64,000 nt of DNA, from the NCBI GenBank assembly GCA_018399015.1, contig CP073761.1, positions 372,001 through 436,000 of the forward strand. The letters run 5' to 3'. The notes under the pieces are model-generated. The model did not search any database and was not told the DNA's origin. It saw only the letters and a list, made by a program, of their open reading frames with translations. The translations under genes and the position numbers were made by a program. Positions 1 to 64,000 of this stretch are shown here, one piece after another. Every line of letters starts with the position of its first letter. Positions within the stretch are counted from its first letter, which is position 1. This DNA is from Cyanobium sp. M30B3 (lineage in GTDB: Bacteria > Cyanobacteriota > Cyanobacteriia > PCC-6307 > Cyanobiaceae).

Positions 1-923
1 TCATAGGCGGTGGCGGCCTCGCCGGGCGCTGGCGGCCAGGGCAGGGCGTCCAGCTCCTCCTGCAGCCAGGCCAGCTCCCGGGGGTGCTGCAGCAGCGCCG
101 CCAGCAGGCAGCCCAGCGAGGAGGCGGTGGTCTCGTAGCCGGCGAACAGCAACAGCAGCAGTTGCTCCACCAGGTCGTCATCGGTGAGCGGCAGCCCGGC
201 CTCGTCCAGGCCGCCGCTGAGCAGATCCAGCCCACCGGCCAGGGGCAGGCCCTGGCCGGTGGGCTGGCGCGCCCGCTCCAGCACCTCGCCCAGCCGGGCC
301 AGCAGCCGCTGCCGCGCCGCCAGGGCCCGGGCGAAGGGGCTGCCCGGAATGGCCAGGGGGATGGAGAACAGTGCCCGGGTCCAGATCTCGAAATCGGTGA
401 ACAGGGCGTCGCGGTCGGCCCCCTCCAGACCCAGCACCACCTCGGTGATCACCGTGAACGCGAAGCGCCGCAGCCGCTCCACCAGCGGCAGGGGCGCCGG
501 TGCCGCCGCCAGCTCTGCTGCCAGCTCGTTCACCAGCGCCACGATGCCCGGGCTGTAGCGGCGCAGCGCCGCCGCCGAAAACAGCTGCCCCACCACCCGC
601 CGCCGCGCCCGGTGGTCGGCGCCGTTGCGGTTGGCCAGCGAGCGGCTGCCCAGCAGCTGTTTCACGCTGGCGGGCCACCAGCCCTCAGTGGCCTCCGGCT
701 GGGCCAGCAGATCCTGGATCGCTGAGCCGCCGCGGATGAACACCAGCGGCTGGCCCAGCAGCCGCGTCTCGTACACATTGCCGAAGTGCTCAAAGCGCCG
801 CCGGGCGAAATCGCCATCGCGGAAGAAGGCCAGCGCCTCCAGCACGCCGGTGACGGCGCCGGTGCTGGGCAGGGGGCGGGGGCTGGCGGCGGCGGTGGCG
901 GCGGCGGTGTTCCCGGGGGCCAT
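1..923 (-). CDS. Cytochrome P450, C-terminus beyond window
   Basis: A haem-thiolate monooxygenase, of which the first 307 codons are present, from an ATG at 923. The oxygen-activating I-helix motif AGYETT is at about residues 261-266, preceded by the acidic LTDDDLVEQ segment typical of bacterial P450s. A basic HRARRR stretch near residue 105 matches the C-helix. The K-helix ExxR and the haem-binding cysteine would lie past the window edge, so catalytic integrity cannot be judged. The N-terminus is Ala/Pro-rich with no membrane anchor, which fits a soluble bacterial (CYP110/CYP120-like) enzyme. The substrate cannot be told from the sequence. The gene lies 4 bases downstream of the SUI1-family gene on the same strand. 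Confidence 0.9.
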   Translation of the reverse strand, partial: MAPGNTAAATAAASPRPLPSTGAVTGVLEALAFFRDGDFARRRFEHFGNVYETRLLGQPLVFIRGGSAIQDLLAQPEATEGWWPASVKQLLGSRSLANRNGADHRARRRVVGQLFSAAALRRYSPGIVALVNELAAELAAAPAPLPLVERLRRFAFTVITEVVLGLEGADRDALFTDFEIWTRALFSIPLAIPGSPFARALAARQRLLARLGEVLERARQPTGQGLPLAGGLDLLSGGLDEAGLPLTDDDLVEQLLLLLFAGYETTASSLGCLLAALLQHPRELAWLQEELDALPWPPAPGEAATAY

Positions 924-927
924 CGGC

Positions 928-1263
928 TCAGCCCCCCGCCTGCCTGGGCCGGAAGCCGGCCCGCTCCAGGGCCGCCAGGGCCGCCGCCACCTGGTCGCCC
1001 TGCAGCTCGATCACCCCATCTTTCAGGGTGCCGCCGGTGCCGGCGCTGGCCTTGAGCTGCTTGAGCAGGCTGCGGGCCTCGGCTTCGGGCAGCTCCAGGC
1101 CGGTGATGGCCGTCACCAGCTTGCCGCCCTTGCCGGCTTTGGTGCGCTGCACCCGCACCTGTTGCTGGGCCCTGGGGGTGGCTGGCGGGGCCGTACTGGG
1201 CCGGGCGAGGCTGGCGGCGCTGCTGGCACCCGCGAATTCCTGCCAGCCCCCTTTCTTGGCCAT
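928..1263 (-). CDS. SUI1/YciH-family translation initiation factor
   Basis: A 111-residue protein whose residues about 36-105 form the SUI1/eIF1-like fold: a basic strand (VRVQRTKAGKGGK), the conserved turn GTGGTLKDG and the IELQGDQ strand. Bacterial members bind the 30S subunit and influence start-codon fidelity; E. coli YciH is the reference. The first 35 residues are a low-complexity Ala/Pro/Ser tail. The gene is probably transcribed together with the P450 gene that follows. It is divergent from trpB, with a decayed methyltransferase relic between them. ATG start at 1263. Confidence 0.88.
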   Translation of the reverse strand: MAKKGGWQEFAGASSAASLARPSTAPPATPRAQQQVRVQRTKAGKGGKLVTAITGLELPEAEARSLLKQLKASAGTGGTLKDGVIELQGDQVAAALAALERAGFRPRQAGG

Positions 1264-1299
1264 CCGTTCTGCGCCGCCGTGAATCGCATTCTGAGGGGC

Positions 1300-1560
1300 T
1301 CAGCCCGCCACCGCCTCCACCAGGCTCACCGCCTCCAGCAGCAGGGCGTACTCGCCGGGGGCCATGGCGGTGGGGATGTGGCGAAGGATCGTGCAGCGGG
1401 CGTCGGCGCCGCAGCTGGCGGCCAGGCCCAGCTCGGCGGCCACCTGGATCATCGGGGTCACCCAGGCGCCGCTGGCCATCGCCAGCAGCTGGTCGGCGAG
1501 CGGGAGGGCCGGGGCAGGGTGGGGGGATTTGGGGCGTCCTGATTTGGTAGCAACGGGCGG
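1300..1560 (-). pseudogene. Internally deleted O-methyltransferase relic
   Basis: The minus strand here encodes an open stretch ending at TGA 1300-1302. Its first part (LADQLLAMASGAWVTP, then VAAELGLA) resembles the N-terminal dimerisation helices of class I small-molecule O-methyltransferases. It then jumps to a segment (ILRHIPTAMAPGEYALLLEAV) resembling the family's C-terminal strand after the SAM fold. The roughly 200 residues that should lie between, including the SAM-binding glycine motif, are missing. No convincing start is seen except an internal ATG at 1479. I read it as a deletion remnant; assignment to a particular methyltransferase is inference from motif resemblance. The opposite strand carries a G-run motif at 1511-1534. 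Confidence 0.5.
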
Positions 1561-1634
1561 CCGTACAGCGGCACCGCCCAGCTCACCGGCGGCGATGGGT
1601 TTACCGCCCCGCCTCCCTAGGCTGCACCCACTGC

Positions 1635-2899
<1,265 letters not shown>

Positions 2900-2903
<4 letters not shown>

Positions 2904-3808
2904 AGCGGGTCCTCCTCCCAGGCAAAGCGGGGCAGGCGGCGCAGGCCGTCCTGCATACAGGAGGCCCACACCTCCATGGAGCGGCTGATTTCCGGTGACC
3001 CCTTGCTCAACTTGATGCGCCGCGAGATGCGCAGGCCGTTGGCTGGCATCAGCGCCAGCTCGAACGGGGGGCCCACCGTGAGATTGGAGCGGCGGGTGAT
3101 CACCAGGGAGATGAGGCAGAGCCTGGCCGCGTCCTCGAGGGAGAGGCCGCAATGGCCCACGAAATCCAGGGGAGGTTTGCCGTATTTGCTTTCGCCGATC
3201 TGCAGAAACGGAGTTTCCCGGGTGGCCATCACCGCATTGCCCTGGGGGTAGATGAGGTAGATGCCATGGGGATCCCCCTGGATCTGGCCGCCGAGGATGA
3301 AGCTGGCCTGGGCGCTGGCCCCGCTCTGGCGCAGCTTGGCCGCGAACTGGTCCTGCACCGCCACGCTGATGCGTCCGATGTAATCGGCCGCCTCGTACAG
3401 GTAGCGGGCGCTGAGCAGGTCGGGCGCATCGGCAGGGCCGGCCGGTGCCGGTGCCTGCGGCGCGGTTGCACTGAGCGACGCATCGGCCGCCGGGCTGCTC
3501 TCCAGGGTGGCGACCACCCCGGCGGGTTCGCCGCAGGTGCTGAAGGCGGAGGTCTGGGTGGGAGTTGCCCGCGGCGGCGGCGGCACCGCCCGGTTCTCCC
3601 GCTCGTGCAGGTCCCGCTGGATCCGGTTGAGCACCGCCTGGGTGGTGGCCAGGTTGCCCGCCGCCAGCAGCACGAACAGCCGGTCCGCGGCCGGCTGGAA
3701 CACGTGCATCTTGCTGTAGGTGGAGATGTAGTCCACCCCCGCATTGGTGCGGGAATCGGAGGCGAACACCAGGCCCGCGTCCAGCAGGAAGGCCACGCAA
3801 TAGGTCAT
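2900..3808 (-). CDS. Anbu-type (proteasome-like) peptidase
   Basis: The N-terminus [26 protein letters not shown] has the pattern of the Ntn-hydrolase family Anbu (ancestral beta subunit): after Met removal Thr2 would be the nucleophile, with conserved SDSRTNAG at about 17-24. Further family features are [19 protein letters not shown] and the tail region with [13 protein letters not shown]. Anbu proteins are usually about 240-250 residues. This one has 302 because of a Pro/Ala/Thr-rich insert at about residues 74-128. Anbu assembles into open helical rings in characterised bacteria; its cellular substrate is unknown. It is last in a minus-strand group after hrcA. Confidence 0.85.
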
Positions 3809-3839
3809 CGCGCTCCCGGACGGTGACGGCAGCCCCGCA

Positions 3840-4835
3840 TCAGCTCAGCAGGCGGGAGAGGGTCTGGGCCACCGACTGCACGGCGGCCCGCGCCGTGGCG
3901 TAGGCCATTCGCATCGGCCCCACCAGGGCCACCTGGCCCACGCCGCCATCGCGGCTGTGGTAGTCGGCCTGCACCAGGGCGCACTGGTGCAGGGCCTGGT
4001 TGGGGTGTTCGGCGCCGATCCAGATGCCCCCCTGCTGCAGCAGCTGCTGGGGCGAGCCCTCCACCAGCTCCACCAACGGGCGCAGCGAGGCGGTCTGCCG
4101 GAACTCAGGCTGGCCCAGCAGCCCAGCCAGTCCGGTGGCCACGGTGCCCTGGCTGGCCTCCATCCGGGCCCGCTGGTGGCTGGCCAGTCCCTGGCGCAGC
4201 ACCGCTCCGCAGGCACTCAGCTGGGGAGGCAGGCTCGACCAGTCGATCGGGCCCAGGCGCAGCTGTTCTCCCACCCAGGCCTCGAGGGCGCCGATGTCAT
4301 GGCGGGCCTGCTGGGGCAGACGCAGGTTGAGGCTGTGGGCTGCCGCCGCATCGCCCACCAGGAACACCAGCAGGCGGTCGCCGCTGGACACCAGCCGCAA
4401 TGCCTGCAGGCTCGCCCGGGGCCGGGGGGGCACCGGCCGGGTGATCAGGCTCAGCAGACCCGTGAGATCGGCCAGCCGGCGGCTCAGATGCAGGAGCAGG
4501 TCGTCGAGGGCCGCCCACTGCAGGCTCAGGCCGGTGAGTTCGCGGGTGAGCTGCTGGGCCGCGGCACCCGGGGCCGGCAGCAATTCATCCACGTACAGCC
4601 TGTAGCCCTGCTGGCTGGGGATGCGGCCCGCCGACGTGTGCGGCTGGGTGAGCAGGCCCCGCTGCTCCAGGGCGCCCATCGCCGAGCGCACGGTGGCCGG
4701 ACTGGCCGGCAGTCCGAAGCGGCGCACCAGGGTGTTGCTGCCCACCGGCTCCATCGTGTCCACGTAGTGACGCACCGCCAGCTGCAGCACTTCCTGCTGA
4801 CGGCTGGAGAGGTGGCGACTGGTGGGGTACGGCAC
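3840..4835 (-). CDS. hrcA: Heat-inducible transcription repressor HrcA
   Basis: Represses class I heat-shock genes (groESL, dnaK in many bacteria) by binding the CIRCE inverted repeat. The 331 residues show the HrcA N-terminal winged helix: RQQEVLQLAVRHYVDTMEPVGS at about 12-33 and ASPATVRSAMGALEQRGLL, followed by the signature HTSAGRIPSQQGYRLYVD. The C-terminal GAF-like part ends in VGPMRMAYATARAAVQSVAQTLSRLL, as usual. Start is GTG 4835. No CIRCE element is seen nearby, so its targets lie elsewhere. It lies between the rhodanese gene (100 bases upstream) and the Anbu-type gene (31 bases downstream), all on the minus strand. Confidence 0.95.
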   Translation of the reverse strand: MPYPTSRHLSSRQQEVLQLAVRHYVDTMEPVGSNTLVRRFGLPASPATVRSAMGALEQRGLLTQPHTSAGRIPSQQGYRLYVDELLPAPGAAAQQLTRELTGLSLQWAALDDLLLHLSRRLADLTGLLSLITRPVPPRPRASLQALRLVSSGDRLLVFLVGDAAAAHSLNLRLPQQARHDIGALEAWVGEQLRLGPIDWSSLPPQLSACGAVLRQGLASHQRARMEASQGTVATGLAGLLGQPEFRQTASLRPLVELVEGSPQQLLQQGGIWIGAEHPNQALHQCALVQADYHSRDGGVGQVALVGPMRMAYATARAAVQSVAQTLSRLLS

Positions 4836-4935
4836 CTGGGGGGCACAAGGTAGGACGCGATCGTAGGCACTTCGCCCAGGAACAGGAGCCCGCGGCGGCC
4901 TTCCGTCTTGGGGAGTGCCTGTTCGGTCAACCAGC

Positions 4936-5310
4936 TCAGTAGCGCGGCACGCTGGGATCCACCTCCACGCTCCAGGCCTCGATGCCGCCGCTCAGGTTCC
5001 ACACCTGGCTGTAGCCCTGCTGGTCGATCAACCAGCTGGCGAACTGCCAGCTGCGGATGCCGGCGTGGCAGAGCACCACGATCGGCCGGTCCCGCTCCAG
5101 GTTCAGGGGCAGCTCGCCCAGCCAGTCGGCCGAGCGGCTCAGGGGCAGGTGCAGCACCGGGTGGGGCAGGCGGGCCAGCTGCAGTTCCTGGTCCTCGCGC
5201 ACATCCACCAGCTGGAGCGGCGAGCCCTGCGCCAGCCAGCGCTGCAGCTCGGGGGCGCTGAGGGTCTGGGGCGTGTTCACGGGCGGAGGTCCGATGCAGG
5301 ATGGGGCCAT
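4936..5310 (-). CDS. Rhodanese-like domain protein
   Basis: A single-domain sulfurtransferase-like protein of 124 residues (ATG 5310) or 114 (GTG 5280). The domain begins LQLVDVREDQEL, and the active-site loop is CHAGIRSW with cysteine at about residue 81. The C-terminal helix (QGYSQVWNLSGGIEAW) is typical. The six-residue loop starting with Cys fits persulfide chemistry, but the physiological substrate is unknown. It is divergent from the DUF3352 gene, whose ATG lies 14 bases away. If ATG 5310 is right, the two promoters must lie inside each other's coding starts. Confidence 0.85.
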   Translation of the reverse strand: MAPSCIGPPPVNTPQTLSAPELQRWLAQGSPLQLVDVREDQELQLARLPHPVLHLPLSRSADWLGELPLNLERDRPIVVLCHAGIRSWQFASWLIDQQGYSQVWNLSGGIEAWSVEVDPSVPRY

Positions 5311-5324
5311 CCTGCGTTGGCCGC

Positions 5325-6918
5325 ATGAAAGCCCGCCGATTCCTGGCGGTGGTCCTGGCCGTGACCCTGCTGCTGCTGGGTGTGGCCGGCGCCGCCTGGT
5401 GGCTGGTCTGGCAGCGCTCCCCCCTGCAGCTGCAGCAGCGGCCGCTCCCCCCGGTCGGCCCGCTTCGTGCCGCGCGACGCCGCCCTCAGCTTCTATCTGC
5501 TCAGCGATGCGGAGCAGCCCCTGGCCTATGCCCGGGCGGTGGCTCCCGCCCGGCAACGCCGCCAGGCCGCTGAGGCGGTGGCCCGCCTGCGGGACGGCGC
5601 CTTCGCTGCCGCCGGCCTCGACTATGCCGGTGAACTGGCCGGCTGGCTCGGCCCGGAGACGGGCCTGTGGGTGCTGGCCGACCAGGGCGGCGATCCCGGC
5701 GGCTGGGTGCTGGCCCTCTCCAGCCGGGACAACGACGGGGCCCGACGCTTTCTGCAGCGCTTCTGGCAGACCCGCAGCCTGGCCGGCACGGAACTGCAGA
5801 TCAGCAGCTACCGCGGCATGGGGGTGATCAGCGGCCGCGGCGCCCTGCTGGGCCGCCAGCCGCTGCCCCTGGCCACGGCCCTGATCGACGACGACCTGGT
5901 GCTGCTGGCCTCCGGCCGCGGGGCCCTGGAGCAGGCCCTCGACGTGTCCCAGATCGACGCCCTCAACCAGGCTGCCGACCCGCGGCTGCAGCGCCGTCTG
6001 GAGCAGCTGGGCCGGGGCATGGCCCTGCTGGTGGCCCGGCCCGAGGCCCTGCACAGCTGGCTGGGGGGCAGCAGCGTCCTGCCCCTTCCCGGGGGGGACC
6101 TGGTGGCGGCCCTGCGGCCCCAGGGCCGGGAGCTGGTGCTGGATGGCTGGCTCGAGCCCGGCCCGGCCACTGCCTCTGAACAGGCACCACCACCGCCCCT
6201 GGCCGGCAGCGATGGCCAGGCCCTGCTGGCGGCGCTGCAGGGGGAGGCGGCCCAGCTGGCCCTGCTCCAGGACCCCGCCCTCTGGCCCGAGCCGTGGCAG
6301 CCCCTGCTCCAGACCCTGCTGGGACCCCAGGCCGGCCCGGACGCCACGCCCCTGCCCGCCCTGCTGCTGGGCCTGGCCCAGGGACCTGTGCTCTGGCGTC
6401 AGGATGGCGGGGGCTGGCTGCTGGGCAGCCGGCCGGAGCAGCCGGCTTCGGATGCCCTGGTCGAACGCCTGCAGGCCCAGGGACTGGCCGCGTCACCGCT
6501 TGAGCTCGAGGGCCAGCCCGTGCAGGTGTGGACCCGGCTGCAGGCGCCCAGCGCCCAGCGTCGCCGGGCCGGTGCCCCGGAGCAGCTGGCGGTGACCCTG
6601 GCGGCGGCGCGCGCTGAACAGGCCGGCTGGGCCTGGTGGTCGGACTCCCTGGAGGCCCTGGCCCAGCAACAGCGCGGTCGTCACCAGCCCCCGGCCCTGA
6701 TCCACCGCCTTGAGAACCTCGCCCTGCCCGAGGCCCCCCTGCAGTGGGCGGCCTCGGGCCAGCAGGTCCAGGACCTGCTGCGCCGCTGGAGCGGCTGGCG
6801 GCTGCTCTCGGCGATGGCCGGCCAGGACCTCAGCGAGCCCGTCGGCGCCCTGGCCCTGGCCGTGCAGCCCGACGCCGATGGGCTGCGCTGGCGGGCCCGC
6901 ATCGCCCTCGACAGCTGA
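5325..6918 (+). CDS. DUF3352 envelope protein, frameshifted in a C tract
   Basis: A cyanobacterial DUF3352-family protein of unknown function. The N-terminus from ATG 5325 (MKARRFLAVV followed by a leucine/alanine-rich membrane helix, then WWLVWQRSPLQL) is read in one frame. From ARFVPRDAALSFYLLSD on, the protein continues in another frame to TGA 6916-6918. The switch falls at six Cs, 5447-5452: deleting one C joins PLP directly to RSARFVPR. With that correction the product is about 530 residues, anchored by one N-terminal helix with the bulk outside the cytoplasm. This is either a true frameshift or a homopolymer error; both flanks look intact. The stop overlaps the next start as TGATG. Confidence 0.8.
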
Positions 6919-7406
6919 TGGCCGGAGCCGAACTGTTGCTGTTGCGCCATGGCATCGCCGAGGAGCGCTGCCCCGGCCGAGCCGATGCCCAGCGGGCGCT
7001 CACGGCCGCCGGCCGCCAGCGCACCGCCGCCGTGCTGGAGCGGTTACTGCAGCTGGATCTGCGGTGTCAGCAGCTGCTCAGCAGCCCCCTGCGGCGCGCC
7101 CACCAGACCGCCGAACTGGCCGTGGCCGCCGGCCTCGCCCCGCAGCTCCAGCTGGTGGAGGGGCTGGCGCCGGAGGGCGATCCCTGGCCCCTGCTGCGCT
7201 GGCCCGCCGGGGTGGATCGCCTGGCTCTGGTGGGCCATGAACCCGACCTGGGCAACCTGGCCGCGGCCCTGATCGGGGCGCCGCCATCGGCCCTGGTGCT
7301 CAAGAAGGCCGGCATCGCCCTGTTGCAGGTCAGCGCCGTCAGCCCCCGGCCCCAGGCCCGGCTGCGGCTGCTTCTGGGGCCGGCCCAGTTGCTCGCCGGC
7401 AGCTAG
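6918..7406 (+). CDS. SixA-like histidine phosphatase
   Basis: A 162-residue phosphoglycerate-mutase-fold phosphatase. The catalytic RHG motif is at residues 10-12 (H11), the second conserved histidine is H107 in LVGHEPDL, and SSPLRRAHQTA supplies the phosphate-binding arginine. Size and the absence of other domains match SixA, which dephosphorylates histidine phosphotransfer proteins in E. coli; the cyanobacterial substrate is not known. The ATG at 6918 overlaps the DUF3352 stop, which suggests translational coupling. Longer upstream in-frame starts exist but lie deep in the previous gene and add no family-like sequence. Confidence 0.85.
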   Translation: MAGAELLLLRHGIAEERCPGRADAQRALTAAGRQRTAAVLERLLQLDLRCQQLLSSPLRRAHQTAELAVAAGLAPQLQLVEGLAPEGDPWPLLRWPAGVDRLALVGHEPDLGNLAAALIGAPPSALVLKKAGIALLQVSAVSPRPQARLRLLLGPAQLLAGS

Positions 7407-7463
7407 CGCTACGGCGCGGCGGCAATCGACAGGCCTAGGTTCAGCCCAGCAGTCTGTGTCGGC

Positions 7464-8642
<1,179 letters not shown>

Positions 8643-8666
8643 GTTTCCCCCATCTGCGTAGCCGTC

Positions 8667-9809
8667 ATGCTGAGCACCACGGCCCCGGGCGCCGGTTCCG
8701 GTCTGGATCTCCAGGCCAGCGTTGAAGCTGCCCTGCAGGGGGTGGGCCTGAGTGCCGGGGCGGCCCACCTGCTCTGGCTGCCCCTGCCGATGGTGCTGGT
8801 GCTGGTGGCCGCCGTGGTGGGCGTGTTGGTGAACGTGTGGCTGGAGCGCAAGATCTCCGCCGCCGTGCAGCAGCGCATCGGCCCGGAATACGCCGGCGCC
8901 CTCGGCATCCTCCAGCCGATGGCCGACGGCCTCAAGCTGGTGTTCAAGGAGGACATCATCCCGGCCCGGGCCGATGGCCTGCTGTTCACCCTCGGCCCGG
9001 TGCTGGTGCTGATCCCGGTGATCCTCAGCTGGCTGGTGGTGCCCTTCGGCCAGAACCTGCTGATCAGCAACGTGGGGGTGGGGATCTTCCTGTGGATCTC
9101 GCTGAGCAGCATCCAGCCGATCGGCCTGCTGATGAGCGGCTATGCCTCCAACAACAAGTATTCGCTGCTGGGTGGGCTGCGGGCGGCGGCCCAGTCGATC
9201 TCCTACGAGATCCCCCTGGCCCTGGCCGTGCTGGCGGTGGTGATGATGAGCAACTCGCTCAGCACCGTTGACATCGTCAACCAGCAGAGCGGTGCCGGCA
9301 TCCTCAGCTGGAACATCTGGCGCCAGCCGGTGGGCTTCGTGATCTTCTGGATCTGCGCCCTGGCCGAGTGCGAGCGCCTGCCCTTCGACCTGCCCGAGGC
9401 AGAAGAGGAGCTGGTGGCGGGCTACCAGACCGAGTATTCGGGCATGAAGTTCGCCCTCTTCTACCTGGGCAGCTACATCAACCTGGTGCTCTCGGCCCTG
9501 CTGGTGGCCGTGCTCTACCTCGGCGGCTGGGGCTTCCCCCTGCCGGTGGAGTGGCTGGCCGGCTGGCTCGGTCAGCCCGTCGACGCGCCGGTGGTGCAGG
9601 TGATCACCGGATCGGTGGGCATCGTCATGACCGTGCTCAAGGCCTATCTGCTGGTGTTTCTGGCGATCCTGCTGCGCTGGACCACCCCGCGCGTGCGCAT
9701 CGACCAGCTCCTCGACCTGGGCTGGAAGTTCCTGTTGCCGATCGCCCTGGTCAACCTGCTGGTCACGGCCGGACTCAAGCTGGCCTTCCCGGCTTTCTTC
9801 GGCGGTTGA
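8667..9809 (+). CDS. ndhA: NAD(P)H-quinone oxidoreductase subunit 1
   Basis: NdhA (NuoH homologue) is the membrane subunit that forms the plastoquinone site of NDH-1 together with the hydrophilic arm. In 380 residues it has about eight hydrophobic helices, the E-rich loop [21 protein letters not shown] and the segment [18 protein letters not shown] near residue 60. The first gene of an ndhA-ndhI-ndhG-ndhE cluster, it follows gltA closely, a gene order I recall from marine Synechococcus. ATG start at 8667 gives a 25-30 residue extension before the first helix. Confidence 0.97.
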
Positions 9810-9937
9810 CCATGGAGGCGGCCAGCTGGCTGCGCCGCCCGCCATCATGGGTCAGGCGTTGGTTCAGGCCCCGCTTCCCCGCCCCAACTCCCGCCCCAAT
9901 CCCCGCGGTCCATCAGCCCCTCCACTGAGCCAGTTCC

Positions 9938-10576
9938 ATGTTCGGGTTCCTCAAGAAAGTCGGCGACTACACCCGTGATGCCGTGGGTGCGGCGAACTAC
10001 ATGACCCAGGGCCTGGCGGTGACCTTCGATCACCTGCGCCGCCGGCCGGTCACGGTGCAGTATCCCTACGAGAAGCTGATCCCTTCGGAGCGCTACCGGG
10101 GCCGCATCCACTACGAGTTCGACAAGTGCATCGCCTGTGAGGTGTGCGTGCGGGTGTGCCCGATCAACCTGCCGGTGGTGGACTGGGTGATGAACAAGGC
10201 CACCAAGAAGAAGGAGCTGCGCAACTACTCGATCGATTTCGGCGTGTGCATCTTCTGCGGCAACTGCGTGGAGTACTGCCCCACCAACTGCCTGTCGATG
10301 ACCGAGGAGTACGAGCTCTCCGCCTTTGATCGCCACAGCCTCAACTACGACAACGTGGCGCTCGGCCGCCTGCCCACCAGCGTGACCAGCGACCCGGCCG
10401 TGTTCGCCCTGCGGGAGCTGGCCTACCTGCCCAAGGGCGAGATGGACCCCCACGGTGTGCCGGATACCGCCCCGCGGGCGGGCAGACTGCCCGAGCAGGT
10501 TCTCGAGACCCTGCCCAAGCCAGCGCCCGTTGCGGCTGCCCAGCCCGACGCGGCCCCCACCGAGGAGAAGGCCTGA
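9938..10576 (+). CDS. ndhI: NAD(P)H-quinone oxidoreductase subunit I
   Basis: The ferredoxin-like subunit that passes electrons through two [4Fe-4S] clusters toward plastoquinone. The two cluster motifs are complete: C64-x2-C67-x2-C70-x3-C74 ([12 protein letters not shown]) and C104-x2-C107-x2-C110-x3-C114 ([12 protein letters not shown]). The N-terminal amphipathic part ([12 protein letters not shown]) anchors it to the membrane arm. The 212 residues include a variable Pro/Ala-rich C-terminal tail after residue 165. The 128 bases between ndhA and ndhI hold no gene. Its TGA overlaps the ndhG ATG (TGATG). Confidence 0.97.
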
Positions 10577-11184
10577 TGACGATCGCCTCCACCACCCAGC
10601 TGATCTGCTTCGCGGTGCTCTCCGCCACCGTGGTGCTGGGTGCCCTCGGGGTGGTGCTCCTGCCCAACATCGTGTACTCCGCCTTCCTGCTCGGCGGGGT
10701 GTTCCTCTCGGTGGCGGGGCTCTATCTGCTGCTCAATGCCAGTTTTGTGGCCGCCGCCCAGGTGCTGGTGTATGTGGGTGCGGTGAACGTGCTGATCCTG
10801 TTCGCGATCATGCTCGTGAACAAGCGCGAAGACCTCTCGGCCATCCCCGGACTGGCACTGCGGCGGGTGCTTTCCGGCCTGGTGTGTGGTGGGCTGTTCG
10901 CCCTGCTGCTGCGGGTGGCGTTCACCACCCCCTGGGCGCTGCCCGGGCCCCAATCCGTGGGAGAGGAAGCCACGATCCGCATCGGAGAGCACCTCTTCTC
11001 CGACTACCTGCTGCCGTTTGAACTGGCCTCGGTGCTGTTGCTGATGGCGATGATCGGTGCCATCGTGCTGGCCCGCCGCGATGTGTTCAGCACTGACATC
11101 GGCACCGGCGAGGCTGCCGATCAGGGGCTGATCGAGAAGGCCCGCACCCCACTTCTGCTCGATACCTCCGCCTCCCGGCGATAA
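10576..11184 (+). CDS. ndhG: NAD(P)H-quinone oxidoreductase subunit J-like (NdhG)
   Basis: NdhG (NuoJ homologue), a membrane subunit of NDH-1. The 202 residues contain five hydrophobic helices. The conserved segment [20 protein letters not shown], with the pi-bulge region of helix 3 (YVGAV), is at about residues 61-80. A non-conserved tail after residue 170 carries the cytoplasmic C-terminus. Translational coupling with ndhI is likely through the overlapping TGATG. The 35-base gap to ndhE suggests one operon. Confidence 0.96.
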
Positions 11185-11219
11185 CCGCTCCCACCCTCTC
11201 TGCCAGGCCCCTCCCTGCG

Positions 11220-11558
11220 ATGGACTCCCTCACCCTTTCCCTCTCCGGCGGCATCCCTTTGCAGGCCTATCTGGTGCTGGCGGCTTCCCTGTTCTGCACC
11301 GGTGTGTGGGGGTTGATCAACAGCCGCAACGCCGTGCGTGTGCTGATGAGCATCGAGCTGATGCTCAATGCGGTGAACATCAATCTGATGGCCTTCTCCA
11401 GCTATCTCGATGGCCAGCTGATCCGCGGCCAGGTGTTTGCCATCTTCGTGATCACCGTGGCCGCCGCTGAAGCGGCCGTGGGTCTGGCGATCCTGCTCTC
11501 GCTCTATCGCAACCGCGAAACCGTGGACATGGAGCGCTTCAACCTGTTGCGCTGGTAA
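11220..11558 (+). CDS. ndhE: NAD(P)H-quinone oxidoreductase subunit 4L
   Basis: NdhE (NuoK homologue), 112 residues with three transmembrane helices. Conserved family sequence is visible in [22 protein letters not shown] at about 37-58, with the conserved helix glutamate, and in the third-helix region [18 protein letters not shown] with its glutamate. These two buried acids belong to the proton path of complex I-like enzymes. ATG 11220. It is the last ndh gene of this cluster and is followed after 6 bases by NAD kinase, so the NADP(H) pool and NDH-1 may be co-expressed. Confidence 0.97.
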
Positions 11559-11564
11559 GTCACG

Positions 11565-12488
11565 ATGCGGCTGGAGCGGGTCTGGCTGATCGCACGCTCC
11601 GGCAGCCAGGCGGCCCAGCGCCAGGCCAGGCGCTGCGCGGCTGATCTGCGTCAGTTGGGGGTCAGCGTGGTCACCGCCACCAGTGGGCTGGCCCGCGATC
11701 CCTATCCCGGACTGCTGGCCAGTGAACAGCACCTGCCCGACCTGGCCCTGGTGCTGGGGGGAGACGGCACGGTGCTGGGGGCCGCCCGGCATCTTGCCCC
11801 ACTGGAGGTGCCGATCCTGAGCTTCAACGTGGGAGGCCATCTCGGCTTCCTCACCCACGAGCGCAGCCTGCTGAAACTGGCCGGGGAGGGCAATGAGAGC
11901 CTCTGGCAGCGCCTGCAGCACGATCGCTATGCCCTGGAGCGGCGAATGATGCTGGAGGCCCGCATCGATCGGGGAGATGGGGTGGACGAGGGCAGCCCGG
12001 CCTACCTGGCCCTGAACGACTTCTATTTCCGGCCAGGCCTCGATGAGATCTCCTCCACCTGCGTGCTGGAGCTGGAGATCGACGGGGAGGTGGTGGACCA
12101 GTACCGGGGGGATGGCCTGATCGTGGCCACCCCCACCGGCTCCACCGGCTACGCGATGGCCGCCGGGGGGCCGATCCTGCATCCGGGGCTGGAGGGGATT
12201 GTGGTGAATCCCATCTGTCCGATGAGCCTCTCCAGCCGCGCCGTGGTGGTGCCGCCCCGGGCCCAGCTCTGCCTCTGGCCCCTGGGCGAATCGAGCCGTC
12301 GGGTGAAGCTCTGGCAGGACGGCGTACAGGCCACCACCCTCGAGCCCGGCGACCGGGCACTGGTGCAACGCAGCCGCCACGCCGCCCGGCTGGTCACCCT
12401 GGAGCATTCCCCTTCTTATTACCGCACCCTCACCCACAAGCTGCACTGGGCCGGCAGCCTGGTGGCGGCCGAGCCATCCCACAATTGA
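11565..12488 (+). CDS. nadK: NAD kinase
   Basis: Phosphorylates NAD to NADP. The ATP-phosphate-binding GGDG motif is at residues 65-68 ([13 protein letters not shown]), followed by [13 protein letters not shown], the NE/D-type segment ALNDFYF, and the conserved [23 protein letters not shown] stretch. Length 307 is normal for bacterial NADK. Many cyanobacteria have two NAD kinase paralogues; this one sits with the ndhAIGE cluster, the position I associate with the photosynthesis-linked copy. Start is ATG 11565. Confidence 0.96.
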
Positions 12489-12517
12489 ACGTCAGCTGAT
12501 GGTTCGTGCGCACGGCG

Positions 12518-13066
12518 ATGGCTCTGGAGATCGAACGGCGCTTTCTGGTGGTCGACCCGGCCTGGCGTCGCCATGTGGCCTGGCAGCGCCAGCTGCAGCA
12601 GGGCTACCTCAGCCAGGGCGGCGACGCTCTCACCCTGCGGGTGCGCATCAGCAGCGCCCCGCCCCAGGCGGCCTCCGCCTGGCTCACTCTCAAGGCGCCG
12701 CCACTCCAGCCCCAGGTTGGTGTGGATGGCCTGGTGCGCCAGGAGTTTGAGTACCCGATCCCCCTCCCGGATGCCGAGGCGATGCTGGCGCTCACCGTCC
12801 AGCAGGTGAGCAAGCAGCGCTATGGCCTGGCCCTCAACGGTGGCCACTGGGTGGTGGATGTGTTCGATGGGGCCAACCATCCTCTGGTGGTGGCGGAAGT
12901 GGAACTGGAGCATGCCGAGCAGGATCTGAGGCTGCCCAGCTGGTGTGGCCTTGAACTCACCGGCCGCCATGAGCTCAGCAATGCGTCCCTGGCCCGGAGG
13001 CCCTTCAGGGACTGGCCGACCGACCAGCGGCAGCCACTGCTGCAGGGCCTGGGCTATCGGGAATGA
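12518..13066 (+). CDS. CYTH-domain protein
   Basis: A CYTH/triphosphate tunnel metalloenzyme-fold protein of about 182 residues. The defining ExExK-type strand appears as EIERRFLV at the N-terminus, followed by a basic/acidic series of beta strands (TLRVRIS, FEYPIPL, WVVDVFDGANHPLVVAEVELE). Family members hydrolyse triphosphates or cyclise ATP; bacterial single-domain forms like this are often tripolyphosphatases, but nothing in the sequence fixes the substrate. I use ATG 12518 because the EIER strand normally follows Met directly; a GTG at 12506 would add four residues. Confidence 0.85.
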   Translation: MALEIERRFLVVDPAWRRHVAWQRQLQQGYLSQGGDALTLRVRISSAPPQAASAWLTLKAPPLQPQVGVDGLVRQEFEYPIPLPDAEAMLALTVQQVSKQRYGLALNGGHWVVDVFDGANHPLVVAEVELEHAEQDLRLPSWCGLELTGRHELSNASLARRPFRDWPTDQRQPLLQGLGYRE

Positions 13067-13159
13067 GATGGGCTCTGGCCACCACACCGCCCCCCTGCAC
13101 GGGACCGGCGGGCTCTAAGCTCAAACCTGTAATCTTTCAGCAGATTCCCTGCTCCGCCT

Positions 13160-13378
13160 TTGGCCGGCCTCCCTTCAACAGGTATTCAGCACAACTCGAC
13201 AGGCCTCTACGACAGCCAGGGTGTGCTTCGCTTCACCGGCCGCAACCATGCGGACTGCGTTGCTTATGCGGAACTCTTCGGGCTGGACCTCCTCGGTTGT
13301 TCGATCACCGCCCTGGTTTCGCTCACGGCCGAGGCCGGTGGCTCAGCGGAATCGGCGGCGCTCTCCGCCCTGGCCTGA
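13160..13378 (+). CDS. Small conserved-looking protein, unknown function
   Basis: A 72-residue open frame from TTG 13160. After an unconserved start it reads TGLYDSQGVLRFTGRNHADC then AYAELFGL, a patterned, low-bias sequence unlike the arginine/proline-rich shadow frames of this genome, which is why I keep it. There are cysteines at residues about 33 and 47 and no signal peptide. A T-rich stretch (TGTAATCTTT) upstream at about 13128 could be part of a promoter. Its last 36 bases overlap the 3' end of the convergent LuxR-type gene. No function can be assigned. Confidence 0.5.
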   Translation: MAGLPSTGIQHNSTGLYDSQGVLRFTGRNHADCVAYAELFGLDLLGCSITALVSLTAEAGGSAESAALSALA

Positions 13379-13642
13379 ACTCGCCTGAGTGGCATCGTCC
13401 AGCGCACAGCAGTTGAAGCCATCCCGGCAGATCTTGCCGTGATCCATCGCCCAGTTGAGGAGAGCAATCCTGTTCTTGGCGCCGGTTTTGGTGAAGATGT
13501 TGCTCACGTGGTTGTCCACGGTGCGCTTGCTGATCGTGAGCGTTCCAGCGATTTCCTGGTTCGTGAGCCCCTGGGCCACCAGTTCGATGATCTCCAGCTC
13601 CCGTTCGGAGAGATCCCGTTCAGGACTCGTGCCGGCACCCAT
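13343..13642 (-). CDS. LuxR-type HTH regulator, PedR-like
   Basis: A short DNA-binding protein of about 99 residues (ATG 13642) consisting of little more than a LuxR/GerE helix-turn-helix: LSERELEIIELVAQGLTNQEIA at about 11-32 and ISKRTVDNHVSNIF at 37-50. No receiver domain is present. A short tail contains C72, C78 and C79. This architecture matches cyanobacterial PedR, a stand-alone LuxR regulator whose activity responds to thioredoxin through cysteine chemistry; the cysteine tail makes PedR-like redox control plausible but unproven. In-frame sequence upstream to 13741 is open, so the N-terminus may be longer. Confidence 0.78.
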   Translation of the reverse strand: MGAGTSPERDLSERELEIIELVAQGLTNQEIAGTLTISKRTVDNHVSNIFTKTGAKNRIALLNWAMDHGKICRDGFNCCALDDATQASSGQGGERRRFR

Positions 13643-13800
13643 CGCCTGATCCCCGTTGTGGAGTTCCTCTCTGCGAATAACCACGGCGCGATTATGGAGT
13701 AGCAGAGCGGTGAAGGTGCAGGGCAGTCGGTACACCTGCAACCCCCGTCACTCTAGGCAGACGGGGCCCGGGCATGATGGGGTAGCCCAGCGGAGATGGC

Positions 13801-14748
13801 TTGCTGCTTCATCAGGCGCTCACCAGCGGCCGCACAGCCATCACGGCGGAGGTCACCCCGCCCAGGGGTGGGGATCCCGTCCGCACACTGGAGGCGGCCG
13901 CCTGTCTGCGGGACCGCGTGCATGCCATCAACGTCACCGATGGCAGCCGGGCCGTGATGCGCATGAGCAGCCTGGCGATGGGCAAGTTGCTGCTGGATCA
14001 GGGCTTTGAGCCTGTGTTGCAGCTCACCTGCCGGGATCGCAACCGCATCGCCCTGCAGGCCGAACTGCTCGGGGCCCACGCCCTGGGCCTGCGCAACCTG
14101 CTCTGCCTCACCGGTGACCCCGTGAGGGCTGGCGATCAGCCCGGCGCCCGCGCCGTGAACGAGCTGGAGTCGGTGCGACTGCTGCAGTTGGTGGAGGCCC
14201 TCAATCAGGGCCGCGATCCGGTGAAGGGCCACCTGCCCGATGGGGGAACCGCCTTCTTCGCCGGTGCGGCGGCGGATCCCCAGTCCCCCAGCTGGAGTGG
14301 ACTGCGATCCCGGCTGCGCCGCAAGCAGGCTGCCGGCGCCCGCTTCATTCAGACCCAGATGGTCACCGATGGCGATGCCCTGCGTCGGTTCATCGACGAC
14401 ATCGCCGGCCCCCTCGGGCTGCCGGTGCTGGCAGGGGTGTTTCTGTTGAAATCAGCCCGCAATGCGGAGTTCATCAACCGGGTGGTGCCTGGGGCCAACA
14501 TTCCCCAACGTCTGATCGATCGTCTGGCCTCAGCTGCTGACCCTGCGGCTGAGGGGGTGGCGATTGCCGCGGAGCAGGTGGCCCAGTACATCCGCATTGC
14601 CCAGGGGGTGCATCTGATGGCGATCAAGGCCGAGGAACGCATTCCGCAGATCCTGGACCTGGCCGGACTGGAGCCGCTGCCGGCTGGAGGTGCTGCTGTG
14701 GATCAACAGGTCTTCAGCTGTGCGGCGGCCCTCAGGCCGACTGGCTGA
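13801..14748 (+). CDS. metF: Methylenetetrahydrofolate reductase-family protein
   Basis: A TIM-barrel flavoprotein of the MetF family, expected to reduce 5,10-methylene-THF to 5-methyl-THF for methionine synthesis. Family features: ITAEVTPPRGGD at the N-terminus with the catalytic glutamate, VHAINVTDGSRAVMRMS, LTCRDRNRIALQAEL, NLLCLTGDP, and GARFIQTQMVTD. The length of 315 is in the normal range. An in-frame TAG at 13783-13785 forces the start to TTG 13801, with no ATG available before family sequence begins. The last 17 bases overlap the convergent nucleotidyltransferase gene. Confidence 0.88.
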   Translation: MLLHQALTSGRTAITAEVTPPRGGDPVRTLEAAACLRDRVHAINVTDGSRAVMRMSSLAMGKLLLDQGFEPVLQLTCRDRNRIALQAELLGAHALGLRNLLCLTGDPVRAGDQPGARAVNELESVRLLQLVEALNQGRDPVKGHLPDGGTAFFAGAAADPQSPSWSGLRSRLRRKQAAGARFIQTQMVTDGDALRRFIDDIAGPLGLPVLAGVFLLKSARNAEFINRVVPGANIPQRLIDRLASAADPAAEGVAIAAEQVAQYIRIAQGVHLMAIKAEERIPQILDLAGLEPLPAGGAAVDQQVFSCAAALRPTG

Positions 14749-15913
14749 GGGCCAGATCGCTGCCGAGCAGCTCGGCGAGTGCTTTCTGCTGGGGAGAGGG
14801 CTCCACCACATCCTGACGGCGGGCATCGGTGATCAGCCAGTCGAGAGCCGCTTCCTGCAGGTCGAAGTGGTCGCCGTTGCGGTCGACGCAGTAGCGGCCG
14901 AACACCAGTTTCTCCACCAGGCGCACGCCAGGGCCAATCCTGGAGTAGTCGAAGATGATGGAGTTGTCGATGGTGGCGTTTTCGCAGATGTGACAACTGG
15001 GGCCGATCATGGCGGGTCCGATGATCGTGGCGCCGTCCTCAATGCGGGTCATGCCGCCCACATACACGGGACCCTGCACCTTGATCTTGTCCCAGTTGGC
15101 AGCCACGTTCAGGCCGGTATAAACCCCTGGGCGAACCTGCTTGCCCGGTATCTGAACCTGGCGCACCTGGCCCTGCAGCACACTGCGGATCGCTTGCCAG
15201 TAATCGGGAACCTTGCCGATGTCGACCCACTCGAACTCCATCGGCAGGGCATAGAAGGGCGCCCCTGATTCCACCAGCTTGGGGAACAGGTCGGAGCCGA
15301 TGTCAAAGGGCACACCACTGGGCACATAGTCGAGCACTTCAGGCTCGAAGATGTAAATGCCGGTGTTGATCATGTCGCTGGCTGCCTCCGCCACGTCCGG
15401 CTTCTCCTGGAAGGAGCGCACCCGGCCGTCACCATCGGTCACCACCACGCCATAGCTGCTCACCTGGTCCATCGGTACCCGCTTGGTGATCAGGCTGGCC
15501 AGGGCACCCTTTTCTCGGTGGCGGCGCACGGCCTCGCTCAGGTCGAGATCGATCAGGGCGTCGCCGCACAGCACCACGAAGGTGTCGTCAAAGAAGCGCT
15601 GAAAGTTCTGGATCTTCTTCAGGCCGCCCGCGGATCCCAGGGCATCGCCGATCAGTTCGCCGTCTTCAATCCGGCCTTCAAAGCTGTAGGCGATCTCCAC
15701 GCCGAAGCGCTGGCCATCACGGAAGTAGTTCTCGATTTCCTCGGCCAGATGGGATACATTCACCATCACTTCGGTGAAGCCGTGCTCCCGCAGGAGTTCC
15801 AACAGGAACTCCATCACCGGCTTCTGCAGAATGGGGATCATCGGCTTGGGGATGGTGTGCGTGATCGGTCGCACCCGTGTGCCCTTGCCGGCCGCCAGGA
15901 TCATCGCCTTCAT
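14732..15913 (-). CDS. NDP-sugar pyrophosphorylase
   Basis: A nucleotidyltransferase joining a sugar-1-phosphate to an NTP. The N-terminus MKAMILAAGKGTRVRPIT has the glycine-rich NTP-binding loop and KPMIPILQKPVMEF; LCGDALIDLDL supplies the metal-binding aspartate (CGD) and FEWVDIGKVPDYW the sugar-binding region. Residues about 265-335 are hexapeptide-like repeats (GPVYVGGMTRIEDGATIIGP) of a left-handed beta-helix. Length 393 fits the cyanobacterial mannose-1-phosphate guanylyltransferase / glucose-1-phosphate family; the sugar cannot be specified. The product probably supports cell-wall polysaccharide. ATG 15913. Confidence 0.9.
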   Translation of the reverse strand: MKAMILAAGKGTRVRPITHTIPKPMIPILQKPVMEFLLELLREHGFTEVMVNVSHLAEEIENYFRDGQRFGVEIAYSFEGRIEDGELIGDALGSAGGLKKIQNFQRFFDDTFVVLCGDALIDLDLSEAVRRHREKGALASLITKRVPMDQVSSYGVVVTDGDGRVRSFQEKPDVAEAASDMINTGIYIFEPEVLDYVPSGVPFDIGSDLFPKLVESGAPFYALPMEFEWVDIGKVPDYWQAIRSVLQGQVRQVQIPGKQVRPGVYTGLNVAANWDKIKVQGPVYVGGMTRIEDGATIIGPAMIGPSCHICENATIDNSIIFDYSRIGPGVRLVEKLVFGRYCVDRNGDHFDLQEAALDWLITDARRQDVVEPSPQQKALAELLGSDLALSQSA

Positions 15914-15958
15914 CGGCGTTTGCTCACATCGGTCGGAGCTCTCACTTTACGCGTCTTT

Positions 15959-16885
15959 TCAGGCCGCCAGCCGTTCGGCGGCCGGCCCTTCAGCTGCCCT
16001 CAGGGCCATCCCCTGCGCCAGCTCGTCCCCGTTGCCGCGGATGCCGCTCTCGCCCTGGGGAGCCGCCAGGGCGCGCAGCTGCAGTGGGCCGAACAGGCCG
16101 CCCTCCTGCTCCAGTTCCAGCCGGCCCTGGTGACAGAGGAACAGCAGCGCCCAGAACACCCCCACGCGGTCGCTGTCCAGATCCGCGCCGGCTTCACCGC
16201 TGGTCACGGCGGCGCTCCACGCCTGGACCAGGGCCTCAAAGGACACCCAGTGCTCAGCCGCCGGCCACTGGCGCAGAAAGCCACTGAGGGCTGCGGTGGT
16301 CTCGGGCAGTTTCTCCCGATGGGCCAGGTTGGCCACCTGTTCCATGGCCGCCCGCTCACTGAAGCGGCGGGACCGCTGGCGCCTGTGCCCGGGGCGTTCG
16401 TCCTGTTCCAGCCGCTCGGCGATGTCCTCGAGCTGTTGGATCAGTTCCCCCAGGGTCACCGGTCGCTGCAGGGGCGGGGGCGCCACGGGCCTGCGCCAGA
16501 GGTGGCGTTCCGGGCGGCGTGGCAGGACCTGGGCCGCATCGGCTGCCCAGCCGTCCCCATCCCCGTCCGCATCGAGGTCGAAGGCGTCCTCCAGCAGGGG
16601 CTCAGGCGGCAGGGTGCTGGCTTCCAGCAACTCCGCCTTCAGGCTCACCAGCACAGACGCCGCCAGGAAGGCCTCACTGGTCTCCGCCAGATCCTGCTCA
16701 TAGCTGCCGCCTGCCGCCGCCGCCAGCCGTGGCAGGGTGATGCGCTGGTGGAGCTGGTCGAGAAAGCCATCCACCACGGCGATCACATCCACATCCCAGG
16801 GATCGAGATCTCCGCGTTCGGCGGCGTCCTGCAGCAGCCGGATGGCGAGCCTGGCGCCTCCTTGGGTCAAGGGATGCAAACACAA
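15959..16885 (-). CDS. scpA: Segregation and condensation protein ScpA
   Basis: The kleisin subunit that bridges SMC heads during chromosome segregation. The N-terminal helices are typical: GGARLAIRLLQDAAERGDLDPWDVDVIAVVDGFLDQL, then AGGSYEQDLAETSEAFLAASVLVSLKAELL. The C-terminal winged helix starts near VGVFWALLFLCHQGRLELEQE. A long acidic, variable linker lies between. No ATG is available; the frame opens at TTG 16885 and a second TTG lies 15 bases inside, so the true start is uncertain by a few codons. 308 residues. Confidence 0.88.
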   Translation of the reverse strand: MCLHPLTQGGARLAIRLLQDAAERGDLDPWDVDVIAVVDGFLDQLHQRITLPRLAAAAGGSYEQDLAETSEAFLAASVLVSLKAELLEASTLPPEPLLEDAFDLDADGDGDGWAADAAQVLPRRPERHLWRRPVAPPPLQRPVTLGELIQQLEDIAERLEQDERPGHRRQRSRRFSERAAMEQVANLAHREKLPETTAALSGFLRQWPAAEHWVSFEALVQAWSAAVTSGEAGADLDSDRVGVFWALLFLCHQGRLELEQEGGLFGPLQLRALAAPQGESGIRGNGDELAQGMALRAAEGPAAERLAA

Positions 16886-16916
16886 CGGGGGCTCCCATCC
16901 AAGTTACCGGCCCCCG

Positions 16917-16960
16917 CCAGCCCGGACCAGCCTGCCGGCCCGGCAGGCTGGTCCGGCTGG
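16917..16960. repeat. Near-perfect 44-bp palindrome
   Basis: Arms CGGACCAGCCTGCCGG (16923-16938) and CCGGCAGGCTGGTCCG (16940-16955) are perfect reverse complements around a single C. With one bulged C at 16922 the stem extends to CCAGC/GCTGG at the ends. There is no T-tract on either side, so it is not a standard intrinsic terminator. It begins exactly where resemblance of the adjacent frame to LapA proteins stops. It could be a REP-like palindromic unit or a processing/termination structure for the ndhD transcript. Confidence 0.85.
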
Positions 16961-17063
16961 GTGCGGTGTTCTCCAGGGTGAACATCACCACGGCCAGAGC
17001 GAAACTGAAGATCAGCAGGAGGTTGATCCGTTTGATCCTGCAGGGCCGCAGAACACTGCGCAC
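16960..17063 (-). pseudogene. LapA-like membrane protein, N-terminal fragment
   Basis: From GTG 17063 the minus strand encodes a short basic start and then RINLLLIFSFALAVVMFTLENTAP, the recognisable first transmembrane helix of LapA/DUF1049-family proteins, which normally continues with a loop and a second helix. Here the frame runs straight into the palindrome at 16917-16960 and continues as Arg/Pro/Gly-rich shadow sequence overlapping scpA on the same strand. The second helix is absent. I interpret it as a truncated gene. It lies between ndhD (upstream) and scpA (downstream). Confidence 0.5.
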
Positions 17064-17083
17064 CAGAGCACAGGGCGATTGGC

Positions 17084-18715
17084 TCAGCCCGGCAGGGCTG
17101 GGGCCTGGAGCATGGTCTGGCGGATGAGGTTGCTGCCCGGCGTGGGGATCACCCGGCCCATGGCGGTGATCTCCCGCTGCACCAGGGCCTCGATCGAGGC
17201 GCGGTACGTGTCGGTCATGATCCGCGGGTAGAGGCCGATGCCGATGATGGGCACCAGCAGGCAGCTGATCACATAGATCTCCCGGGGCTCCGCATCCACC
17301 AGGTGGGTGTGGGAGGTCAGTTCGCGGTTCTCCTTGCCGAAGAAAATCTCCCGCAGCATCGACAGCAGGTAGATCGGCGTGAGAATCACACCCACCGCCG
17401 CCAGGATCGCCATCACCACCCGGAAACTGAGGGTGTAGGCCTCGCTGGTGGCGAACCCCACGAACACCATCAGCTCGCTCACGAAGCCGCTCATGCCGGG
17501 CAGGGCCAGGGAGGCCAGCGAGCAGATCGTCCAGAGGGCGAACATCTTGCGCATCTTCTGGCCCACGCCGCCCATCTCATCGAGCTGCAGGGTGTGGGTG
17601 CGGTCGTAGGTGGCACCCACCAGGAAGAACAGGCTGGCACCGATCAGGCCGTGGCTGATCATCTGCAGCATGGCGCCGCTGGTGGCCAGGGCACTCAGGC
17701 TGCCGATGCCGATCAGCACGAAGCCCATGTGGCTGATCGAGCTGTAGGCGATCTTGCGTTTGAGATTGCGCTGGGCAAACGAGGTGAGCGCGGCGTAGAT
17801 GATGTTCACCACCCCCAGCACCACCAGCAGCGGCGCGAACTGGGCGTGGGCGGCCGGCAGCAGCTGCACGTTGAAGCGCAGCAGGGCATAGCCGCCCATC
17901 TTGAGCAGGATGCCCGCCAGCAGCATGTGCACCGGGGCTGTGGCCTCTCCGTGGGCATCGGGCAGCCAGGTGTGCAGCGGCACGATCGGCAGCTTCACGC
18001 CGAAGGCGATCAACAGGCCGGCGTAGCAGAGCAGCTGGAACTTCACGGGGAAGTCCTTGGCCATCAGCACGGAGTATTCAAAGCTGGTGCTGCCGCCGAA
18101 GAAGGCCATGGCCAGGCCCACGATCAGGATGAACAGCGAGCTGCCGGCGGTGTAGAGGATGAACTTGGTGGCGGCGTACTGGCGCTTCTTGCCGCCCCAG
18201 ATGGCCAGCAGCAGATACACGGGGATCAGCTCCAGCTCCCAGGCCAGGAAGAACAGCAGCATGTCCTGCACCGCGAACACGGCGATCTGGCCGCCGTCCA
18301 TGGCCAGCAACAGGAAATAGAAGAGCTTGGGCTTGAAGCTCACCGGCCAGGCCGCCAGCGCAGCCAGGGCGGTGATGAAGCTGGTGAGCAGGATCAGCGG
18401 CATCGAAAGGCCGTCCGCTCCCACCGACCAGGCCAGCCCCAGACTGGGCAGCCATTCCACCCGCTCCACCAGCTGCAGCCCCTCCACCGCGGGGTCGTAG
18501 CCGTTGAGGTAGCCGCCCACCGTGAGCAGGAAGGTGGTGAGGGCGATCCCCAGGGCGAACCAGCGCACCTGCCGGCCGTCCCCCTTGTCGGGCACGAACG
18601 GGATGACGAGGGCTGCCCCGATCGGGAACAGGATCGAGGCGCTCAGCCAGGGAAAGGCCACGAATGCAGGCAGTCCAATGGCTGGAGTGTAGAAATACCT
18701 GCCCGGATGCCCCAT
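17084..18715 (-). CDS. ndhD: NAD(P)H-quinone oxidoreductase subunit 4
   Basis: An antiporter-like, proton-pumping subunit of NDH-1 (NuoM homologue). The 543-residue protein (ATG 18715) carries [47 protein letters not shown] (with helix-5 Glu and Lys partners), [16 protein letters not shown] and [11 protein letters not shown]. About fourteen hydrophobic helices are visible. Cyanobacteria have several NdhD paralogues; pairing with ndhF here matches the NdhD1/NdhF1 respiratory and cyclic-flow type, which is inference from context. The open frame extends upstream to 19201 but that part is unrelated shadow sequence. Confidence 0.95.
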
Positions 18716-18963
18716 GCCAGGTGGGGGGAGGCACACAGTCCGTAGTGGCCCCGGCCGGGATGGCTGCGGCGGCCGCCACGGGCGCGAAGCGCCCAATGCG
18801 GCCGGCGCAGCCTTCCCGACCGGGATTGGCGGGGTGGGGTGGCGCGGGTGGGTGGGGAACTGCAGCAAAGAGGCCTGGGGCTCCTGAGCCACCCGGCGTG
18901 AGGCGCCCTGGGCTGAGGCGCTGAGGCGGTGTTGCGCGCCCCGCGCGCTCACGGCCGAAGCCC
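18716..18963. other. GC-rich spacer between ndhF and ndhD with hairpin and G-run motif
   Basis: No gene is seen in this 248-base spacer. It contains a perfect hairpin GGGCGC-GAA-GCGCCC at 18780-18794. On the plus strand, five G-runs at 18831-18857 (4, 4, 3, 3 and 4 Gs, separated by 1, 6, 1 and 1 bases) match the G-quadruplex consensus. Both genes are read on the minus strand, so the G-rich strand is the template and the transcript would be C-rich here. Confidence 0.7.
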
Positions 18964-20973
18964 TCAGCCCAGGGCGCCGAACAGCACCACCAGGGCGATC
19001 ACGCCGCCGAACACGATCAGGGCGTAGAACTGGGCCCGGCCGGTTTCGAAGTACTTGAGGCCTTCGCCGCTGCCGAGGGTCATCAGGCCGGTGAGGTTCA
19101 CCACGCCGTCCACCACCTTGGAGTCCACCTCCAGCACGGAGCGGGCCAGCTTGCGGCTGCCCTGCACGAACAGCTTGTCGTTGATGGCATCGAGATACCA
19201 CTTGTTGGCCAGGAAGGCGTTGATCGCCGGGAAGCGATCGGCGAACAGGGCGGCCATGTCGAGCTTGTGCAGCGCGTAGGCCAGCACGGCCACCGTGATT
19301 CCGGCCCCTGAGATCGCCACCGAAGCTCCGGCCAGCGGCAGGAATTCGTTCCAGCTGAAGTGTTCGGCCATCTCGGCGGCCTCATGGGGATCCAGGAGGG
19401 CGGCGAAGCGGCTGTTCCAGGGGGTGCCCAGCAGGCCGATCAGCACCGAGGGCACGGCCAGCACGGCCAGGGGCATGGCCATCTGCCAGCCGGATTCGTG
19501 GGGGTGTTCGGCGTGCGCATGGCCATGGCTATCCTCTTCGGCGCTTCCCCTGCCGGCGGCGGCCAGCAGCTGGGCGGCCATGGCCTTGTCGTTGCCGCGG
19601 AATTCGCCCTCAAAGGTGAGGAAATAGAGCCGGAACATGTAGAAGGCCGTCATGCCGGCGGTGATGAAGCCCATCGCCCACAGCAGCGGATAGCTGTTGA
19701 AGGCCTGGCCGAGGATCTCGTCCTTGCTCCAGAAGCCGGCCAGTGGCGGGATGCCGGCGATCGCCACACAGCCGATGAAGAAGGTGGCGGAGGTGATCGG
19801 CATGTACTTGCGCAGGCCGCCCATCAGGCGCATGTCCTGGGCCAGCACCGGCTCATGGCCCACCACCTCCTCCATGGCGTGAATCACCGACCCCGAGCCC
19901 AGGAACAGCATCGCCTTGAAGAAGGCGTGGGTCACCAGGTGGAACATGCCGGCCACCGGGGCGCCGCAGCCCATCGCCAGCATCATGTAGCCCAGCTGGC
20001 TCACGGTGCTGTAGGCCAGACCCTTCTTGAGATCCTGCTGGGTGAGGGCGATCGTGGCCCCGAGGAACAGGGTGATCGTGCCGATCACGGCGATGGTGAG
20101 CTGCACGGCCGGGAAGGGCTCATACACCGGCTGCAGCCGCGCCACCAGGAATACCCCGGCGGCCACCATCGTGGCGGCGTGGATCAGGGCCGAGATCGGC
20201 GTGGGGCCTTCCATGGCGTCGGGCAGCCACACGTGCAGCGGGAACTGGGCCGACTTGGCCATCGGGCCCATGAACACCAGCAGACACAGCAACACGGCCA
20301 CGCCATTGCTGAGGCTGCCGCCCGCCACGGCCTGCTGCAGCCCGGCGCCGATCTCCTCGAAACCGAAGCTGCCGGTGGCCCAGAACAGGCCCAGGATGCC
20401 CAGCAGCAGGCCGAAGTCGCCCACCCGGTTGGTCACGAAGGCCTTCTGGGCGGCATTGGCGGCGCCGTCGCGGTCGTACCAGAAGCCCACCAGCAGGTAG
20501 GAGCACATGCCCACCAGCTCCCAGAACACATAGATTTCCAGCAGGTTGGGGCTGATCACCAGGCCCAGCATCGAGCTGCTGAACAGGGCCAGGTAGGTGA
20601 AGAAGCGCACATAGCCCTTGTCGTGGGCCATGTACCCGTCTGAATACACCATCACCAGCACGGCGATGGTGGTCACCAGGGCCAGCATCACCGCCGCCTG
20701 GGCATCCACCCGGAAGCCCATCTGCAGGTTGAAGGTGCCGGCGCTGGCCCAGTTGAACAGCACCTCGGTGGGGCCGGCCCCGGCCAGCTGCTGGGCCAGG
20801 ATTGCGTAACTCAGGACGGCGGCGGCACCCACACAGCTGATCAGCAGCCAGGCCACGGGCTTGCGCAGCCGGTTGATCGTGCGGTTGAAACTGATCAGGC
20901 CCAGGCCCACCAGGCAGGCCCCAGCCAGGGGCAACACCGGGATCAACCAGGCGAGTTCGGCGGCTGAAGGCAT
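18964..20973 (-). CDS. ndhF: NAD(P)H-quinone oxidoreductase subunit 5
   Basis: The distal antiporter-like subunit of NDH-1 (NuoL homologue), 669 residues. Recognisable parts are [71 protein letters not shown], and the long lateral C-terminal helix with a final membrane helix ([17 protein letters not shown]). A histidine-rich loop [15 protein letters not shown] lies at about residues 493-507. Lacking carbonic-anhydrase-type partners (cupA/B) nearby, it looks like the general NdhF1. Start ATG 20973, first gene of an ndhF-ndhD pair. Confidence 0.96.
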
Positions 20974-21085
20974 CCGGTGGCGCTCCCTAGGGGCGGGTTG
21001 GTGGTGAGTGTAGGCAGCGCGGCCGGTGAATCCTCGCTCTGCTCGCGGATCGCTGGTCTGCGGTGGCTGCTCCCCCCCGGGCTGT

Positions 21086-21877
21086 TCATCCCAGCCAATG
21101 GGCCAGGCCCGTGCGGCTGAAGCTCACCGCCCCCAGCCCGATGAAGCGGTGCGCCCACCAGAACACGCCCACGGCGATGGCAATGCCCAGCTGGGCCGGC
21201 TTGAGGAACTCCGTCAGCACCAGTCGCTGGCGGCCATCGAACACGGCCCGGAAAGGGATCACCGAGGTGCTGGCCTTCAGCTCTTCAAAGGCCGGCCCGA
21301 AGCGGTTGGCCAGGCGCCGATCGCCGTTCCACACCGCAAACAGGTGGTGGGCGATCAGGCCGGCGCAGGTGGCCACCATGAAGCTGCTGCCGATCCAGAG
21401 CAGGTGGGTGGCGCACCAGAGGATCTGGCCCACGGCCTGGGGGTGGCGGCTGATGCGGATGATTCCGGTGGCGTAGAGCCGCACCTGGGGCCTGAGCACC
21501 GCCGGGATCTCCAGCAGGTTGTAGGTGGCCGGATAGAGAAACAGGAAGCTGATGGCGGTGCCCACCCACACCACGGGCACGATCCAGGGCTGGTCCTGCA
21601 GGTTCCACAGGCGCAGGCCGTCGTAGCGGTGGGCCAGGAAATAGCCGATCACCACCACGGCTGAGGGGATGCTCACGGCGGCGAACAGCAGCCGCCAGGC
21701 CCGCTCGCCGATCCGCTCCACCCCCCACACCCGCAGGGAGGCGCCGCCGCTGTGAATCACGGCGAAGGCCAGCAACAGGGCCAGCATCACCCAGCTGCTG
21801 TGGTGCGGACTGGGGGCGAGGGCGGAACCGGAGCTCAAGGGCAGTTGGGAAGTTGTGAAGGGGCCGATTCTGGCCAC
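21086..21877 (-). CDS. NnrU-family membrane protein, candidate zeta-carotene isomerase
   Basis: A 263-residue integral membrane protein with about six hydrophobic helices and the NnrU-domain features [16 protein letters not shown] near residue 34-49 and [18 protein letters not shown] near 138-155. Histidines at both sites are haem-ligand candidates. Plant Z-ISO, which isomerises 9,15,9'-tri-cis-zeta-carotene, belongs to this family, and this window also contains crtB, pds and crtQ, so a Z-ISO role is attractive. Bacterial NnrU proteins are also annotated in denitrification, for which there is no sign here. It is divergent from rbcR, and starts at about 21877. Confidence 0.8.
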
Positions 21878-21940
21878 CCGCCGGCACCCCTAGAGTTCCG
21901 ATCCGCTGGCAGTTCCGGACTTCAGGCCCGGGGTCGACCT

Positions 21941-22930
21941 ATGGCAGATCTGCCCTTCACCCTCGACCAGCTGCGCATCCTGCGCGCCATCGCCACCGAG
22001 GGCAGCTTCAAGAAGGCCGCCGACAGCCTCTATGTCACCCAGCCGGCGGTGAGCCTGCAGATCCAGAACCTGGAAAAGCAGCTGAGCGTGTCCCTGTTCG
22101 ACCGGGGCGGCCGCAAGGCCCAGCTCACCGAGGCGGGCCACCTGCTGCTCAGCTATTGCGACCGGATCCTCAGCCAGTGCCAGGAGGCCTGCCGCGCCCT
22201 GGAGGATCTGCACAATCTGCGCGGCGGCTCCCTGATCGTGGGCGCCAGCCAGACCACCGGCACCTACCTGATGCCGCGGATGATCGGCCTGTTCCGCCAG
22301 AAGTATCCCGACGTGGCCGTGCAGCTGCAGGTGCACAGCACCCGCCGCACCGGTTGGAGCGTGGCCAATGGCCAGGTGGACCTGGCGATCATCGGTGGTG
22401 AACTGCCGGGTGAGCTCAACGACCTGCTGCAGGTGGTGCCCTACGCCAGCGACGAACTGGCCCTGGTGCTTCCGGTCAAGCACCCCCTGGCCCGGCTGGC
22501 CGAGCTCACCAAGGACGACCTCTACCGCCTCGGCTTCGTGTGTCTCGACGCCCAGTCCACCACCCGCAAGATGGTGGATCAGCTGCTGGCCCGCTCCGGC
22601 CTCGATGTGGCCCGGCTGAAGATCGAGATGGAGCTCAACTCCTTTGAGGCCATAAAGAATGCCGTGCAGAGCGCTCTGGGCGCGGCCTTCCTGCCGGTGG
22701 TGTCGATCGAGCGGGAGCTGTCGGCCGGCAGCCTGCACCGCCCCCAGGTCGCCGACCTGCTGGTGCGCCGCCAGCTCAAGTTGATCACCCACCCGGCGCG
22801 CTACTGCTCCCGGGCCGCCGACGCCTTCCGGCGGGAGGTGCTGCCGGTGTTCGCCAGCGCCGACAGCCCCCTGCGCCGGCCGCTGCAATCGCAGGCCAGC
22901 GCCGATGCCGTGGCGGCCGTCCAGGCCTGA
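21941..22930 (+). CDS. rbcR: LysR-type regulator RbcR
   Basis: A LysR-family activator of 329 residues starting at ATG 21941. The winged helix covers residues about 5-64 ([41 protein letters not shown]). The effector domain starts near [25 protein letters not shown]. The [14 protein letters not shown] opening and [15 protein letters not shown] are hallmarks of the cyanobacterial/algal RbcR clade, which controls RuBisCO and carbon-metabolism genes, as distinct from CcmR/NdhR, which regulates high-affinity CO2 uptake. The upstream spacer to the divergent NnrU gene (63 bases) must hold both promoters. Confidence 0.9.
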
Positions 22931-22939
22931 GCAGCCCGT

Positions 22940-23584
22940 TCAGAACTGATCGGCCTCCGGGGTCACGCCCACGGTGTCGTCGGCCACGCCCCGGGTCACG
23001 AACTGGTTGTCGCGGATGTCGGTCTGGTATACGCAGCGCACCACCGGCTTGTCCTTGACGGAACCCACGTAGGCAAAGGTGTTCATCCGTTGCTTGCACT
23101 GGCGCATCTGTTCGGCGGTCACCGCCCCTTCCCGCTGCAGCACGCTCCAGTTTTCCCGGCGGATCACACAGCCCGGCCGCAGGATCGGCTGGGTCACGAA
23201 GCTGGTGCTGGGGTTCATCGTGGTGTAGATCTCCACGTCCATCACGAAGGCACTGGCGCCCCACTGGCGGCAGAACTCCGGATCGGGCACCGCCATGTCC
23301 AGCTGCTGGGAGCTGGCGATGTTGCCCTGGTTGCCCTGGGTGGTGCTGGCGATGCCGGTGCCGATGCCGATCCCCACCACCAGCACGCCGGCCAGGACGG
23401 CAATCGTGCCCAGGTTGAACTGCACCGGTGGCCCGCCCTGGCCTCCACCGCCGGTTCCCCCGGGTCCGCCAGGCCCAGCGCCTGGTTGCCGGGGCCGGCC
23501 GGCCCCGCGACCGTATCGCTCGGCGTAGCGGTCGTCCGTGGCGTTGCGGTCTCCGTCGTAGCGGCTGCGGGAGGAGCGGGTCAT
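22940..23584 (-). CDS. DUF3172 membrane protein
   Basis: A cyanobacteria-specific protein of unknown function, 214 residues. Residues 1-55 are basic and Gly/Pro-rich; a single transmembrane helix spans about residues 58-80 ([21 protein letters not shown]); the remaining 130 residues form a folded domain outside or on the stromal side with four cysteines (EFCRQWG, PGCVIRR, MRQCKQ, VRCVYQ). The ATG overlaps the ndhM stop as ATGA, so it should be translated from the ndhM message; a link to NDH-1 biogenesis is a reasonable hypothesis but untested. It is convergent with rbcR, 9 bases apart. Confidence 0.85.
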
Positions 23585-23928
23585 AGGGTTTCAGGGGTGC
23601 GGGGCAGGCCCATCGAGTAATTGAGCACCCGGCAATCGGGGTTGTAACGCAGCTCCCCGGCCTGCAGCAGCTGGCGGATCGTCCCCTCCAGCTCCGAGCC
23701 GATGCGGCGCAGGTTGTACTCGCTCAGCTCGGCTCCTGCCTGGGCCTCCACCAGCTGGCGGAACTGCTCCTGCACCTTCTCGAGCACGGGGGCGTCCCAC
23801 TGGAACTCGTTGTCTGGATCGAGATCGAGGGTGAGCTGAGCCGGATCCGGGATCAGGTTGCCGTCTTCCACCCGGGCCGTGAACAGCCGCACGTGACGGG
23901 TGGTGGATTTGAGCAGCTGGTCGGCCAT
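23581..23928 (-). CDS. ndhM: NAD(P)H-quinone oxidoreductase subunit M
   Basis: NdhM is a peripheral stromal subunit found only in cyanobacterial and plastid NDH-1. The 115-residue product (ATG 23928) shows [34 protein letters not shown] and [20 protein letters not shown], all characteristic. It interacts with the ferredoxin-docking region in known structures. It is co-transcribed with the DUF3172 gene through a 4-base overlap. The in-frame extension upstream to 24006 lies in the promoter region of pds and is unlikely to be coding. Confidence 0.95.
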
Positions 23929-23965
23929 GGCTGAGGAGGACACCCGGAGTACCAACTTTAGGTAG

Positions 23966-25507
<1,542 letters not shown>

Positions 25508-25533
25508 GTGGCCCTGCTTTGAGCGGTGGTGAG

Positions 25534-26463
25534 GTGCTGGCCGGGCAGGCCGCAGGGGCATGCGCCCTCCCGTCCCTGGACGAGGCGTTCGAGGCCTGTC
25601 GGCGTGAAACGGCCGAGTGGGCCAAGACCTTCTACCTGGGCACCCTGTTGATGCCGCCGGCCAAGCGGCGGGCCATCTGGGCGATCTACGTGTGGTGCCG
25701 GCGCACCGACGAGCTGATGGACAGCCCCGAGGCCCAGCGCCGCCCGGTGGCTGAGCTGGCCCAGCGGCTCGATGCCTGGGAGCTGCGCACCCGCGCCCTG
25801 TTCAATGGCGAGGTGCGCGACGGCCTCGATCTGGCCATGTGCGACACCCTCAACCGCTACCCCCAGCCAATCCAGCCCTATCTGGACATGATCGAGGGGA
25901 TGCGCATGGATCTGGCGTGCCATCGCTATGCCACCTTCACCGACCTGGAGCTCTACTGCTACCGGGTGGCCGGCACGGTGGGGCTGATGACCCAGGAGGT
26001 GATGGGGGTGGATGCGGCCTACACCTCCGCCCCCTGGAGCGAACGCCCGGACACGTCAGATGCGGCCGTGGCCCTGGGCATTGCCAACCAGCTCACCAAC
26101 ATCCTGCGCGATGTGGGGGAGGACAGGGGCCGGGGGCGGATCTACCTGCCCCTCGATGAACTGGAGCGGTTCGGTTACAGCGAGCGGGACCTGCTTGCTG
26201 GGGTGCTCAACGACAACTGGCGGGCCCTGATGCGCTTCCAGCTGGCGCGGGCCCGCGACTGGTTTTCCCGCTCCGAGGCCGGGGTGCGCTGGCTTGCCCC
26301 GGATGCCCGCTGGCCGGTGTGGGCCTCGCTGCGGCTCTATCGCGGCATTCTCGATGTGATCGAGCAGCATGACTATGACGTGTTCAGCAAGCGGGCCTAT
26401 GTGCCCCGCGCCGGCAAGTTGCTGGATCTGCCCTTCTCTTACATGGTGGCCCAGGCCCGCTGA
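25534..26463 (+). CDS. crtB: Phytoene synthase
   Basis: Condenses two geranylgeranyl diphosphates into 15-cis-phytoene. Both aspartate-rich Mg-diphosphate motifs are present: RRTDELMD in the N-terminal half and NILRDVGEDRGRGRIYLP in the C-terminal half. CYRVAGTVGLMT is the third family signature. GTG 25534, preceded by a GGTGGTGAG purine stretch, gives 309 residues, the usual size; TTG codons at 25504 and 25519 are alternatives that would overlap the pds stop. It is co-transcribed with pds. A short perfect hairpin (GCCTGAG-CA-CTCAGGC, 26471-26486) follows the stop. Confidence 0.96.
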   Translation: MLAGQAAGACALPSLDEAFEACRRETAEWAKTFYLGTLLMPPAKRRAIWAIYVWCRRTDELMDSPEAQRRPVAELAQRLDAWELRTRALFNGEVRDGLDLAMCDTLNRYPQPIQPYLDMIEGMRMDLACHRYATFTDLELYCYRVAGTVGLMTQEVMGVDAAYTSAPWSERPDTSDAAVALGIANQLTNILRDVGEDRGRGRIYLPLDELERFGYSERDLLAGVLNDNWRALMRFQLARARDWFSRSEAGVRWLAPDARWPVWASLRLYRGILDVIEQHDYDVFSKRAYVPRAGKLLDLPFSYMVAQAR

Positions 26464-26480
26464 CCTGCAGGCCTGAGCAC

Positions 26481-27386
26481 TCAGGCGGCGGTGCCCAGGA
26501 TCCAGCGACGCAGGATGGGATTCACCAGCTCCGGAGCCTCGTCATGGGGGCAGTGGCCCACCCCGGGGAGCACCTCCAGGTCGGCCACGCAGCCGAACTG
26601 CTCCGCCCATGCGCGGGCTTCAGCCGGATTCTCCCAGGGGTCCCGCTCGCCCCAGAGCAGCCGCACCGGGACCGGGCCCAGCCCATCGTCCAGGGGCTCA
26701 CTCAGCTCGGCGAGCAGCTGGGGGGCCAGATGGTCGTTGAACAGATTCACAAACCCCCGGAAGCTCTCGATGGCTCCGGGGTCGGTGCTGGGGCGGTGCA
26801 GCAGGCTCACCAGCTCCTCATCCACATGGGCGCCACTGGGATAGGCCTGGGCCAGCACGCGGCGGATGAACCGTGGCTGGGCCAGCACCCGGAACAGTGG
26901 AGCCAGGATCCAGCGCTGGCGCACCAGCTGTTTGAGGGCGGGCCTGCCGGCCCGGGCCAGGGCCGGTTGCTCGGCCAGGCGTTTGTCATCGAGGGTGCGC
27001 TGGGCGCAGTCGATCAGCACCACCTGGGCGGGCGGCTGCCGGCGCCGGCGCAGCAGGCGGGCGGCGGTGAGGGCGACCATGCCGCCGATGGAGTTCCCCA
27101 CCAGGTGCAGGCGCTGCTGGCTGGGCGGAGTGGAGTCCACGGCTAGATCGGCCACGAGCTCAGCCCAGAGGTCGAAGCAGTAGCGAACGGAGCCGGCTCT
27201 GGGGCTTTCCCCCGGCAGGCAGGACGGGGGTTTGTCGCTGGCGCCGAAACCGAGCAGGTCCACCGCCAGCACCTCGGCGTCGCCAGCCAGCGCGGGAATG
27301 GTCTGGCGCCAGTGGCCACTGGAGGCGCCGAACCCGTGCACCAGCAGAACCCTGTGGGCCGCCGCAGGATCACCGGCCCTTCGCAC
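26481..27386 (-). CDS. Alpha/beta-fold hydrolase
   Basis: A serine hydrolase of the proline-iminopeptidase/epoxide-hydrolase-like superfamily. The oxyanion segment LLVHGFGASSGHWR is followed by LLGFGASDKP, the nucleophile elbow GNSIGG, the acid in LLWGERDPWENP and the histidine in GVGHCPHDE, so the triad is complete. Substrate unknown; close relatives in cyanobacteria and chloroplasts include pheophytinase-like enzymes. The first usable codon is GTG 27386, yet in-frame sequence just upstream (QIWSWKGHRIT) looks like the family's first strand and has no ATG/GTG/TTG before it. It lies 47 bases after the RNA-binding gene. Confidence 0.85.
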   Translation of the reverse strand: MRRAGDPAAAHRVLLVHGFGASSGHWRQTIPALAGDAEVLAVDLLGFGASDKPPSCLPGESPRAGSVRYCFDLWAELVADLAVDSTPPSQQRLHLVGNSIGGMVALTAARLLRRRRQPPAQVVLIDCAQRTLDDKRLAEQPALARAGRPALKQLVRQRWILAPLFRVLAQPRFIRRVLAQAYPSGAHVDEELVSLLHRPSTDPGAIESFRGFVNLFNDHLAPQLLAELSEPLDDGLGPVPVRLLWGERDPWENPAEARAWAEQFGCVADLEVLPGVGHCPHDEAPELVNPILRRWILGTAA

Positions 27387-27433
27387 GGTGATGCGGTGGC
27401 CCTTCCAGGACCAGATCTGGGCAGGGACCTGGC

Positions 27434-27856
27434 TCAGACGGTGGCCTTCTGGTTGTCGAGCAGCTGCTTGAGCTTGGCCAGTTCGCCGGCCCAGCGGGGA
27501 TCCGGAGCTTCGCTGTTCACCTGATCGGCATGCACCACCTTGTTCACCACCTGGCGCAGGGGGGTGGGATTGCCGCTGCGGCGGTCGGAGCTGCCGGCGG
27601 TGCGGGTCTCCTTGCGCTCCGACACCTCGATGCGCAGGGCATTGCCCCCGAACTGACGGCCGTTGAGCGCGCTGATCACCGCTTCAGCCTGCTTCTGGTC
27701 GTCCACATTGGCGAAGCCGAAACCGCGGCAGGAGCCCGTTTCCCGGTCGTACACAGGCTTGAACCGCACCCCTTCTCCCACGCCGGTGAACAGGGCCTCA
27801 AGCTCCTGGGCATCAAAGGATTGCGGCAAGTTGCCGACGTAGAGACGAACGCTCAT
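27434..27856 (-). CDS. RRM-type RNA-binding protein
   Basis: A 140-residue cyanobacterial RNA-binding protein with a single RRM at residues 3-80: RNP2 is LYVGNL (5-10) and RNP1 is RGFGFANV (44-51). A linker of about 30 residues leads to a conserved-looking C-terminal helix (RWAGELAKLKQLL). Such proteins bind U-rich RNA and are often cold-inducible; some guide photosystem mRNAs to thylakoids. The region upstream (27857-28006) is unusually AT-rich for this genome and may be a long leader involved in control. Confidence 0.93.
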   Translation of the reverse strand: MSVRLYVGNLPQSFDAQELEALFTGVGEGVRFKPVYDRETGSCRGFGFANVDDQKQAEAVISALNGRQFGGNALRIEVSERKETRTAGSSDRRSGNPTPLRQVVNKVVHADQVNSEAPDPRWAGELAKLKQLLDNQKATV

Positions 27857-28006
27857 GGGAGGGAACGGGAAAGAGAAAAGGGAAATACTTCCGCTGGCGA
27901 TGAAACAGCCAATGGGCTGGCGATGAAAAAGCCAGTTGGCGCTGAGCAGCTGATGAAGAACAGCCGGCGAGGACAAACCTCAGTCTCACGCCTTTGCATT
28001 GAGAAG
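27857..28006 (-). promoter_or_regulatory. Leader of the RNA-binding protein gene
   Basis: A 150-base AT-richer spacer with two copies of GCTGGCGATGAAA (plus strand, about 27893-27905 and 27917-27929). The copies flank AACAGCCAATGGG or run on into AAGCCAGTTGGC, so that TGGC/GCCA blocks can pair with one another in RNA. RRM genes of cyanobacteria often have regulated long leaders, and this repeat arrangement is suggestive of such a structure, but no element can be named. Confidence 0.4.
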
Positions 28007-29317
28007 TTAACCACGGCGGCTGTCCAGCCAGCGGCGGGCTGTCAGCAGCGCCTGATGGCGCTGCCCGCCCCCTGCTGGGGGGATGCGCCCGAAGGCCCGC
28101 TCCAGGGTGAGGTGCTGCAGCAGTTCCCCCAGTTCCGGCCCGGCGCTCAGCCCCAGTGCCGCGCCCAGCTCCTCGCCATTGAGGGGGGAACGGGGGTGAT
28201 ACAGCGGGTGATCACGATCCCGCCAGTGCTGGAGCGCCTCCCGGGCCCCCGTCACCGGCAGCCTCAGCAACAGGGCGGGCAGGTTCCCTTCCAGCTCCCG
28301 CTGCAACTGCAGCCGTCTGGCCTCGGCCAGGCCATCGAGCCCTGCGCCGCCAGCGTCCAGTTGGGCCCACCAGCGGCGCAGGCGGCTGCAGTCCTGCTCG
28401 AGCCGGCGGCTGCCGCGGAGCAGGCGCACCGCGGTGCCTGGCAGCAGCGTGGCCAGTCGGGCCAGCGGCAGCACCTGGCGTGCGTCCTCCCTGCCCAGGC
28501 CCCGCTCCGCCGCCGCCTCCATGCTGAGGCCGGCCAGCGGGATCCCGGCCGCCGGATCAGCGCCCCAGCGGTGCAGCAGGCCCAGGCTGAGGGCCTGGGC
28601 CAGGCCCTGATGACCCGCGCTGCTGGCGGCCAGCCGTTCCAGCTCCGCCAGCACCCGTTCGCCGGCCACCTCGGCCAGCCGTCCGGCGTGGCGTTCGATC
28701 CAGCCCAGGCTGGTGGCATCCAGCTGCAGGCCCAGTTCCCAGCCCAGCCGCACGCCGCGCAGCGAGCGCAGGGGGTCATCGAGCAGATTCGCCTCGCTCA
28801 CGGCCACCAGCCGGCCCCGGTGCAGGTCATCGAGGCCGCCTGTGGGATCGAGCAGCCGTCCCCCTGCATCCAGGGGCAGGGCCAGCGCATTGGCGCTGTA
28901 GTCGCGGCGCAGCAGGTCGGCGCTCAGATCCGGCCCCTGCCGGCGGGCCAGATCGATCGTCCAGCCCGCCAGCACCAGCCTGGCCATGTCCCGCTCGCAG
29001 TCGAGCACCACGCAGGTGCCGCCCTGTTGCCTGGCCAGGTCACGGGCCAGCTGGATCGCCCCACCGCTCACCACCAGATCGAGATCGGGCCGGGCGCGCA
29101 GCCGGCCCAGCAGGGCGTCCCGCACCGCGCCCCCCACCAGCGCCGTCCCAGGGGGCAAGGCCTCCCGCGGCAGCGGCCAGCGTTCCGGGGCCAGTGCCTG
29201 CCAGAGCAGGGCTTCCAGCTCGCCATGGGCCGCCCGAACACCTGCAGCAGCCGTTTCGCCAGCCGCAGCCGTGGCCGCCACAATGGGGGTCTGGCGTGGT
29301 TCGGCCGGAATGTGCAT
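28007..29317 (-). CDS. tRNA nucleotidyltransferase / poly(A) polymerase family (CCA-adding)
   Basis: A class II nucleotidyltransferase of 436 residues. The head has ALVGGAVRDALLG at about 59-71 and the catalytic carboxylates D78 and D80 in RPDLDLVV; RRDYSANALAL and DPLRSLRGVR are the following family motifs. The long helical C-terminal half is degenerate. In cyanobacteria the CCA tail may be built by separate A- and CC-adding enzymes, so the exact specificity is open; the tRNA-Asn in this window lacks an encoded CCA. The ATG at 29317 overlaps the divergent ycf34 start by 8 bases. Confidence 0.88.
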   Translation of the reverse strand: MHIPAEPRQTPIVAATAAAGETAAAGVRAAHGELEALLWQALAPERWPLPREALPPGTALVGGAVRDALLGRLRARPDLDLVVSGGAIQLARDLARQQGGTCVVLDCERDMARLVLAGWTIDLARRQGPDLSADLLRRDYSANALALPLDAGGRLLDPTGGLDDLHRGRLVAVSEANLLDDPLRSLRGVRLGWELGLQLDATSLGWIERHAGRLAEVAGERVLAELERLAASSAGHQGLAQALSLGLLHRWGADPAAGIPLAGLSMEAAAERGLGREDARQVLPLARLATLLPGTAVRLLRGSRRLEQDCSRLRRWWAQLDAGGAGLDGLAEARRLQLQRELEGNLPALLLRLPVTGAREALQHWRDRDHPLYHPRSPLNGEELGAALGLSAGPELGELLQHLTLERAFGRIPPAGGGQRHQALLTARRWLDSRRG

Positions 29318-29561
29318 CTGCGTGGATTGCCGCTGGGTCGACCGCTGTCAGGCCTACCACGCGGTTGAACGCCAGCATGGGGTGGCCCACCTCAATGACC
29401 GGCCCGACGTTCAGCCGCGGCAACCGCGCATCCACGTGCAGGTGCTGGACCTCCCCGGCGGAGGGGTGGGGGTGGAGTGGGACGTGCGCGCCTGTGAGAG
29501 TTTTGAGGCCGATCCCGGACGCTGGCTGCGGCTGCGCCCCGGCGAGCCGCTCCCGGCCTGA
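29310..29561 (+). CDS. ycf34: Ycf34 family protein
   Basis: An 83-residue protein of the plastid/cyanobacterial Ycf34 family. The N-terminal MCICVDCRWVDRC places cysteines at 2, 4, 7 and 13, followed by the conserved CQAYHAVERQHGVAHL. Synechocystis Ycf34 was reported to bind an Fe-S cluster through these cysteines and to affect photosynthetic electron transport. ATG 29310; the longer open frame upstream is antisense to the CCA-adding gene. Divergent coding starts overlap by 8 bases. tsaB follows after 29 bases. Confidence 0.92.
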   Translation: MCICVDCRWVDRCQAYHAVERQHGVAHLNDRPDVQPRQPRIHVQVLDLPGGGVGVEWDVRACESFEADPGRWLRLRPGEPLPA

Positions 29562-29590
29562 GCGATCCCTCCATCCCTGCAGCCGGCCTG

Positions 29591-30250
29591 ATGACCGCAG
29601 TCCCTCCAGCCCCCGCCGCCTCCGGCCCCGCGCCGGGGAGCACGGTGCTGGCCCTGCACAGCAGTGGCTCACAGCTGGGGGTGGGCCTGCGCTGGCTCGA
29701 CCGCTCCCAGCCCGATCGGATCCGCTGCTTTGATCGCGGACGGGCCCTGGCCAATGCCCTGTTCACCTGTGTGGAGCAGGTGTGCCCTGCCGCTCAGTGG
29801 CATTCCCTGGCCCGTCTGGCCGTGGCCACGGGGCCGGGTGGCTTCACCAGCACCAGGCTCACCGTTGTGCTGGCCCGCACCCTGGCCCAGCAGCTGGCGC
29901 TTCCCCTCGATGGGGTGGGCAGCCTGGAGCTGATGGCCCGTCGCCTGGGCCTGCACCGTCCCACCTGGCTGGTGCAGGAGCTGCCGCGGCGGGGGCTGGT
30001 GGCGGGTCTCTATGGTCCTGATCCCGACCGGCCTGGAGCGATGCGCGCGTGGGTGGCCCCCCGGCTGCATGCCGATGCACAGGCCCTGCAGGCCCTCAGG
30101 CCAGCCCCCTGTCTGCCGGTTGAGGAGGACCTGCCGGCCGACGTGCGGATGTTGCTGGACCTGGCCGTCGCCGGCCATGCCGAGGCGGAGCCGGCACCCT
30201 GGCAACCGGTGTTGCCGATCTATCCCACCTCGCCCGTGGCGCTCACCTGA
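29591..30250 (+). CDS. tsaB: tRNA threonylcarbamoyladenosine protein TsaB
   Basis: Partner of TsaD and TsaE in making t6A37 on ANN-decoding tRNAs. The ASKHA-fold N-terminal half is clear: VLALHSSGSQLGVGL and the diagnostic LAVATGPGGFTSTRL, then LPLDGVGSLELMA. Divergent C-terminal half. In 219 residues the protein is slightly short for the family and the usual initial DTS is replaced by HSSG, normal for the inactive TsaB paralogue of TsaD. Start ATG 29591; the A of the stop overlaps the next start (TGATG). Confidence 0.9.
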   Translation: MTAVPPAPAASGPAPGSTVLALHSSGSQLGVGLRWLDRSQPDRIRCFDRGRALANALFTCVEQVCPAAQWHSLARLAVATGPGGFTSTRLTVVLARTLAQQLALPLDGVGSLELMARRLGLHRPTWLVQELPRRGLVAGLYGPDPDRPGAMRAWVAPRLHADAQALQALRPAPCLPVEEDLPADVRMLLDLAVAGHAEAEPAPWQPVLPIYPTSPVALT

Positions 30251-30843
30251 TGCGGATGCCTGCCAAGCCCCGCCGCCGCCGGTTCCAAGGGCTGCGCCTG
30301 GGGTTCCTGCTCGCCACCGGCGCCCTGCTCTGGCTCTCGCGCGGCTGGTGGTGGCCCACCCCGCCCCCAGCCCAGTTGATCCTGGTGCTGGGGGGGGATG
30401 TGGACCGGGAGCGTCACGCCGCCGCCCTGGCCCAGGAGCTCGGTCTGCCCGTGGTGGTGAGTGGCGGCAGCAATCCCGAGTACGCCCACTGGTTGTTCGA
30501 GCAGCGCCAGGGCCTGCCCCCCGGCCAGGTGCAGCTCGACTACCGCGCCCGCGACACCCTCTCCAACTTCACCTCGCTGGTGGACGATCTGCAGCGGGCC
30601 CGCATCCGCCATGCCCTGCTCGTCACCAGCAGTGACCACATGGACCGGGCGATGCTGGTGGGCCGGGTGGTGGCCGGCAGCCGCGGCATTCACCTCACGC
30701 CGGAGCCGGTGGACTGCGGTGACCTCTGCCGTCCAGAGGGCCGCCGCAAGATCTGGGGCGACGGACTGCGGGCGGTGCTGTGGGTGGTTACGGGTCGCGA
30801 TCTGCGCCGCTGGGCGGCAGAGCGTCTGGCACCCGGGCACTGA
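30250..30843 (+). CDS. YdcF/DUF218 family membrane-anchored protein
   Basis: A 197-residue protein with an N-terminal basic patch and one membrane helix (LGFLLATGALLWL), then a DUF218 domain: QLILVLGGDVDRERHAAALA, LPVVVSGGSNPEYA, ARDTLSNF and LLVTSSDHMDRAMLV. SanA and ElyC, which influence envelope integrity and lipid-carrier metabolism in E. coli, belong to the same family; the substrate here is unknown. Its 3' end overlaps the convergent plsC gene by 56 bases. ATG 30250 overlaps the tsaB stop. Confidence 0.85.
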   Translation: MRMPAKPRRRRFQGLRLGFLLATGALLWLSRGWWWPTPPPAQLILVLGGDVDRERHAAALAQELGLPVVVSGGSNPEYAHWLFEQRQGLPPGQVQLDYRARDTLSNFTSLVDDLQRARIRHALLVTSSDHMDRAMLVGRVVAGSRGIHLTPEPVDCGDLCRPEGRRKIWGDGLRAVLWVVTGRDLRRWAAERLAPGH

Positions 30844-31555
30844 GCAGGTCATCGATGCCCACCAATCCCTGGTCGAGCAGGGCATTGATCTGGTGCTGAC
30901 AGGCGGCGGTGGCCGCCTCCAGGTCGGGCCGCCGCCGCGAAGGCGGCGGCGGGATGGGGATGCCGATGCGGATGTGCACCGGCACCAGGCGCAGGCGACC
31001 GCCGCCGGGGCCCAGGGCCCGGTGGCTGTTGACGATCGCCACCGGCAGCAGGGGTACACCGGCCCGGGCGGCCAGCAGGGCCGCACCGGCCTGGGGGGCG
31101 TTCACCCGGCCGTCGCGCTGGCGGGTGCCGTCGATGAACACCCCGATCGCCCAGCCCTCCTCGAGGCGGTCGGTGGCGGTGCGGATCGCCTCCCGGTCGC
31201 TGGCGCCGCGGGCCACCGGATAGGCGCCGCAGGCCCGGATGATGGCGCCGAGCAGGGGCACCCGGAACAGTTCGGCCTTGGCCATGAAGGCCACCGGCCG
31301 CCCCAGGGCATGGCCCAGCAGGGGCGGATCGAGGTGGGAGCCATGGTTGGCCACCACCACCAGGGCCCCCTCCAGGGGCACATGGCCATTGCCGGCGGTG
31401 CGGCCCCGGAACAGCAGCCTGTAGATCGGGAACACCAGCAGGTAGCTGATCAGCCGGTAGGTGAGGCTGGGGCGCGGCGTGCGGATCAAGGCAGGGGGCT
31501 CAGCCCGTTTGCGTCGTCGCAGCGCCCGTTTCACGGCGTTCACCGGGCTGCTCAC
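30788..31555 (-). CDS. plsC: 1-acyl-sn-glycerol-3-phosphate acyltransferase
   Basis: Adds the second acyl chain in phosphatidate synthesis. The 255-residue product from GTG 31555 has the acyltransferase block I motif HGSHLD (H71, D76), block II-like YPVARGASDREAIRT, block III FIDGTRQRDG and the proline block VPLLPVAIV. A hydrophobic segment (LISYLLVFPIYRLLF) before the catalytic block anchors it in the membrane. GTG overlaps the fabD stop (GTGA), completing plsX-fabH-fabD-plsC as one lipid-synthesis run. Confidence 0.92.
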   Translation of the reverse strand: MSSPVNAVKRALRRRKRAEPPALIRTPRPSLTYRLISYLLVFPIYRLLFRGRTAGNGHVPLEGALVVVANHGSHLDPPLLGHALGRPVAFMAKAELFRVPLLGAIIRACGAYPVARGASDREAIRTATDRLEEGWAIGVFIDGTRQRDGRVNAPQAGAALLAARAGVPLLPVAIVNSHRALGPGGGRLRLVPVHIRIGIPIPPPPSRRRPDLEAATAACQHQINALLDQGLVGIDDLLSARVPDALPPSGADRDP

Positions 31556-32442
31556 AGCCCCAGATCGGCGGCGCCGGCGACCTGGGCGGTGCCGATCGCC
31601 GGGCAGCTGCGCTTGATCAGTCCACTGAGCACGTTGCCAGGGCCAATCTCCACGGCGGTGTCGATGCCGGCCGCGACCAGGGCGTCCATGGTTTCCCGCC
31701 AGCGCACGCCGGTGGTCATCTGGTCGCGCAACCGTTGCTTGAGGGTGGCCCCATCGGTCTGGGGGGTGGGGTCGGTGTTGCTCAGCACGGGGATGGCGGC
31801 GTCGGCGAAGGCCACCGCGTCCAGGGTGGCGGCGAAGCGGGCCGCCGGCCCGGCCATGAAGGGGGAATGGAAGGCGCCGCTCACGGCCAGGGGAATGGCG
31901 CGCTTGCACGTCAGCGCGCCGCTCACCTGGGCCACGGCCTCGGGCGTGCCGGAGAGCACCACCTGGGCGCTGCTGTTGTCGTTGGCGATCACCACGTCGT
32001 CGTGGGCGGCCACCAGGGCCTCCAGTTCGGCGCGGTCGAAGCCCATCACGGCCGTCATCGCCCCGCCGCCGGCCTCGGCCATCAGCGCGCTGCGGGCCTG
32101 GATCAGCCGCAGGCCGGTGGCGAAGTCGAACACCCCGGCCGCATAGAGCGCCACCAGTTCCCCCAGGCTGTGGCCGGCCACCAGATCCGCGCTGCGGCCC
32201 TGGGCCCGCAGTCCGTCCACCAGCAGGCTCTCCACCACATAGAGGGCAGGCTGGGTGTTGCCGGTGCTGTTCAGGTCGGCGTCAGGGCCTGTGGCGCTGC
32301 CGTCACAGATGGCCAGCAGGTCGCGTCCCAGCAGTTCCGAGGCCTCGGTGAAGCGCTCCCGGGCGCCTGGCAGGTCGCGCACACCGGCGGCCATTCCCAC
32401 CTTCTGGGAACCCTGGCCGGGAAACACCCAGGCAATCGCCAT
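31552..32442 (-). CDS. fabD: Malonyl-CoA:ACP transacylase
   Basis: Loads malonyl groups on acyl carrier protein. The 296 residues begin MAIAWVFPGQGSQKVGM. The nucleophile S92 is in GHSLGE, the conserved arginine in LRLIQARSALM, and the catalytic histidine in SGAFHSPFM at about residue 199. The C-terminal QMTTGVRW and EIGPGNVLSGLIKR are family features. The gene is between fabH (31 bases upstream) and plsC (overlap) on the minus strand, a standard cyanobacterial order. Confidence 0.97.
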   Translation of the reverse strand: MAIAWVFPGQGSQKVGMAAGVRDLPGARERFTEASELLGRDLLAICDGSATGPDADLNSTGNTQPALYVVESLLVDGLRAQGRSADLVAGHSLGELVALYAAGVFDFATGLRLIQARSALMAEAGGGAMTAVMGFDRAELEALVAAHDDVVIANDNSSAQVVLSGTPEAVAQVSGALTCKRAIPLAVSGAFHSPFMAGPAARFAATLDAVAFADAAIPVLSNTDPTPQTDGATLKQRLRDQMTTGVRWRETMDALVAAGIDTAVEIGPGNVLSGLIKRSCPAIGTAQVAGAADLGL

Positions 32443-32473
32443 GCTGTCGCTGTGCGTGTGTTGGCTCCGGAGG

Positions 32474-33472
32474 TTAGGCCGCAGCTTGCGGGCCGCTCCA
32501 GCGCAGCAGCGCCGCGCCCCAGCTCAGGCCGGCGCCGAAGCCGCTGCTGGCCAGCAGGTGGCCAGCCCGCACCCGGCCATCGCGCACGGCCTCATCGAGC
32601 ATCAGTGGAATGGTGGCGGCGGAGGTGTTGCCGTAGTGGGCCAGGTTGCTCAGCACCCGCTCCGGGGCCATGGCGAAGCGCTCGGCCACCGCATCGAGGA
32701 TGCGCTGGTTGGCCTGGTGCAGCAGCAGCCAGTCGAGCTGGTCGGCCCGGGTGGCGGTGTGCTCCAGCAGCTCTTCGAGGATCTGGGGCACCTCCCGCAC
32801 GGCGAATTTGTACACCTCCTGGCCGTTCATCTGGATCGGCGCGAAGCCCCCCTTCTGGGCGGAGAGCTGGTCGAGCAGCGGCTCGCGCGTGTCGTGCTGG
32901 GCCAGGGTGAGACAGGCGTTGCGGCGTCCATCGGAGCGCATGCGAAACCCCAGCAGCCCGCTGTCCTCGGCGGCACAGGCCTGCACCGCCACGGCTGCCG
33001 CCCCATCGCCGAACAGCACGCAGGTGCGGCGATCGTCCCAGTCCACCCAGCGGCTGAGCTGGTCGGCCCCGATCACCAGGGCCCGGCCCACGGCGCCGCT
33101 GGCGATGTACTGGCTGGCGGTGACCAGGGCGAACAGAAAGCCGCTGCAGGCGGCGGTGAGGTCGAAGGCCACGGCGCCGGTGGCACCGATGGCGGCCTGG
33201 ATCCGCGGGGCCGTGCCGAACAGGTCGTCCGGGCTGGAGGTGGCCAGCAGGATCAGGTCCACCTCCTCCGGTCGCCAGCCGGCGTGGGCCAGGGCCGCCT
33301 CGGCGGCCCGGCTGGCCAGCACCGTGAGCGGCTCATCCCGGCCGGAGATCCGCCGGGCGCCGATGCCGGTGCGGCTGCGGATCCAGTCGTCGCTGGTCTC
33401 CACCCGCCGGCTCAGGTCGGCGTTGCTGACGCTGGCGGCGGGCATGGCGCTGCCGCTGCCCACCAGGGCCAT
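32474..33472 (-). CDS. fabH: 3-oxoacyl-ACP synthase III
   Basis: Starts each fatty-acid chain by condensing acetyl-CoA with malonyl-ACP. The catalytic triad is visible: cysteine in LTAACSGFLFAL, histidine in LLHQANQRILDA and asparagine in HYGNTSAATIP, with the C-terminal SSGFGAGLSWGAALL glycine loop. I choose ATG 33472 (MALVGSGSAMP), which gives a normal 332 residues; GTG 33535 would add 21 residues that do not look like the family. Located 89 bases after plsX. Confidence 0.96.
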   Translation of the reverse strand: MALVGSGSAMPAASVSNADLSRRVETSDDWIRSRTGIGARRISGRDEPLTVLASRAAEAALAHAGWRPEEVDLILLATSSPDDLFGTAPRIQAAIGATGAVAFDLTAACSGFLFALVTASQYIASGAVGRALVIGADQLSRWVDWDDRRTCVLFGDGAAAVAVQACAAEDSGLLGFRMRSDGRRNACLTLAQHDTREPLLDQLSAQKGGFAPIQMNGQEVYKFAVREVPQILEELLEHTATRADQLDWLLLHQANQRILDAVAERFAMAPERVLSNLAHYGNTSAATIPLMLDEAVRDGRVRAGHLLASSGFGAGLSWGAALLRWSGPQAAA

Positions 33473-33560
33473 GCCGTGATGGGGTTGAGCCCGCTTGTCG
33501 GGGCCTGAGAGGCTGAGCGACACGCCGAGCGGCACGGGATGGGCCCGCAGATTGGCTCAG

Positions 33561-34874
33561 TCAACCACAGGCCACAGCGCCCCCGGCCGGTTCGCTGAGG
33601 GCATGCAGATCGTCCATCACGTGGTGGTTGGCGGCGGAATGGGCCAGGCGCAGGGCACTGAGCACGGAGAGTGCCTTGCTGCTGCCATGGCCGATCACGC
33701 AGACGCCATCCACACCCAGCAGCAGGGCGCCGCCGTGCTCGGCATGGTCGAGCCGCTTCTTGATCCGGCGCAGGTTGTTGATCAGAAACGCTGATCCCAC
33801 CTTGCCGCGCCGGCCGCGGGGCAGTTCCTCCTTGATCACGTCCAGCAGCACGCTGCCCACGCTCTCCAGGAACTTCAGCAGCACGTTGCCGGTGTAGCCG
33901 TCGCACACCACCACATCGAAGCGCCCCGAGAGGATGTCGCGCCCCTCACAGTTGCCGGCAAAGCGAAAGCGCTGTTCCGCCGCCAGCAGGGTGTAGGTGC
34001 GCTGGCAGAGGTCGTTGCCCTTGCACTCCTCCTCGCCGATGTTCACCAGGCCGATGCGCGGCCGGGCCACCTGCAGCACATCGCGGCTGTAGATGTTGCC
34101 CAGCAGGGCGAACTGGTGCAGCCACTCCGGCTTGCAGTCCATGTTGGCCCCCACGTCCAGCACCAGCACCTGCTGTTCGGGGTCGCGGGTGGGGAACAGG
34201 GCGCCGATGGCCGGCCGGTCGATGCCCTTGAGCCGGCCCAGCCGGAAGATGGCCGAGGCCATCACCGCCCCGGAGTTGCCCGCCGAGTACACCGCCGTGG
34301 CCTGGCCCTGTTTCACCAGGTCCATGGCGAGGTTGATGCTGGCGTCGCGCTTCCTGCGCACCACCGTGGCCTCCTCGTCCATGCCCACCGAGGGGCCGCT
34401 GGGCACCAGCTGGATCAGCCCCCGGGCAATGGCCAGATCCAGCTGGCCCTGCAGACCCAGTTCGGCGATGGCCGGCATCAGTCGCTCGAGCTCGGCCACG
34501 AAGCGCACCCGCAGGGGCAGGCGCTCCACGGCCTGCAGGCAGCCCTCCAGGATCGGGCCGGGGGCGTGGTCGCCGCCCATGCCATCAACGGCCACCCAGA
34601 GGCGGTCGGCATCGTTGATCGGGGCGTCCTCGTCCGGTCCCCCCAGGCCCCGCTGCAGGCGGCGCAGAGGGTCGAACACCAGGGGCTGCAGCACCGTGTT
34701 GGCGGCCGAGGTGGCGGCACTGGTGGCCGCGCCGGCCACATTGCCGGCAGTGCTGGCCGCCGAGGTGGCCGTGCCCACCAGGCTGGTGACGGCGGCGTTG
34801 CGGCGATACCAGATCACCAGCCGCCGGATCGTGCGGCTGGGCTTGGCGCGCTTGTCAGGCTCCTTCGGGGGCAA
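33561..34874 (-). CDS. plsX: Phosphate acyltransferase PlsX
   Basis: Converts acyl-ACP to acyl-phosphate for the first acylation of glycerol-3-phosphate. The catalytic region begins at about residue 93 with WVAVDGMGGDHAPGPILEG, followed by SGPSVGMDEEATVV, VYSAGNSGAVMASA, CDGYTGNVLLKF and a GVDGVCVIGHGSS ending. The first 90 residues are an unusual addition: a basic stretch with RRLVIWYRRN, then an Ala/Thr/Ser repeat-like tract (GTATSAASTAGNVAGAATS). 437 residues. Its start overlaps the rpaB stop by 20 bases. Confidence 0.95.
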   Translation of the reverse strand: MPPKEPDKRAKPSRTIRRLVIWYRRNAAVTSLVGTATSAASTAGNVAGAATSAATSAANTVLQPLVFDPLRRLQRGLGGPDEDAPINDADRLWVAVDGMGGDHAPGPILEGCLQAVERLPLRVRFVAELERLMPAIAELGLQGQLDLAIARGLIQLVPSGPSVGMDEEATVVRRKRDASINLAMDLVKQGQATAVYSAGNSGAVMASAIFRLGRLKGIDRPAIGALFPTRDPEQQVLVLDVGANMDCKPEWLHQFALLGNIYSRDVLQVARPRIGLVNIGEEECKGNDLCQRTYTLLAAEQRFRFAGNCEGRDILSGRFDVVVCDGYTGNVLLKFLESVGSVLLDVIKEELPRGRRGKVGSAFLINNLRRIKKRLDHAEHGGALLLGVDGVCVIGHGSSKALSVLSALRLAHSAANHHVMDDLHALSEPAGGAVACG

Positions 34875-35625
34875 CGGGGTCGACGATGCGTTGGAACAGA
34901 TAGCCGGTGCCGCGAGCCGTGAGGATCAGCTCGGGGTTGGCCGGATCATCCTCCAGTTTGGAGCGCAGGCGGGAGATGTGGACATCCACCACCCGGGTGT
35001 CCACGTGACGCTCCGGGGTGTAGCCCCACACCTCCTTGAGAATTTCGCCGCGGCTGAAGGGTTCGCCGCTGCGGCTCACCAGCAGCTCCAGCAGGCTGAA
35101 TTCCATGCCGGTGAGGCGGATGCGCTCGTCGCCCCGATACACCTGGCGCTTGTTGGTGTCGATCCGCAGGTCGCTGACGCTGATCACGCCGGAGTTGGGG
35201 ATGCCGGCCACGCTGTCCTTCTCCACCCGCCGCAGCACGCAGCGGATGCGGGCCTCCAGCTCCTTGGGGCTGAAGGGCTTCACCACGTAGTCGTCGGCGC
35301 CGAGCTCCAGGCCGGTGATGCGGTCGGCCACATCGCCCAGGGCCGTGAGCATCACGATCGGCACGTCCGACTCCTTGCGCAGCTCCTGGCACACCCCGTA
35401 GCCATCGAGGCGGGGCATCATCACGTCCAGCACCACCAGGTCGGGATGGTGGCTGCGGAAGGCCTCCAGCGCCTCCTGGCCGTCACAGGCCGTGACCACG
35501 TGGTAGCCGATCATCGACAGCCTGGTTTCCAGGATCCGCCGGATGCTGGCCTCGTCATCGACGACCAGGATCGTTTCCTTGTCCTTGGCAGTGCCGGTGG
35601 CAGCGCTGGGGGGGGAGACCGTCAT
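34855..35625 (-). CDS. rpaB: Response regulator RpaB
   Basis: An OmpR-type regulator of high-light and photosynthesis genes (binds HLR1 sites), homologous to plastid Ycf27. Receiver domain about residues 18-135: acidic pair D23-D24, phospho-acceptor D67 in LVVLDVMMPRLDGYG, and the VKPFSPKELEAR lysine. C-terminal winged helix: [56 protein letters not shown]. 256 residues from ATG 35625. It is divergent from radA; no clear HLR1 repeat is seen in the 87-base spacer. Confidence 0.96.
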   Translation of the reverse strand: MTVSPPSAATGTAKDKETILVVDDEASIRRILETRLSMIGYHVVTACDGQEALEAFRSHHPDLVVLDVMMPRLDGYGVCQELRKESDVPIVMLTALGDVADRITGLELGADDYVVKPFSPKELEARIRCVLRRVEKDSVAGIPNSGVISVSDLRIDTNKRQVYRGDERIRLTGMEFSLLELLVSRSGEPFSRGEILKEVWGYTPERHVDTRVVDVHISRLRSKLEDDPANPELILTARGTGYLFQRIVDPVAPEGA

Positions 35626-35712
35626 CGCCAGGCTTGGGGGCCTACATCAGATGGCCTCTACTGAAAAGGTCTGAGGGCGGAACGTTTCATGCAACGCCAC
35701 CTTTCTTCATAG

Positions 35713-37197
35713 TTGGGCCGCAGCCCCCTGCCCCTGCGCCCCTTGGCCCGCTCCGTCACGCTCTACGTCTGCACCAGCTGCGGCGCCCAGACCCGCCAGT
35801 TCTTCGGGCGCTGCAGCAGCTGCGGCAGCTGGAACACCCTGGTGGAGCAGGCGGCGACCCCCGCTGCCGACAGCCGCCGCCGCCGGCCCGTGGCCGCCGC
35901 TGATGACGAGGTGGCGATGGCGCCCCGGCCCCGTCGCTCCGAGCCGATCGGCGCCGTGGGCGAGCGGCCCCTGCAGCGCCTGGCCAGCGGCTACGGCGAG
36001 CTCGACCGGGTGCTCGGGGGCGGCCTGGTGCCGGGCTCCCTGGTGCTGCTCGGCGGTGACCCCGGCATCGGCAAGAGCACGTTGTTGCTGCAGAGCGCCC
36101 GCTCCATGGCCGGCCGGGCCTCGGTGCTCTATGTGAGCGCGGAGGAGTCGGCCCAGCAGGTGAAGCTGCGCTGGCGCCGCCTGGCCCGCATGGACGCGGC
36201 GGATCGGGCCGAACCAGCCACGCCGGATGCCGATGGCGATGTGCAGCTGCTGGCCGAGACCGACCTGGAGCTGGTGCTGCAGGAGCTCGAAGCCCTGCGC
36301 CCGGCGGTGGCGATCATCGACAGCATCCAGGCCCTGCACGACGCCGAACTGGCCAGCGCCCCCGGTTCGGTGGCCCAGGTGCGCGAGTGCGCCGCCGCCC
36401 TGGCCCGCATCGCCAAGCGCCAGGACACGGCCCTGCTGCTGGTGGGCCACGTCACCAAAGAGGGCGCCCTTGCGGGCCCCAAGGTGCTGGAGCACCTGGT
36501 GGATGCGGTGCTCACCTTCGAGGGCGATCGCTTCGCCAGCCACCGGTTGCTGCGGGCGGTGAAGAACCGCTTCGGCGCCACCCATGAGCTGGGGGTGTTC
36601 GAGATGCGCGATCGCGGCCTGGCGGAGGTGAACAACCCCAGCGAGCTGTTCCTGGGCGGCAGCGAGCCCAGCAGCGGCACCGCCACGATCGTGGCCTGTG
36701 AGGGCACCCGGCCCCTGCTGGTGGAGCTGCAGGCCCTGGTGAGCACCACCAGCTATGCCAGCCCGCGCCGCAGCGCCACCGGCATCGCCGTGAACCGCCT
36801 GCACCAGATCCTGGCGGTGCTGGAGAAGCACCTGGGCCTGCCCCTCTCGCGCTTCGACTGCTACCTGGCGGTGGCCGGTGGCCTGGAGGTGGAGGAGCCG
36901 GCGGCGGATCTGGGGGTGGCCGCGGCGGTGGTGGCCAGCTACCGCGACCTCACCCTGCCGCCCGGCACGGTGCTGGTGGGGGAGCTGGGGCTGGGGGGGC
37001 AGCTGCGGCCGGTGGGCCAGCTGGAGCTGCGCCTGCAGGAGGCGGCCCGGCTGGGCTTCACCCGGGCGGTGGTGCCCAGGGGCACCGGCCTTGGCAAGGC
37101 CGCCTCAGGGCTGGGACTGGAGCTGCTGGAGGCCGGCACCGTGGCCGCCGCCCTGGTGGCGGCCCTGGGGGTGAACCCGGCTGACGATCGGCCCTGA
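35713..37197 (+). CDS. radA: DNA repair protein RadA
   Basis: Branch-migration ATPase in recombinational repair. A zinc ribbon has C20, C23, C34 and C37 (CTSCGAQ, CSSCGSW). Walker A GGDPGIGKST is at 114-123, the RadA-specific KNRFG motif lies near residue 277, and a C-terminal Lon-like domain holds GIAVNRLHQILAVLEKH. 494 residues from TTG 35713; no ATG exists before the zinc ribbon, so the start could also be slightly downstream. It is divergent from rpaB. Confidence 0.95.
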   Translation: MGRSPLPLRPLARSVTLYVCTSCGAQTRQFFGRCSSCGSWNTLVEQAATPAADSRRRRPVAAADDEVAMAPRPRRSEPIGAVGERPLQRLASGYGELDRVLGGGLVPGSLVLLGGDPGIGKSTLLLQSARSMAGRASVLYVSAEESAQQVKLRWRRLARMDAADRAEPATPDADGDVQLLAETDLELVLQELEALRPAVAIIDSIQALHDAELASAPGSVAQVRECAAALARIAKRQDTALLLVGHVTKEGALAGPKVLEHLVDAVLTFEGDRFASHRLLRAVKNRFGATHELGVFEMRDRGLAEVNNPSELFLGGSEPSSGTATIVACEGTRPLLVELQALVSTTSYASPRRSATGIAVNRLHQILAVLEKHLGLPLSRFDCYLAVAGGLEVEEPAADLGVAAAVVASYRDLTLPPGTVLVGELGLGGQLRPVGQLELRLQEAARLGFTRAVVPRGTGLGKAASGLGLELLEAGTVAAALVAALGVNPADDRP

Positions 37198-37243
37198 CCA
37201 GGGCATGCATCGAGATGCGGGCCGTGCTCACTGAAATGAATTC

Positions 37244-37486
37244 ATGTCCACCACGAGGCGCCCCACCCGCACGATCAGCGACGCCCTCCACGCACAGGCC
37301 AAGCTGCAAGCTGCCCGCCAGGGTGGCACGGTGGGTGCGGTGTTCGAGGCCGCTCTCCGGGCCTATCTGGATCGCTCACGCCAGCCCGGTGTGGATCTCG
37401 ACGACCTGATGGCGATGCATTGCCTTGACGTGAATGTGATGGGGCAGGCCTGCCTGGCCGCATCCCCAATCACGAATAACGCGTAA
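37244..37486 (+). pseudogene. Toxin-antitoxin relic (RHH-like antitoxin fused to PIN fragment)
   Basis: An 80-codon frame from ATG 37244. The first half (TISDALHAQAKLQAARQGGTVGAVFEAALRAYLDR) resembles a short ribbon-helix-helix VapB-type antitoxin. From about residue 57 it reads MHCLDVNV, the typical opening of a PIN toxin with its first acidic residue, and then jumps to ASPITNNA, similar to the CPIT-type segment that lies about 60-80 residues further on in full PIN proteins, before stopping. This looks like an operon collapsed by internal deletion. It could still give a small antitoxin. Assignment rests on motif resemblance only. Confidence 0.5.
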
Positions 37487-37498
37487 TGCCTCAGGCGA

Positions 37499-38020
37499 TC
37501 AGAAGTACACGTCGGCGCTGCCGCGGCCGCTGGTCTTGAGCCAGTTCAGGGCTTCGATGTAGTTGTTGGGGGCCAGGCGAATGGCCTTGCCCCAGTAGTC
37601 GGCGGCCTGGTCGTACTGGCGGTCGGCCTCATCGGCGTCGCCCTGCTCTTCAGCGATCGAGCCAAGGTGGTGGTGGATCACCGCCATGTTGTTGAGCGCC
37701 TGGGGCATCTTGTTGTTGAGCTCCAGGGCCTGGCCGTAGTGGTCGAGCGCCCTGGCGTGCTCACCGTTGGAGGCGAACACCAGCGCCATGTTGTAGAGGA
37801 TGAAGGCCTTGTCGTTGGGGTCGTCCTCGAGCTTGAGGGCCTCCTCGTAGTTCTCCAGGGCCTCGGCGTACTCGCCGTCGGCCTGGGCGCTCATGCCATC
37901 GCGGTAGTAGGCGAAGGCCTCCTTGGCGCGCCGGTTGGTGGGCAGCACCTTGAGGATCAGGTCCGCCATCACCGTGAAGCTCTTGTCGATGAAGTTGTCG
38001 TTGCGTTGGGAGCGGGGCAC
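37499..38020 (-). CDS. ycf3: Photosystem I assembly protein Ycf3
   Basis: A TPR chaperone needed to assemble photosystem I, 173 residues from GTG 38020. It opens with the strongly conserved [28 protein letters not shown]. Three TPR units follow: [31 protein letters not shown] (about 36-66), [31 protein letters not shown] (72-102), and [29 protein letters not shown] plus the following helix. Membrane-associated on the stromal face in plastids. GTG rather than ATG is the only in-frame choice matching the family start. The next gene, on the other strand, is a copper ATPase. Confidence 0.96.
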
Positions 38021-38071
38021 CGGCGGGAGGGGAGCTTCGAGGTGTGCAGTCTGGCCGATCTGCCTAGCGTG

Positions 38072-40471
38072 ATGGCCTTCCCTGGCCGATCTGGGTCGAT
38101 GCCACTCTCGCCTGCCTCCACCGAGCTGGAGCCCCTGCCGGTGGAGCCCCTGCCGGTGGAGCCCCTGCTGCTGGAGATCGAGGGGATGAAGTGCGCCAGC
38201 TGTGTGAGCGCTGTGGAGAGGCGGCTGCTGGAGCAGCCCGGCGTGCGCCAGGTGAGCGTGAACCTGCTCACGCGCACCGCCTGGGTGGAGCTGGATCCTG
38301 CCCAGCGCAGCCAGCCCCTGGAGCAGGCCCTGGCGGCCATGGGTTTCACCGCCAGACCCCGCTCCAGTGAGCCGCAACCCAGCAGTCGCCGGGAGCGCCA
38401 GCAGCACCGCAGCTGGTGGCAGCTCTGGCGCCAGCTGCTGGTGGCCCTGGTGCTGCTGGTGGTGTCGGGGATGGGCCACTTCGGCCTGGTGGCCCCCACG
38501 CTCTGGCAGGGGCCGGGGGGCCTGGTGTTGACCGCCGAGTGGTTCCACGCCCTGGTGGCCACCGCGGCCCTGCTGGGGCCCGGCCGGCCGATTCTTGTGA
38601 AGGGGGCCCGTTCGGCCCTGTCGGGGATCCCCAGCATGGACACCCTGGTGGGCCTGGGGGTGGGCAGTGGCTACCTGGCCAGCCTGGTGGGCCTGCTCTG
38701 GCCAGGAACGGGGCTGCCCTGCTTCTTCAACGAGCCGGTGATGCTGCTGGCCTTCGTGTTGCTCGGCCGTTTCCTGGAGGAACGGGCCCGCTTCCGCACC
38801 GGCCTGGCCCTGGAGCAGCTGGCTGAACTGCAGCCGGACACCGCCCTGCTGCTGGTGGGCGATGGCCCGCCCCGGGAGGTGCGCGTGGGGGGCCTGCGGC
38901 CCGGAGACCGGGTGCGCCTGCTGCCGGGTGACCGGGTGCCGGTGGATGGGCTCGTGCTGGAGGGGGAATCGGCGGTGGATGTGTCGGCCCTCACGGGCGA
39001 GCCCCTGCCCCTGCAGGCTGCCGCCGGCAGCGAACTGGCCGCCGGCAGCCTCAACCTGGAGGCGCCGCTGGTGCTGGAGGTGCAGCGCAGCGGCGGCGAG
39101 AGCGCCGTGGCCCGGATCATCCACCTGGTGGAGCAGGCCCAGAGCCGCAAGGCGCCGATCCAGGGCCTCACCGACCGGGTGGCGGGACGCTTCACCGTGC
39201 TGGTGCTCGCCCTGGCCGCGGCCACCTTCCTGTTCTGGTGGCTGTGGGGCACGACCCTCTGGCCCCAGGTGCTGCATCCCGATTCCGCCCACGGCGGCCA
39301 TGGCGGCCATGGGGTGCTCGGCGTGTCGGCCGAGACGCCCTTGAGCCTGGCTCTGCAGCTGGCGATCGCCGTGCTGGTGGTGGCCTGCCCCTGTGCCCTC
39401 GGCCTGGCCACCCCCACCGTGATGACGGTGAGTTCCGGGCTGGCGGCCCGCTCTGGGCTGCTCTTCCGCGGCGGTGATGCCATCGAGATGGCCTCCCGCC
39501 TGCACACGCTGTTCTTCGACAAGACCGGCACCCTCACCGTGGGCCGGCCGCTGGTCACGGCCGTGGAGCCGGCGCCATCGGTGACCGCCGAGCAGCTGCT
39601 GCAGCTGGCCGCCAGCCTGGAGGCCAGCACCCGCCATCCCCTGGCCCATGCCCTGCTGCAGGAGGCCACAGCCCGCCAGCTGCCTCTGCTGGAGACCAGC
39701 GATGCCTCCACCCACGCCGGTGCCGGGGTGGAGGGCACGGTGGCCGGCGAGTCCTGCCGAGTGGGCCGGCTCAGCTGGGTGGCGGCCGAAGCCGCCGCCG
39801 ATGGCGCACCGGGGGCCCTGGACCACTGGCAGGGCCGGCAGGCGGCCCTGGAGGCCGATGGCGCCTCCGTGCTGGCGGTGGCCCAGGGAGGCCGCCTGCT
39901 GGGCCTGGTGGCGGTTCAGGATGCGCCCCGCCCCGATGCGGCCGGGGTGCTGGCCCGCCTGCGCCAGCTGGGTTTTGCTCTGGGTTTGCTCAGCGGCGAC
40001 CGCCGCCAGCCGGTGCAGCAGCTGGGATCCCTGCTGGGCTTGCAGGCCGGTGAGCTGGTGTGGGAGCTGCGGCCGGAGCAGAAGCTGGAGCGGATCATGG
40101 CCTGCCGCGCCGCCGGCCCCGTGGCCATGGTGGGCGATGGCATCAACGACGCCCCCGCCCTGGCGGCGGCCGACCTGGGCATCGCCGTGGGCACCGGCAC
40201 CCAGATCGCCCAGGACAGCGCCGACCTGGTGGTGATGGGTGAGCGCCTGGAGGGCATCGTGGTGGCCCTGCGGCTGGCCCGGCGCACGATGGCCAAGGTG
40301 CGCCAGAACCTGGGCTGGGCCTTCGGCTACAACCTGATCGTGTTGCCGATCGCCGCCGGTGCCCTGCTGCCCGGCTTCGGCGTGCTGCTCACCCCTCCCC
40401 TGGCTGCTTTGCTGATGGCCCTGAGCTCGATCACCGTGGTGCTCAACGCCCTGCTGCTGCGCCATGCCTGA
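38072..40471 (+). CDS. Copper-type P1B ATPase
   Basis: A heavy-metal pump of 799 residues. An N-terminal HMA domain has the MKCASC metal site (C41, C44), preceded by a repeat [13 protein letters not shown]. The membrane metal site CPC is at 439-441, phosphorylated aspartate D483 is in [11 protein letters not shown] is in [11 protein letters not shown], and [10 protein letters not shown] is near the C-terminus. CPC with MxCxxC indicates Cu(I), as in CtaA/PacS; which membrane it serves cannot be told. A histidine-rich loop ([13 protein letters not shown], about 402-414) precedes the CPC helix. ATG 38099 is an alternative start. It overlaps tmk by 8 bases. Confidence 0.93.
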
Positions 40472-41111
40472 GGCAGTCCGCCGGCCCGGCCGTTTTGTGG
40501 TGCTGGAGGGCATCGATGGCTGCGGCAAGACCACCCAGCTGCAGCGGCTGCTGGCCTGGTTGCCCGGCAGTGGCCTGCTGGCCCCGGGCGGCCAGGTGGT
40601 GGTCACCCGCGAGCCCGGTGGCACGCCCCTGGGCCAGGCCCTGCGCCAGCTGCTCCTCCATCCGCCCCAGGGGGCGGCACCGCTCACCACGGCCGAGCTG
40701 CTGCTGTACGCGGCCGACCGGGCCCAGCACGTGGAGCAGGTGATCCGGCCGGCCCTGGCGGCGGGGCACTGGGTGCTGAGTGATCGCTTCAGCGGCTCCA
40801 CCGCCGCCTACCAGGGCCATGGCCGTGGCCTCGACCTCAGCCTGATCGCCCAGCTGGAGGCGATCGCCACCGGGGGTCTGCAGCCCGACCTCACCCTCTG
40901 GCTGGATCTGCCCCTGGCCGAATCCCTGCGCCGGCGCGGTGGTCGGGCGCCGGACCGCATCGAGGCGGGTGGCCAGCCCTTTCTGGAGCGGGTGGCCTCG
41001 GGCTTTGCCGCCCTCGCCGAGCAGCGGGGCTGGATCCCCATCGACGCGGCTGCCGATCCCCAGCAGGTGGGCGAGGCCTGCCGGGCCGCCCTGCGGGCCC
41101 TTGAGCGATGA
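40464..41111 (+). CDS. tmk: Thymidylate kinase
   Basis: Phosphorylates dTMP to dTDP. The P-loop GIDGCGKTT is at residues 16-24, with DR(Y/F)-type motif [15 protein letters not shown] and the LID-like region [12 protein letters not shown]. 215 residues from ATG 40464. It is translationally coupled on both sides: it overlaps the ATPase gene by 8 bases and holB by 4. The tmk-holB pair is common across bacteria. Confidence 0.96.
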
Positions 41112-42073
41112 GCGCACTGTTTGCACACCTGGTGGGCCAGCAGCAGGCCCGCACCCTGCTGCTGGCCGCCCTGGCGCAGGGCCGCCTGGCGCCGGCCTAT
41201 CTGTTCGCCGGCCCCCATGGTGTGGGGCGCCGCCTGGCGGCCATGGCTTTCCTGGAAGGGGTGCTGGCGGGCATCGGCGGCGATGCGGGTCTGCGGCGCC
41301 GCCTGCAGCAGGGCAACCATCCCGATCTGCTCTGGGTGGAACCCACCTATCTGGAGAAGGGCCAGCTGGTGCCGCGCTCCCAGGCGGAGGCCGCCGGTGT
41401 CAGCCGCCGCTCCGCGCCCCAGCTGCGTCTGGACCAGATCCGCGAGGTGTCCCGTTTCCTCGGGCGACGGCCGCTGGAGGCGGAGCGCTGTGTGGTGGTG
41501 CTGGATGGGGTGGAGGCGATGGCCGAGGCAGCGGCCAACGCCCTGCTGAAAACCCTGGAGGAGCCGGGGGATGGCCTGTTGATCCTGATCGCCAGCGCAC
41601 CGGAGCAGCTGCTCAGCACCATTCGCTCCCGCTGTCAGGTGATCCCGTTCGGGCGGCTGCGTCCGGACGAGATCGAACGGGTGCTCCCACCCACCTCCGG
41701 CCTGGAACCGCAGGATCCCGCCGAACTGGTGCAGCTCGCCGCCGGCTCTCCAGGCGCGCTGCAGGAGCACCGCCGCCACTGGCAGGCGCTGCCGGAGGGA
41801 GTGGCGGGCCGCCTGCTGCAGCTGGTGGAGGGGGATGGCGATCCCCTGCAGGCCCTGGAGCTGGCGCGCGACCTCAGCGAGTCGCTCGATGGTGAGCAGC
41901 AGCAGTGGCTGGTGCAGTGGTGGCAGCAGGCCCTCTGGAACCGTCACCGCCAGGCCGCGATGCTGCACCGGCTCAACCGGCTCGGCCGGCAGCTGCAGGC
42001 CTACGTGCAACCCCGGCTGGCCTGGGAGGTGGCCCTGCTGGAGCTGGCCGGCAGCGGCGTCCGTCCCGGCTAG
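41108..42073 (+). CDS. holB: DNA polymerase III delta-prime subunit
   Basis: A clamp-loader AAA+ subunit, 321 residues. The nucleotide loop is GPHGVGRR (35-42), lacking the Walker lysine as is usual for an inactive delta-prime. The conserved [42 protein letters not shown] and [20 protein letters not shown] (with the LLKTLEEP sensor-side motif) are present; no zinc cysteine cluster is seen. C-terminal collar domain weakly conserved. Overlaps tmk (ATGA). Its stop overlaps the convergent rpaA stop by 4 bases. Confidence 0.93.
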
Positions 42074-42834
42074 CTGGCCCGGGCCTGGCGGGCCTCATCA
42101 ATCAGGGGGATCAGGTCGGCGAGCTGCTCCTCGTTGGGCAGCTCCAGGCAGTAGCCGGCTCCGTATACGGTCTTGATGAAGCGGGGCTTGCGCGGATCGG
42201 GCTCGAGCTTGGTGCGCAGGTGGCGCACGTGCACCCGGATCGTTTCGATGTCGTCGTCGGGCTCGTAGCCCCACACCTCCTTGAGGATCAGGGAGGGGGA
42301 CACCGTCTGGCCATGGCGCTGCAGCAGGCAGTGCAGCAGCTCGAACTCCAGGTGGGTGAGCCGCACCGGCGCGTCGAACCAGATGGCCTCAAAGCGCTCG
42401 GGCACCAGGGTGAGCGGTCCGTAGCTGAGAATCTCGTTGAGCTTGGTGGACAGTGGCGCGTGGTCGCTGCGGCGCAGCAGTGCCTTCACCCGCACCGTGA
42501 GTTCCTCGAGGTCGAACGGCTTGGTGAGGTAGTCGTCCGCGCCGGAGTTGAACCCGCTCACCTTGTCCTTGGTGCCACCCAGGGCGGTGAGCATCAGGAT
42601 CGGGATGCGGGTGGTGCGCTCATCGCGGCGCAGCCGCTGGCAGAGGGTGAGCCCATCCACCTTGGGCAGCATCAGGTCGAGCAGGATCAGATCCGGGCTG
42701 TACTGCAGTGCCAGGGCCTGGCCCCGGATGCCGTCCTCGGCCTGTTGCACGTCGAATCCACCATGCATCAGGTGGCCGGCCACCAGCTCGCGCATGTCGC
42801 TGTCGTCTTCGATCAGCAGGATGCAGGGTTTCAT
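42070..42834 (-). CDS. rpaA: Response regulator RpaA
   Basis: OmpR-family output regulator of the circadian clock (phosphorylated by SasA) in cyanobacteria. Receiver: acidic D10-D11, phospho-acceptor D53 in [18 protein letters not shown], and LTKPF lysine. The DNA-binding half reads [75 protein letters not shown]. 254 residues from ATG 42834, a start that matches the usual MKP-ILLI opening; an in-frame start at 42897 would add 21. Distinguished from RpaB by the [19 protein letters not shown] region. Confidence 0.92.
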
Positions 42835-43224
42835 CGGAACGGCTCTGGACTGAACGGCTGAATGGCGCCCATCGCCGAGCGGCGGGTCGGCAGTCATACC
42901 TACGCCGCAGCATTCTCGGCGTTGGTCAACAGCTGAGCTTGCGAATTCCCCAGCGGTCGCGCTGCCCGATCAGGTGGATGGGGAGCACGGGGCTGCAGAT
43001 TGCAGTGCTCACCGGCAGTCTGGCCCCAGACCCGCCAGGTCCGGCCCGTCAATCTTCAGAAAATCTTCCGGGTTGTTTGTTGTTTTCTGGGTGCATCACC
43101 CGCTGCGCCTCGCGCCGCGAGTGGCCCTGGGCCCCTGGCGTCGTGTCATTCCAAGGTGGAGCGGAACCGCCAGGTCTCCCAGAACTGCAGCCGAACCACG
43201 GAGCTTGGGTTGGCGAAATAAAAA
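42835..43224. other. Intergenic region, rpaA upstream side
   Basis: About 390 bases between rpaA and tRNA-Asn with no convincing gene. Open frames on the plus strand run through the tRNA and are rich in Arg/Pro/Ser, so I reject them. An AT-richer stretch at about 43050-43092 (with TTGTTTGTTGTTTTC) is the likeliest place for the rpaA promoter on the minus strand. No terminator hairpin is obvious. Confidence 0.5.
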
Positions 43225-43296
43225 CTCCCCGGGCGGGATTCGAACCTGCGACCAATCGGTTAACAGCCGACCGCTCTACCACTGAGCTACCGAGGA
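43225..43296 (-). tRNA. tRNA-Asn (GTT)
   Basis: On the minus strand the 72-base sequence starts TCCTCGG and ends CCGGGGA plus discriminator G. The acceptor stem pairs over 7 bp with one U-G. The D-arm is GCTC-AGTGGTA-GAGC, the anticodon loop CTGTTAA gives anticodon GTT, and the T-arm is CGCAG/GTTCGAATCC. CCA is not encoded. A T5 run follows directly and may terminate transcription. Confidence 0.95.
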
Positions 43297-43387
43297 ATGG
43301 TTGGAACGCTGGGGCGCCAACGGTGTTGAACCATACCGGTCGGCTCGCCCCTCCGGCAAGCGGGCCCCCTGCCCCCACGGCTTCGGC

Positions 43388-44077
43388 TCAGGCGAGCGTC
43401 AGCTGCTGGGCCAGCTCCGCCCCCGGGATCCAGGGGCCGAGCTGGCCGGCCTGCATCTGGGCGGCGCCGTCGCATTGGCCCAGTTCCTCCAGGCGGTGGG
43501 TGATCCACAGGGCCGCGAGCGGCCGCTCAGTCCGATGGCTCAGGCGCCGGATCAGGCCCAGCACCTCGTGCTGGCTGTCGGGATCCAGCAGGGCCGTCGG
43601 CTCATCCAGCAGCAGCAGATCCGCCTCGCTGGCCAGGGCCGCAGCGATGGCGAGCCGTTGCTTCTGCCCACCGCTCAGCCCGTGGATGGGACGCTCCGCC
43701 AGGCCGCCCAGGCCCACCAGCTCCAGGGCGGCAGTCACCCGTTGCCAGCGCTCAGCCGGCGGCAGCCCGGCGTCGATGGCCAGCAGCAGTTCGCTGCCGC
43801 AGCTGGGGAGCAGCAGCTGGTGGTCGGGGTTCTGGAACACCAGGGCACAGCGGCCCCGGCGCTGCACACGCCCGCCCTGCGGTTGCAGCAACCCGGTGAT
43901 CACCCGCAGCAGCGAGCTCTTGCCGCTGCCGTTGCGACCCACCAGCATCCACAGCCCCCTGGCCGGCAACCGCAGGTCGCAGCCCCGCAGGGCCACGGCT
44001 CCGCCGGGCCAGGTGTAGTCCACCGCCTCCAGCTCGAGGATGGGCGGCTCAGCTGCCTGGTCCTGGCCGGGATTCAC
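43388..44077 (-). CDS. ABC transporter ATP-binding protein (Ecf/CbiO-like)
   Basis: An ABC ATPase of 229 residues: Walker [10 protein letters not shown] at about 48-56, Q-loop in [15 protein letters not shown], signature [15 protein letters not shown], Walker [13 protein letters not shown], and switch histidine in [11 protein letters not shown]. The FQNPDHQ Q-loop and GLSGGQKQR match cobalt/ECF-type ATPases. No permease partner lies next to it, so the substrate is unknown. The GTG start overlaps the stop of the UPF0367 gene upstream (GTGA). Confidence 0.9.
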
Positions 44078-44337
44078 GTGTCGAAGCTGAAACCCGGGCG
44101 CTTGCCACCGGCCGCGGCAGCCGACTTCTCAAACAGCTGCACGGCCACCAGCTCGCTGCAGAGCAGGCTCACCTTTTTCTCAGGCTCCTTCTCACAGGTG
44201 AGTTCCAGCACCCGGGGCCCTGCCCCGTCCAGGGCCTGGCGCAGCTCGCCGTAGAGGTGCTGGGCATCGGCCAGTTCCTTGCGCTGCACCGCGATCGGCA
44301 TGGGGCTGAGCTTGAGGGAGAGCTCGACGACGTACAT
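44074..44337 (-). CDS. UPF0367 family protein
   Basis: A small cyanobacterial protein of 87 residues and unknown function. The start [21 protein letters not shown] and middle [24 protein letters not shown] match the UPF0367 family as I know it. Predicted to be soluble. It is translationally coupled to the ABC ATPase through a 4-base overlap and divergent from psbD, with a 185-base shared upstream region. Confidence 0.88.
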
Positions 44338-44522
44338 CGGGGGGCTGGATGGGGGTGGATGGGCCGGCCGGCCGCAGACCTTGACCGACGCAGAACCACT
44401 CTGGCGAATCGACCGCTGGCTTCGATGGCTGAGTGGTTGTACCTAAAGCGGCTGCGGACCTCCGCAGTTCGGGTCTCCGCCCCGTAGGATCCGGATGTAA
44501 CGCTTCATGAAGCACGCTTCTC
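44338..44522 (+). promoter_or_regulatory. psbD upstream region with inverted repeats
   Basis: The spacer before psbD holds a TTGACC hexamer (44381), the inverted pair AACCACTC (44394-44401) / GAGTGGTT (44431-44438), the palindrome CTGCGGA-CC-TCCGCAG (44452-44467) and the perfect palindrome GCTTCATGAAGC (44502-44513) ten bases before the start codon. No textbook HLR1 repeat is clear, although ATGTAACGCTTCATGAAG overlaps part of such a pattern. The last palindrome could sequester the translation start, which has no recognisable Shine-Dalgarno. Confidence 0.4.
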
Positions 44523-45578
44523 ATGACGATCGCTGCAGGGCGCTTGCCCCAGCGGGGATGGTTCGACGTCCTCGACGACTGGCTCAAGCGCGACCGCTTC
44601 GTTTTTGTGGGGTGGTCCGGTCTGCTGCTGTTCCCCACCGCCTATCTGGCGCTGGGCGGCTGGCTCACCGGCACCACCTTCGCCACCTCCTGGTACACCC
44701 ACGGCATTGCCAGCTCCTACCTGGAGGGCTGCAATTTCCTCACCGCCGCCGTCAGCACCCCCGCTGACGCCATGGGCCACAGCCTGCTGCTGCTCTGGGG
44801 CCCCGAGGCCCAGGGCGACTTCGTGCGCTGGGTCCAGCTGGGCGGCCTCTGGCCCTTCGTGGCCCTGCACGGCGCCTTCGCCCTGATCGGCTTCATGCTG
44901 CGTCAGTTCGAGATCGCTCGCCTGGTGGGCATCCGCCCTTACAACGCCATCGCCTTCTCCGGCCCGATCGCGGTGTTCGTCAGTGTCTTCCTGATGTACC
45001 CGCTGGGCCAGAGCAGCTGGTTCTTTGCCCCCAGCTTCGGCGTGGCCGCCATCTTCCGCTTCCTGCTGTTCCTGCAGGGCTTCCACAACTGGACCCTCAA
45101 CCCCTTCCACATGATGGGCGTGGCCGGGATCCTGGGCGGTGCCCTGCTCTGCGCCATCCACGGCGCCACGGTGGAGAACACCCTGTTTGAGGACGGCGAG
45201 CAGTCGAACACCTTCAAGGCGTTCGAGCCCACCCAGGAAGAAGAGACCTATTCGATGGTCACCGCCAACCGCTTCTGGAGCCAGATCTTCGGGATCGCCT
45301 TCTCCAACAAGCGCTGGCTGCACTTCTTCATGCTGTTCGTGCCGGTGATGGGTCTGTGGACCAGCAGCATCGGCATCATCGGTCTGGCCCTCAACCTGCG
45401 CGCCTACGACTTCGTGTCGCAGGAGATCCGCGCCGCTGAGGACCCCGAGTTCGAGACCTTCTACACCAAGAACATCCTTCTGAATGAAGGTCTGCGTGCC
45501 TGGATGGCACCGGCTGACCAGCCGCACGAAAACTTCGTCTTCCCTGAAGAGGTACTGCCCCGCGGTAACGCTCTCTGA
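44523..45578 (+). CDS. psbD: Photosystem II D2 protein
   Basis: Reaction-centre core subunit of PSII, 351 residues, normal length. Typical stretches: [66 protein letters not shown] (with the chlorophyll-ligand histidine region), [34 protein letters not shown] (iron and quinone side) and [32 protein letters not shown]. psbC does not follow; a terminator does. It is therefore a monocistronic copy, like the second psbD found in many cyanobacteria beside psbDC. Confidence 0.98.
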
Positions 45579-45619
45579 TCGATCAGCCGAGCCCAGGTGG
45601 TCATCCTTCCGATCACCCC

Positions 45620-45645
45620 AAAGCGCCCCGAAAGGGGCGCTTTTT
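45620..45645 (+). terminator. Intrinsic terminator of psbD
   Basis: A 10-bp stem AAAGCGCCCC / GGGGCGCTTT closes a GAAA tetraloop and runs into T5. Because the 3' arm starts AAAGGGG and the 5' side is A-rich, it can also act for the convergent dioxygenase gene, whose stop begins at 45645. It lies 42 bases after the psbD stop. Confidence 0.95.
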
Positions 45646-46484
45646 CATGGCCCCACCGCCGCGGCGGTCATCCGCTGCCAGAAGCTGCGCTCCGCAGCCT
45701 CCTGCCTGGCATTGGCCTCGCGCAGGAAGGGGGCCAGAGCGGCCAGGTTCAGCAGCCAGTGGTTCAGGCTGCGCAGCGGCCAGCGCAGCGGCCGCTCGAA
45801 GTCCACGAACAGCACCACCCGGTAGCCGTCGGTGTCGTTCCACACCTGGTGGTTGTAGGTGTCGTCGAACACCAGGCAGCGGCCCTCCTGCCAGGTGTGG
45901 ATCTGATCGGCGATGCGGATGCGGCACTGCTCCCGCGGCTCCGGCACCATCAGGGCCAGGTGCAGGCGCAGCACCCCGGCCCAGGCTCCCCGGTGGGGCG
46001 GGATCTGCTTGTGGGGCGACAGGATCGAGAAAAAAGCGGTGGTGCAGCCGGGGATGGCCGCCAGCACGCGCATCGTTTCCGGGCAGCGCCGGGCGTTCTC
46101 CGTGCAGTTCATGCCCACGCCCTTGAGAAAGAAGGTCTTCCAGTTGTCGTCCTTCTGGATGCTGCCCACCTCCCGCAGGATGTCCTGGAAATTGGGCATG
46201 GCCTCCCGGTAGGTCATCACCGCATCCAGTTCGCGGCGCACCTCCTGCCAGTTGGCCTCCACCTGGCCGATCCAGCTGAACTGGTCCGCCGCAAACACCG
46301 GCCGATCCCCGTGCAGTGCAAAGCGGCACACCAGGCTCTCCAGCGCGCCATGGACCCAGCGGCGGAGCCGTGCCTTGCGGTTGCGGGCCGGAAAGGTCCA
46401 GTGCCGCCTGGCCGGATCCTGCTGGCGGCGGCGGGGACGGGGTTGGGCTGCACCGGGGGTCAAGGGCCTGTTGTTCGCGATCAC
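45645..46484 (-). CDS. Aspartyl/asparaginyl beta-hydroxylase-like dioxygenase
   Basis: A 279-residue protein of the Fe(II)/2-oxoglutarate-dependent Asp/Asn hydroxylase family. The double-stranded beta-helix carries HRGAWAGVLRLHLALMVP (first iron histidine), CRIRI, then the W-x-EGRCLVFDDTYNHQVWND segment with the second histidine and RVVLFVDFERPL. A long N-terminal basic region and helices precede it. Bacterial members often modify lipid A, peptides or antibiotics; target unknown here. It ends on the psbD terminator. ATG 46484. Confidence 0.88.
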   Translation of the reverse strand: MIANNRPLTPGAAQPRPRRRQQDPARRHWTFPARNRKARLRRWVHGALESLVCRFALHGDRPVFAADQFSWIGQVEANWQEVRRELDAVMTYREAMPNFQDILREVGSIQKDDNWKTFFLKGVGMNCTENARRCPETMRVLAAIPGCTTAFFSILSPHKQIPPHRGAWAGVLRLHLALMVPEPREQCRIRIADQIHTWQEGRCLVFDDTYNHQVWNDTDGYRVVLFVDFERPLRWPLRSLNHWLLNLAALAPFLREANARQEAAERSFWQRMTAAAVGP

Positions 46485-46631
46485 TGCTGAGCGTATGCAC
46501 TCCCCAGCGGGCGGTCCTGCTCCTTCACCCCTAGGATTGGCGGGTTACGTCAGCAGTGACGTGGAGTTCGGCCCTGGGCCGGCCTCCGAACACGTTGCCA
46601 GCTGGCCTTATCCCCACAGGAGGAGGTGTCC

Positions 46632-46685
46632 ATGCAATCCAGTTGTTTCACCAAGGGTCTGCTGATCGCGGAGAACGCCGGCTGA
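46632..46685 (+). CDS. Putative 17-residue leader peptide
   Basis: ATG 46632 is preceded at 5 bases by AGGAGGAGG (46618-46626), the most consensus-like Shine-Dalgarno noticed in this window, where most genes have none. The frame runs 17 codons (MQSSCFTKGLLIAENAG) to TGA. It is followed 56 bases later by the stem at 46742-46789. Too short to judge by codon use; it may be an uORF controlling the porin or part of a small RNA. Confidence 0.35.
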   Translation: MQSSCFTKGLLIAENAG

Positions 46686-46741
46686 TTTCGGCACCTCAAC
46701 CCTGATCAAACGGTTCTGCCATCGACGCGGACCCGGCGAGA

Positions 46742-46796
46742 GCCCCCGCTGGTCTGGATCTCCACCCGGAGAGCCGAACCAGCGGGGGCATCGTTT
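46742..46796 (+). terminator. Hairpin with weak T-run before the porin gene
   Basis: Arms GCCCCCGCTGGT (46742-46753) and ACCAGCGGGGGC (46778-46789) pair perfectly over 12 bp. The 24-base loop contains a smaller stem TCTCC-ACCC-GGAGA. ATCGTTTTG follows, a modest U-tract. It could terminate a leader RNA that starts upstream or act as a transcriptional attenuator for the porin. Confidence 0.6.
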
Positions 46797-46960
46797 TGAT
46801 GTCCACCCTGTTGATGTCCACCGTCCCTCCCCGCACGGGTCGTCTGCTGAACGGGACACAGGCCATTGTGCGCTCTGGCACAGGGAGGCTGGAGCTTCGA
46901 GTGCTAGGCCCTGAAACTGTGTTCCGGCGCATTGCGCCCATCTGTGTGAGGAACACCCCC

Positions 46961-48400
46961 ATGAAACTCTTCCAGCAACTGCTGGTGGCTCCTGCGGCCC
47001 TGGGTCTGCTGGCCCCCGTGGCCGCAACCGCCGCCGAGGTCAACCTGACCGGCGTCAACCAGTACGCCACCGAGGAGCAGGTCACCAGCATCTCCCAGTT
47101 CTCGGACGTCCGTCCCACCGACTGGGCCTACCAGGCTCTCTCCAACCTGATTGAGCGCTACGGCTGCGTGGCCGGTTATCCCGACGGCACCTACAAGGGT
47201 GGCCGCGCCATGACCCGCTTCGAGGCTGCCGCTCTGCTGAACGCCTGCCTCGACCGCGTCACCGAAGTGACCGACGAGCTCAAGCGCCTGATGGCCGAGT
47301 TCGAGAAGGAACTCGCCGTGCTCAAGGGCCGCGTGGACGGCCTGGAGGCCAAGGTGACTGAACTGGAGGCCAACCAGTTCTCCACCACCACCAAGCTCAA
47401 CGGTATCGCCACCATGGTTCTGGGCGGTGCCGGCAACACCGGCGCCGGTGACAAGGTCACCGCCAACTACGACGTTCGCCTGAACTTCGACACCAGCTTC
47501 ACCGGTGAAGACCTGCTGCGCACCACCCTGCGTTCCGGCAACTTCGCCCGTTCGGCCCTGGGTGGTCGGGGCAGCTCCCTGTCCCTCATGGAAGTGGCCT
47601 TCCAGGAAGACGGCGGCCTGATCGGTGGCGGTGTTGATGTGGTTGGCATCAACCGCCTCTTCTACCAGTTCCCCGTGGCCGACGGCTTCAAGGTCACCTT
47701 CGGTGCCAAGGTCCGTCAGGACGACATGCTGGCCATGTGGCCCAGCGTGTACCCCTCTGACTCGGTCCTCGACCTGTTCACCTACGCGGGTTCCCCCAAC
47801 ACCTACCCCCTCACCCTGGGTGCCGGTGCCGGTGTGTCCTGGACCTCCGGTGGCTTCAGCCTGAGTGCTCTGTACGTCTCCCGTGAGGCTGCTGCGGAAA
47901 ACTCCCGCAATGGCCTGGGTGAAGGCATCACCACCACCGTTCAGGCCGGCTATGCCGGTGAGAACTTCGGTGCTGCCCTGGCTTACACCTACAACGACGC
48001 CAGCACCGCCAACACCTTCCAGAACATCGGCAATCTGGGCGGCAGCAGCAACAACATCGGCCTGGCTGGCTACTGGCAGCCCTCCGACAGCGGCTGGATC
48101 CCCTCGATCAGCGCCGGCCTCGGCTGGGCTGACTTCAACCGTGACGCCTGGAACTGGTACGCCGGTCTCCAGTGGAGCGACATGGGCATCGAGGGCAACG
48201 ACCTCGGCTTCGCCATCGGCTCCAACGGCTACTCCGACGGCGGCCCTGGCCACAGCACCGGTGTGGGTCTGGAGGTCTGGTACAAGTTCCAGGTCACCGA
48301 CAACATCAGCGTGACCCCCGCCTTCTTCTGGGTGGAGAACGACGTTCGTGGTATCGACGATGTGGTTGGCGGTCTGATCAAGACCACCTTCAAGTTCTGA
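46961..48400 (+). CDS. SLH-domain carbohydrate-selective porin (OprB/Som type)
   Basis: A major outer-membrane protein of cyanobacteria. Signal peptide at residues 1-24 (MKLFQQLLVAPAALGLLAPVAATAA). An SLH domain follows at about 45-105 (FSDVRPTDWAYQALSNLIERYGCVAGYPDGTYKGGRAMTRFEAAALLN), then a coiled coil (ELKRLMAEFEKELAVLKGRVDGLEAKVTELEAN) that spans the periplasm, then a beta barrel ending in the aromatic TFKF needed for Bam recognition. 479 residues. Codons are strongly C-ending and uniform, as in a highly expressed gene. An intrinsic terminator follows. Confidence 0.93.
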   Translation: MKLFQQLLVAPAALGLLAPVAATAAEVNLTGVNQYATEEQVTSISQFSDVRPTDWAYQALSNLIERYGCVAGYPDGTYKGGRAMTRFEAAALLNACLDRVTEVTDELKRLMAEFEKELAVLKGRVDGLEAKVTELEANQFSTTTKLNGIATMVLGGAGNTGAGDKVTANYDVRLNFDTSFTGEDLLRTTLRSGNFARSALGGRGSSLSLMEVAFQEDGGLIGGGVDVVGINRLFYQFPVADGFKVTFGAKVRQDDMLAMWPSVYPSDSVLDLFTYAGSPNTYPLTLGAGAGVSWTSGGFSLSALYVSREAAAENSRNGLGEGITTTVQAGYAGENFGAALAYTYNDASTANTFQNIGNLGGSSNNIGLAGYWQPSDSGWIPSISAGLGWADFNRDAWNWYAGLQWSDMGIEGNDLGFAIGSNGYSDGGPGHSTGVGLEVWYKFQVTDNISVTPAFFWVENDVRGIDDVVGGLIKTTFKF

Positions 48401-48506
48401 TCCAGCCTCCCGGAACCCCCCCCTGGCTGTTCCTCCGAGCAGCCAGGGACAGGTTCCAACCGGCTCAGTCAGTCCCTTTTCACTCCCACACCTCCCGCTT
48501 TGCGGC

Positions 48507-48532
48507 AACCCCGGCTCATCCCGGGGTTTTTT
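48507..48532 (+). terminator. Intrinsic terminator of the porin gene
   Basis: AACCCCGG (48507-48514) and CCGGGGTT (48521-48528) form an 8-bp stem with loop CTCATC, followed by T6. Another stem, CCCTGGCTG / CAGCCAGGG (48421-48448), lies just after the stop codon and has no T-run. The TTG at 48531 in the T-run is an unlikely start for the next gene. Confidence 0.9.
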
Positions 48533-48554
48533 GTTGGGTCCCTCACCTAGCCTG

Positions 48555-49286
48555 GTGACCCTGCCGCTGATTCAGGCTGGTTTGACCTCCCCCAGTCCGG
48601 ATTCCGTCCCCACCGATCCCTATCAGGTGCTGGGGGTGAATCCTCAGGCCAGTCATGGAGAGATCAAGGCGGCATACCGGGCGCTGGTGAAGCGGCACCA
48701 TCCCGATGCCGGTGGCGATGCGGCCACCATGCTCGCCGTGAACGCCGCCTGGGAGGTGCTCGGTGATCGGCAGCAGCGCCACCGCTTTGATCAGGTGCGA
48801 CGCGATCCCCTAAGGGGCCCGTCTGCTGCGGCACAGGCCACGGCCTCGGGCCCCGGTCGCTCGGTCACCAAGGCGGCCGCAGCCAGTGATGAGGAGCTGG
48901 CCCTCTGGCTCCAGCAGGTGTACGGGCCGGTGGATCGCCTGCTGGGCCAGGTGGTGAATCCCTTCCCCGCCCAGCTGCGGGCCCTGGCGGCTGATCCCTA
49001 TGACGACAGCCTGATGGAGGTCTTCTGCGCATTCCTGGAGCAGTCCCAGGCCCGCCTGGCCCGGGCGGAGACGCTCTACCGCTCCCTGCCCTGTCCGCCT
49101 GGATTGCAGGAGGTGAGTCTCGATCTCTATCACACCCTCAGCCTGATCAAGGACGCCCTCCTCGACCTGGAGCGGTTCACGATGGGCTACGTCGATTCCT
49201 ACCTGCGCGACGGGCGGGAATTGCTGCGTCAGGCCCGCAGTCGCCGCAGCCAGCTCCAGCAGCGCTGCCGCCAGCTGCGGGCCTGA
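48555..49286 (+). CDS. DnaJ-domain protein
   Basis: A J-domain protein of about 243 residues. Residues about 21-70 form the J domain (DPYQVLGVNPQASHGEIKAAYRALVKRHHPDAGGD with HPD at about 49-51). No Gly/Phe-rich or zinc domain follows; instead there is a helical C-terminal region (LALWLQQVYGPVDRLLGQVVNPF to the end) without recognised motif. It probably recruits DnaK to a specific client. GTG 48555 is preferred because an earlier TTG falls in the porin terminator; TTG 48582 is another option. Confidence 0.85.
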   Translation: MTLPLIQAGLTSPSPDSVPTDPYQVLGVNPQASHGEIKAAYRALVKRHHPDAGGDAATMLAVNAAWEVLGDRQQRHRFDQVRRDPLRGPSAAAQATASGPGRSVTKAAAASDEELALWLQQVYGPVDRLLGQVVNPFPAQLRALAADPYDDSLMEVFCAFLEQSQARLARAETLYRSLPCPPGLQEVSLDLYHTLSLIKDALLDLERFTMGYVDSYLRDGRELLRQARSRRSQLQQRCRQLRA

Positions 49287-49302
49287 GGGGCCCCGCCCAA
49301 GC

Positions 49303-49563
49303 TCAGCCCGGGAACGGCTCGAGCTGGTCGAGCCGCAGCCACACATCCGGCACCGGCCGGCGCCAGCGCAGCTGGGCATAGTCGCCCTTCAGCTGCAGCA
49401 CTTCGCCGGGGCCTTCGAAGATGTAGTCGGGAGCCTGGGCATCGCTGGCCCCGGCTTCAACGCTGCCCTCGAAGCGCTGGCGGTTCACCCGCACCAGGCT
49501 GCCCTTCTTCGGCGGGGAGGTGGTGGCGGTGCTGGGGGCGTCAGGAGCCATGGCCTTGGGCAT
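49303..49563 (-). CDS. ndhO: NAD(P)H-quinone oxidoreductase subunit O
   Basis: A small stromal subunit unique to cyanobacterial/plastid NDH-1. After a 17-residue variable N-terminus, the sequence KKGSLVRVNRQRFEGSVEA, DYIFEGPGEVLQLKGDYAQLRWRRPVPDVWLRLDQLE is diagnostic. It sits near the ferredoxin site with NdhM and NdhS in known structures. 86 residues from ATG 49563. It is stand-alone, convergent with the DnaJ-domain gene and divergent from the epimerase gene. Confidence 0.95.
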   Translation of the reverse strand: MPKAMAPDAPSTATTSPPKKGSLVRVNRQRFEGSVEAGASDAQAPDYIFEGPGEVLQLKGDYAQLRWRRPVPDVWLRLDQLEPFPG

Positions 49564-49635
49564 CAGTGGCGCCAGGCTAGGGCGCCTGGATCGGCCAGGG
49601 GTTCTAGCCTCCAGCCATCACGGGGTGAACTGGGC

Positions 49636-50571
49636 GTGCGGCTGTTGCTTCTGGGCTGTTCCGGATTCGTGGGCCGGGAACTGGTGCCCTTCCTGCTGGA
49701 ACTGGGCCACCACCTCACGGTGGTGAGCCGTCAGGCCGATCCCTTTCCCTCCCTCAGCGGGGAGCGTCTGGCGACTTTGCAGCTCGACCCTGCCCAGGCC
49801 GACAGCTGGAGGCAGGAGGGCCTGCTTGAGGCCCTGGCGGCCGCGGAGGGGGTGGTGAACCTGGCCGGCGAGCCGATCGCCGAGAAGCGCTGGACTGCCG
49901 CCCAGCGCCAGCTGCTGCTCCACAGCCGGCTGGACGCCACGACCCACCTGGTGCAGGCCATGGCCCAGCTCGACACCCCTCCGGCCGTGCTGGTGAATGC
50001 CTCGGCCGTGGGCTATTACGGCACCAGTGAAACCGACAGTTTCAGCGAGGACAGCCCCCCAGGCGGCGATCTGCTGGCGGAGATCTGTCAGCGCTGGGAG
50101 GAGGCCGCAGCCCGCCGGCCGGCCTCCTGCCGGCTGGTGATCCTGCGCATCGGCATCGTGCTGGGGCCGGACGGTGGTGCCCTGAGCAAGATGCTGCCGG
50201 TGTTCCGCATGGGCTTCGGGGGCCCCCTGGGCAATGGCCGCCAGTGGATGAGCTGGATCCATCGCCACGATCTCTGTCGCCTGATCGGCCGAGCCCTGGA
50301 GGATGCGGCGATGGACGGCGTCTACAACGCCGTGGCCCCCCAGCCGGTCACGATGGCCACGTTCACGGCGGAGCTGGGGCGCACGCTGGGCCGGCCCAGC
50401 CTGCTGCCCGTTCCCGCCCCGGTACTGCAGGTGCTGCTGGGGGATGGCGCCAAGGTGGTGCTGGAGGGCCAGAGGGTGGTGGCCCAGCGTCTGCACGACC
50501 TGGGCTTCCAGTTTCAGTACGCCGCGCTCAGCGCCGCCCTCGCCGCTGCCACCAGCTCAGGGCGCCGCTGA
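49636..50571 (+). CDS. TIGR01777-family epimerase-like protein
   Basis: An SDR-fold, NAD(P)-binding protein of 311 residues. LLLLGCSGFVGRELV gives the GxxGxxG loop at 7-13, followed by VVNLAGEPIAEKRWT, SAVGYYGTSE (YxxxK tyrosine site displaced as usual in this family), LRIGIVLGPDGGAL, and WMSWIHRHDL. The C-terminal DUF1731 part ends LLGDGAKVVLEGQRVVAQRL. Family relatives include Arabidopsis GC1 and E. coli YfcH; reaction unknown. GTG start 49636. Confidence 0.9.
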   Translation: MRLLLLGCSGFVGRELVPFLLELGHHLTVVSRQADPFPSLSGERLATLQLDPAQADSWRQEGLLEALAAAEGVVNLAGEPIAEKRWTAAQRQLLLHSRLDATTHLVQAMAQLDTPPAVLVNASAVGYYGTSETDSFSEDSPPGGDLLAEICQRWEEAAARRPASCRLVILRIGIVLGPDGGALSKMLPVFRMGFGGPLGNGRQWMSWIHRHDLCRLIGRALEDAAMDGVYNAVAPQPVTMATFTAELGRTLGRPSLLPVPAPVLQVLLGDGAKVVLEGQRVVAQRLHDLGFQFQYAALSAALAAATSSGRR

Positions 50572-50797
50572 CCAGGGCGGCGGCCATCAGCAGGCCGATC
50601 GCCGGTGTGAACAACGGCTCCCACAGCTGTTGGAACAGGTTGAGCGGAGCCTCGATCTTCTGGCTGTGACAGACCACCGCCACCACGAACCAAAGGGCCC
50701 CGGCGATCACCAGGAACACGTCGATCACCAGCAGCCGATCGATCACGGCCTTCAGCCGCTGCGGGAGCGGCAGGGTCTGGGTGTCCCCCTCAGCCAT
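50528..50797 (-). CDS. Small two-helix membrane protein
   Basis: An unrecognised 89-residue protein. Two hydrophobic helices are clear (VIDVFLVIAGALWFVVAVVCH, about 26-46, and FTPAIGLLMAAALVSGALSWW, about 63-83), separated by a loop with KIEAPLNLFQQLWEPL. Charged start and RRGRR tail are cytoplasmic by the positive-inside rule. The ATG overlaps the stop of the TPR gene upstream by 8 bases, so they are probably translated together. It overlaps the convergent epimerase gene by 44 bases. Confidence 0.75.
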   Translation of the reverse strand: MAEGDTQTLPLPQRLKAVIDRLLVIDVFLVIAGALWFVVAVVCHSQKIEAPLNLFQQLWEPLFTPAIGLLMAAALVSGALSWWQRRGRR

Positions 50798-51278
50798 TGA
50801 GCCAGGCCCGCACTTTCTCCATCGCGGCCCAGCCAGGCCGGCGGCGCAGGCCGTCGGCCATCGACTCCTGCAGTTCGCTGGCCAGCTCGGGAGCCATCAC
50901 CAGCACCCGCTGCACGATCTCGATGTGCTCGCGCACCCCTTTGGCACCGGTCTCCAGCATCGCCAGGCTGAGATTCACGCGGGCCTGGGGGTCCTGGGGA
51001 TTGAGCTTCACGGCGGTGCGGGCGGCCCGCAGGGCCTCCAGCGGCTGCCCGTCCAGCAGCTGCAGCCAGGCCAGGCAGGTCCAGCCGGCCGACTGGCGGG
51101 GGGCCTGCTGGGTGACCGCCACAAAGTCGGCGATGAGTTCGCTGGCCGGGGCGCCGGCGTTGTAGCGGCCGATCGCCTGCTCGAACAACGAGCCTTCGGA
51201 CCCTTCGCCGCTGACTTCGCTGGGGCCGCTGGCCTGGTGGCCGGCTGGGCCGCTGGAGGTGGCTGTGCTGTCAGTCAC
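50790..51278 (-). CDS. TPR-like helical protein
   Basis: A 162-residue protein from GTG 51278. A Ser/Gly-rich N-terminal tail of about 28 residues precedes helical repeats: ELIADFVAVTQQAPRQSAGWTCLAWLQLLDGQPLEALRAARTAVKLNPQDPQARVNLSLAMLETG forms one to two TPR units. The end (GWAAMEKVRAWLNG) is a short helix. Probably a scaffold protein; partners are unknown. It is 54 bases downstream of the IscA-type gene on the same strand. Confidence 0.8.
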   Translation of the reverse strand: MTDSTATSSGPAGHQASGPSEVSGEGSEGSLFEQAIGRYNAGAPASELIADFVAVTQQAPRQSAGWTCLAWLQLLDGQPLEALRAARTAVKLNPQDPQARVNLSLAMLETGAKGVREHIEIVQRVLVMAPELASELQESMADGLRRRPGWAAMEKVRAWLNG

Positions 51279-51331
51279 GGCGTGTCGGGGGGAAGGCGGA
51301 TCGAGTCCTCAGATTGCCACCCGATCCGCAC

Positions 51332-51790
51332 TCACACCGCGAAGGAGCTGCCGCAGCCGCAGGTCTGGGTGGCGTTGGGGTTGGTGAAGTTGAAACCGCC
51401 GCCGATCAGGGCGCTGGAGAAATCCAGCTGCATGCCATAGATGTAGAGGAGGCTCTTGGGGTCGCACACCACCTCGAAGCTGGGGGTATCAGCGGGCTCA
51501 TAGGTGTAGCGCTCGTCGTCAGCCTGAATCCCGTCGGCTTCGATGAAATCCATCGTGTAGCTCATGCCGCTGCAGCCGCCCGAACGCACCCCCACCCGCA
51601 GCACCTTGCCCGCGCCCTGCTGCTGCATCAGCGCCGCCAGTTGCTTCATCGCCGGCACGGTGATCTGGATGCCCCTGCCATCTCTGGCGGTGTGGGTGGC
51701 CGCCGGGGTGGGGCTTGGCTGGGGGGAGGGGGCCGCTGGAGAAACGGGCGCCGGAGAAACGGGCGCCGGAGAAACGGTGTCGATGCTCAT
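51332..51790 (-). CDS. HesB/IscA-type iron-sulfur assembly protein
   Basis: A-type Fe-S carrier with conserved cysteines C73 (SGGCSGMSY), C144 and C146 (QTCGCGSSF). The domain begins at about residue 40 (GIQITVPAMKQLAALMQQQG). The length of 152 reflects an N-terminal tail of 38 residues with a repeat SPAPVSPAPVSPAAPSP, encoded by tandem GAAACGGGCGCCGGA units on the plus strand (51741-51776). The tail is not part of the usual fold. ATG 51790. Confidence 0.93.
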   Translation of the reverse strand: MSIDTVSPAPVSPAPVSPAAPSPQPSPTPAATHTARDGRGIQITVPAMKQLAALMQQQGAGKVLRVGVRSGGCSGMSYTMDFIEADGIQADDERYTYEPADTPSFEVVCDPKSLLYIYGMQLDFSSALIGGGFNFTNPNATQTCGCGSSFAV

Positions 51791-51910
51791 GGCCGTACGG
51801 ATGGCGGAACGCGCCTGATGACACCACTGTATGGAGCCTGGTCTGGGGCTGCCTGATCGCTGCAGGCGGGGCCGGCTCCATAGAGTCGGCGCACCTTTGT
51901 GGAGTGGGCG

Positions 51911-53452
51911 GTGCGGGTCGCCATCGTGGGTGCGGGACTGGCCGGCTTGGCGGCGGCGGTGGATCTGGTGGACGCCGGCCACCAGGTGGACCTCTACGAG
52001 GCCCGGCCGTTCATGGGCGGCAAGGTGGGCAGCTGGGTGGATGAGGGCGGCAACCACATCGAGATGGGGCTGCACGTGTTCTTCTTCAACTACGCCAACC
52101 TGTTCGCCCTGATGCGCAAGGTGGGGGCGTTCGAGAACCTGCTCCCCAAGGACCACACCCACCTGTTCGTGAACACCGGTGGCGATCTGCGCGAACTGGA
52201 TTTCCGCTTCGCCCTCGGCGCCCCCTTCAACGGCCTCAAGGCCTTCTTCACCACCCCCCAGCTCGACTGGATTGACAAGCTGCGCAATGCCCTGGCCCTG
52301 GGCACCAGCCCGATCGTGCGCGGCCTGGTCGACTACGAGGGCGCGATGAAGACGATCCGGGCCCTGGACCGGATCAGCTTCCAGGAGTGGTTCGTGGGCC
52401 ACGGCGGCAGCGTGCAGAGCATCAAGCGGATGTGGAACCCGATCGCCTATGCCCTGGGGTTCATCGACTGCGAGGCGATTTCGGCCCGCTGCATGCTCAC
52501 CATCTTCATGATGTTTGCGGCCAGAACCGAGGCCTCCAAGCTCAACCTGCTGAAGGGCTCGCCGCACCGCTGGCTCACCGGCCCGATCCTCGACTACATC
52601 CAGGAGCGCGGCGGCCGCCTGCACCTGCGCCACCGCGTGACGGAGGTGCTGTTCGAGGAGGGCGCTGCAGCGGGCGCTCAACAGGCAGCCGCTGGCGCTT
52701 GCGACCCGTCCGCCACCCGGGTCACCGGCATCAGGCTCGGCACCCCCGAGGGCGAGACCACCGTGGAGGCTGACGCCTACCTGGCCGCCTGCGACGTGCC
52801 CGGCATCCAGCGGATGATCCCGGAGGCCTGGCGCCGCTGGCCCCTGTTCGAGAACATCTACAGGCTCGAAGCGGTGCCGGTGGCCACCGTGCAGCTGCGC
52901 TACGACGGCTGGGTGACCGAGCTGGGCGATTCGGCCGCGGCCCAGGCCGCCCGCGCCGATGTGAGCCGGCCGACCGGTCTCGACAACCTGTTGTATACCG
53001 CCGACGCCGACTTCAGCTGCTTCGCCGACCTGGCCCTGGCCAGCCCGGAGGACTACCGCAAGCAGGGCCTGGGTTCGCTGCTGCAGTGCGTGCTCACCCC
53101 CGGTGATCCCTGGATCCCCAGGAAGACCGAGGAGATCGTGGCCCACACCGATGCCCAGGTGCGCAAGTTGTTCCCCTCGGCCGCCGGCCTCACCCTCGTG
53201 TGGAGCAATGTGGTGAAGCTGGCTCAGTCGCTCTACCGCGAGGCCCCCGGCATGGAGCCCTACCGGCCGGATCAGCGCACGCCGGTGGGCAATTTCTTCC
53301 TGGCTGGCAGCTACACCAGGCAGGACTACATCGACTCGATGGAGGGCGCCACCATGAGCGGCCGGCTGGCGGCGGCTGCCATCCTGGGCAGGCAGGCCCA
53401 GCTCGCCAGCAACCCTGCCGCCGCCGATCCGGTCCTCCTCCCTTCCACCTGA
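51911..53452 (+). CDS. crtQ: Zeta-carotene desaturase (plant type)
   Basis: Also called Zds: takes di-cis-zeta-carotene to tetra-cis-lycopene (prolycopene). FAD loop [18 protein letters not shown] at residues 3-20, [13 protein letters not shown] and [22 protein letters not shown] follow; [36 protein letters not shown] is a Zds hallmark. The C-terminal [24 protein letters not shown] is complete. GTG 51911 gives 513 residues; GTG 51899 would add four. A non-conserved Ala-rich insert (about 255-270) is present. A START-like protein gene follows after 5 bases. Confidence 0.96.
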
Positions 53453-53457
53453 ACACC

Positions 53458-53901
53458 ATGGGCCGTTGGCTTGAGCACAGCGTCACCACTGAGATCAACG
53501 CCCCGGTGGAGCAGGTGTGGGCGGTGTGGAGTGACCTGGAGGCCATGCCGCGCTGGATGCGCTGGATCGAGTCGGTGGTCACCGAACCCGGCAACCCCGA
53601 CCTCACCGACTGGACCCTGGCGGCCCAGGGCTTCCGCTTCCACTGGAAGGCCCGCATCACCCAGCGGGTGGAGGCCCAGCAGCTGCACTGGGAATCGGTG
53701 GGGGGATTGCCCACCAGGGGCGCCGTGCGTTTCTATCCCCAGGCCGATGGCCGCACCGCCGTGAAGCTCAGCGTCAGCTACGAACTTCCCGGGGTCTTGG
53801 CACCGCTCATGGAACCCACCATTCTGGGGGGGATCGTCACCAAGGAGCTCCAGGCCAACCTTGACCGCTTTCGTGACCTGGTTGAAGACCTTCACCGCTA
53901 G
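53458..53901 (+). CDS. SRPBCC/polyketide cyclase-like protein
   Basis: A START/Bet v1-fold protein of 147 residues. It opens WLEHSVTTEINAPVEQVWAVWSDLEAMPRWMRWIESV, the typical first strand and helix, and ends with a long helix (KELQANLDRFRDLVEDL). The fold binds hydrophobic ligands. It directly follows crtQ (5-base gap), the usual place of this gene in many cyanobacteria, so a link with carotenoid handling is possible but undemonstrated. ATG 53458. Confidence 0.88.
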   Translation: MGRWLEHSVTTEINAPVEQVWAVWSDLEAMPRWMRWIESVVTEPGNPDLTDWTLAAQGFRFHWKARITQRVEAQQLHWESVGGLPTRGAVRFYPQADGRTAVKLSVSYELPGVLAPLMEPTILGGIVTKELQANLDRFRDLVEDLHR

Positions 53902-54490
53902 GTCTGGCCTGCTCGCGGCTGGCCCCGTGCTGCCGGCGCTGGCCCTGCTGGCCAGTGGCTGTGGGCTGCTGGGCCGCTCCCCCAAGCCGGAGCTGCCACC
54001 AGGCCCACCGGCAGAGCCCGCGGCAGCGCAGACAGCTCCGGCCCCCCTGGCCGGCCTGACGCCGTTGCCCAGCGCCAATGCGTTGCTGGCTTCCGTCGCG
54101 ATCGGGCGGGAGGATCCCCTCGCCCCCCAGGTGCCGGTGCCCAGGAGTGCTGGTTCGGGCACCCGCCCTCCAGCTGCCCAGACCCCCCCCGGGGCACCAG
54201 CAGCCACCCCCCCTGGGGCACCAGCCGCCACCCGTCCGGTAGCCCCCGCCCGGCTGGAGCTCCCCGACGACTTCCGCTTCAGCGGCGTGCTGCGCGCCGG
54301 CTCCACCCCCCAGGCCTTCGTGGAGGTGGGCGATCAGAGCGGGCCGGTCTGCCCCGGTGCCGATGGCTCCTGCCCGGCTTCGGGCCTGCCGACGGTGCTG
54401 CCCAAGGGCTGGGGCGTGGCCGCGATTGATGTGGAGCGGGGCCGTCTCACCCTCCGCAAGGGCAGCCGCACGGTCACCGCCCAGCTCTGA
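53873..54490 (+). CDS. Putative lipoprotein, Pro/Ala-rich, unknown function
   Basis: A secreted protein of about 205 residues. After a short basic start the helix GLLAAGPVLPALALLASGC has a lipobox-like LASGC with cysteine as lipid site. Residues about 35-130 are Pro/Ala/Gly-rich and disordered, including the repeat PPGAPAAT. The C-terminal 75 residues form a small beta-rich domain (FRFSGVLRAGSTPQAFVEVG to the end) reminiscent of pilus/secretion assembly beta domains. GTG 53873 or TTG 53861. It overlaps the preceding gene by 29 bases and convergent hemD by 17. Confidence 0.7.
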   Translation: MTWLKTFTARSGLLAAGPVLPALALLASGCGLLGRSPKPELPPGPPAEPAAAQTAPAPLAGLTPLPSANALLASVAIGREDPLAPQVPVPRSAGSGTRPPAAQTPPGAPAATPPGAPAATRPVAPARLELPDDFRFSGVLRAGSTPQAFVEVGDQSGPVCPGADGSCPASGLPTVLPKGWGVAAIDVERGRLTLRKGSRTVTAQL

Positions 54491-55307
54491 GCGGTTTCTG
54501 CTGGAGAACCTCGATACAGGCCGCCAGGAGCCCATCGAGGTCGTAGGGGCTGGCTTCAGCGTCCACGCGTCCCAGCTCCCGGCGACAACGCTCGCTGGTC
54601 TGGGGTCCGATCGACACCAGCGCCAACCCCTCCAGTTTGCGGCGCCAGTCGTCGCCGAAGGCCTCCTGCAGGAGCTGTGCGGTGTGGCTCACGGTCTTGC
54701 CGCTGCTGAAGGTGATGGCGTCGAGCTCTCCCTGCTCCAGGGCCGCCAGGGTGGCGCTGGGCAGGCCCCGGGGGCAGCGGGTCTCGTAGGCGGGTACCTC
54801 CACCACCCGGGAGCCTGCGGCGGCAAAGGCCTCGGCCAGCAGGGTGCGCCCGCCGCTCTGCACCCGGGGGAGCAGTAGCCGCAACCCCCAGCCGGACACC
54901 GGGAAGTGCTCCACCAGGCTGTCGGCCACGAAGGCGGGCGGCACGAAGTCGGCGGGCGCACCCAGCTCCTCCAGCAGCTGGGCCGTCTTGCGGCCCACGG
55001 CCGCCAGGCGCACCCCTGGCGGCCTGCGCGCCAGGCTGCTGCCGCGCCGCCGCAACCGTTGGTCCACGGCCTCCACGCCGTTGCTGCTGGAGAACACCAG
55101 CCAGTGGAAGTCCGCCAGGTCCTCGAGGGCATCGTCCAGGGGCCCCCAGCTGTCCGGTGCGGTCAGCACCAGCGCCGGCAGATCGAGCACCTCAGCTCCA
55201 GCGGCGTTGAACAGCGCCCGGGCTGCCCCCAGCTGGTGCTCAGCCCGGGTGATCGCCACCCGTCGACCGCTCAGGGGTGGGGGCTCTGGCAGGGGATGGC
55301 TGGTCAT
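54474..55307 (-). CDS. hemD: Uroporphyrinogen-III synthase
   Basis: Closes hydroxymethylbilane to uroporphyrinogen III on the route to chlorophyll and haem. 277 residues with two alternating domains: LSGRRVAITRAEHQLG, DFHWLVFSSSNGVEAV, VRLAAVGRKTAQLLEELG, and LLLPRVQSGGRTLLAEAFAAAGSRVVEVPAYETRC, then DAITFSSGKTV and LALVSIGPQTSE. HemD is poorly conserved, but these blocks are recognisable. ATG 55307. It ends a minus-strand run that starts at DUF751-rbfA. Confidence 0.92.
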   Translation of the reverse strand: MTSHPLPEPPPLSGRRVAITRAEHQLGAARALFNAAGAEVLDLPALVLTAPDSWGPLDDALEDLADFHWLVFSSSNGVEAVDQRLRRRGSSLARRPPGVRLAAVGRKTAQLLEELGAPADFVPPAFVADSLVEHFPVSGWGLRLLLPRVQSGGRTLLAEAFAAAGSRVVEVPAYETRCPRGLPSATLAALEQGELDAITFSSGKTVSHTAQLLQEAFGDDWRRKLEGLALVSIGPQTSERCRRELGRVDAEASPYDLDGLLAACIEVLQQKPLRAGR

Positions 55308-55381
55308 GGAGCACTGGCGGGTCGGCGGAGCGGTTGGGCTGGTGCGGGGCAGGCGACAGGGGACAGGCGCGGTGGCGGTGA

Positions 55382-56611
55382 TCAGCCGTCGAGCTTCACC
55401 AGGGTCTCCACCTGCTGGCGCAGGGCCCGGGCTGCGGCGGCCTGGCCCTGCTGGTGCAACAGCAGGATGGCCTGGCGGAAGCCGGCGCGGGCCCCGGCGA
55501 TCTCCCCTGCCAGCAGCAGGGCCGCCGCCAGGTTGCGGTGCAGGTCGGCCTGCTCCGGTTCGAGGCTGAGGGCCTGCCGGTAGGCGGCGATGGCAGCGCC
55601 CAGCTGGCCCCGGCGCCGCTCCACCAGGCCCAGGCTGGCCCAGCCGAGGGCCAGCTCCGGCGCGGCCGCGCTGGCCTGGCGGCAGAGGCTGGCCGCCTCG
55701 GCCAGGAGCTGCTGCTGCTCCGCGGCAGGGACGGGTCCGGCCGCCCGCTCCAGCAGCAGCCCCGCCAGGTTGAGCCCCGCCGCCAGGGTGATCCGGGGAG
55801 CCAGGGGCAGGGCCAGTGCCTGGCGGTAGAGGCTTGCGGCCAGGGCCGGATCGCAGGGTGCCTCGGCCAGGGCCAGGTGCAGCAGCAGCTCATAGCGTTC
55901 CGCCAGGGCCTCCGCGCCGCAGTTCTGCAGACCAAGCCGCAGCAGGGCGCGGCCGCGCTCCAGTTCCCCTTCGCTCACCAGCAGGCTGCCCAGCTTGGCG
56001 CAGGCGTAGGGGTTTCCCGGCTGGCGCTCCAGGTCGGCCTCCATCGCCCGGCGCAGCCGGGCCGCCTTGTCGCTGGCCTGCAGCAGCTCCGGTCTGTAAC
56101 CGTCGTGGCCCAGGGCGGGGACGTCGCAATCGGCGACCCGCCAGTGCGGTTCCCGCTGCAGCAGGGCCAGCACGCTGTCGTCGATCATGGCGTGATACGG
56201 CCGGCTCCAGCGGATGGCCGGGTGGCGGCGAAACAGGCGGCTCACCCGGGAGTAGGGCGACTGGCGGGACCCCCGTTCCAGGCGCAGCAGGTTCACCACC
56301 AGCAGCTCCGGCTGGGCCATCAGCTGGCGCAGGGGCTGGCGGGCCTCCGCCAGCAGCTGCTCATCGGCATCGAGCACCAGCACCCAGTCGCCGCGCACGT
56401 GCTCCAGGGCGACATTGCGGGCCGGGGCGAAGTCGCCGGGCCAGTCCAGGTGGTGCACCACCGCGCCGCAGCGCTCGGCGATCGCCACGGTGGCGTCGCT
56501 GGAGCCGGTGTCCAGCACCACCATCTCGTCCACGAAGTCGGCCACTGAGGCCAGGCAACGCTCCAGCCGTTCGGCCTCGTTGCGCACGATCATCGACAGG
56601 CTGAGCTGCAT
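55382..56611 (-). CDS. Family 2 glycosyltransferase with TPR tail
   Basis: Residues 1-200 are a GT-A glycosyltransferase: LSMIVRNEAERLERCLASV, the nucleotide-sugar region VVLDTGSSDAT and the DxD motif LDADEQ (D81, D83), then RVSRLFRRHPAIRWSRPYHAM. Residues 210-405 contain degenerate TPR repeats (e.g. GWASLGLVERRRGQLGAAIAAYRQALSLEP). The combination suggests a cytoplasmic enzyme acting on cell-wall or protein-linked glycans; acceptor unknown. It follows the GH3 gene by 9 bases. 409 residues. Confidence 0.88.
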   Translation of the reverse strand: MQLSLSMIVRNEAERLERCLASVADFVDEMVVLDTGSSDATVAIAERCGAVVHHLDWPGDFAPARNVALEHVRGDWVLVLDADEQLLAEARQPLRQLMAQPELLVVNLLRLERGSRQSPYSRVSRLFRRHPAIRWSRPYHAMIDDSVLALLQREPHWRVADCDVPALGHDGYRPELLQASDKAARLRRAMEADLERQPGNPYACAKLGSLLVSEGELERGRALLRLGLQNCGAEALAERYELLLHLALAEAPCDPALAASLYRQALALPLAPRITLAAGLNLAGLLLERAAGPVPAAEQQQLLAEAASLCRQASAAAPELALGWASLGLVERRRGQLGAAIAAYRQALSLEPEQADLHRNLAAALLLAGEIAGARAGFRQAILLLHQQGQAAAARALRQQVETLVKLDG

Positions 56612-56620
56612 CGGGCTGCC

Positions 56621-58234
56621 CTAGTCGGTGAACTCAGCGGGTGCGGCGCTGGGTTCCGGACTCCGGCCCAGGCCCAGGGCCCCCAGCACGGCTTGCTGGG
56701 CCAGGGGCATCTGGCCGGGGCAGTAGGCCGCCGGCGTTTCCGGCGGGAGCGTGCGGCGCAGGTCATCCCAGAGGTAGGGGCTGCCGTACACCGCCAGCCC
56801 GGCCAGGCGGCCGGTCCGCTGCAGCTGCCCCAGGGCCGCCGCCCAGGGTTCGCCCGGGCCGGCGTTGCCCCGGAAGGGGTTGCCGCGCACGAACAGCTGC
56901 ACCAGCACCGGCCCAGGCTCCAGCCGATCCAGGAGCAGGGGAGCCTGCGGATCGGCCGACCAGAGGCTGGCGGTTTCCGCCGCCATCAGCAGGGGCTGGA
57001 AGCCCGCTGCCGCCGGCAGGGCCAGGGCCGCTGCCGTGGCCGGCAGAAAGGGGGCCTGCAGGGCCTGGTCCAGCCGCAGCAGATTCACCCCCTGGCTGCC
57101 CCCCAGGGCCAGCCGGCCCCCCTGCTGTTCGAGGGTGGCGCTCACCAGCTCCTGGCAGAGCTCCAGATCGGCGCTGGCGGCCCCATAGGGATCGGCGGGA
57201 TCGGCGCTGCAGCGGCCGAGGGCCCGCTGGCGGCGCGCTGCGCTGGCCTCCAGCTGCGCCGCTGGCAGTCGGCCCGTGTCCACCGCCGCCGTGATCGCCT
57301 CGATGGCCAGCCGGGCATCGGCGGGCATCAGCACCAGGTCGGCGCCGGCCTCCAGGGCCAGCACGGCCGCTTCCCCGGCCCCGGTCTGGCCGGCAATGGC
57401 CTCCATCACCAGGGCATCGGTCACCACCAGCCCCTCGAAGCCCAGCTGCTGGCGCAGCAGCTGGTGCAGCACGGCCCGTGAGAGGGTGGCCGGTCGCTCG
57501 GGATCGAGGGCCGGCAGGGTGAGGTGGCCGGTCATCACCGCCTCCACCCCGGCGGCGATGGCCTGGCGGAAGGGGGGCAGTTCCACCTGCTCCAGCCGCT
57601 CGCGGCTGTGGGGCAGCAGGGGCAGTTCCAGGTGGGAGTCGCTGGTGGTATCGCCGTGGCCTGGGAAGTGCTTGGCGCAGCCGAGCACCCCGGTGCCCTG
57701 CAGGCCCCGCAGGAAGGCCGCTGCCAGGGCTCCGGCGCTGGCCGGATCCTCCCCCCAGGCGCGCACGTTGATCACCGGATTGGCCGGGTTGTTGTTCACG
57801 TCGCACACCGGCCCGAGCACCCAGTTGAGCCCCACCGCCCGCGAGTCCAGCCCGCAGCAGCGCCCGTAGCGCTCGGCCAGGGCCAGCGCCCGCTGCGGAT
57901 CGCGCCCATGCAGCCGGCCCAGGGCCAGGGGTGGCACCAGCCAGCTGGCCCCCTCAAAGCGCTGCCCCACTCCCTCCTCCACGTCGGCGCAGAGCAGCAG
58001 GGGCTGGCCGGCCCAGGTCTGCAGCTGGCGGGTGCGCAGGGCCAGTTCGGCGGCGCTGCCCCCCAGCAGGATCACGCCGCCCACCCCCAGCGCCAGCAGT
58101 GCCTGCAGCTCTCCATTGGTCAGTTCCCACTGGGGGTAGCGGCGCTGGTGGTCGGCCAGGTGGCCGCTGGCGCGCACCACCACCAGGCTGGCGATCAACC
58201 GCTGCAGGTCCTGACCCGCCGCCGGCGTTGTCAT
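56621..58234 (-). CDS. nagZ: Glycoside hydrolase family 3 (beta-N-acetylhexosaminidase type)
   Basis: A GH3 enzyme of 537 residues. The substrate-loop motif [18 protein letters not shown] (histidine acting in acid/base catalysis in NagZ) is at about residues 186-203; the nucleophile aspartate lies in [13 protein letters not shown] at about 270. A C-terminal extension of about 190 residues exceeds the minimal NagZ. It probably recycles peptidoglycan; the lack of a signal peptide agrees with a cytoplasmic location. Its ATG overlaps the rbfA stop (ATGA). Confidence 0.9.
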
Positions 58235-58662
58235 GCCTGGAGCCCGTCGCCGGCCTGGCCCGGGGCTGGCTCCTCTGCCGGTTCCTCAGCTGGCTCCTGC
58301 CGCTGGCTGCGCTCCCGCTCCAGCTGGTTGAGCAGGCTCAGCACGGAGGTGCCCCGCTCCATGCCCCTGTCATGCACGAAGACCACCTCCGGGGTGCGGC
58401 GCATCTTCAGCCGCCGGCCCAGCTCCCCCTTCACGTAGGCCGTGGCCGACTTCAGTCCGGCCATCGCCTGCTCCCGGTCGTCGTCGGTGCCGAACACGCT
58501 CACGAAGATCTTGCAGTGCTGCAGGTCGCCGGCCACCTCCACGTGGGTGACGCTCACCAGCCCATGGCCCACGCGCTCGTCCTTGATGCCACCCTGCAGC
58601 AGCTGGCTCACTTCTCGGCGGATCAGGGAGGCCACCCGTTCCACCCGTCGGCCCTGTGCCAT
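58231..58662 (-). CDS. rbfA: Ribosome-binding factor A
   Basis: A 30S maturation factor with a KH-like fold. [39 protein letters not shown] and the C-terminal [32 protein letters not shown] are characteristic. The 143 residues end in a Glu/Pro/Gln tail with [11 protein letters not shown] repeat. ATG 58662. It is 2 bases downstream of the DUF751 gene and overlaps nagZ. Confidence 0.95.
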
Positions 58663-58664
58663 CG

Positions 58665-58871
58665 CTATGCGACTGGTTGGATGTTCACCATCGCACGCAG
58701 GATCAGCACCAGGCTGAGCAGCCCGCTCACGGCGGCGCCGATCAGGGCCACGGCGGTGACGGGATTGCGGGCCCGGGCCGCCAGCGGCTCCAGCACCGAA
58801 TTGGCCACCCCCAGGCCAAAGGCGATCAGGTAGCGCGGATAGCGCGTCACATTGAGGAAGAAGTCCTTCAT
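58665..58871 (-). CDS. DUF751 small membrane protein
   Basis: A 68-residue cyanobacterial/plastid (Ycf33-like) protein with two hydrophobic segments: [18 protein letters not shown] and [24 protein letters not shown]. The opening [15 protein letters not shown] is typical for the family. Function unknown; co-transcribed with rbfA (2-base gap) in a conserved arrangement. ATG 58871. Confidence 0.88.
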
Positions 58872-58934
58872 GGCCCCCGGGGCAGCCCATCAGTGCTGCT
58901 GGCTACTCTGCCGCCTGGCCTTGAGTCCCGGCGC

Positions 58935-59660
58935 ATGCAGCTCCACCAGTTCCGCCACTCGGCCTTCTGTGAGAAGGTGCGCCTTGTGCTGGCCGCCAAG
59001 GGCCTCGACTACAGCGTGGTGGAGGTCACCCCGGGGGTGGGCCAGCTCGAATTGTTCCGGATGTCCGGCCAGCGCCAGGTGCCCGTGCTGGTGGACGGTC
59101 CCGACGTGATCGCCGATTCCACGGCCATCGCCCTGCATCTGGAACGCCGCCATCCCCTGCCGGCCCTGCTGCCGGCCGATCCCCAGCTGCGCGCCCGGGT
59201 GCTGTTGCTCGAGGACTGGGCCGACACCGCCCTGGCCTCCGGATGCCGCCTGGCTCTGCTGCAGGCTGCAGCAGGGGATCCGGTGCTGCGCACGGCGCTG
59301 CTGCCGGAAGCCACGCCAGCACCCCTGCGCCAACTGGTGGGCGGGCTGCCGGCCGGGCTGCTGGGCGGGGTGGGTGACACCCTCGGCGGGGTGCTCACCG
59401 GCGATGCCTCCCGCCAGCTGCAGCGCAACCTCGAACAGCTGGCCGTACTCTGCGCCGCCCAGCCCTACCTGGTGGGTGACCAGCTCTCCCTGGCCGACCT
59501 GGCTGTGGCCGCCCAGCTCTCGCTGCTCCGCTTTCCGGCCAGTTGCGGTGCTCCCCTGGCCGGCCGCGGTGCCCCGGGGATTGCCGACAACCCGTTGCTG
59601 GCTCCCCTGTTCAGCTGGCGCGACCAACTGGTGGCGGCACGCGCTCCAGCCTCAGCCTGA
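58935..59660 (+). CDS. Glutathione S-transferase family protein
   Basis: A GST of 241 residues from ATG 58935. The thioredoxin-like N-terminal domain reads LHQFRHSAFCEKVRLVLAAKGLDYSVVEV, with RHSAFCEKVR as the active-site segment (Ser/Cys), followed by QVPVLVDG (cis-Pro) and ADSTAIALHLERR (glutathione gamma-glutamyl contact). The helical domain includes PYLVGDQLSLADLAVAAQL. Likely stress or metabolic role, substrate unknown. Its end overlaps the convergent DUF6816 gene by 50 bases. Confidence 0.92.
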   Translation: MQLHQFRHSAFCEKVRLVLAAKGLDYSVVEVTPGVGQLELFRMSGQRQVPVLVDGPDVIADSTAIALHLERRHPLPALLPADPQLRARVLLLEDWADTALASGCRLALLQAAAGDPVLRTALLPEATPAPLRQLVGGLPAGLLGGVGDTLGGVLTGDASRQLQRNLEQLAVLCAAQPYLVGDQLSLADLAVAAQLSLLRFPASCGAPLAGRGAPGIADNPLLAPLFSWRDQLVAARAPASA

Positions 59661-60309
59661 GGTGGTCGCTGCGCAGCGCCGCCGCCCCCAGTCCCCCTGC
59701 GGGGGACCCGTAGGTGGCCTGCCATTGCTCCGCCTGGATCGACCCATCCGGCAACCGATGGAAGCGGGTCAGGGTCTCCACCCGGCTCACCGCCGGCTCA
59801 CCGGCGCCGTGGAGCACCTGCAGGGCGAGCTCATCCACCAGCAGATCACCAGCGGCCGGCTGCTCCCGCCGGCGCCCCACCACCGTGGAGTCCAGCGCCA
59901 GCCGCTGGCCGTCGCTCCGGCGCAGATGGGCGACCTGGCGGTTGGGGTTGGCGGGATCATTGGCCACCGCGGCCAGCTGCTCCCCCAGCAGCGCCCGGCC
60001 CACCGCCGCGGCGTTGAAGCTGCGGTCCCCCACCACCCCCTCGGCTGAGGGGATGAAGCGCACCGGGTAGCTGAGGCCGTCGCTGCTGCTTACCTGCCAG
60101 TCGCCCAGGAACCAGTCCGGGTACACCAGATCACGGCGGCCAGGCCGCTGCAGCGGGGCCGGCAGCCGCCACTGCGGCCACTGGAGGATCCTGCCGGCGA
60201 GCGGCCCCTCGGCCGCCAGGGCCCCAGCGGCGCCCTCCGGCAGCCAGAGCAGCAGGACGAGGGCCAGGGCCATGCCCGCCAGGATGGTGCGCAGCTGTCG
60301 GCCGGCCAT
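59611..60309 (-). CDS. DUF6816-type secreted protein
   Basis: A 232-residue cyanobacterial protein with an N-terminal signal sequence (LRTILAGMALALVLLLWLPEGAAGALA, cut around residue 33). The mature part has YPDWFLGDWQVSSSDGLSYPVRFIPSAEGVVGDRSFN and VETLTRFHRLPDGSIQAEQWQATYG, a pattern seen in lipocalin-like, thylakoid-lumen proteins of plants and cyanobacteria. Function unknown. Its ATG (60307-60309 on the minus strand) shares the bases CATG with the start of the divergent CRR7 gene. Confidence 0.75.
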   Translation of the reverse strand: MAGRQLRTILAGMALALVLLLWLPEGAAGALAAEGPLAGRILQWPQWRLPAPLQRPGRRDLVYPDWFLGDWQVSSSDGLSYPVRFIPSAEGVVGDRSFNAAAVGRALLGEQLAAVANDPANPNRQVAHLRRSDGQRLALDSTVVGRRREQPAAGDLLVDELALQVLHGAGEPAVSRVETLTRFHRLPDGSIQAEQWQATYGSPAGGLGAAALRSDHLRLRLERVPPPVGRAS

Positions 60310-60574
60310 GTCTGATCCCCTGATCCGGGAGCTCGATCATTACGTGGTGCTGGAGCCAGGGGGCGGCGAGCGCATCCTCAGCGCTGCCGAAACCCTGCAG
60401 TGGCTCGAGCGGCAGCTGGCCACGATGGCCGCGCCGCCGTCCGATCTGCAGGATCTGCCCGAGACGCGGCTCCAGGCCGAGCGCCTGCTGGACACCGCCT
60501 GTGAACTGGAACTGGAGCCGGGCCGCAGCGTGCAGTGGTTCGCCGTTCGCCTGGAACCCCCCGGCTCTAGTTGA
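60308..60574 (+). CDS. Chlororespiratory reduction protein 7 homologue
   Basis: An 88-residue protein with the CRR7 family pattern: DPLIRELDHYVVLEPG, SAAETLQWLERQL, LDTACELELEPGRSVQWFAVRLE. In Arabidopsis CRR7 is required for assembly of the NDH hydrophilic subcomplex, so a similar role for NDH-1 is inferred. Start ATG 60308 overlaps the opposite-strand ATG at 60309. Its stop overlaps the aroK stop by 8 bases, so the gene is squeezed between two minus-strand genes. Confidence 0.82.
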   Translation: MSDPLIRELDHYVVLEPGGGERILSAAETLQWLERQLATMAAPPSDLQDLPETRLQAERLLDTACELELEPGRSVQWFAVRLEPPGSS

Positions 60575-61193
60575 GGCTCGGGGTGATCCGGCCGTCCTGG
60601 TCCGTCAGCAGGGCGGGATGCTGCGGTGCTTCCGGACGCGCGCGCAGGATCCCCGGCAGGGCCTCCAGCACCAGCAGGGCCACCTGGGGCGGCTGCTCCT
60701 GCCGCTGGCGCACGTGCAGATCGGCCTGGGCATACAGCGGCTGGCGCTCGGCCAGCAGCTGCCGCAGCCGGCTGTCGGGGTCGTCCGCCTGCAGCAACGG
60801 CCTGGGGGTGGGGTCGCTGCCCAGCCGCGCCAGCAGCTGCTCGGCCGGGGCATCCAGCCACACCACCACCCCCTGGCGCATGTGGCCCCAGTTCTCCGGC
60901 CGGGTCACCACCCCGCCGCCGGTGGCCACCACCAGCGAATGCCAGCCGCTGATCTGCCCCAGCACGGCCGTCTCCAGCTGGCGGAACGCCGCTTCGCCCT
61001 CGCTGGCGAAGATCTCGGGGATCGGGCGTCCCGCCGCCCCCTCCAGCACCGTGTCGGCATCCACGAAGCGGTAGCCCAGGGCATCGGCCAGGGGGCGGCC
61101 CACGGCGCTCTTGCCAGCCCCCATCATCCCCACCAGGTAGAGGTTGAGGCCCTGCAGGCGCTGGGCCAGCTCCTGGTGGGTGGGTGGGGCCAT
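60567..61193 (-). CDS. aroK: Shikimate kinase
   Basis: Phosphorylates shikimate in aromatic amino-acid synthesis. P-loop GMMGAGKSAVGR at residues 22-33, DADTVLEG (shikimate-binding aspartate), FRQLETAVL (arginine), and VVATGGGVVTRPENW (GGG motif) are present. The lid is RPLLQADDPDSRLRQLLAERQPLY. 208 residues from ATG 61193 with the usual cyanobacterial N-terminal helix. Confidence 0.96.
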   Translation of the reverse strand: MAPPTHQELAQRLQGLNLYLVGMMGAGKSAVGRPLADALGYRFVDADTVLEGAAGRPIPEIFASEGEAAFRQLETAVLGQISGWHSLVVATGGGVVTRPENWGHMRQGVVVWLDAPAEQLLARLGSDPTPRPLLQADDPDSRLRQLLAERQPLYAQADLHVRQRQEQPPQVALLVLEALPGILRARPEAPQHPALLTDQDGRITPSLN

Positions 61194-61253
61194 GGCGGCG
61201 CCGGCGGCTGAACGGCACCCGTTTCTAGGATGGAGGTCCTGTGGATTCGGGCG

Positions 61254-62264
61254 ATGACGGCCAGTGCCACTTCCCGCCCAGCTCCGCCGCCTGCATCACG
61301 GCTGCCCGCCCCGCCGCTGACGACTCCGGCCCACGGCGCCGGACGCCCCTGCGTGATCACCCGCCGGGCCCGTTTCAGTGCCAGCCATCGCTACTGGCTG
61401 CCCGAGCTCAGCGCCGCCGAGAACGAGGCCCGTTTCGGCCCCTGCACCCTGGCCCCCGGCCATGGCCACAACTACGAGCTGATCGTGGCCATGGGCGGAC
61501 CTCTCGACGGCGACGGCATGGTGCTCAACCTCTCCGAGGTGAAACACGCCATTCGCGCCGAGGTGACCGGCCAGCTCGACTTCCGCCACCTCAACGACGT
61601 GTGGCCGGAGTTCGATCTGGCCAGGCCCGAGGGCAGCTTGCCCAGCACCGAGGCCCTCTGCCGGGCGATCTGGACCCGGCTGGCCGGGCACCTGCCGCTG
61701 GTGGGCCTGCGTCTCTACGAGCAGGACAACCTCTGGGTGGATCTGCTGCCCTCACCGGCTTCCCGTCTCGATTCCTCTGCCTCCACCGCCGTTCCCATGG
61801 AAGCCTTCCTCTCGATCCGCACCCACTTCGCCGCCGCCCACCGGCTGGCCCGGCCCGAGCTCAGCCAGGCGGAGAATGAGGCTATCTACGGCAAGTGCGC
61901 CCGTCCCCACGGCCACGGCCACAACTATCTGCTCGATGTCACCGTGCGCGGACACATCGAGCCACGCACCGGCATGGTGTGTGATCTGGCGGCCCTGCAG
62001 CGCCTGGTCGACGACCTGGTGGTGGAGCCCTTCGACCACACCTTCCTCAACAAGGACGTGGAGCACTTCGCCAGCACGGTGCCCACCGCCGAGAACATCG
62101 CCCTGCACATCGCCGACCTGCTCACCGGGCCGATCGCCGCCATCGGCGCCCGCCTGCACAAGGTGCGCCTGCAGGAAAGCCCCAACAACGCCGCCGAGGT
62201 GTTTGCCGAAACTCCCCAGCTGGAGATGGCGCCCGCAGCCCTCGAGGCCCTCGTCGCTGGCTGA
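61254..62264 (+). CDS. Tandem QueD/6-pyruvoyltetrahydropterin synthase-like protein
   Basis: Two T-fold PTPS domains in one 336-residue chain. Domain 1 (about 36-165): RARFSASHRYW with H45, FGPCTLAPGHGHNYEL with C64 and H70/H72. Domain 2 (about 184-320): THFAAAHRL with H196, YGKCARPHGHGHNYLL with C215 and H221/H223, and a C-terminal LHKVRLQESPNNAAEV with the substrate-binding Glu. Both keep the zinc histidines and catalytic cysteine. Either 7-deazaguanine (queuosine) or pterin chemistry is possible. The first 30 residues are Ala/Pro-rich. Confidence 0.88.
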   Translation: MTASATSRPAPPPASRLPAPPLTTPAHGAGRPCVITRRARFSASHRYWLPELSAAENEARFGPCTLAPGHGHNYELIVAMGGPLDGDGMVLNLSEVKHAIRAEVTGQLDFRHLNDVWPEFDLARPEGSLPSTEALCRAIWTRLAGHLPLVGLRLYEQDNLWVDLLPSPASRLDSSASTAVPMEAFLSIRTHFAAAHRLARPELSQAENEAIYGKCARPHGHGHNYLLDVTVRGHIEPRTGMVCDLAALQRLVDDLVVEPFDHTFLNKDVEHFASTVPTAENIALHIADLLTGPIAAIGARLHKVRLQESPNNAAEVFAETPQLEMAPAALEALVAG

Positions 62265-62283
62265 GGGCAGCAGGCTGCGGCTG

Positions 62284-62925
62284 GTGCTGGCCGTGAGCCT
62301 CGACGGCCGGCTCGCTCCCCCGGACGGCGGGGCCGCCCAGCTCGGCGGCCCAGGTGATCGCCGGGTGCTGGAGGAGGCCCTGGCCTGGGCCGATGGCGCC
62401 CTGGTGGGGGCGGAGACCCTGCGCCGCCACGGCAGCACCTGCCTGATTCATCATCCCGATCTGCTGGCCCAGCGCCGCCGCCAGGGCCGCGGGGCCCAAC
62501 CCCATGCCCTGGTGCTCAGCCGCACGGGGGTGCTGCCTGCCGGTGTGCCCTTCTGGCAGCAGCCCCTGCAGCGCTGGTGGCTGCGGCCGCGCCAGGCCGG
62601 CAGCAGCCCCACTGCCGCCCCCTTTGATCGCCAGCTGCCCTTCGACAGCTTGCTGGAGTTGCGTCAGCAGCTGGCGGGCCTGGGCCTGAGCCGGTTGGTG
62701 CTGCTCGGCGGTGCCGACCTGGCCAGCCAGTGGCTGGCCGCCGGCCTGGTGGACGAGCTCCAGCTCACCCTCTGTCCGCTGCTGTTGGGCGGAGCCCACA
62801 GCTGGTGCGCCGCCGATCCGGGGTTGGGCCTGGATCGCTGGCGCTGGCGCCTGCTGGAGCAGCGGCCCCTGGAGGGCGATGAGCTGTTGCTGCGCTACGG
62901 CCGTGAGGAACCCCCGGCCCGCTGA
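62284..62925 (+). CDS. RibD C-terminal domain reductase
   Basis: A dihydrofolate-reductase-fold, NADPH-dependent reductase of at least 213 residues. LAVSLDGRLAPPDG opens the fold, LVGAETLRRHGS binds phosphate, LVLLGGADLASQWLAAGLVDELQLTLCPLLLGG is the family's C-terminal block. No deaminase domain precedes it, so it resembles stand-alone 5-amino-6-ribosylamino-uracil-phosphate reductases. The family's first strand (RLRLVL) starts upstream of the only GTG (62284), so initiation may be at a CTG near 62275; it overlaps the next gene's end by 31 bases. Confidence 0.82.
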   Translation: MLAVSLDGRLAPPDGGAAQLGGPGDRRVLEEALAWADGALVGAETLRRHGSTCLIHHPDLLAQRRRQGRGAQPHALVLSRTGVLPAGVPFWQQPLQRWWLRPRQAGSSPTAAPFDRQLPFDSLLELRQQLAGLGLSRLVLLGGADLASQWLAAGLVDELQLTLCPLLLGGAHSWCAADPGLGLDRWRWRLLEQRPLEGDELLLRYGREEPPAR

Positions 62926-63314
62926 GTGAGGTCCCGCAGCGAGAGTCCGTCGAGGCTGCTGGCCGGCAGTCCCAGCTGGCGGGCCACGCAGCGCTTCACG
63001 ATCTGCTCCCCCTCAGGCCCCAGTTCCCGCTGCAGCAGTTCCTTCAGAACGGCGAGCCCCTTGCCCCTGGCATCGGTCTCCTGCACCAGGCAGCGGCTGG
63101 TGGGGGCGGCCAGCTGGCGGCAGGGTCGCTCCAGCTGGCTGGCAAGTCCTGGCTGCTTGCCGGCCAGGCCCTCCACGCAGGCCTGGGTGAGGCGGTCCTC
63201 CAGCTGGGGGCGCATCAGGTTCAGCACGGGTCGCCAGAAGCCGGCCTGGGCTGCGGCGGGCCAGAGCAGGCCCAGGAGCAGCAGGGTGGCGGGATGGAAT
63301 CGGGGAGACGTCAC
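62895..63314 (-). CDS. Secreted protein of unknown function
   Basis: A 139-residue protein from GTG 63314. A signal peptide is clear: LLLLGLLWPAAAQA before G25. The mature part is helical with five cysteines (ACVEGLA, RPCRQLA, SRCLVQE, KRCVARQLG among them), the type of spacing that allows disulfide bonds. No family is recognised. It overlaps the convergent RibD-C gene and is divergent from the acyltransferase. Confidence 0.7.
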   Translation of the reverse strand: MTSPRFHPATLLLLGLLWPAAAQAGFWRPVLNLMRPQLEDRLTQACVEGLAGKQPGLASQLERPCRQLAAPTSRCLVQETDARGKGLAVLKELLQRELGPEGEQIVKRCVARQLGLPASSLDGLSLRDLTQRAGGSSRP

Positions 63315-63361
63315 GTCCTGGATGCACGCTGGTTAGTTTTGCGGTCACTGCTGCCGCAGCC

Positions 63362-64000
63362 ATGGCTGAGCTGCAAGCGTCCTGGTGCCGGTCGCTGGCG
63401 GACATTTCCGAGTCTGCCTGGGATCAGCTGCTCCCTGATGCGGCATCTCCGTTCTATCGCTGGCGCTGGCTGCGGCAGCTGGAGGCCAGCGGCAGCATCG
63501 TGCCCCGCCAGGGCTGGCAGGACTGCCACCTCACCCTCCGGCGCGGCGATCAGCTGATTGCCGTGGCTCCGCTCTACCTCAAGGGCCACAGCTACGGCGA
63601 ATTCGTGTTTGACCAGAGCTTCGCCCAGCTGGCCGGCCAACTTGGGCTGCGCTACTACCCCAAGCTGGTGGGCATGAGCCCGGTGAGTCCGGTGCAGGGC
63701 TACCGCTTCCTGATCGCCCCCGCTGAGGATGCCGCCGCGCTCACTGCCCTGTTGCTGGAGCTGATCGACCGGTTCTGCCGGGAGCACCGCATCCTCAGCT
63801 GCAATTTTCTCTACGTGGATCCCGACTGGCAGCCCCTGGCCGAGGCGGCCGGTTGCGCCGCCTGGGTGAACCAGCAGAGCCAGTGGAGCAACCCCGGCCA
63901 CGCCGATTTCAACGACTATCTGGCCAGCTTCAACGCCAACCAGCGCCGCAACATCAAGCGCGAGCGCAGGGCGGTGGCCGCCGCCGGCCTGGCGGTGCAG
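63362..64000 (+). CDS. FemAB-like GNAT acyltransferase, C-terminus beyond window
   Basis: The first 213 residues of a protein of the PF04339-type (FemAB-like, former DUF482) family. Recognisable parts are SPFYRWRWLRQLEASGS, DQLIAVAPLYLKGHSYGEFVFDQSFAQLA, YYPKLVGMSPVSPVQGYRFLI and SFNANQRRNIKRERRAV near the window edge. Members are thought to transfer acyl or aminoacyl groups in cell-envelope metabolism, but no reaction is firmly established. ATG 63362; the product normally has about 380-400 residues, so nearly half is missing. Confidence 0.88.
   Translation, partial: MAELQASWCRSLADISESAWDQLLPDAASPFYRWRWLRQLEASGSIVPRQGWQDCHLTLRRGDQLIAVAPLYLKGHSYGEFVFDQSFAQLAGQLGLRYYPKLVGMSPVSPVQGYRFLIAPAEDAAALTALLLELIDRFCREHRILSCNFLYVDPDWQPLAEAAGCAAWVNQQSQWSNPGHADFNDYLASFNANQRRNIKRERRAVAAAGLAVQ

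What the first reader, a model, noticed from the sequence alone, without database searches (positions are those of the whole stretch)
46485..46960. Strong-SD mini-ORF and attenuator-like hairpin upstream of the major porin
A 17-codon frame with AGGAGGAGG sits before a 12-bp stem with nested loop stem and U-rich tail, then the porin. This resembles leader-peptide attenuation or a small RNA gene, neither known to me for cyanobacterial porins.
Basis: partly seen in the sequence, partly recalled or inferred. Interest (0 to 1): 0.6.

Follow-up and report, generated by a model that had tools for sequence, protein, structure and literature searches.

The report
Abundant cyanobacterial small RNA with mini-ORF
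The short reading frame and hairpin before the porin gene look like a stand-alone small RNA gene, a relative of a very abundant but unexplained RNA of cyanobacteria, rather than a switch for the porin; its own short frame is built into the stem of its fold.

Summary
In detail: AGGAGGAGG (46618-46626), a 17-codon frame (46632-46685) and a 12-bp hairpin with nested stem (46742-46789), folding beyond chance (z -5.3). A covariance model finds the element in 147 of 271 family genomes, one copy each except one genome, and in 28 genomes of the same class outside the family at E up to 0.01. A model built only from outside copies hits the window back at the same place (1.3e-6). The outside copies fit the published sRNA family Sye_sRNA1/ncl0160: near psbD or cobB, short ORF, very abundant, no function reported. 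The window holds a picocyanobacterial branch: 17 codons instead of 23-25, another frame across a shared motif. Added here: ORF codons pair with the strand just before the terminator, with strong covariation, and a covarying 5' hairpin precedes the ORF. Porins often keep their own upstream signals also when the element is far; folding with the ORF held open leaves the terminator intact. Best reading: an independent, translated small RNA whose fold ribosomes open. Function is inferred.

The parts
46532..46537 (+). TAGGAT, -10-like box at a place where many relatives also carry TAnnnT-like boxes; inferred transcript start about 46543
   Evidence: read by eye from the upstream sequences; the consensus scan found no promoter
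46549..46606 (+). 5' hairpin GUCAGC-A-GUGACGU...ACGUUGC-CA-GCUGGC with a one-base bulge and a 4-nt GAAC bulge
   Evidence: single folds; 12 of 15 pairs change on both sides among 42 sequences, 0 of 500 shuffles as high
46618..46626 (+). Shine-Dalgarno AGGAGGAGG (runs into AGGAGGTG)
   Evidence: GGAGGAGGTG at 90% or more in 34 sequences
46632..46685 (+). mini-ORF, 17 codons, MQSSCFTKGLLIAENAG, stop TGA
   Evidence: 93 of 94 matches open with exactly 17 codons; starts GTG 51/ATG 42; stops TGA 84/TAA 5/TAG 4
46655..46734 (+). long-range rod: ORF GGGUCUGC (46655-46662) with GCGGACCC (46727-46734), then GCGGA with the strand around 46714-46719
   Evidence: window folds; consensus; covariation in distant members
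46712..46733 (+). competing local hairpin GGUUCUGC/GCGGACC that forms when the ORF is kept unpaired
   Evidence: constrained folds
46742..46797 (+). terminator-like hairpin, 12 bp plus nested stem, ATCGTTTT tail
   Evidence: 12 of 18 pairs of the terminator helix with change on both sides (alignment fitted to the model)

Best explanation
46543-46798 is a self-contained small RNA gene (about 255 nt) of the Sye_sRNA1/ncl0160 family, with its own promoter and terminator, not a cis-attenuator of the porin. Shown here: homology across cyanobacteria, an ORF with fixed length and strong ribosome site, ORF codons forming the 5' arm of a covarying rod that ends at the terminator, and a covarying 5' hairpin before it in picocyanobacteria. 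Inferred (about 0.35 on its own): what is selected is translation itself rather than the peptide. A ribosome entering at AGGAGGUG melts the rod, the 3' arm refolds into a local hairpin, and this change in shape sets the stability or exposure of a very abundant RNA, making it a reporter of translation that acts away from its own locus.
For: R1, built from 34 copies, hits 147 of 271 family genomes at E up to 0.001, one copy each except G045 with two, and 35 of 194 genomes of a phylum sample at E up to 0.01: 6 in the family, 28 others of the class (best 1.1e-15) and one short doubtful hit. R2, built from 17 outside copies, hits the window at 1.3e-6 and 18 other family genomes at the same element. 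[quoted passage not shown] its TSS and that of somA are 2,714 nt apart. In locus L238 a psbD-like frame ends just upstream and a second porin-like frame starts 2,736 nt after the element's match start (2639 + 97). ncl0160: 23-25 aa, ATG/GTG start with RBS. Rod covariation: 11 of 25 pairs change on both sides, 97.6% of cells paired, 0 of 500 shuffles as high. Translation rather than peptide: start and stop codons vary only among starts and stops; wobble positions of codons 9-14 and 16 hardly vary, codon 15 being the exception; the frame across GCCGGCUG differs by 2 nt between clades (spacing 22 in the 85 of 94 that fitted the pattern, 20 in 17 of 17).
Against: No RNA-seq or ribosome data for this organism could be read; promoter and start are by eye, and a consensus scan found none. 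The Shine-Dalgarno is predicted mostly paired (mean unpaired probability 0.26 over 90 copies, 0.15 in the window). Loose but lasting synteny with porins (17 of 20; 11 of 20) leaves room for a tie to the porin, and the porin's own signals are less frequent where the element is far. The element is dispensable for some: 124 of 271 family genomes have no match, among them two near-complete ones of the window's genus (G008, G010). R2 missed at least two genomes (G161, G165) that R1 hits. The ribosome-gating step has no direct test. The published transcript is about 200 nt, shorter than inferred here.
Confidence: 0.8

Rival explanations
1. Transcription attenuator of the porin: ribosome position on the leader decides between termination at 46797 and read-through into the porin.
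For: Leader ORF, competing pairings and terminator-like hairpin lie in order before the porin; porin 113-162 nt after the element in 10 loci of this genus and within about 1 kb in 11 of 20 loci outside the family.
Against: Porin starts within 700 nt in only 19 of 94 loci; porin-specific upstream signals also occur when the element is far (inverted repeat 15 of 32, hairpin 14 of 32, against 65 and 20 of 3000 random stretches); ORF held open leaves the terminator intact; I saw no antiterminator overlapping its arms; no control-codon run.
Confidence: 0.07
2. It is a small mRNA whose 17-residue peptide is the functional product.
For: Strong ribosome site, fixed length, start and stop kept in 93 of 94 matches; a peptide was also proposed for ncl0160.
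Against: Wobble positions are as frozen as the others in most of codons 9-16; the C-terminal part is read in another frame in the two clades; covariation inside the ORF shows RNA-level selection.
Confidence: 0.2
3. It is an ordinary trans-acting base-pairing sRNA and the ORF is incidental or secondary.
For: Stand-alone, structured, terminated, reported as abundant; context variable.
Against: The ribosome site and exact frame would not be kept for that alone. No pairing to the porin start region beyond shuffles in 9 of 10 genomes; in one (L002) 9 of 200 shuffles were as low (without accessibility). Other targets were not searched.
Confidence: 0.2

Closest known systems
Sye_sRNA1 (S. elongatus UTEX 2973; PMC6091082, section 13 and passages read)
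   Same: psbD neighbourhood, short ORF in the matching locus L238, stand-alone, conserved structure
   Different: published transcript about 200 nt; here inferred about 255 nt, with a covarying 5' hairpin and a gene inserted between psbD and the element
ncl0160 (Synechocystis/Nostoc; PMC4734099, passages read)
   Same: short ORF with ribosome site, ATG or GTG start, all three stops used among members
   Different: 23-25 residues, stops mostly TAA/TAG (TGA 2 of 83); here 17 residues, TGA 84 of 93, and another frame over GCCGGCUG
Yfr103 (PMC5069720, section 8 read)
   Same: very abundant structured ncRNA of marine Synechococcus and some Prochlorococcus
   Different: seven paralogs of 290-328 nt in CC9605; this element is single-copy in every matching genome except G045; sequence of Yfr103 not seen
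Axmann et al. 2005 cluster 229 (PMC1242208, passages and part of Table 1 read)
   Same: untested putative ncRNA shared by MIT 9313 and WH 8102, alignment length 161
   Different: no coordinates in the text read, so identity is only a possibility
trp-type leader-peptide attenuators (recalled)
   Same: leader ORF, competing pairings, terminator hairpin
   Different: no terminator/antiterminator exchange seen, no control codons, no fixed downstream gene

Membership tests
Sye_sRNA1/ncl0160 sRNA family | homology of sequence and structure with members outside picocyanobacteria | tested here: met
   R1 to outside genomes, best 1.1e-15; R2 back to the window 1.3e-6. The published sequences themselves were not at hand
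Sye_sRNA1/ncl0160 sRNA family | location downstream of psbD or cobB (reported for most homologs) | tested here: met
   psbD 44523-45578 lies upstream on the same strand, with one opposite-strand gene between. In pattern-scan loci: psbD on the same strand upstream in 63 of 111, many loci being cut short; within 500 nt in 17 of 79
Sye_sRNA1/ncl0160 sRNA family | short ORF with ribosome site | tested here: met
   but 17 codons, not 23-25
Sye_sRNA1/ncl0160 sRNA family | abundant transcript of about 200 nt, lowered by high light | not testable with these tools
   no expression data at hand
leader-peptide transcription attenuator | mutually exclusive terminator and antiterminator set by ribosome position | tested here: not met
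   terminator folds in all three states computed for the window
leader-peptide transcription attenuator | fixed downstream gene in the same transcript | tested here: not met
   porin near in 19 of 94 loci; opposite-strand neighbours
leader-peptide transcription attenuator | run of regulatory codons in the leader | tested here: not met
   codon table of 77 distinct ORFs
Yfr103 | several paralogs per genome (seven in CC9605) | tested here: not met
   one match per genome except G045 with two
Rfam families | match at gathering score | tested here: not met
   window; outside loci L218-L221

The most novel reading that the evidence does not exclude
A small RNA kept across cyanobacteria in which the act of translation, not the peptide, is conserved: the mini-ORF is one arm of the RNA's main stem, so ribosome entry switches the fold of one of the cell's most abundant RNAs and reports translational state in trans.
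Probability: 0.25. Interest if true: 0.75.

Novelty: new variant of a known kind. Interest (0 to 1): 0.45.

Why it matters
The family is reported as among the most abundant RNAs of well-studied cyanobacteria, and the two papers read give it no function. Placing single-copy members in Synechococcus, Cyanobium and some Prochlorococcus, and showing that the ORF is part of the fold while its frame shifts between clades, gives a sharp, testable question: is it the peptide, the RNA or the ribosome passage that is selected? It also removes a tempting but unsupported porin-attenuator story.

Tried and rejected
Porin attenuation: rejected on context, porin signals and folding. Direct pairing of the RNA with the porin start region: 10 genomes tested, one at 9 of 200 shuffles, nine between 58 and 183 of 200. 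Yfr103: rejected by copy number. Known Rfam families: none. Viral carriage: one exact-pattern scan, no hit. Hfq co-occurrence: the Pfam model gave weak matches in 21 of 271 genomes and none over its cut-off, so the test was uninformative. A promoter scan found nothing. Literature on a porin leader: searches (14 papers listed; 20 of 113 listed) showed none in their listings. Passages of PMC7368042, PMC3219970, PMC2662882 and PMC5386190 did not name the element; PMC5386190 calls another sRNA, Ncr0700, the most abundant transcript of Synechocystis 6714, at odds with the rank that PMC6091082 gives this family there. The two ISME J papers that I looked up by DOI for marine picocyanobacterial sRNAs are not held and supplements could not be read, so an earlier naming of this element in picocyanobacteria cannot be excluded.

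Rows dropped or cut: for the 5' hairpin alignment 42 of the 46 references prepared were used; L175, L176, L193 and L209 were left out because the 5' motif was unclear to me. For the distant alignment 17 of 20 loci were used; L234, L235 and L241 were left out as near-duplicates, and L225, L226, L228 and L236 were cut at the 3' end. Only the rod pairs were counted. The A2 alignment is fitted to the model's structure, so counts lean towards it. Loci L031-L141 were found by an exact pattern inside the ORF and are biased there; 12 of the 93 sources come from them. Some matches come from the same genome twice over (for example L024/L054, L019/L188). One search counts sequences, not independent events. 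Searches selected porins that carry GTGTGAGGA, so the frequency of that motif itself is not tested.

Full report
What is there. The stretch 46611-46800 folds at -92.3 kcal/mol, z -5.3. The porin at 46961-48400 is an SLH/OprB porin; psbD (44523-45578) lies upstream, with an Asp/Asn hydroxylase gene on the other strand between.

It is conserved, and not as a porin leader. A DNA search matched 42 of 99 genomes, counting the window's own and two (G008, G058) that match only the porin end. Model R1 matched 147 of 271 family genomes, one copy each except G045 with two; two near-complete genomes of the window's own genus, G008 and G010, have no match. An exact-pattern scan found 111 stretches; the 80 listed titles are mostly Synechococcus, Cyanobium, Prochlorococcus or unnamed cyanobacteria, with Aphanothece, Vulcanococcus and one bin labelled Bifidobacterium. 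Many matchless genomes are small, in genera that I take to be high-light Prochlorococcus (recalled, not tested). Among pattern-scan loci with at least 700 nt downstream, 19 of 94 have a porin starting within 700 nt; among those with at least 7 kb, 17 of 20 have one somewhere on the same strand. In 12 of 13 loci that I picked among the rest the next long frame is on the opposite strand; the 13th ends too soon. So the neighbourhood is old and loose, but the element does not depend on being next to a porin.

The porin has its own signals. Upstream of porins there are a TTGTG...CACA-like inverted repeat, a GGCGCATTGCGCC hairpin and GTGTGAGGA before the start codon (window 46866-46882, 46926-46938, 46944-46952, where GTGTGAGGA was the selection). 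Counted in family loci: with the element within 320 nt, 25 of 34 have the repeat and 24 of 34 the hairpin; with the element farther away, 15 of 32 and 14 of 32; in random 170-nt stretches of the same loci, 65 and 20 of 3000. The signals thus do not need the element, though they are rarer far from it, where second porin copies are included. GTGTGAGG is complementary to the Yfr1 core; Yfr1 is in this genome. That Yfr1 controls porins is recalled.

Family identity. In a phylum sample R1 matched 35 of 194 genomes at E up to 0.01: 6 in the family, 28 others of the class, and one short doubtful hit outside it. The outside copies examined keep the ribosome site and a short frame, and most a GCGGATAG-type terminator (16 of 20), with peptides ending RLCAGAVL or near it in most; of 20 outside loci, 11 have a porin-like frame within about 1 kb downstream, 8 of them Pfam-confirmed. 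Others have Pterin_4a, a PALP enzyme, an opposite-strand gene or no family. R2, from outside copies only, matched 114 of 291 genomes, 19 of them in the family including the window at 1.3e-6, and missed at least G161 and G165, which R1 hits. Two papers describe what these distant copies appear to be: Sye_sRNA1, about 200 nt, the most abundant sRNA in S. [quoted passage not shown] and ncl0160, with a putative 23-25 residue peptide in 83 homologs (PMC4734099, passages read). The spacing from Sye_sRNA1 to somA, 2,714 nt between TSSs, agrees with 2,736 nt from the element to the second porin-like frame in L238 (that frame not Pfam-tested). Neither paper reports a function in the text read. The picocyanobacterial copies use TGA in 84 of 93, against 2 of 83 in the ncl0160 set, so that set can hardly contain many of them.

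Anatomy. In 17 distant copies the ORF strand pairs with the strand before the terminator: 97.6% of cells paired, 11 of 25 pairs with change on both sides, 0 of 500 shuffles as high, and partners slid by 1-3 columns give at most 50.5% paired. The same rod varies little in picocyanobacteria (3 of 16 pairs with change on both sides), where the terminator stem carries most covariation (12 of 18). In 42 picocyanobacterial copies a 5' hairpin ends just before the ribosome site: 96.0% paired, 12 of 15 pairs with change on both sides, 0 of 500.

Translation or peptide. The frame is open with exactly 17 codons in 93 of 94 matches; the exception is a degenerate second copy in G045. Start codons are GTG or ATG and stops vary among the three, yet codons 9-14 and 16 show little or no wobble variation. 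The motif GCCGGCUG sits 22 nt after GGGU in the 85 of 94 picocyanobacterial matches that fitted the pattern and 20 nt in 17 of 17 others, so it is read in different frames. This favours selection on RNA and on being translated over selection on the peptide, at least for its second half. That step is inference.

Mechanism. With the ORF held unpaired, or a ribosome-sized stretch at the stop held unpaired, the window RNA refolds so that the 3' arm makes a local hairpin, and the terminator stays; in the second state the 5' hairpin is also predicted to rearrange. So ribosome passage can change the fold but, on these computations for one sequence, not termination. Against easy loading, the ribosome site is mostly paired in predictions (0.26 unpaired on average over 90 copies). 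Pairing with the porin start region is not beyond chance in 9 of 10 genomes.

Verdict. A structurally distinct picocyanobacterial branch of a known, abundant, unexplained sRNA family; the porin-attenuator reading is unlikely; the ribosome-gated fold is the most interesting open reading.

Noticed in passing
window 46944-46952; G000:C1:2288275-2288286: GTGTGAGGA before the porin start is complementary to the Yfr1 core; Yfr1 (RF01116) is present in this genome.
   Followed up: partly
window 46866-46882: CRP/FNR-like inverted repeat TTGTG...CACA upstream of porins, found at loci with and without the element nearby (25 of 34 and 15 of 32).
   Followed up: partly
L033 upstream of its porin: A CCATTGTGCGCACTGGCACAGG-like unit is repeated in tandem about four times before the porin.
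   Followed up: no
L188:7817-7979 (G045): A second, degenerate copy of the element about 5 kb from the first, with the mini-ORF broken after two codons.
   Followed up: partly
window 45645-46484: Asp/Asn beta-hydroxylase gene on the minus strand between psbD and the element; seen only at L001-L009, L040, L086, L101, L110 and L116, and not at the same-genus locus L012.
   Followed up: partly
L240, L228, L232 (Pfam); L231, L237 (by sequence): A pterin-4a-carbinolamine dehydratase gene follows the element in several distant cyanobacteria, before the porin in L240 and L231.
   Followed up: partly
L058: A metagenome bin labelled Bifidobacterium breve carries the element with a porin downstream; presumably a mislabelled or mixed bin.
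   Followed up: no
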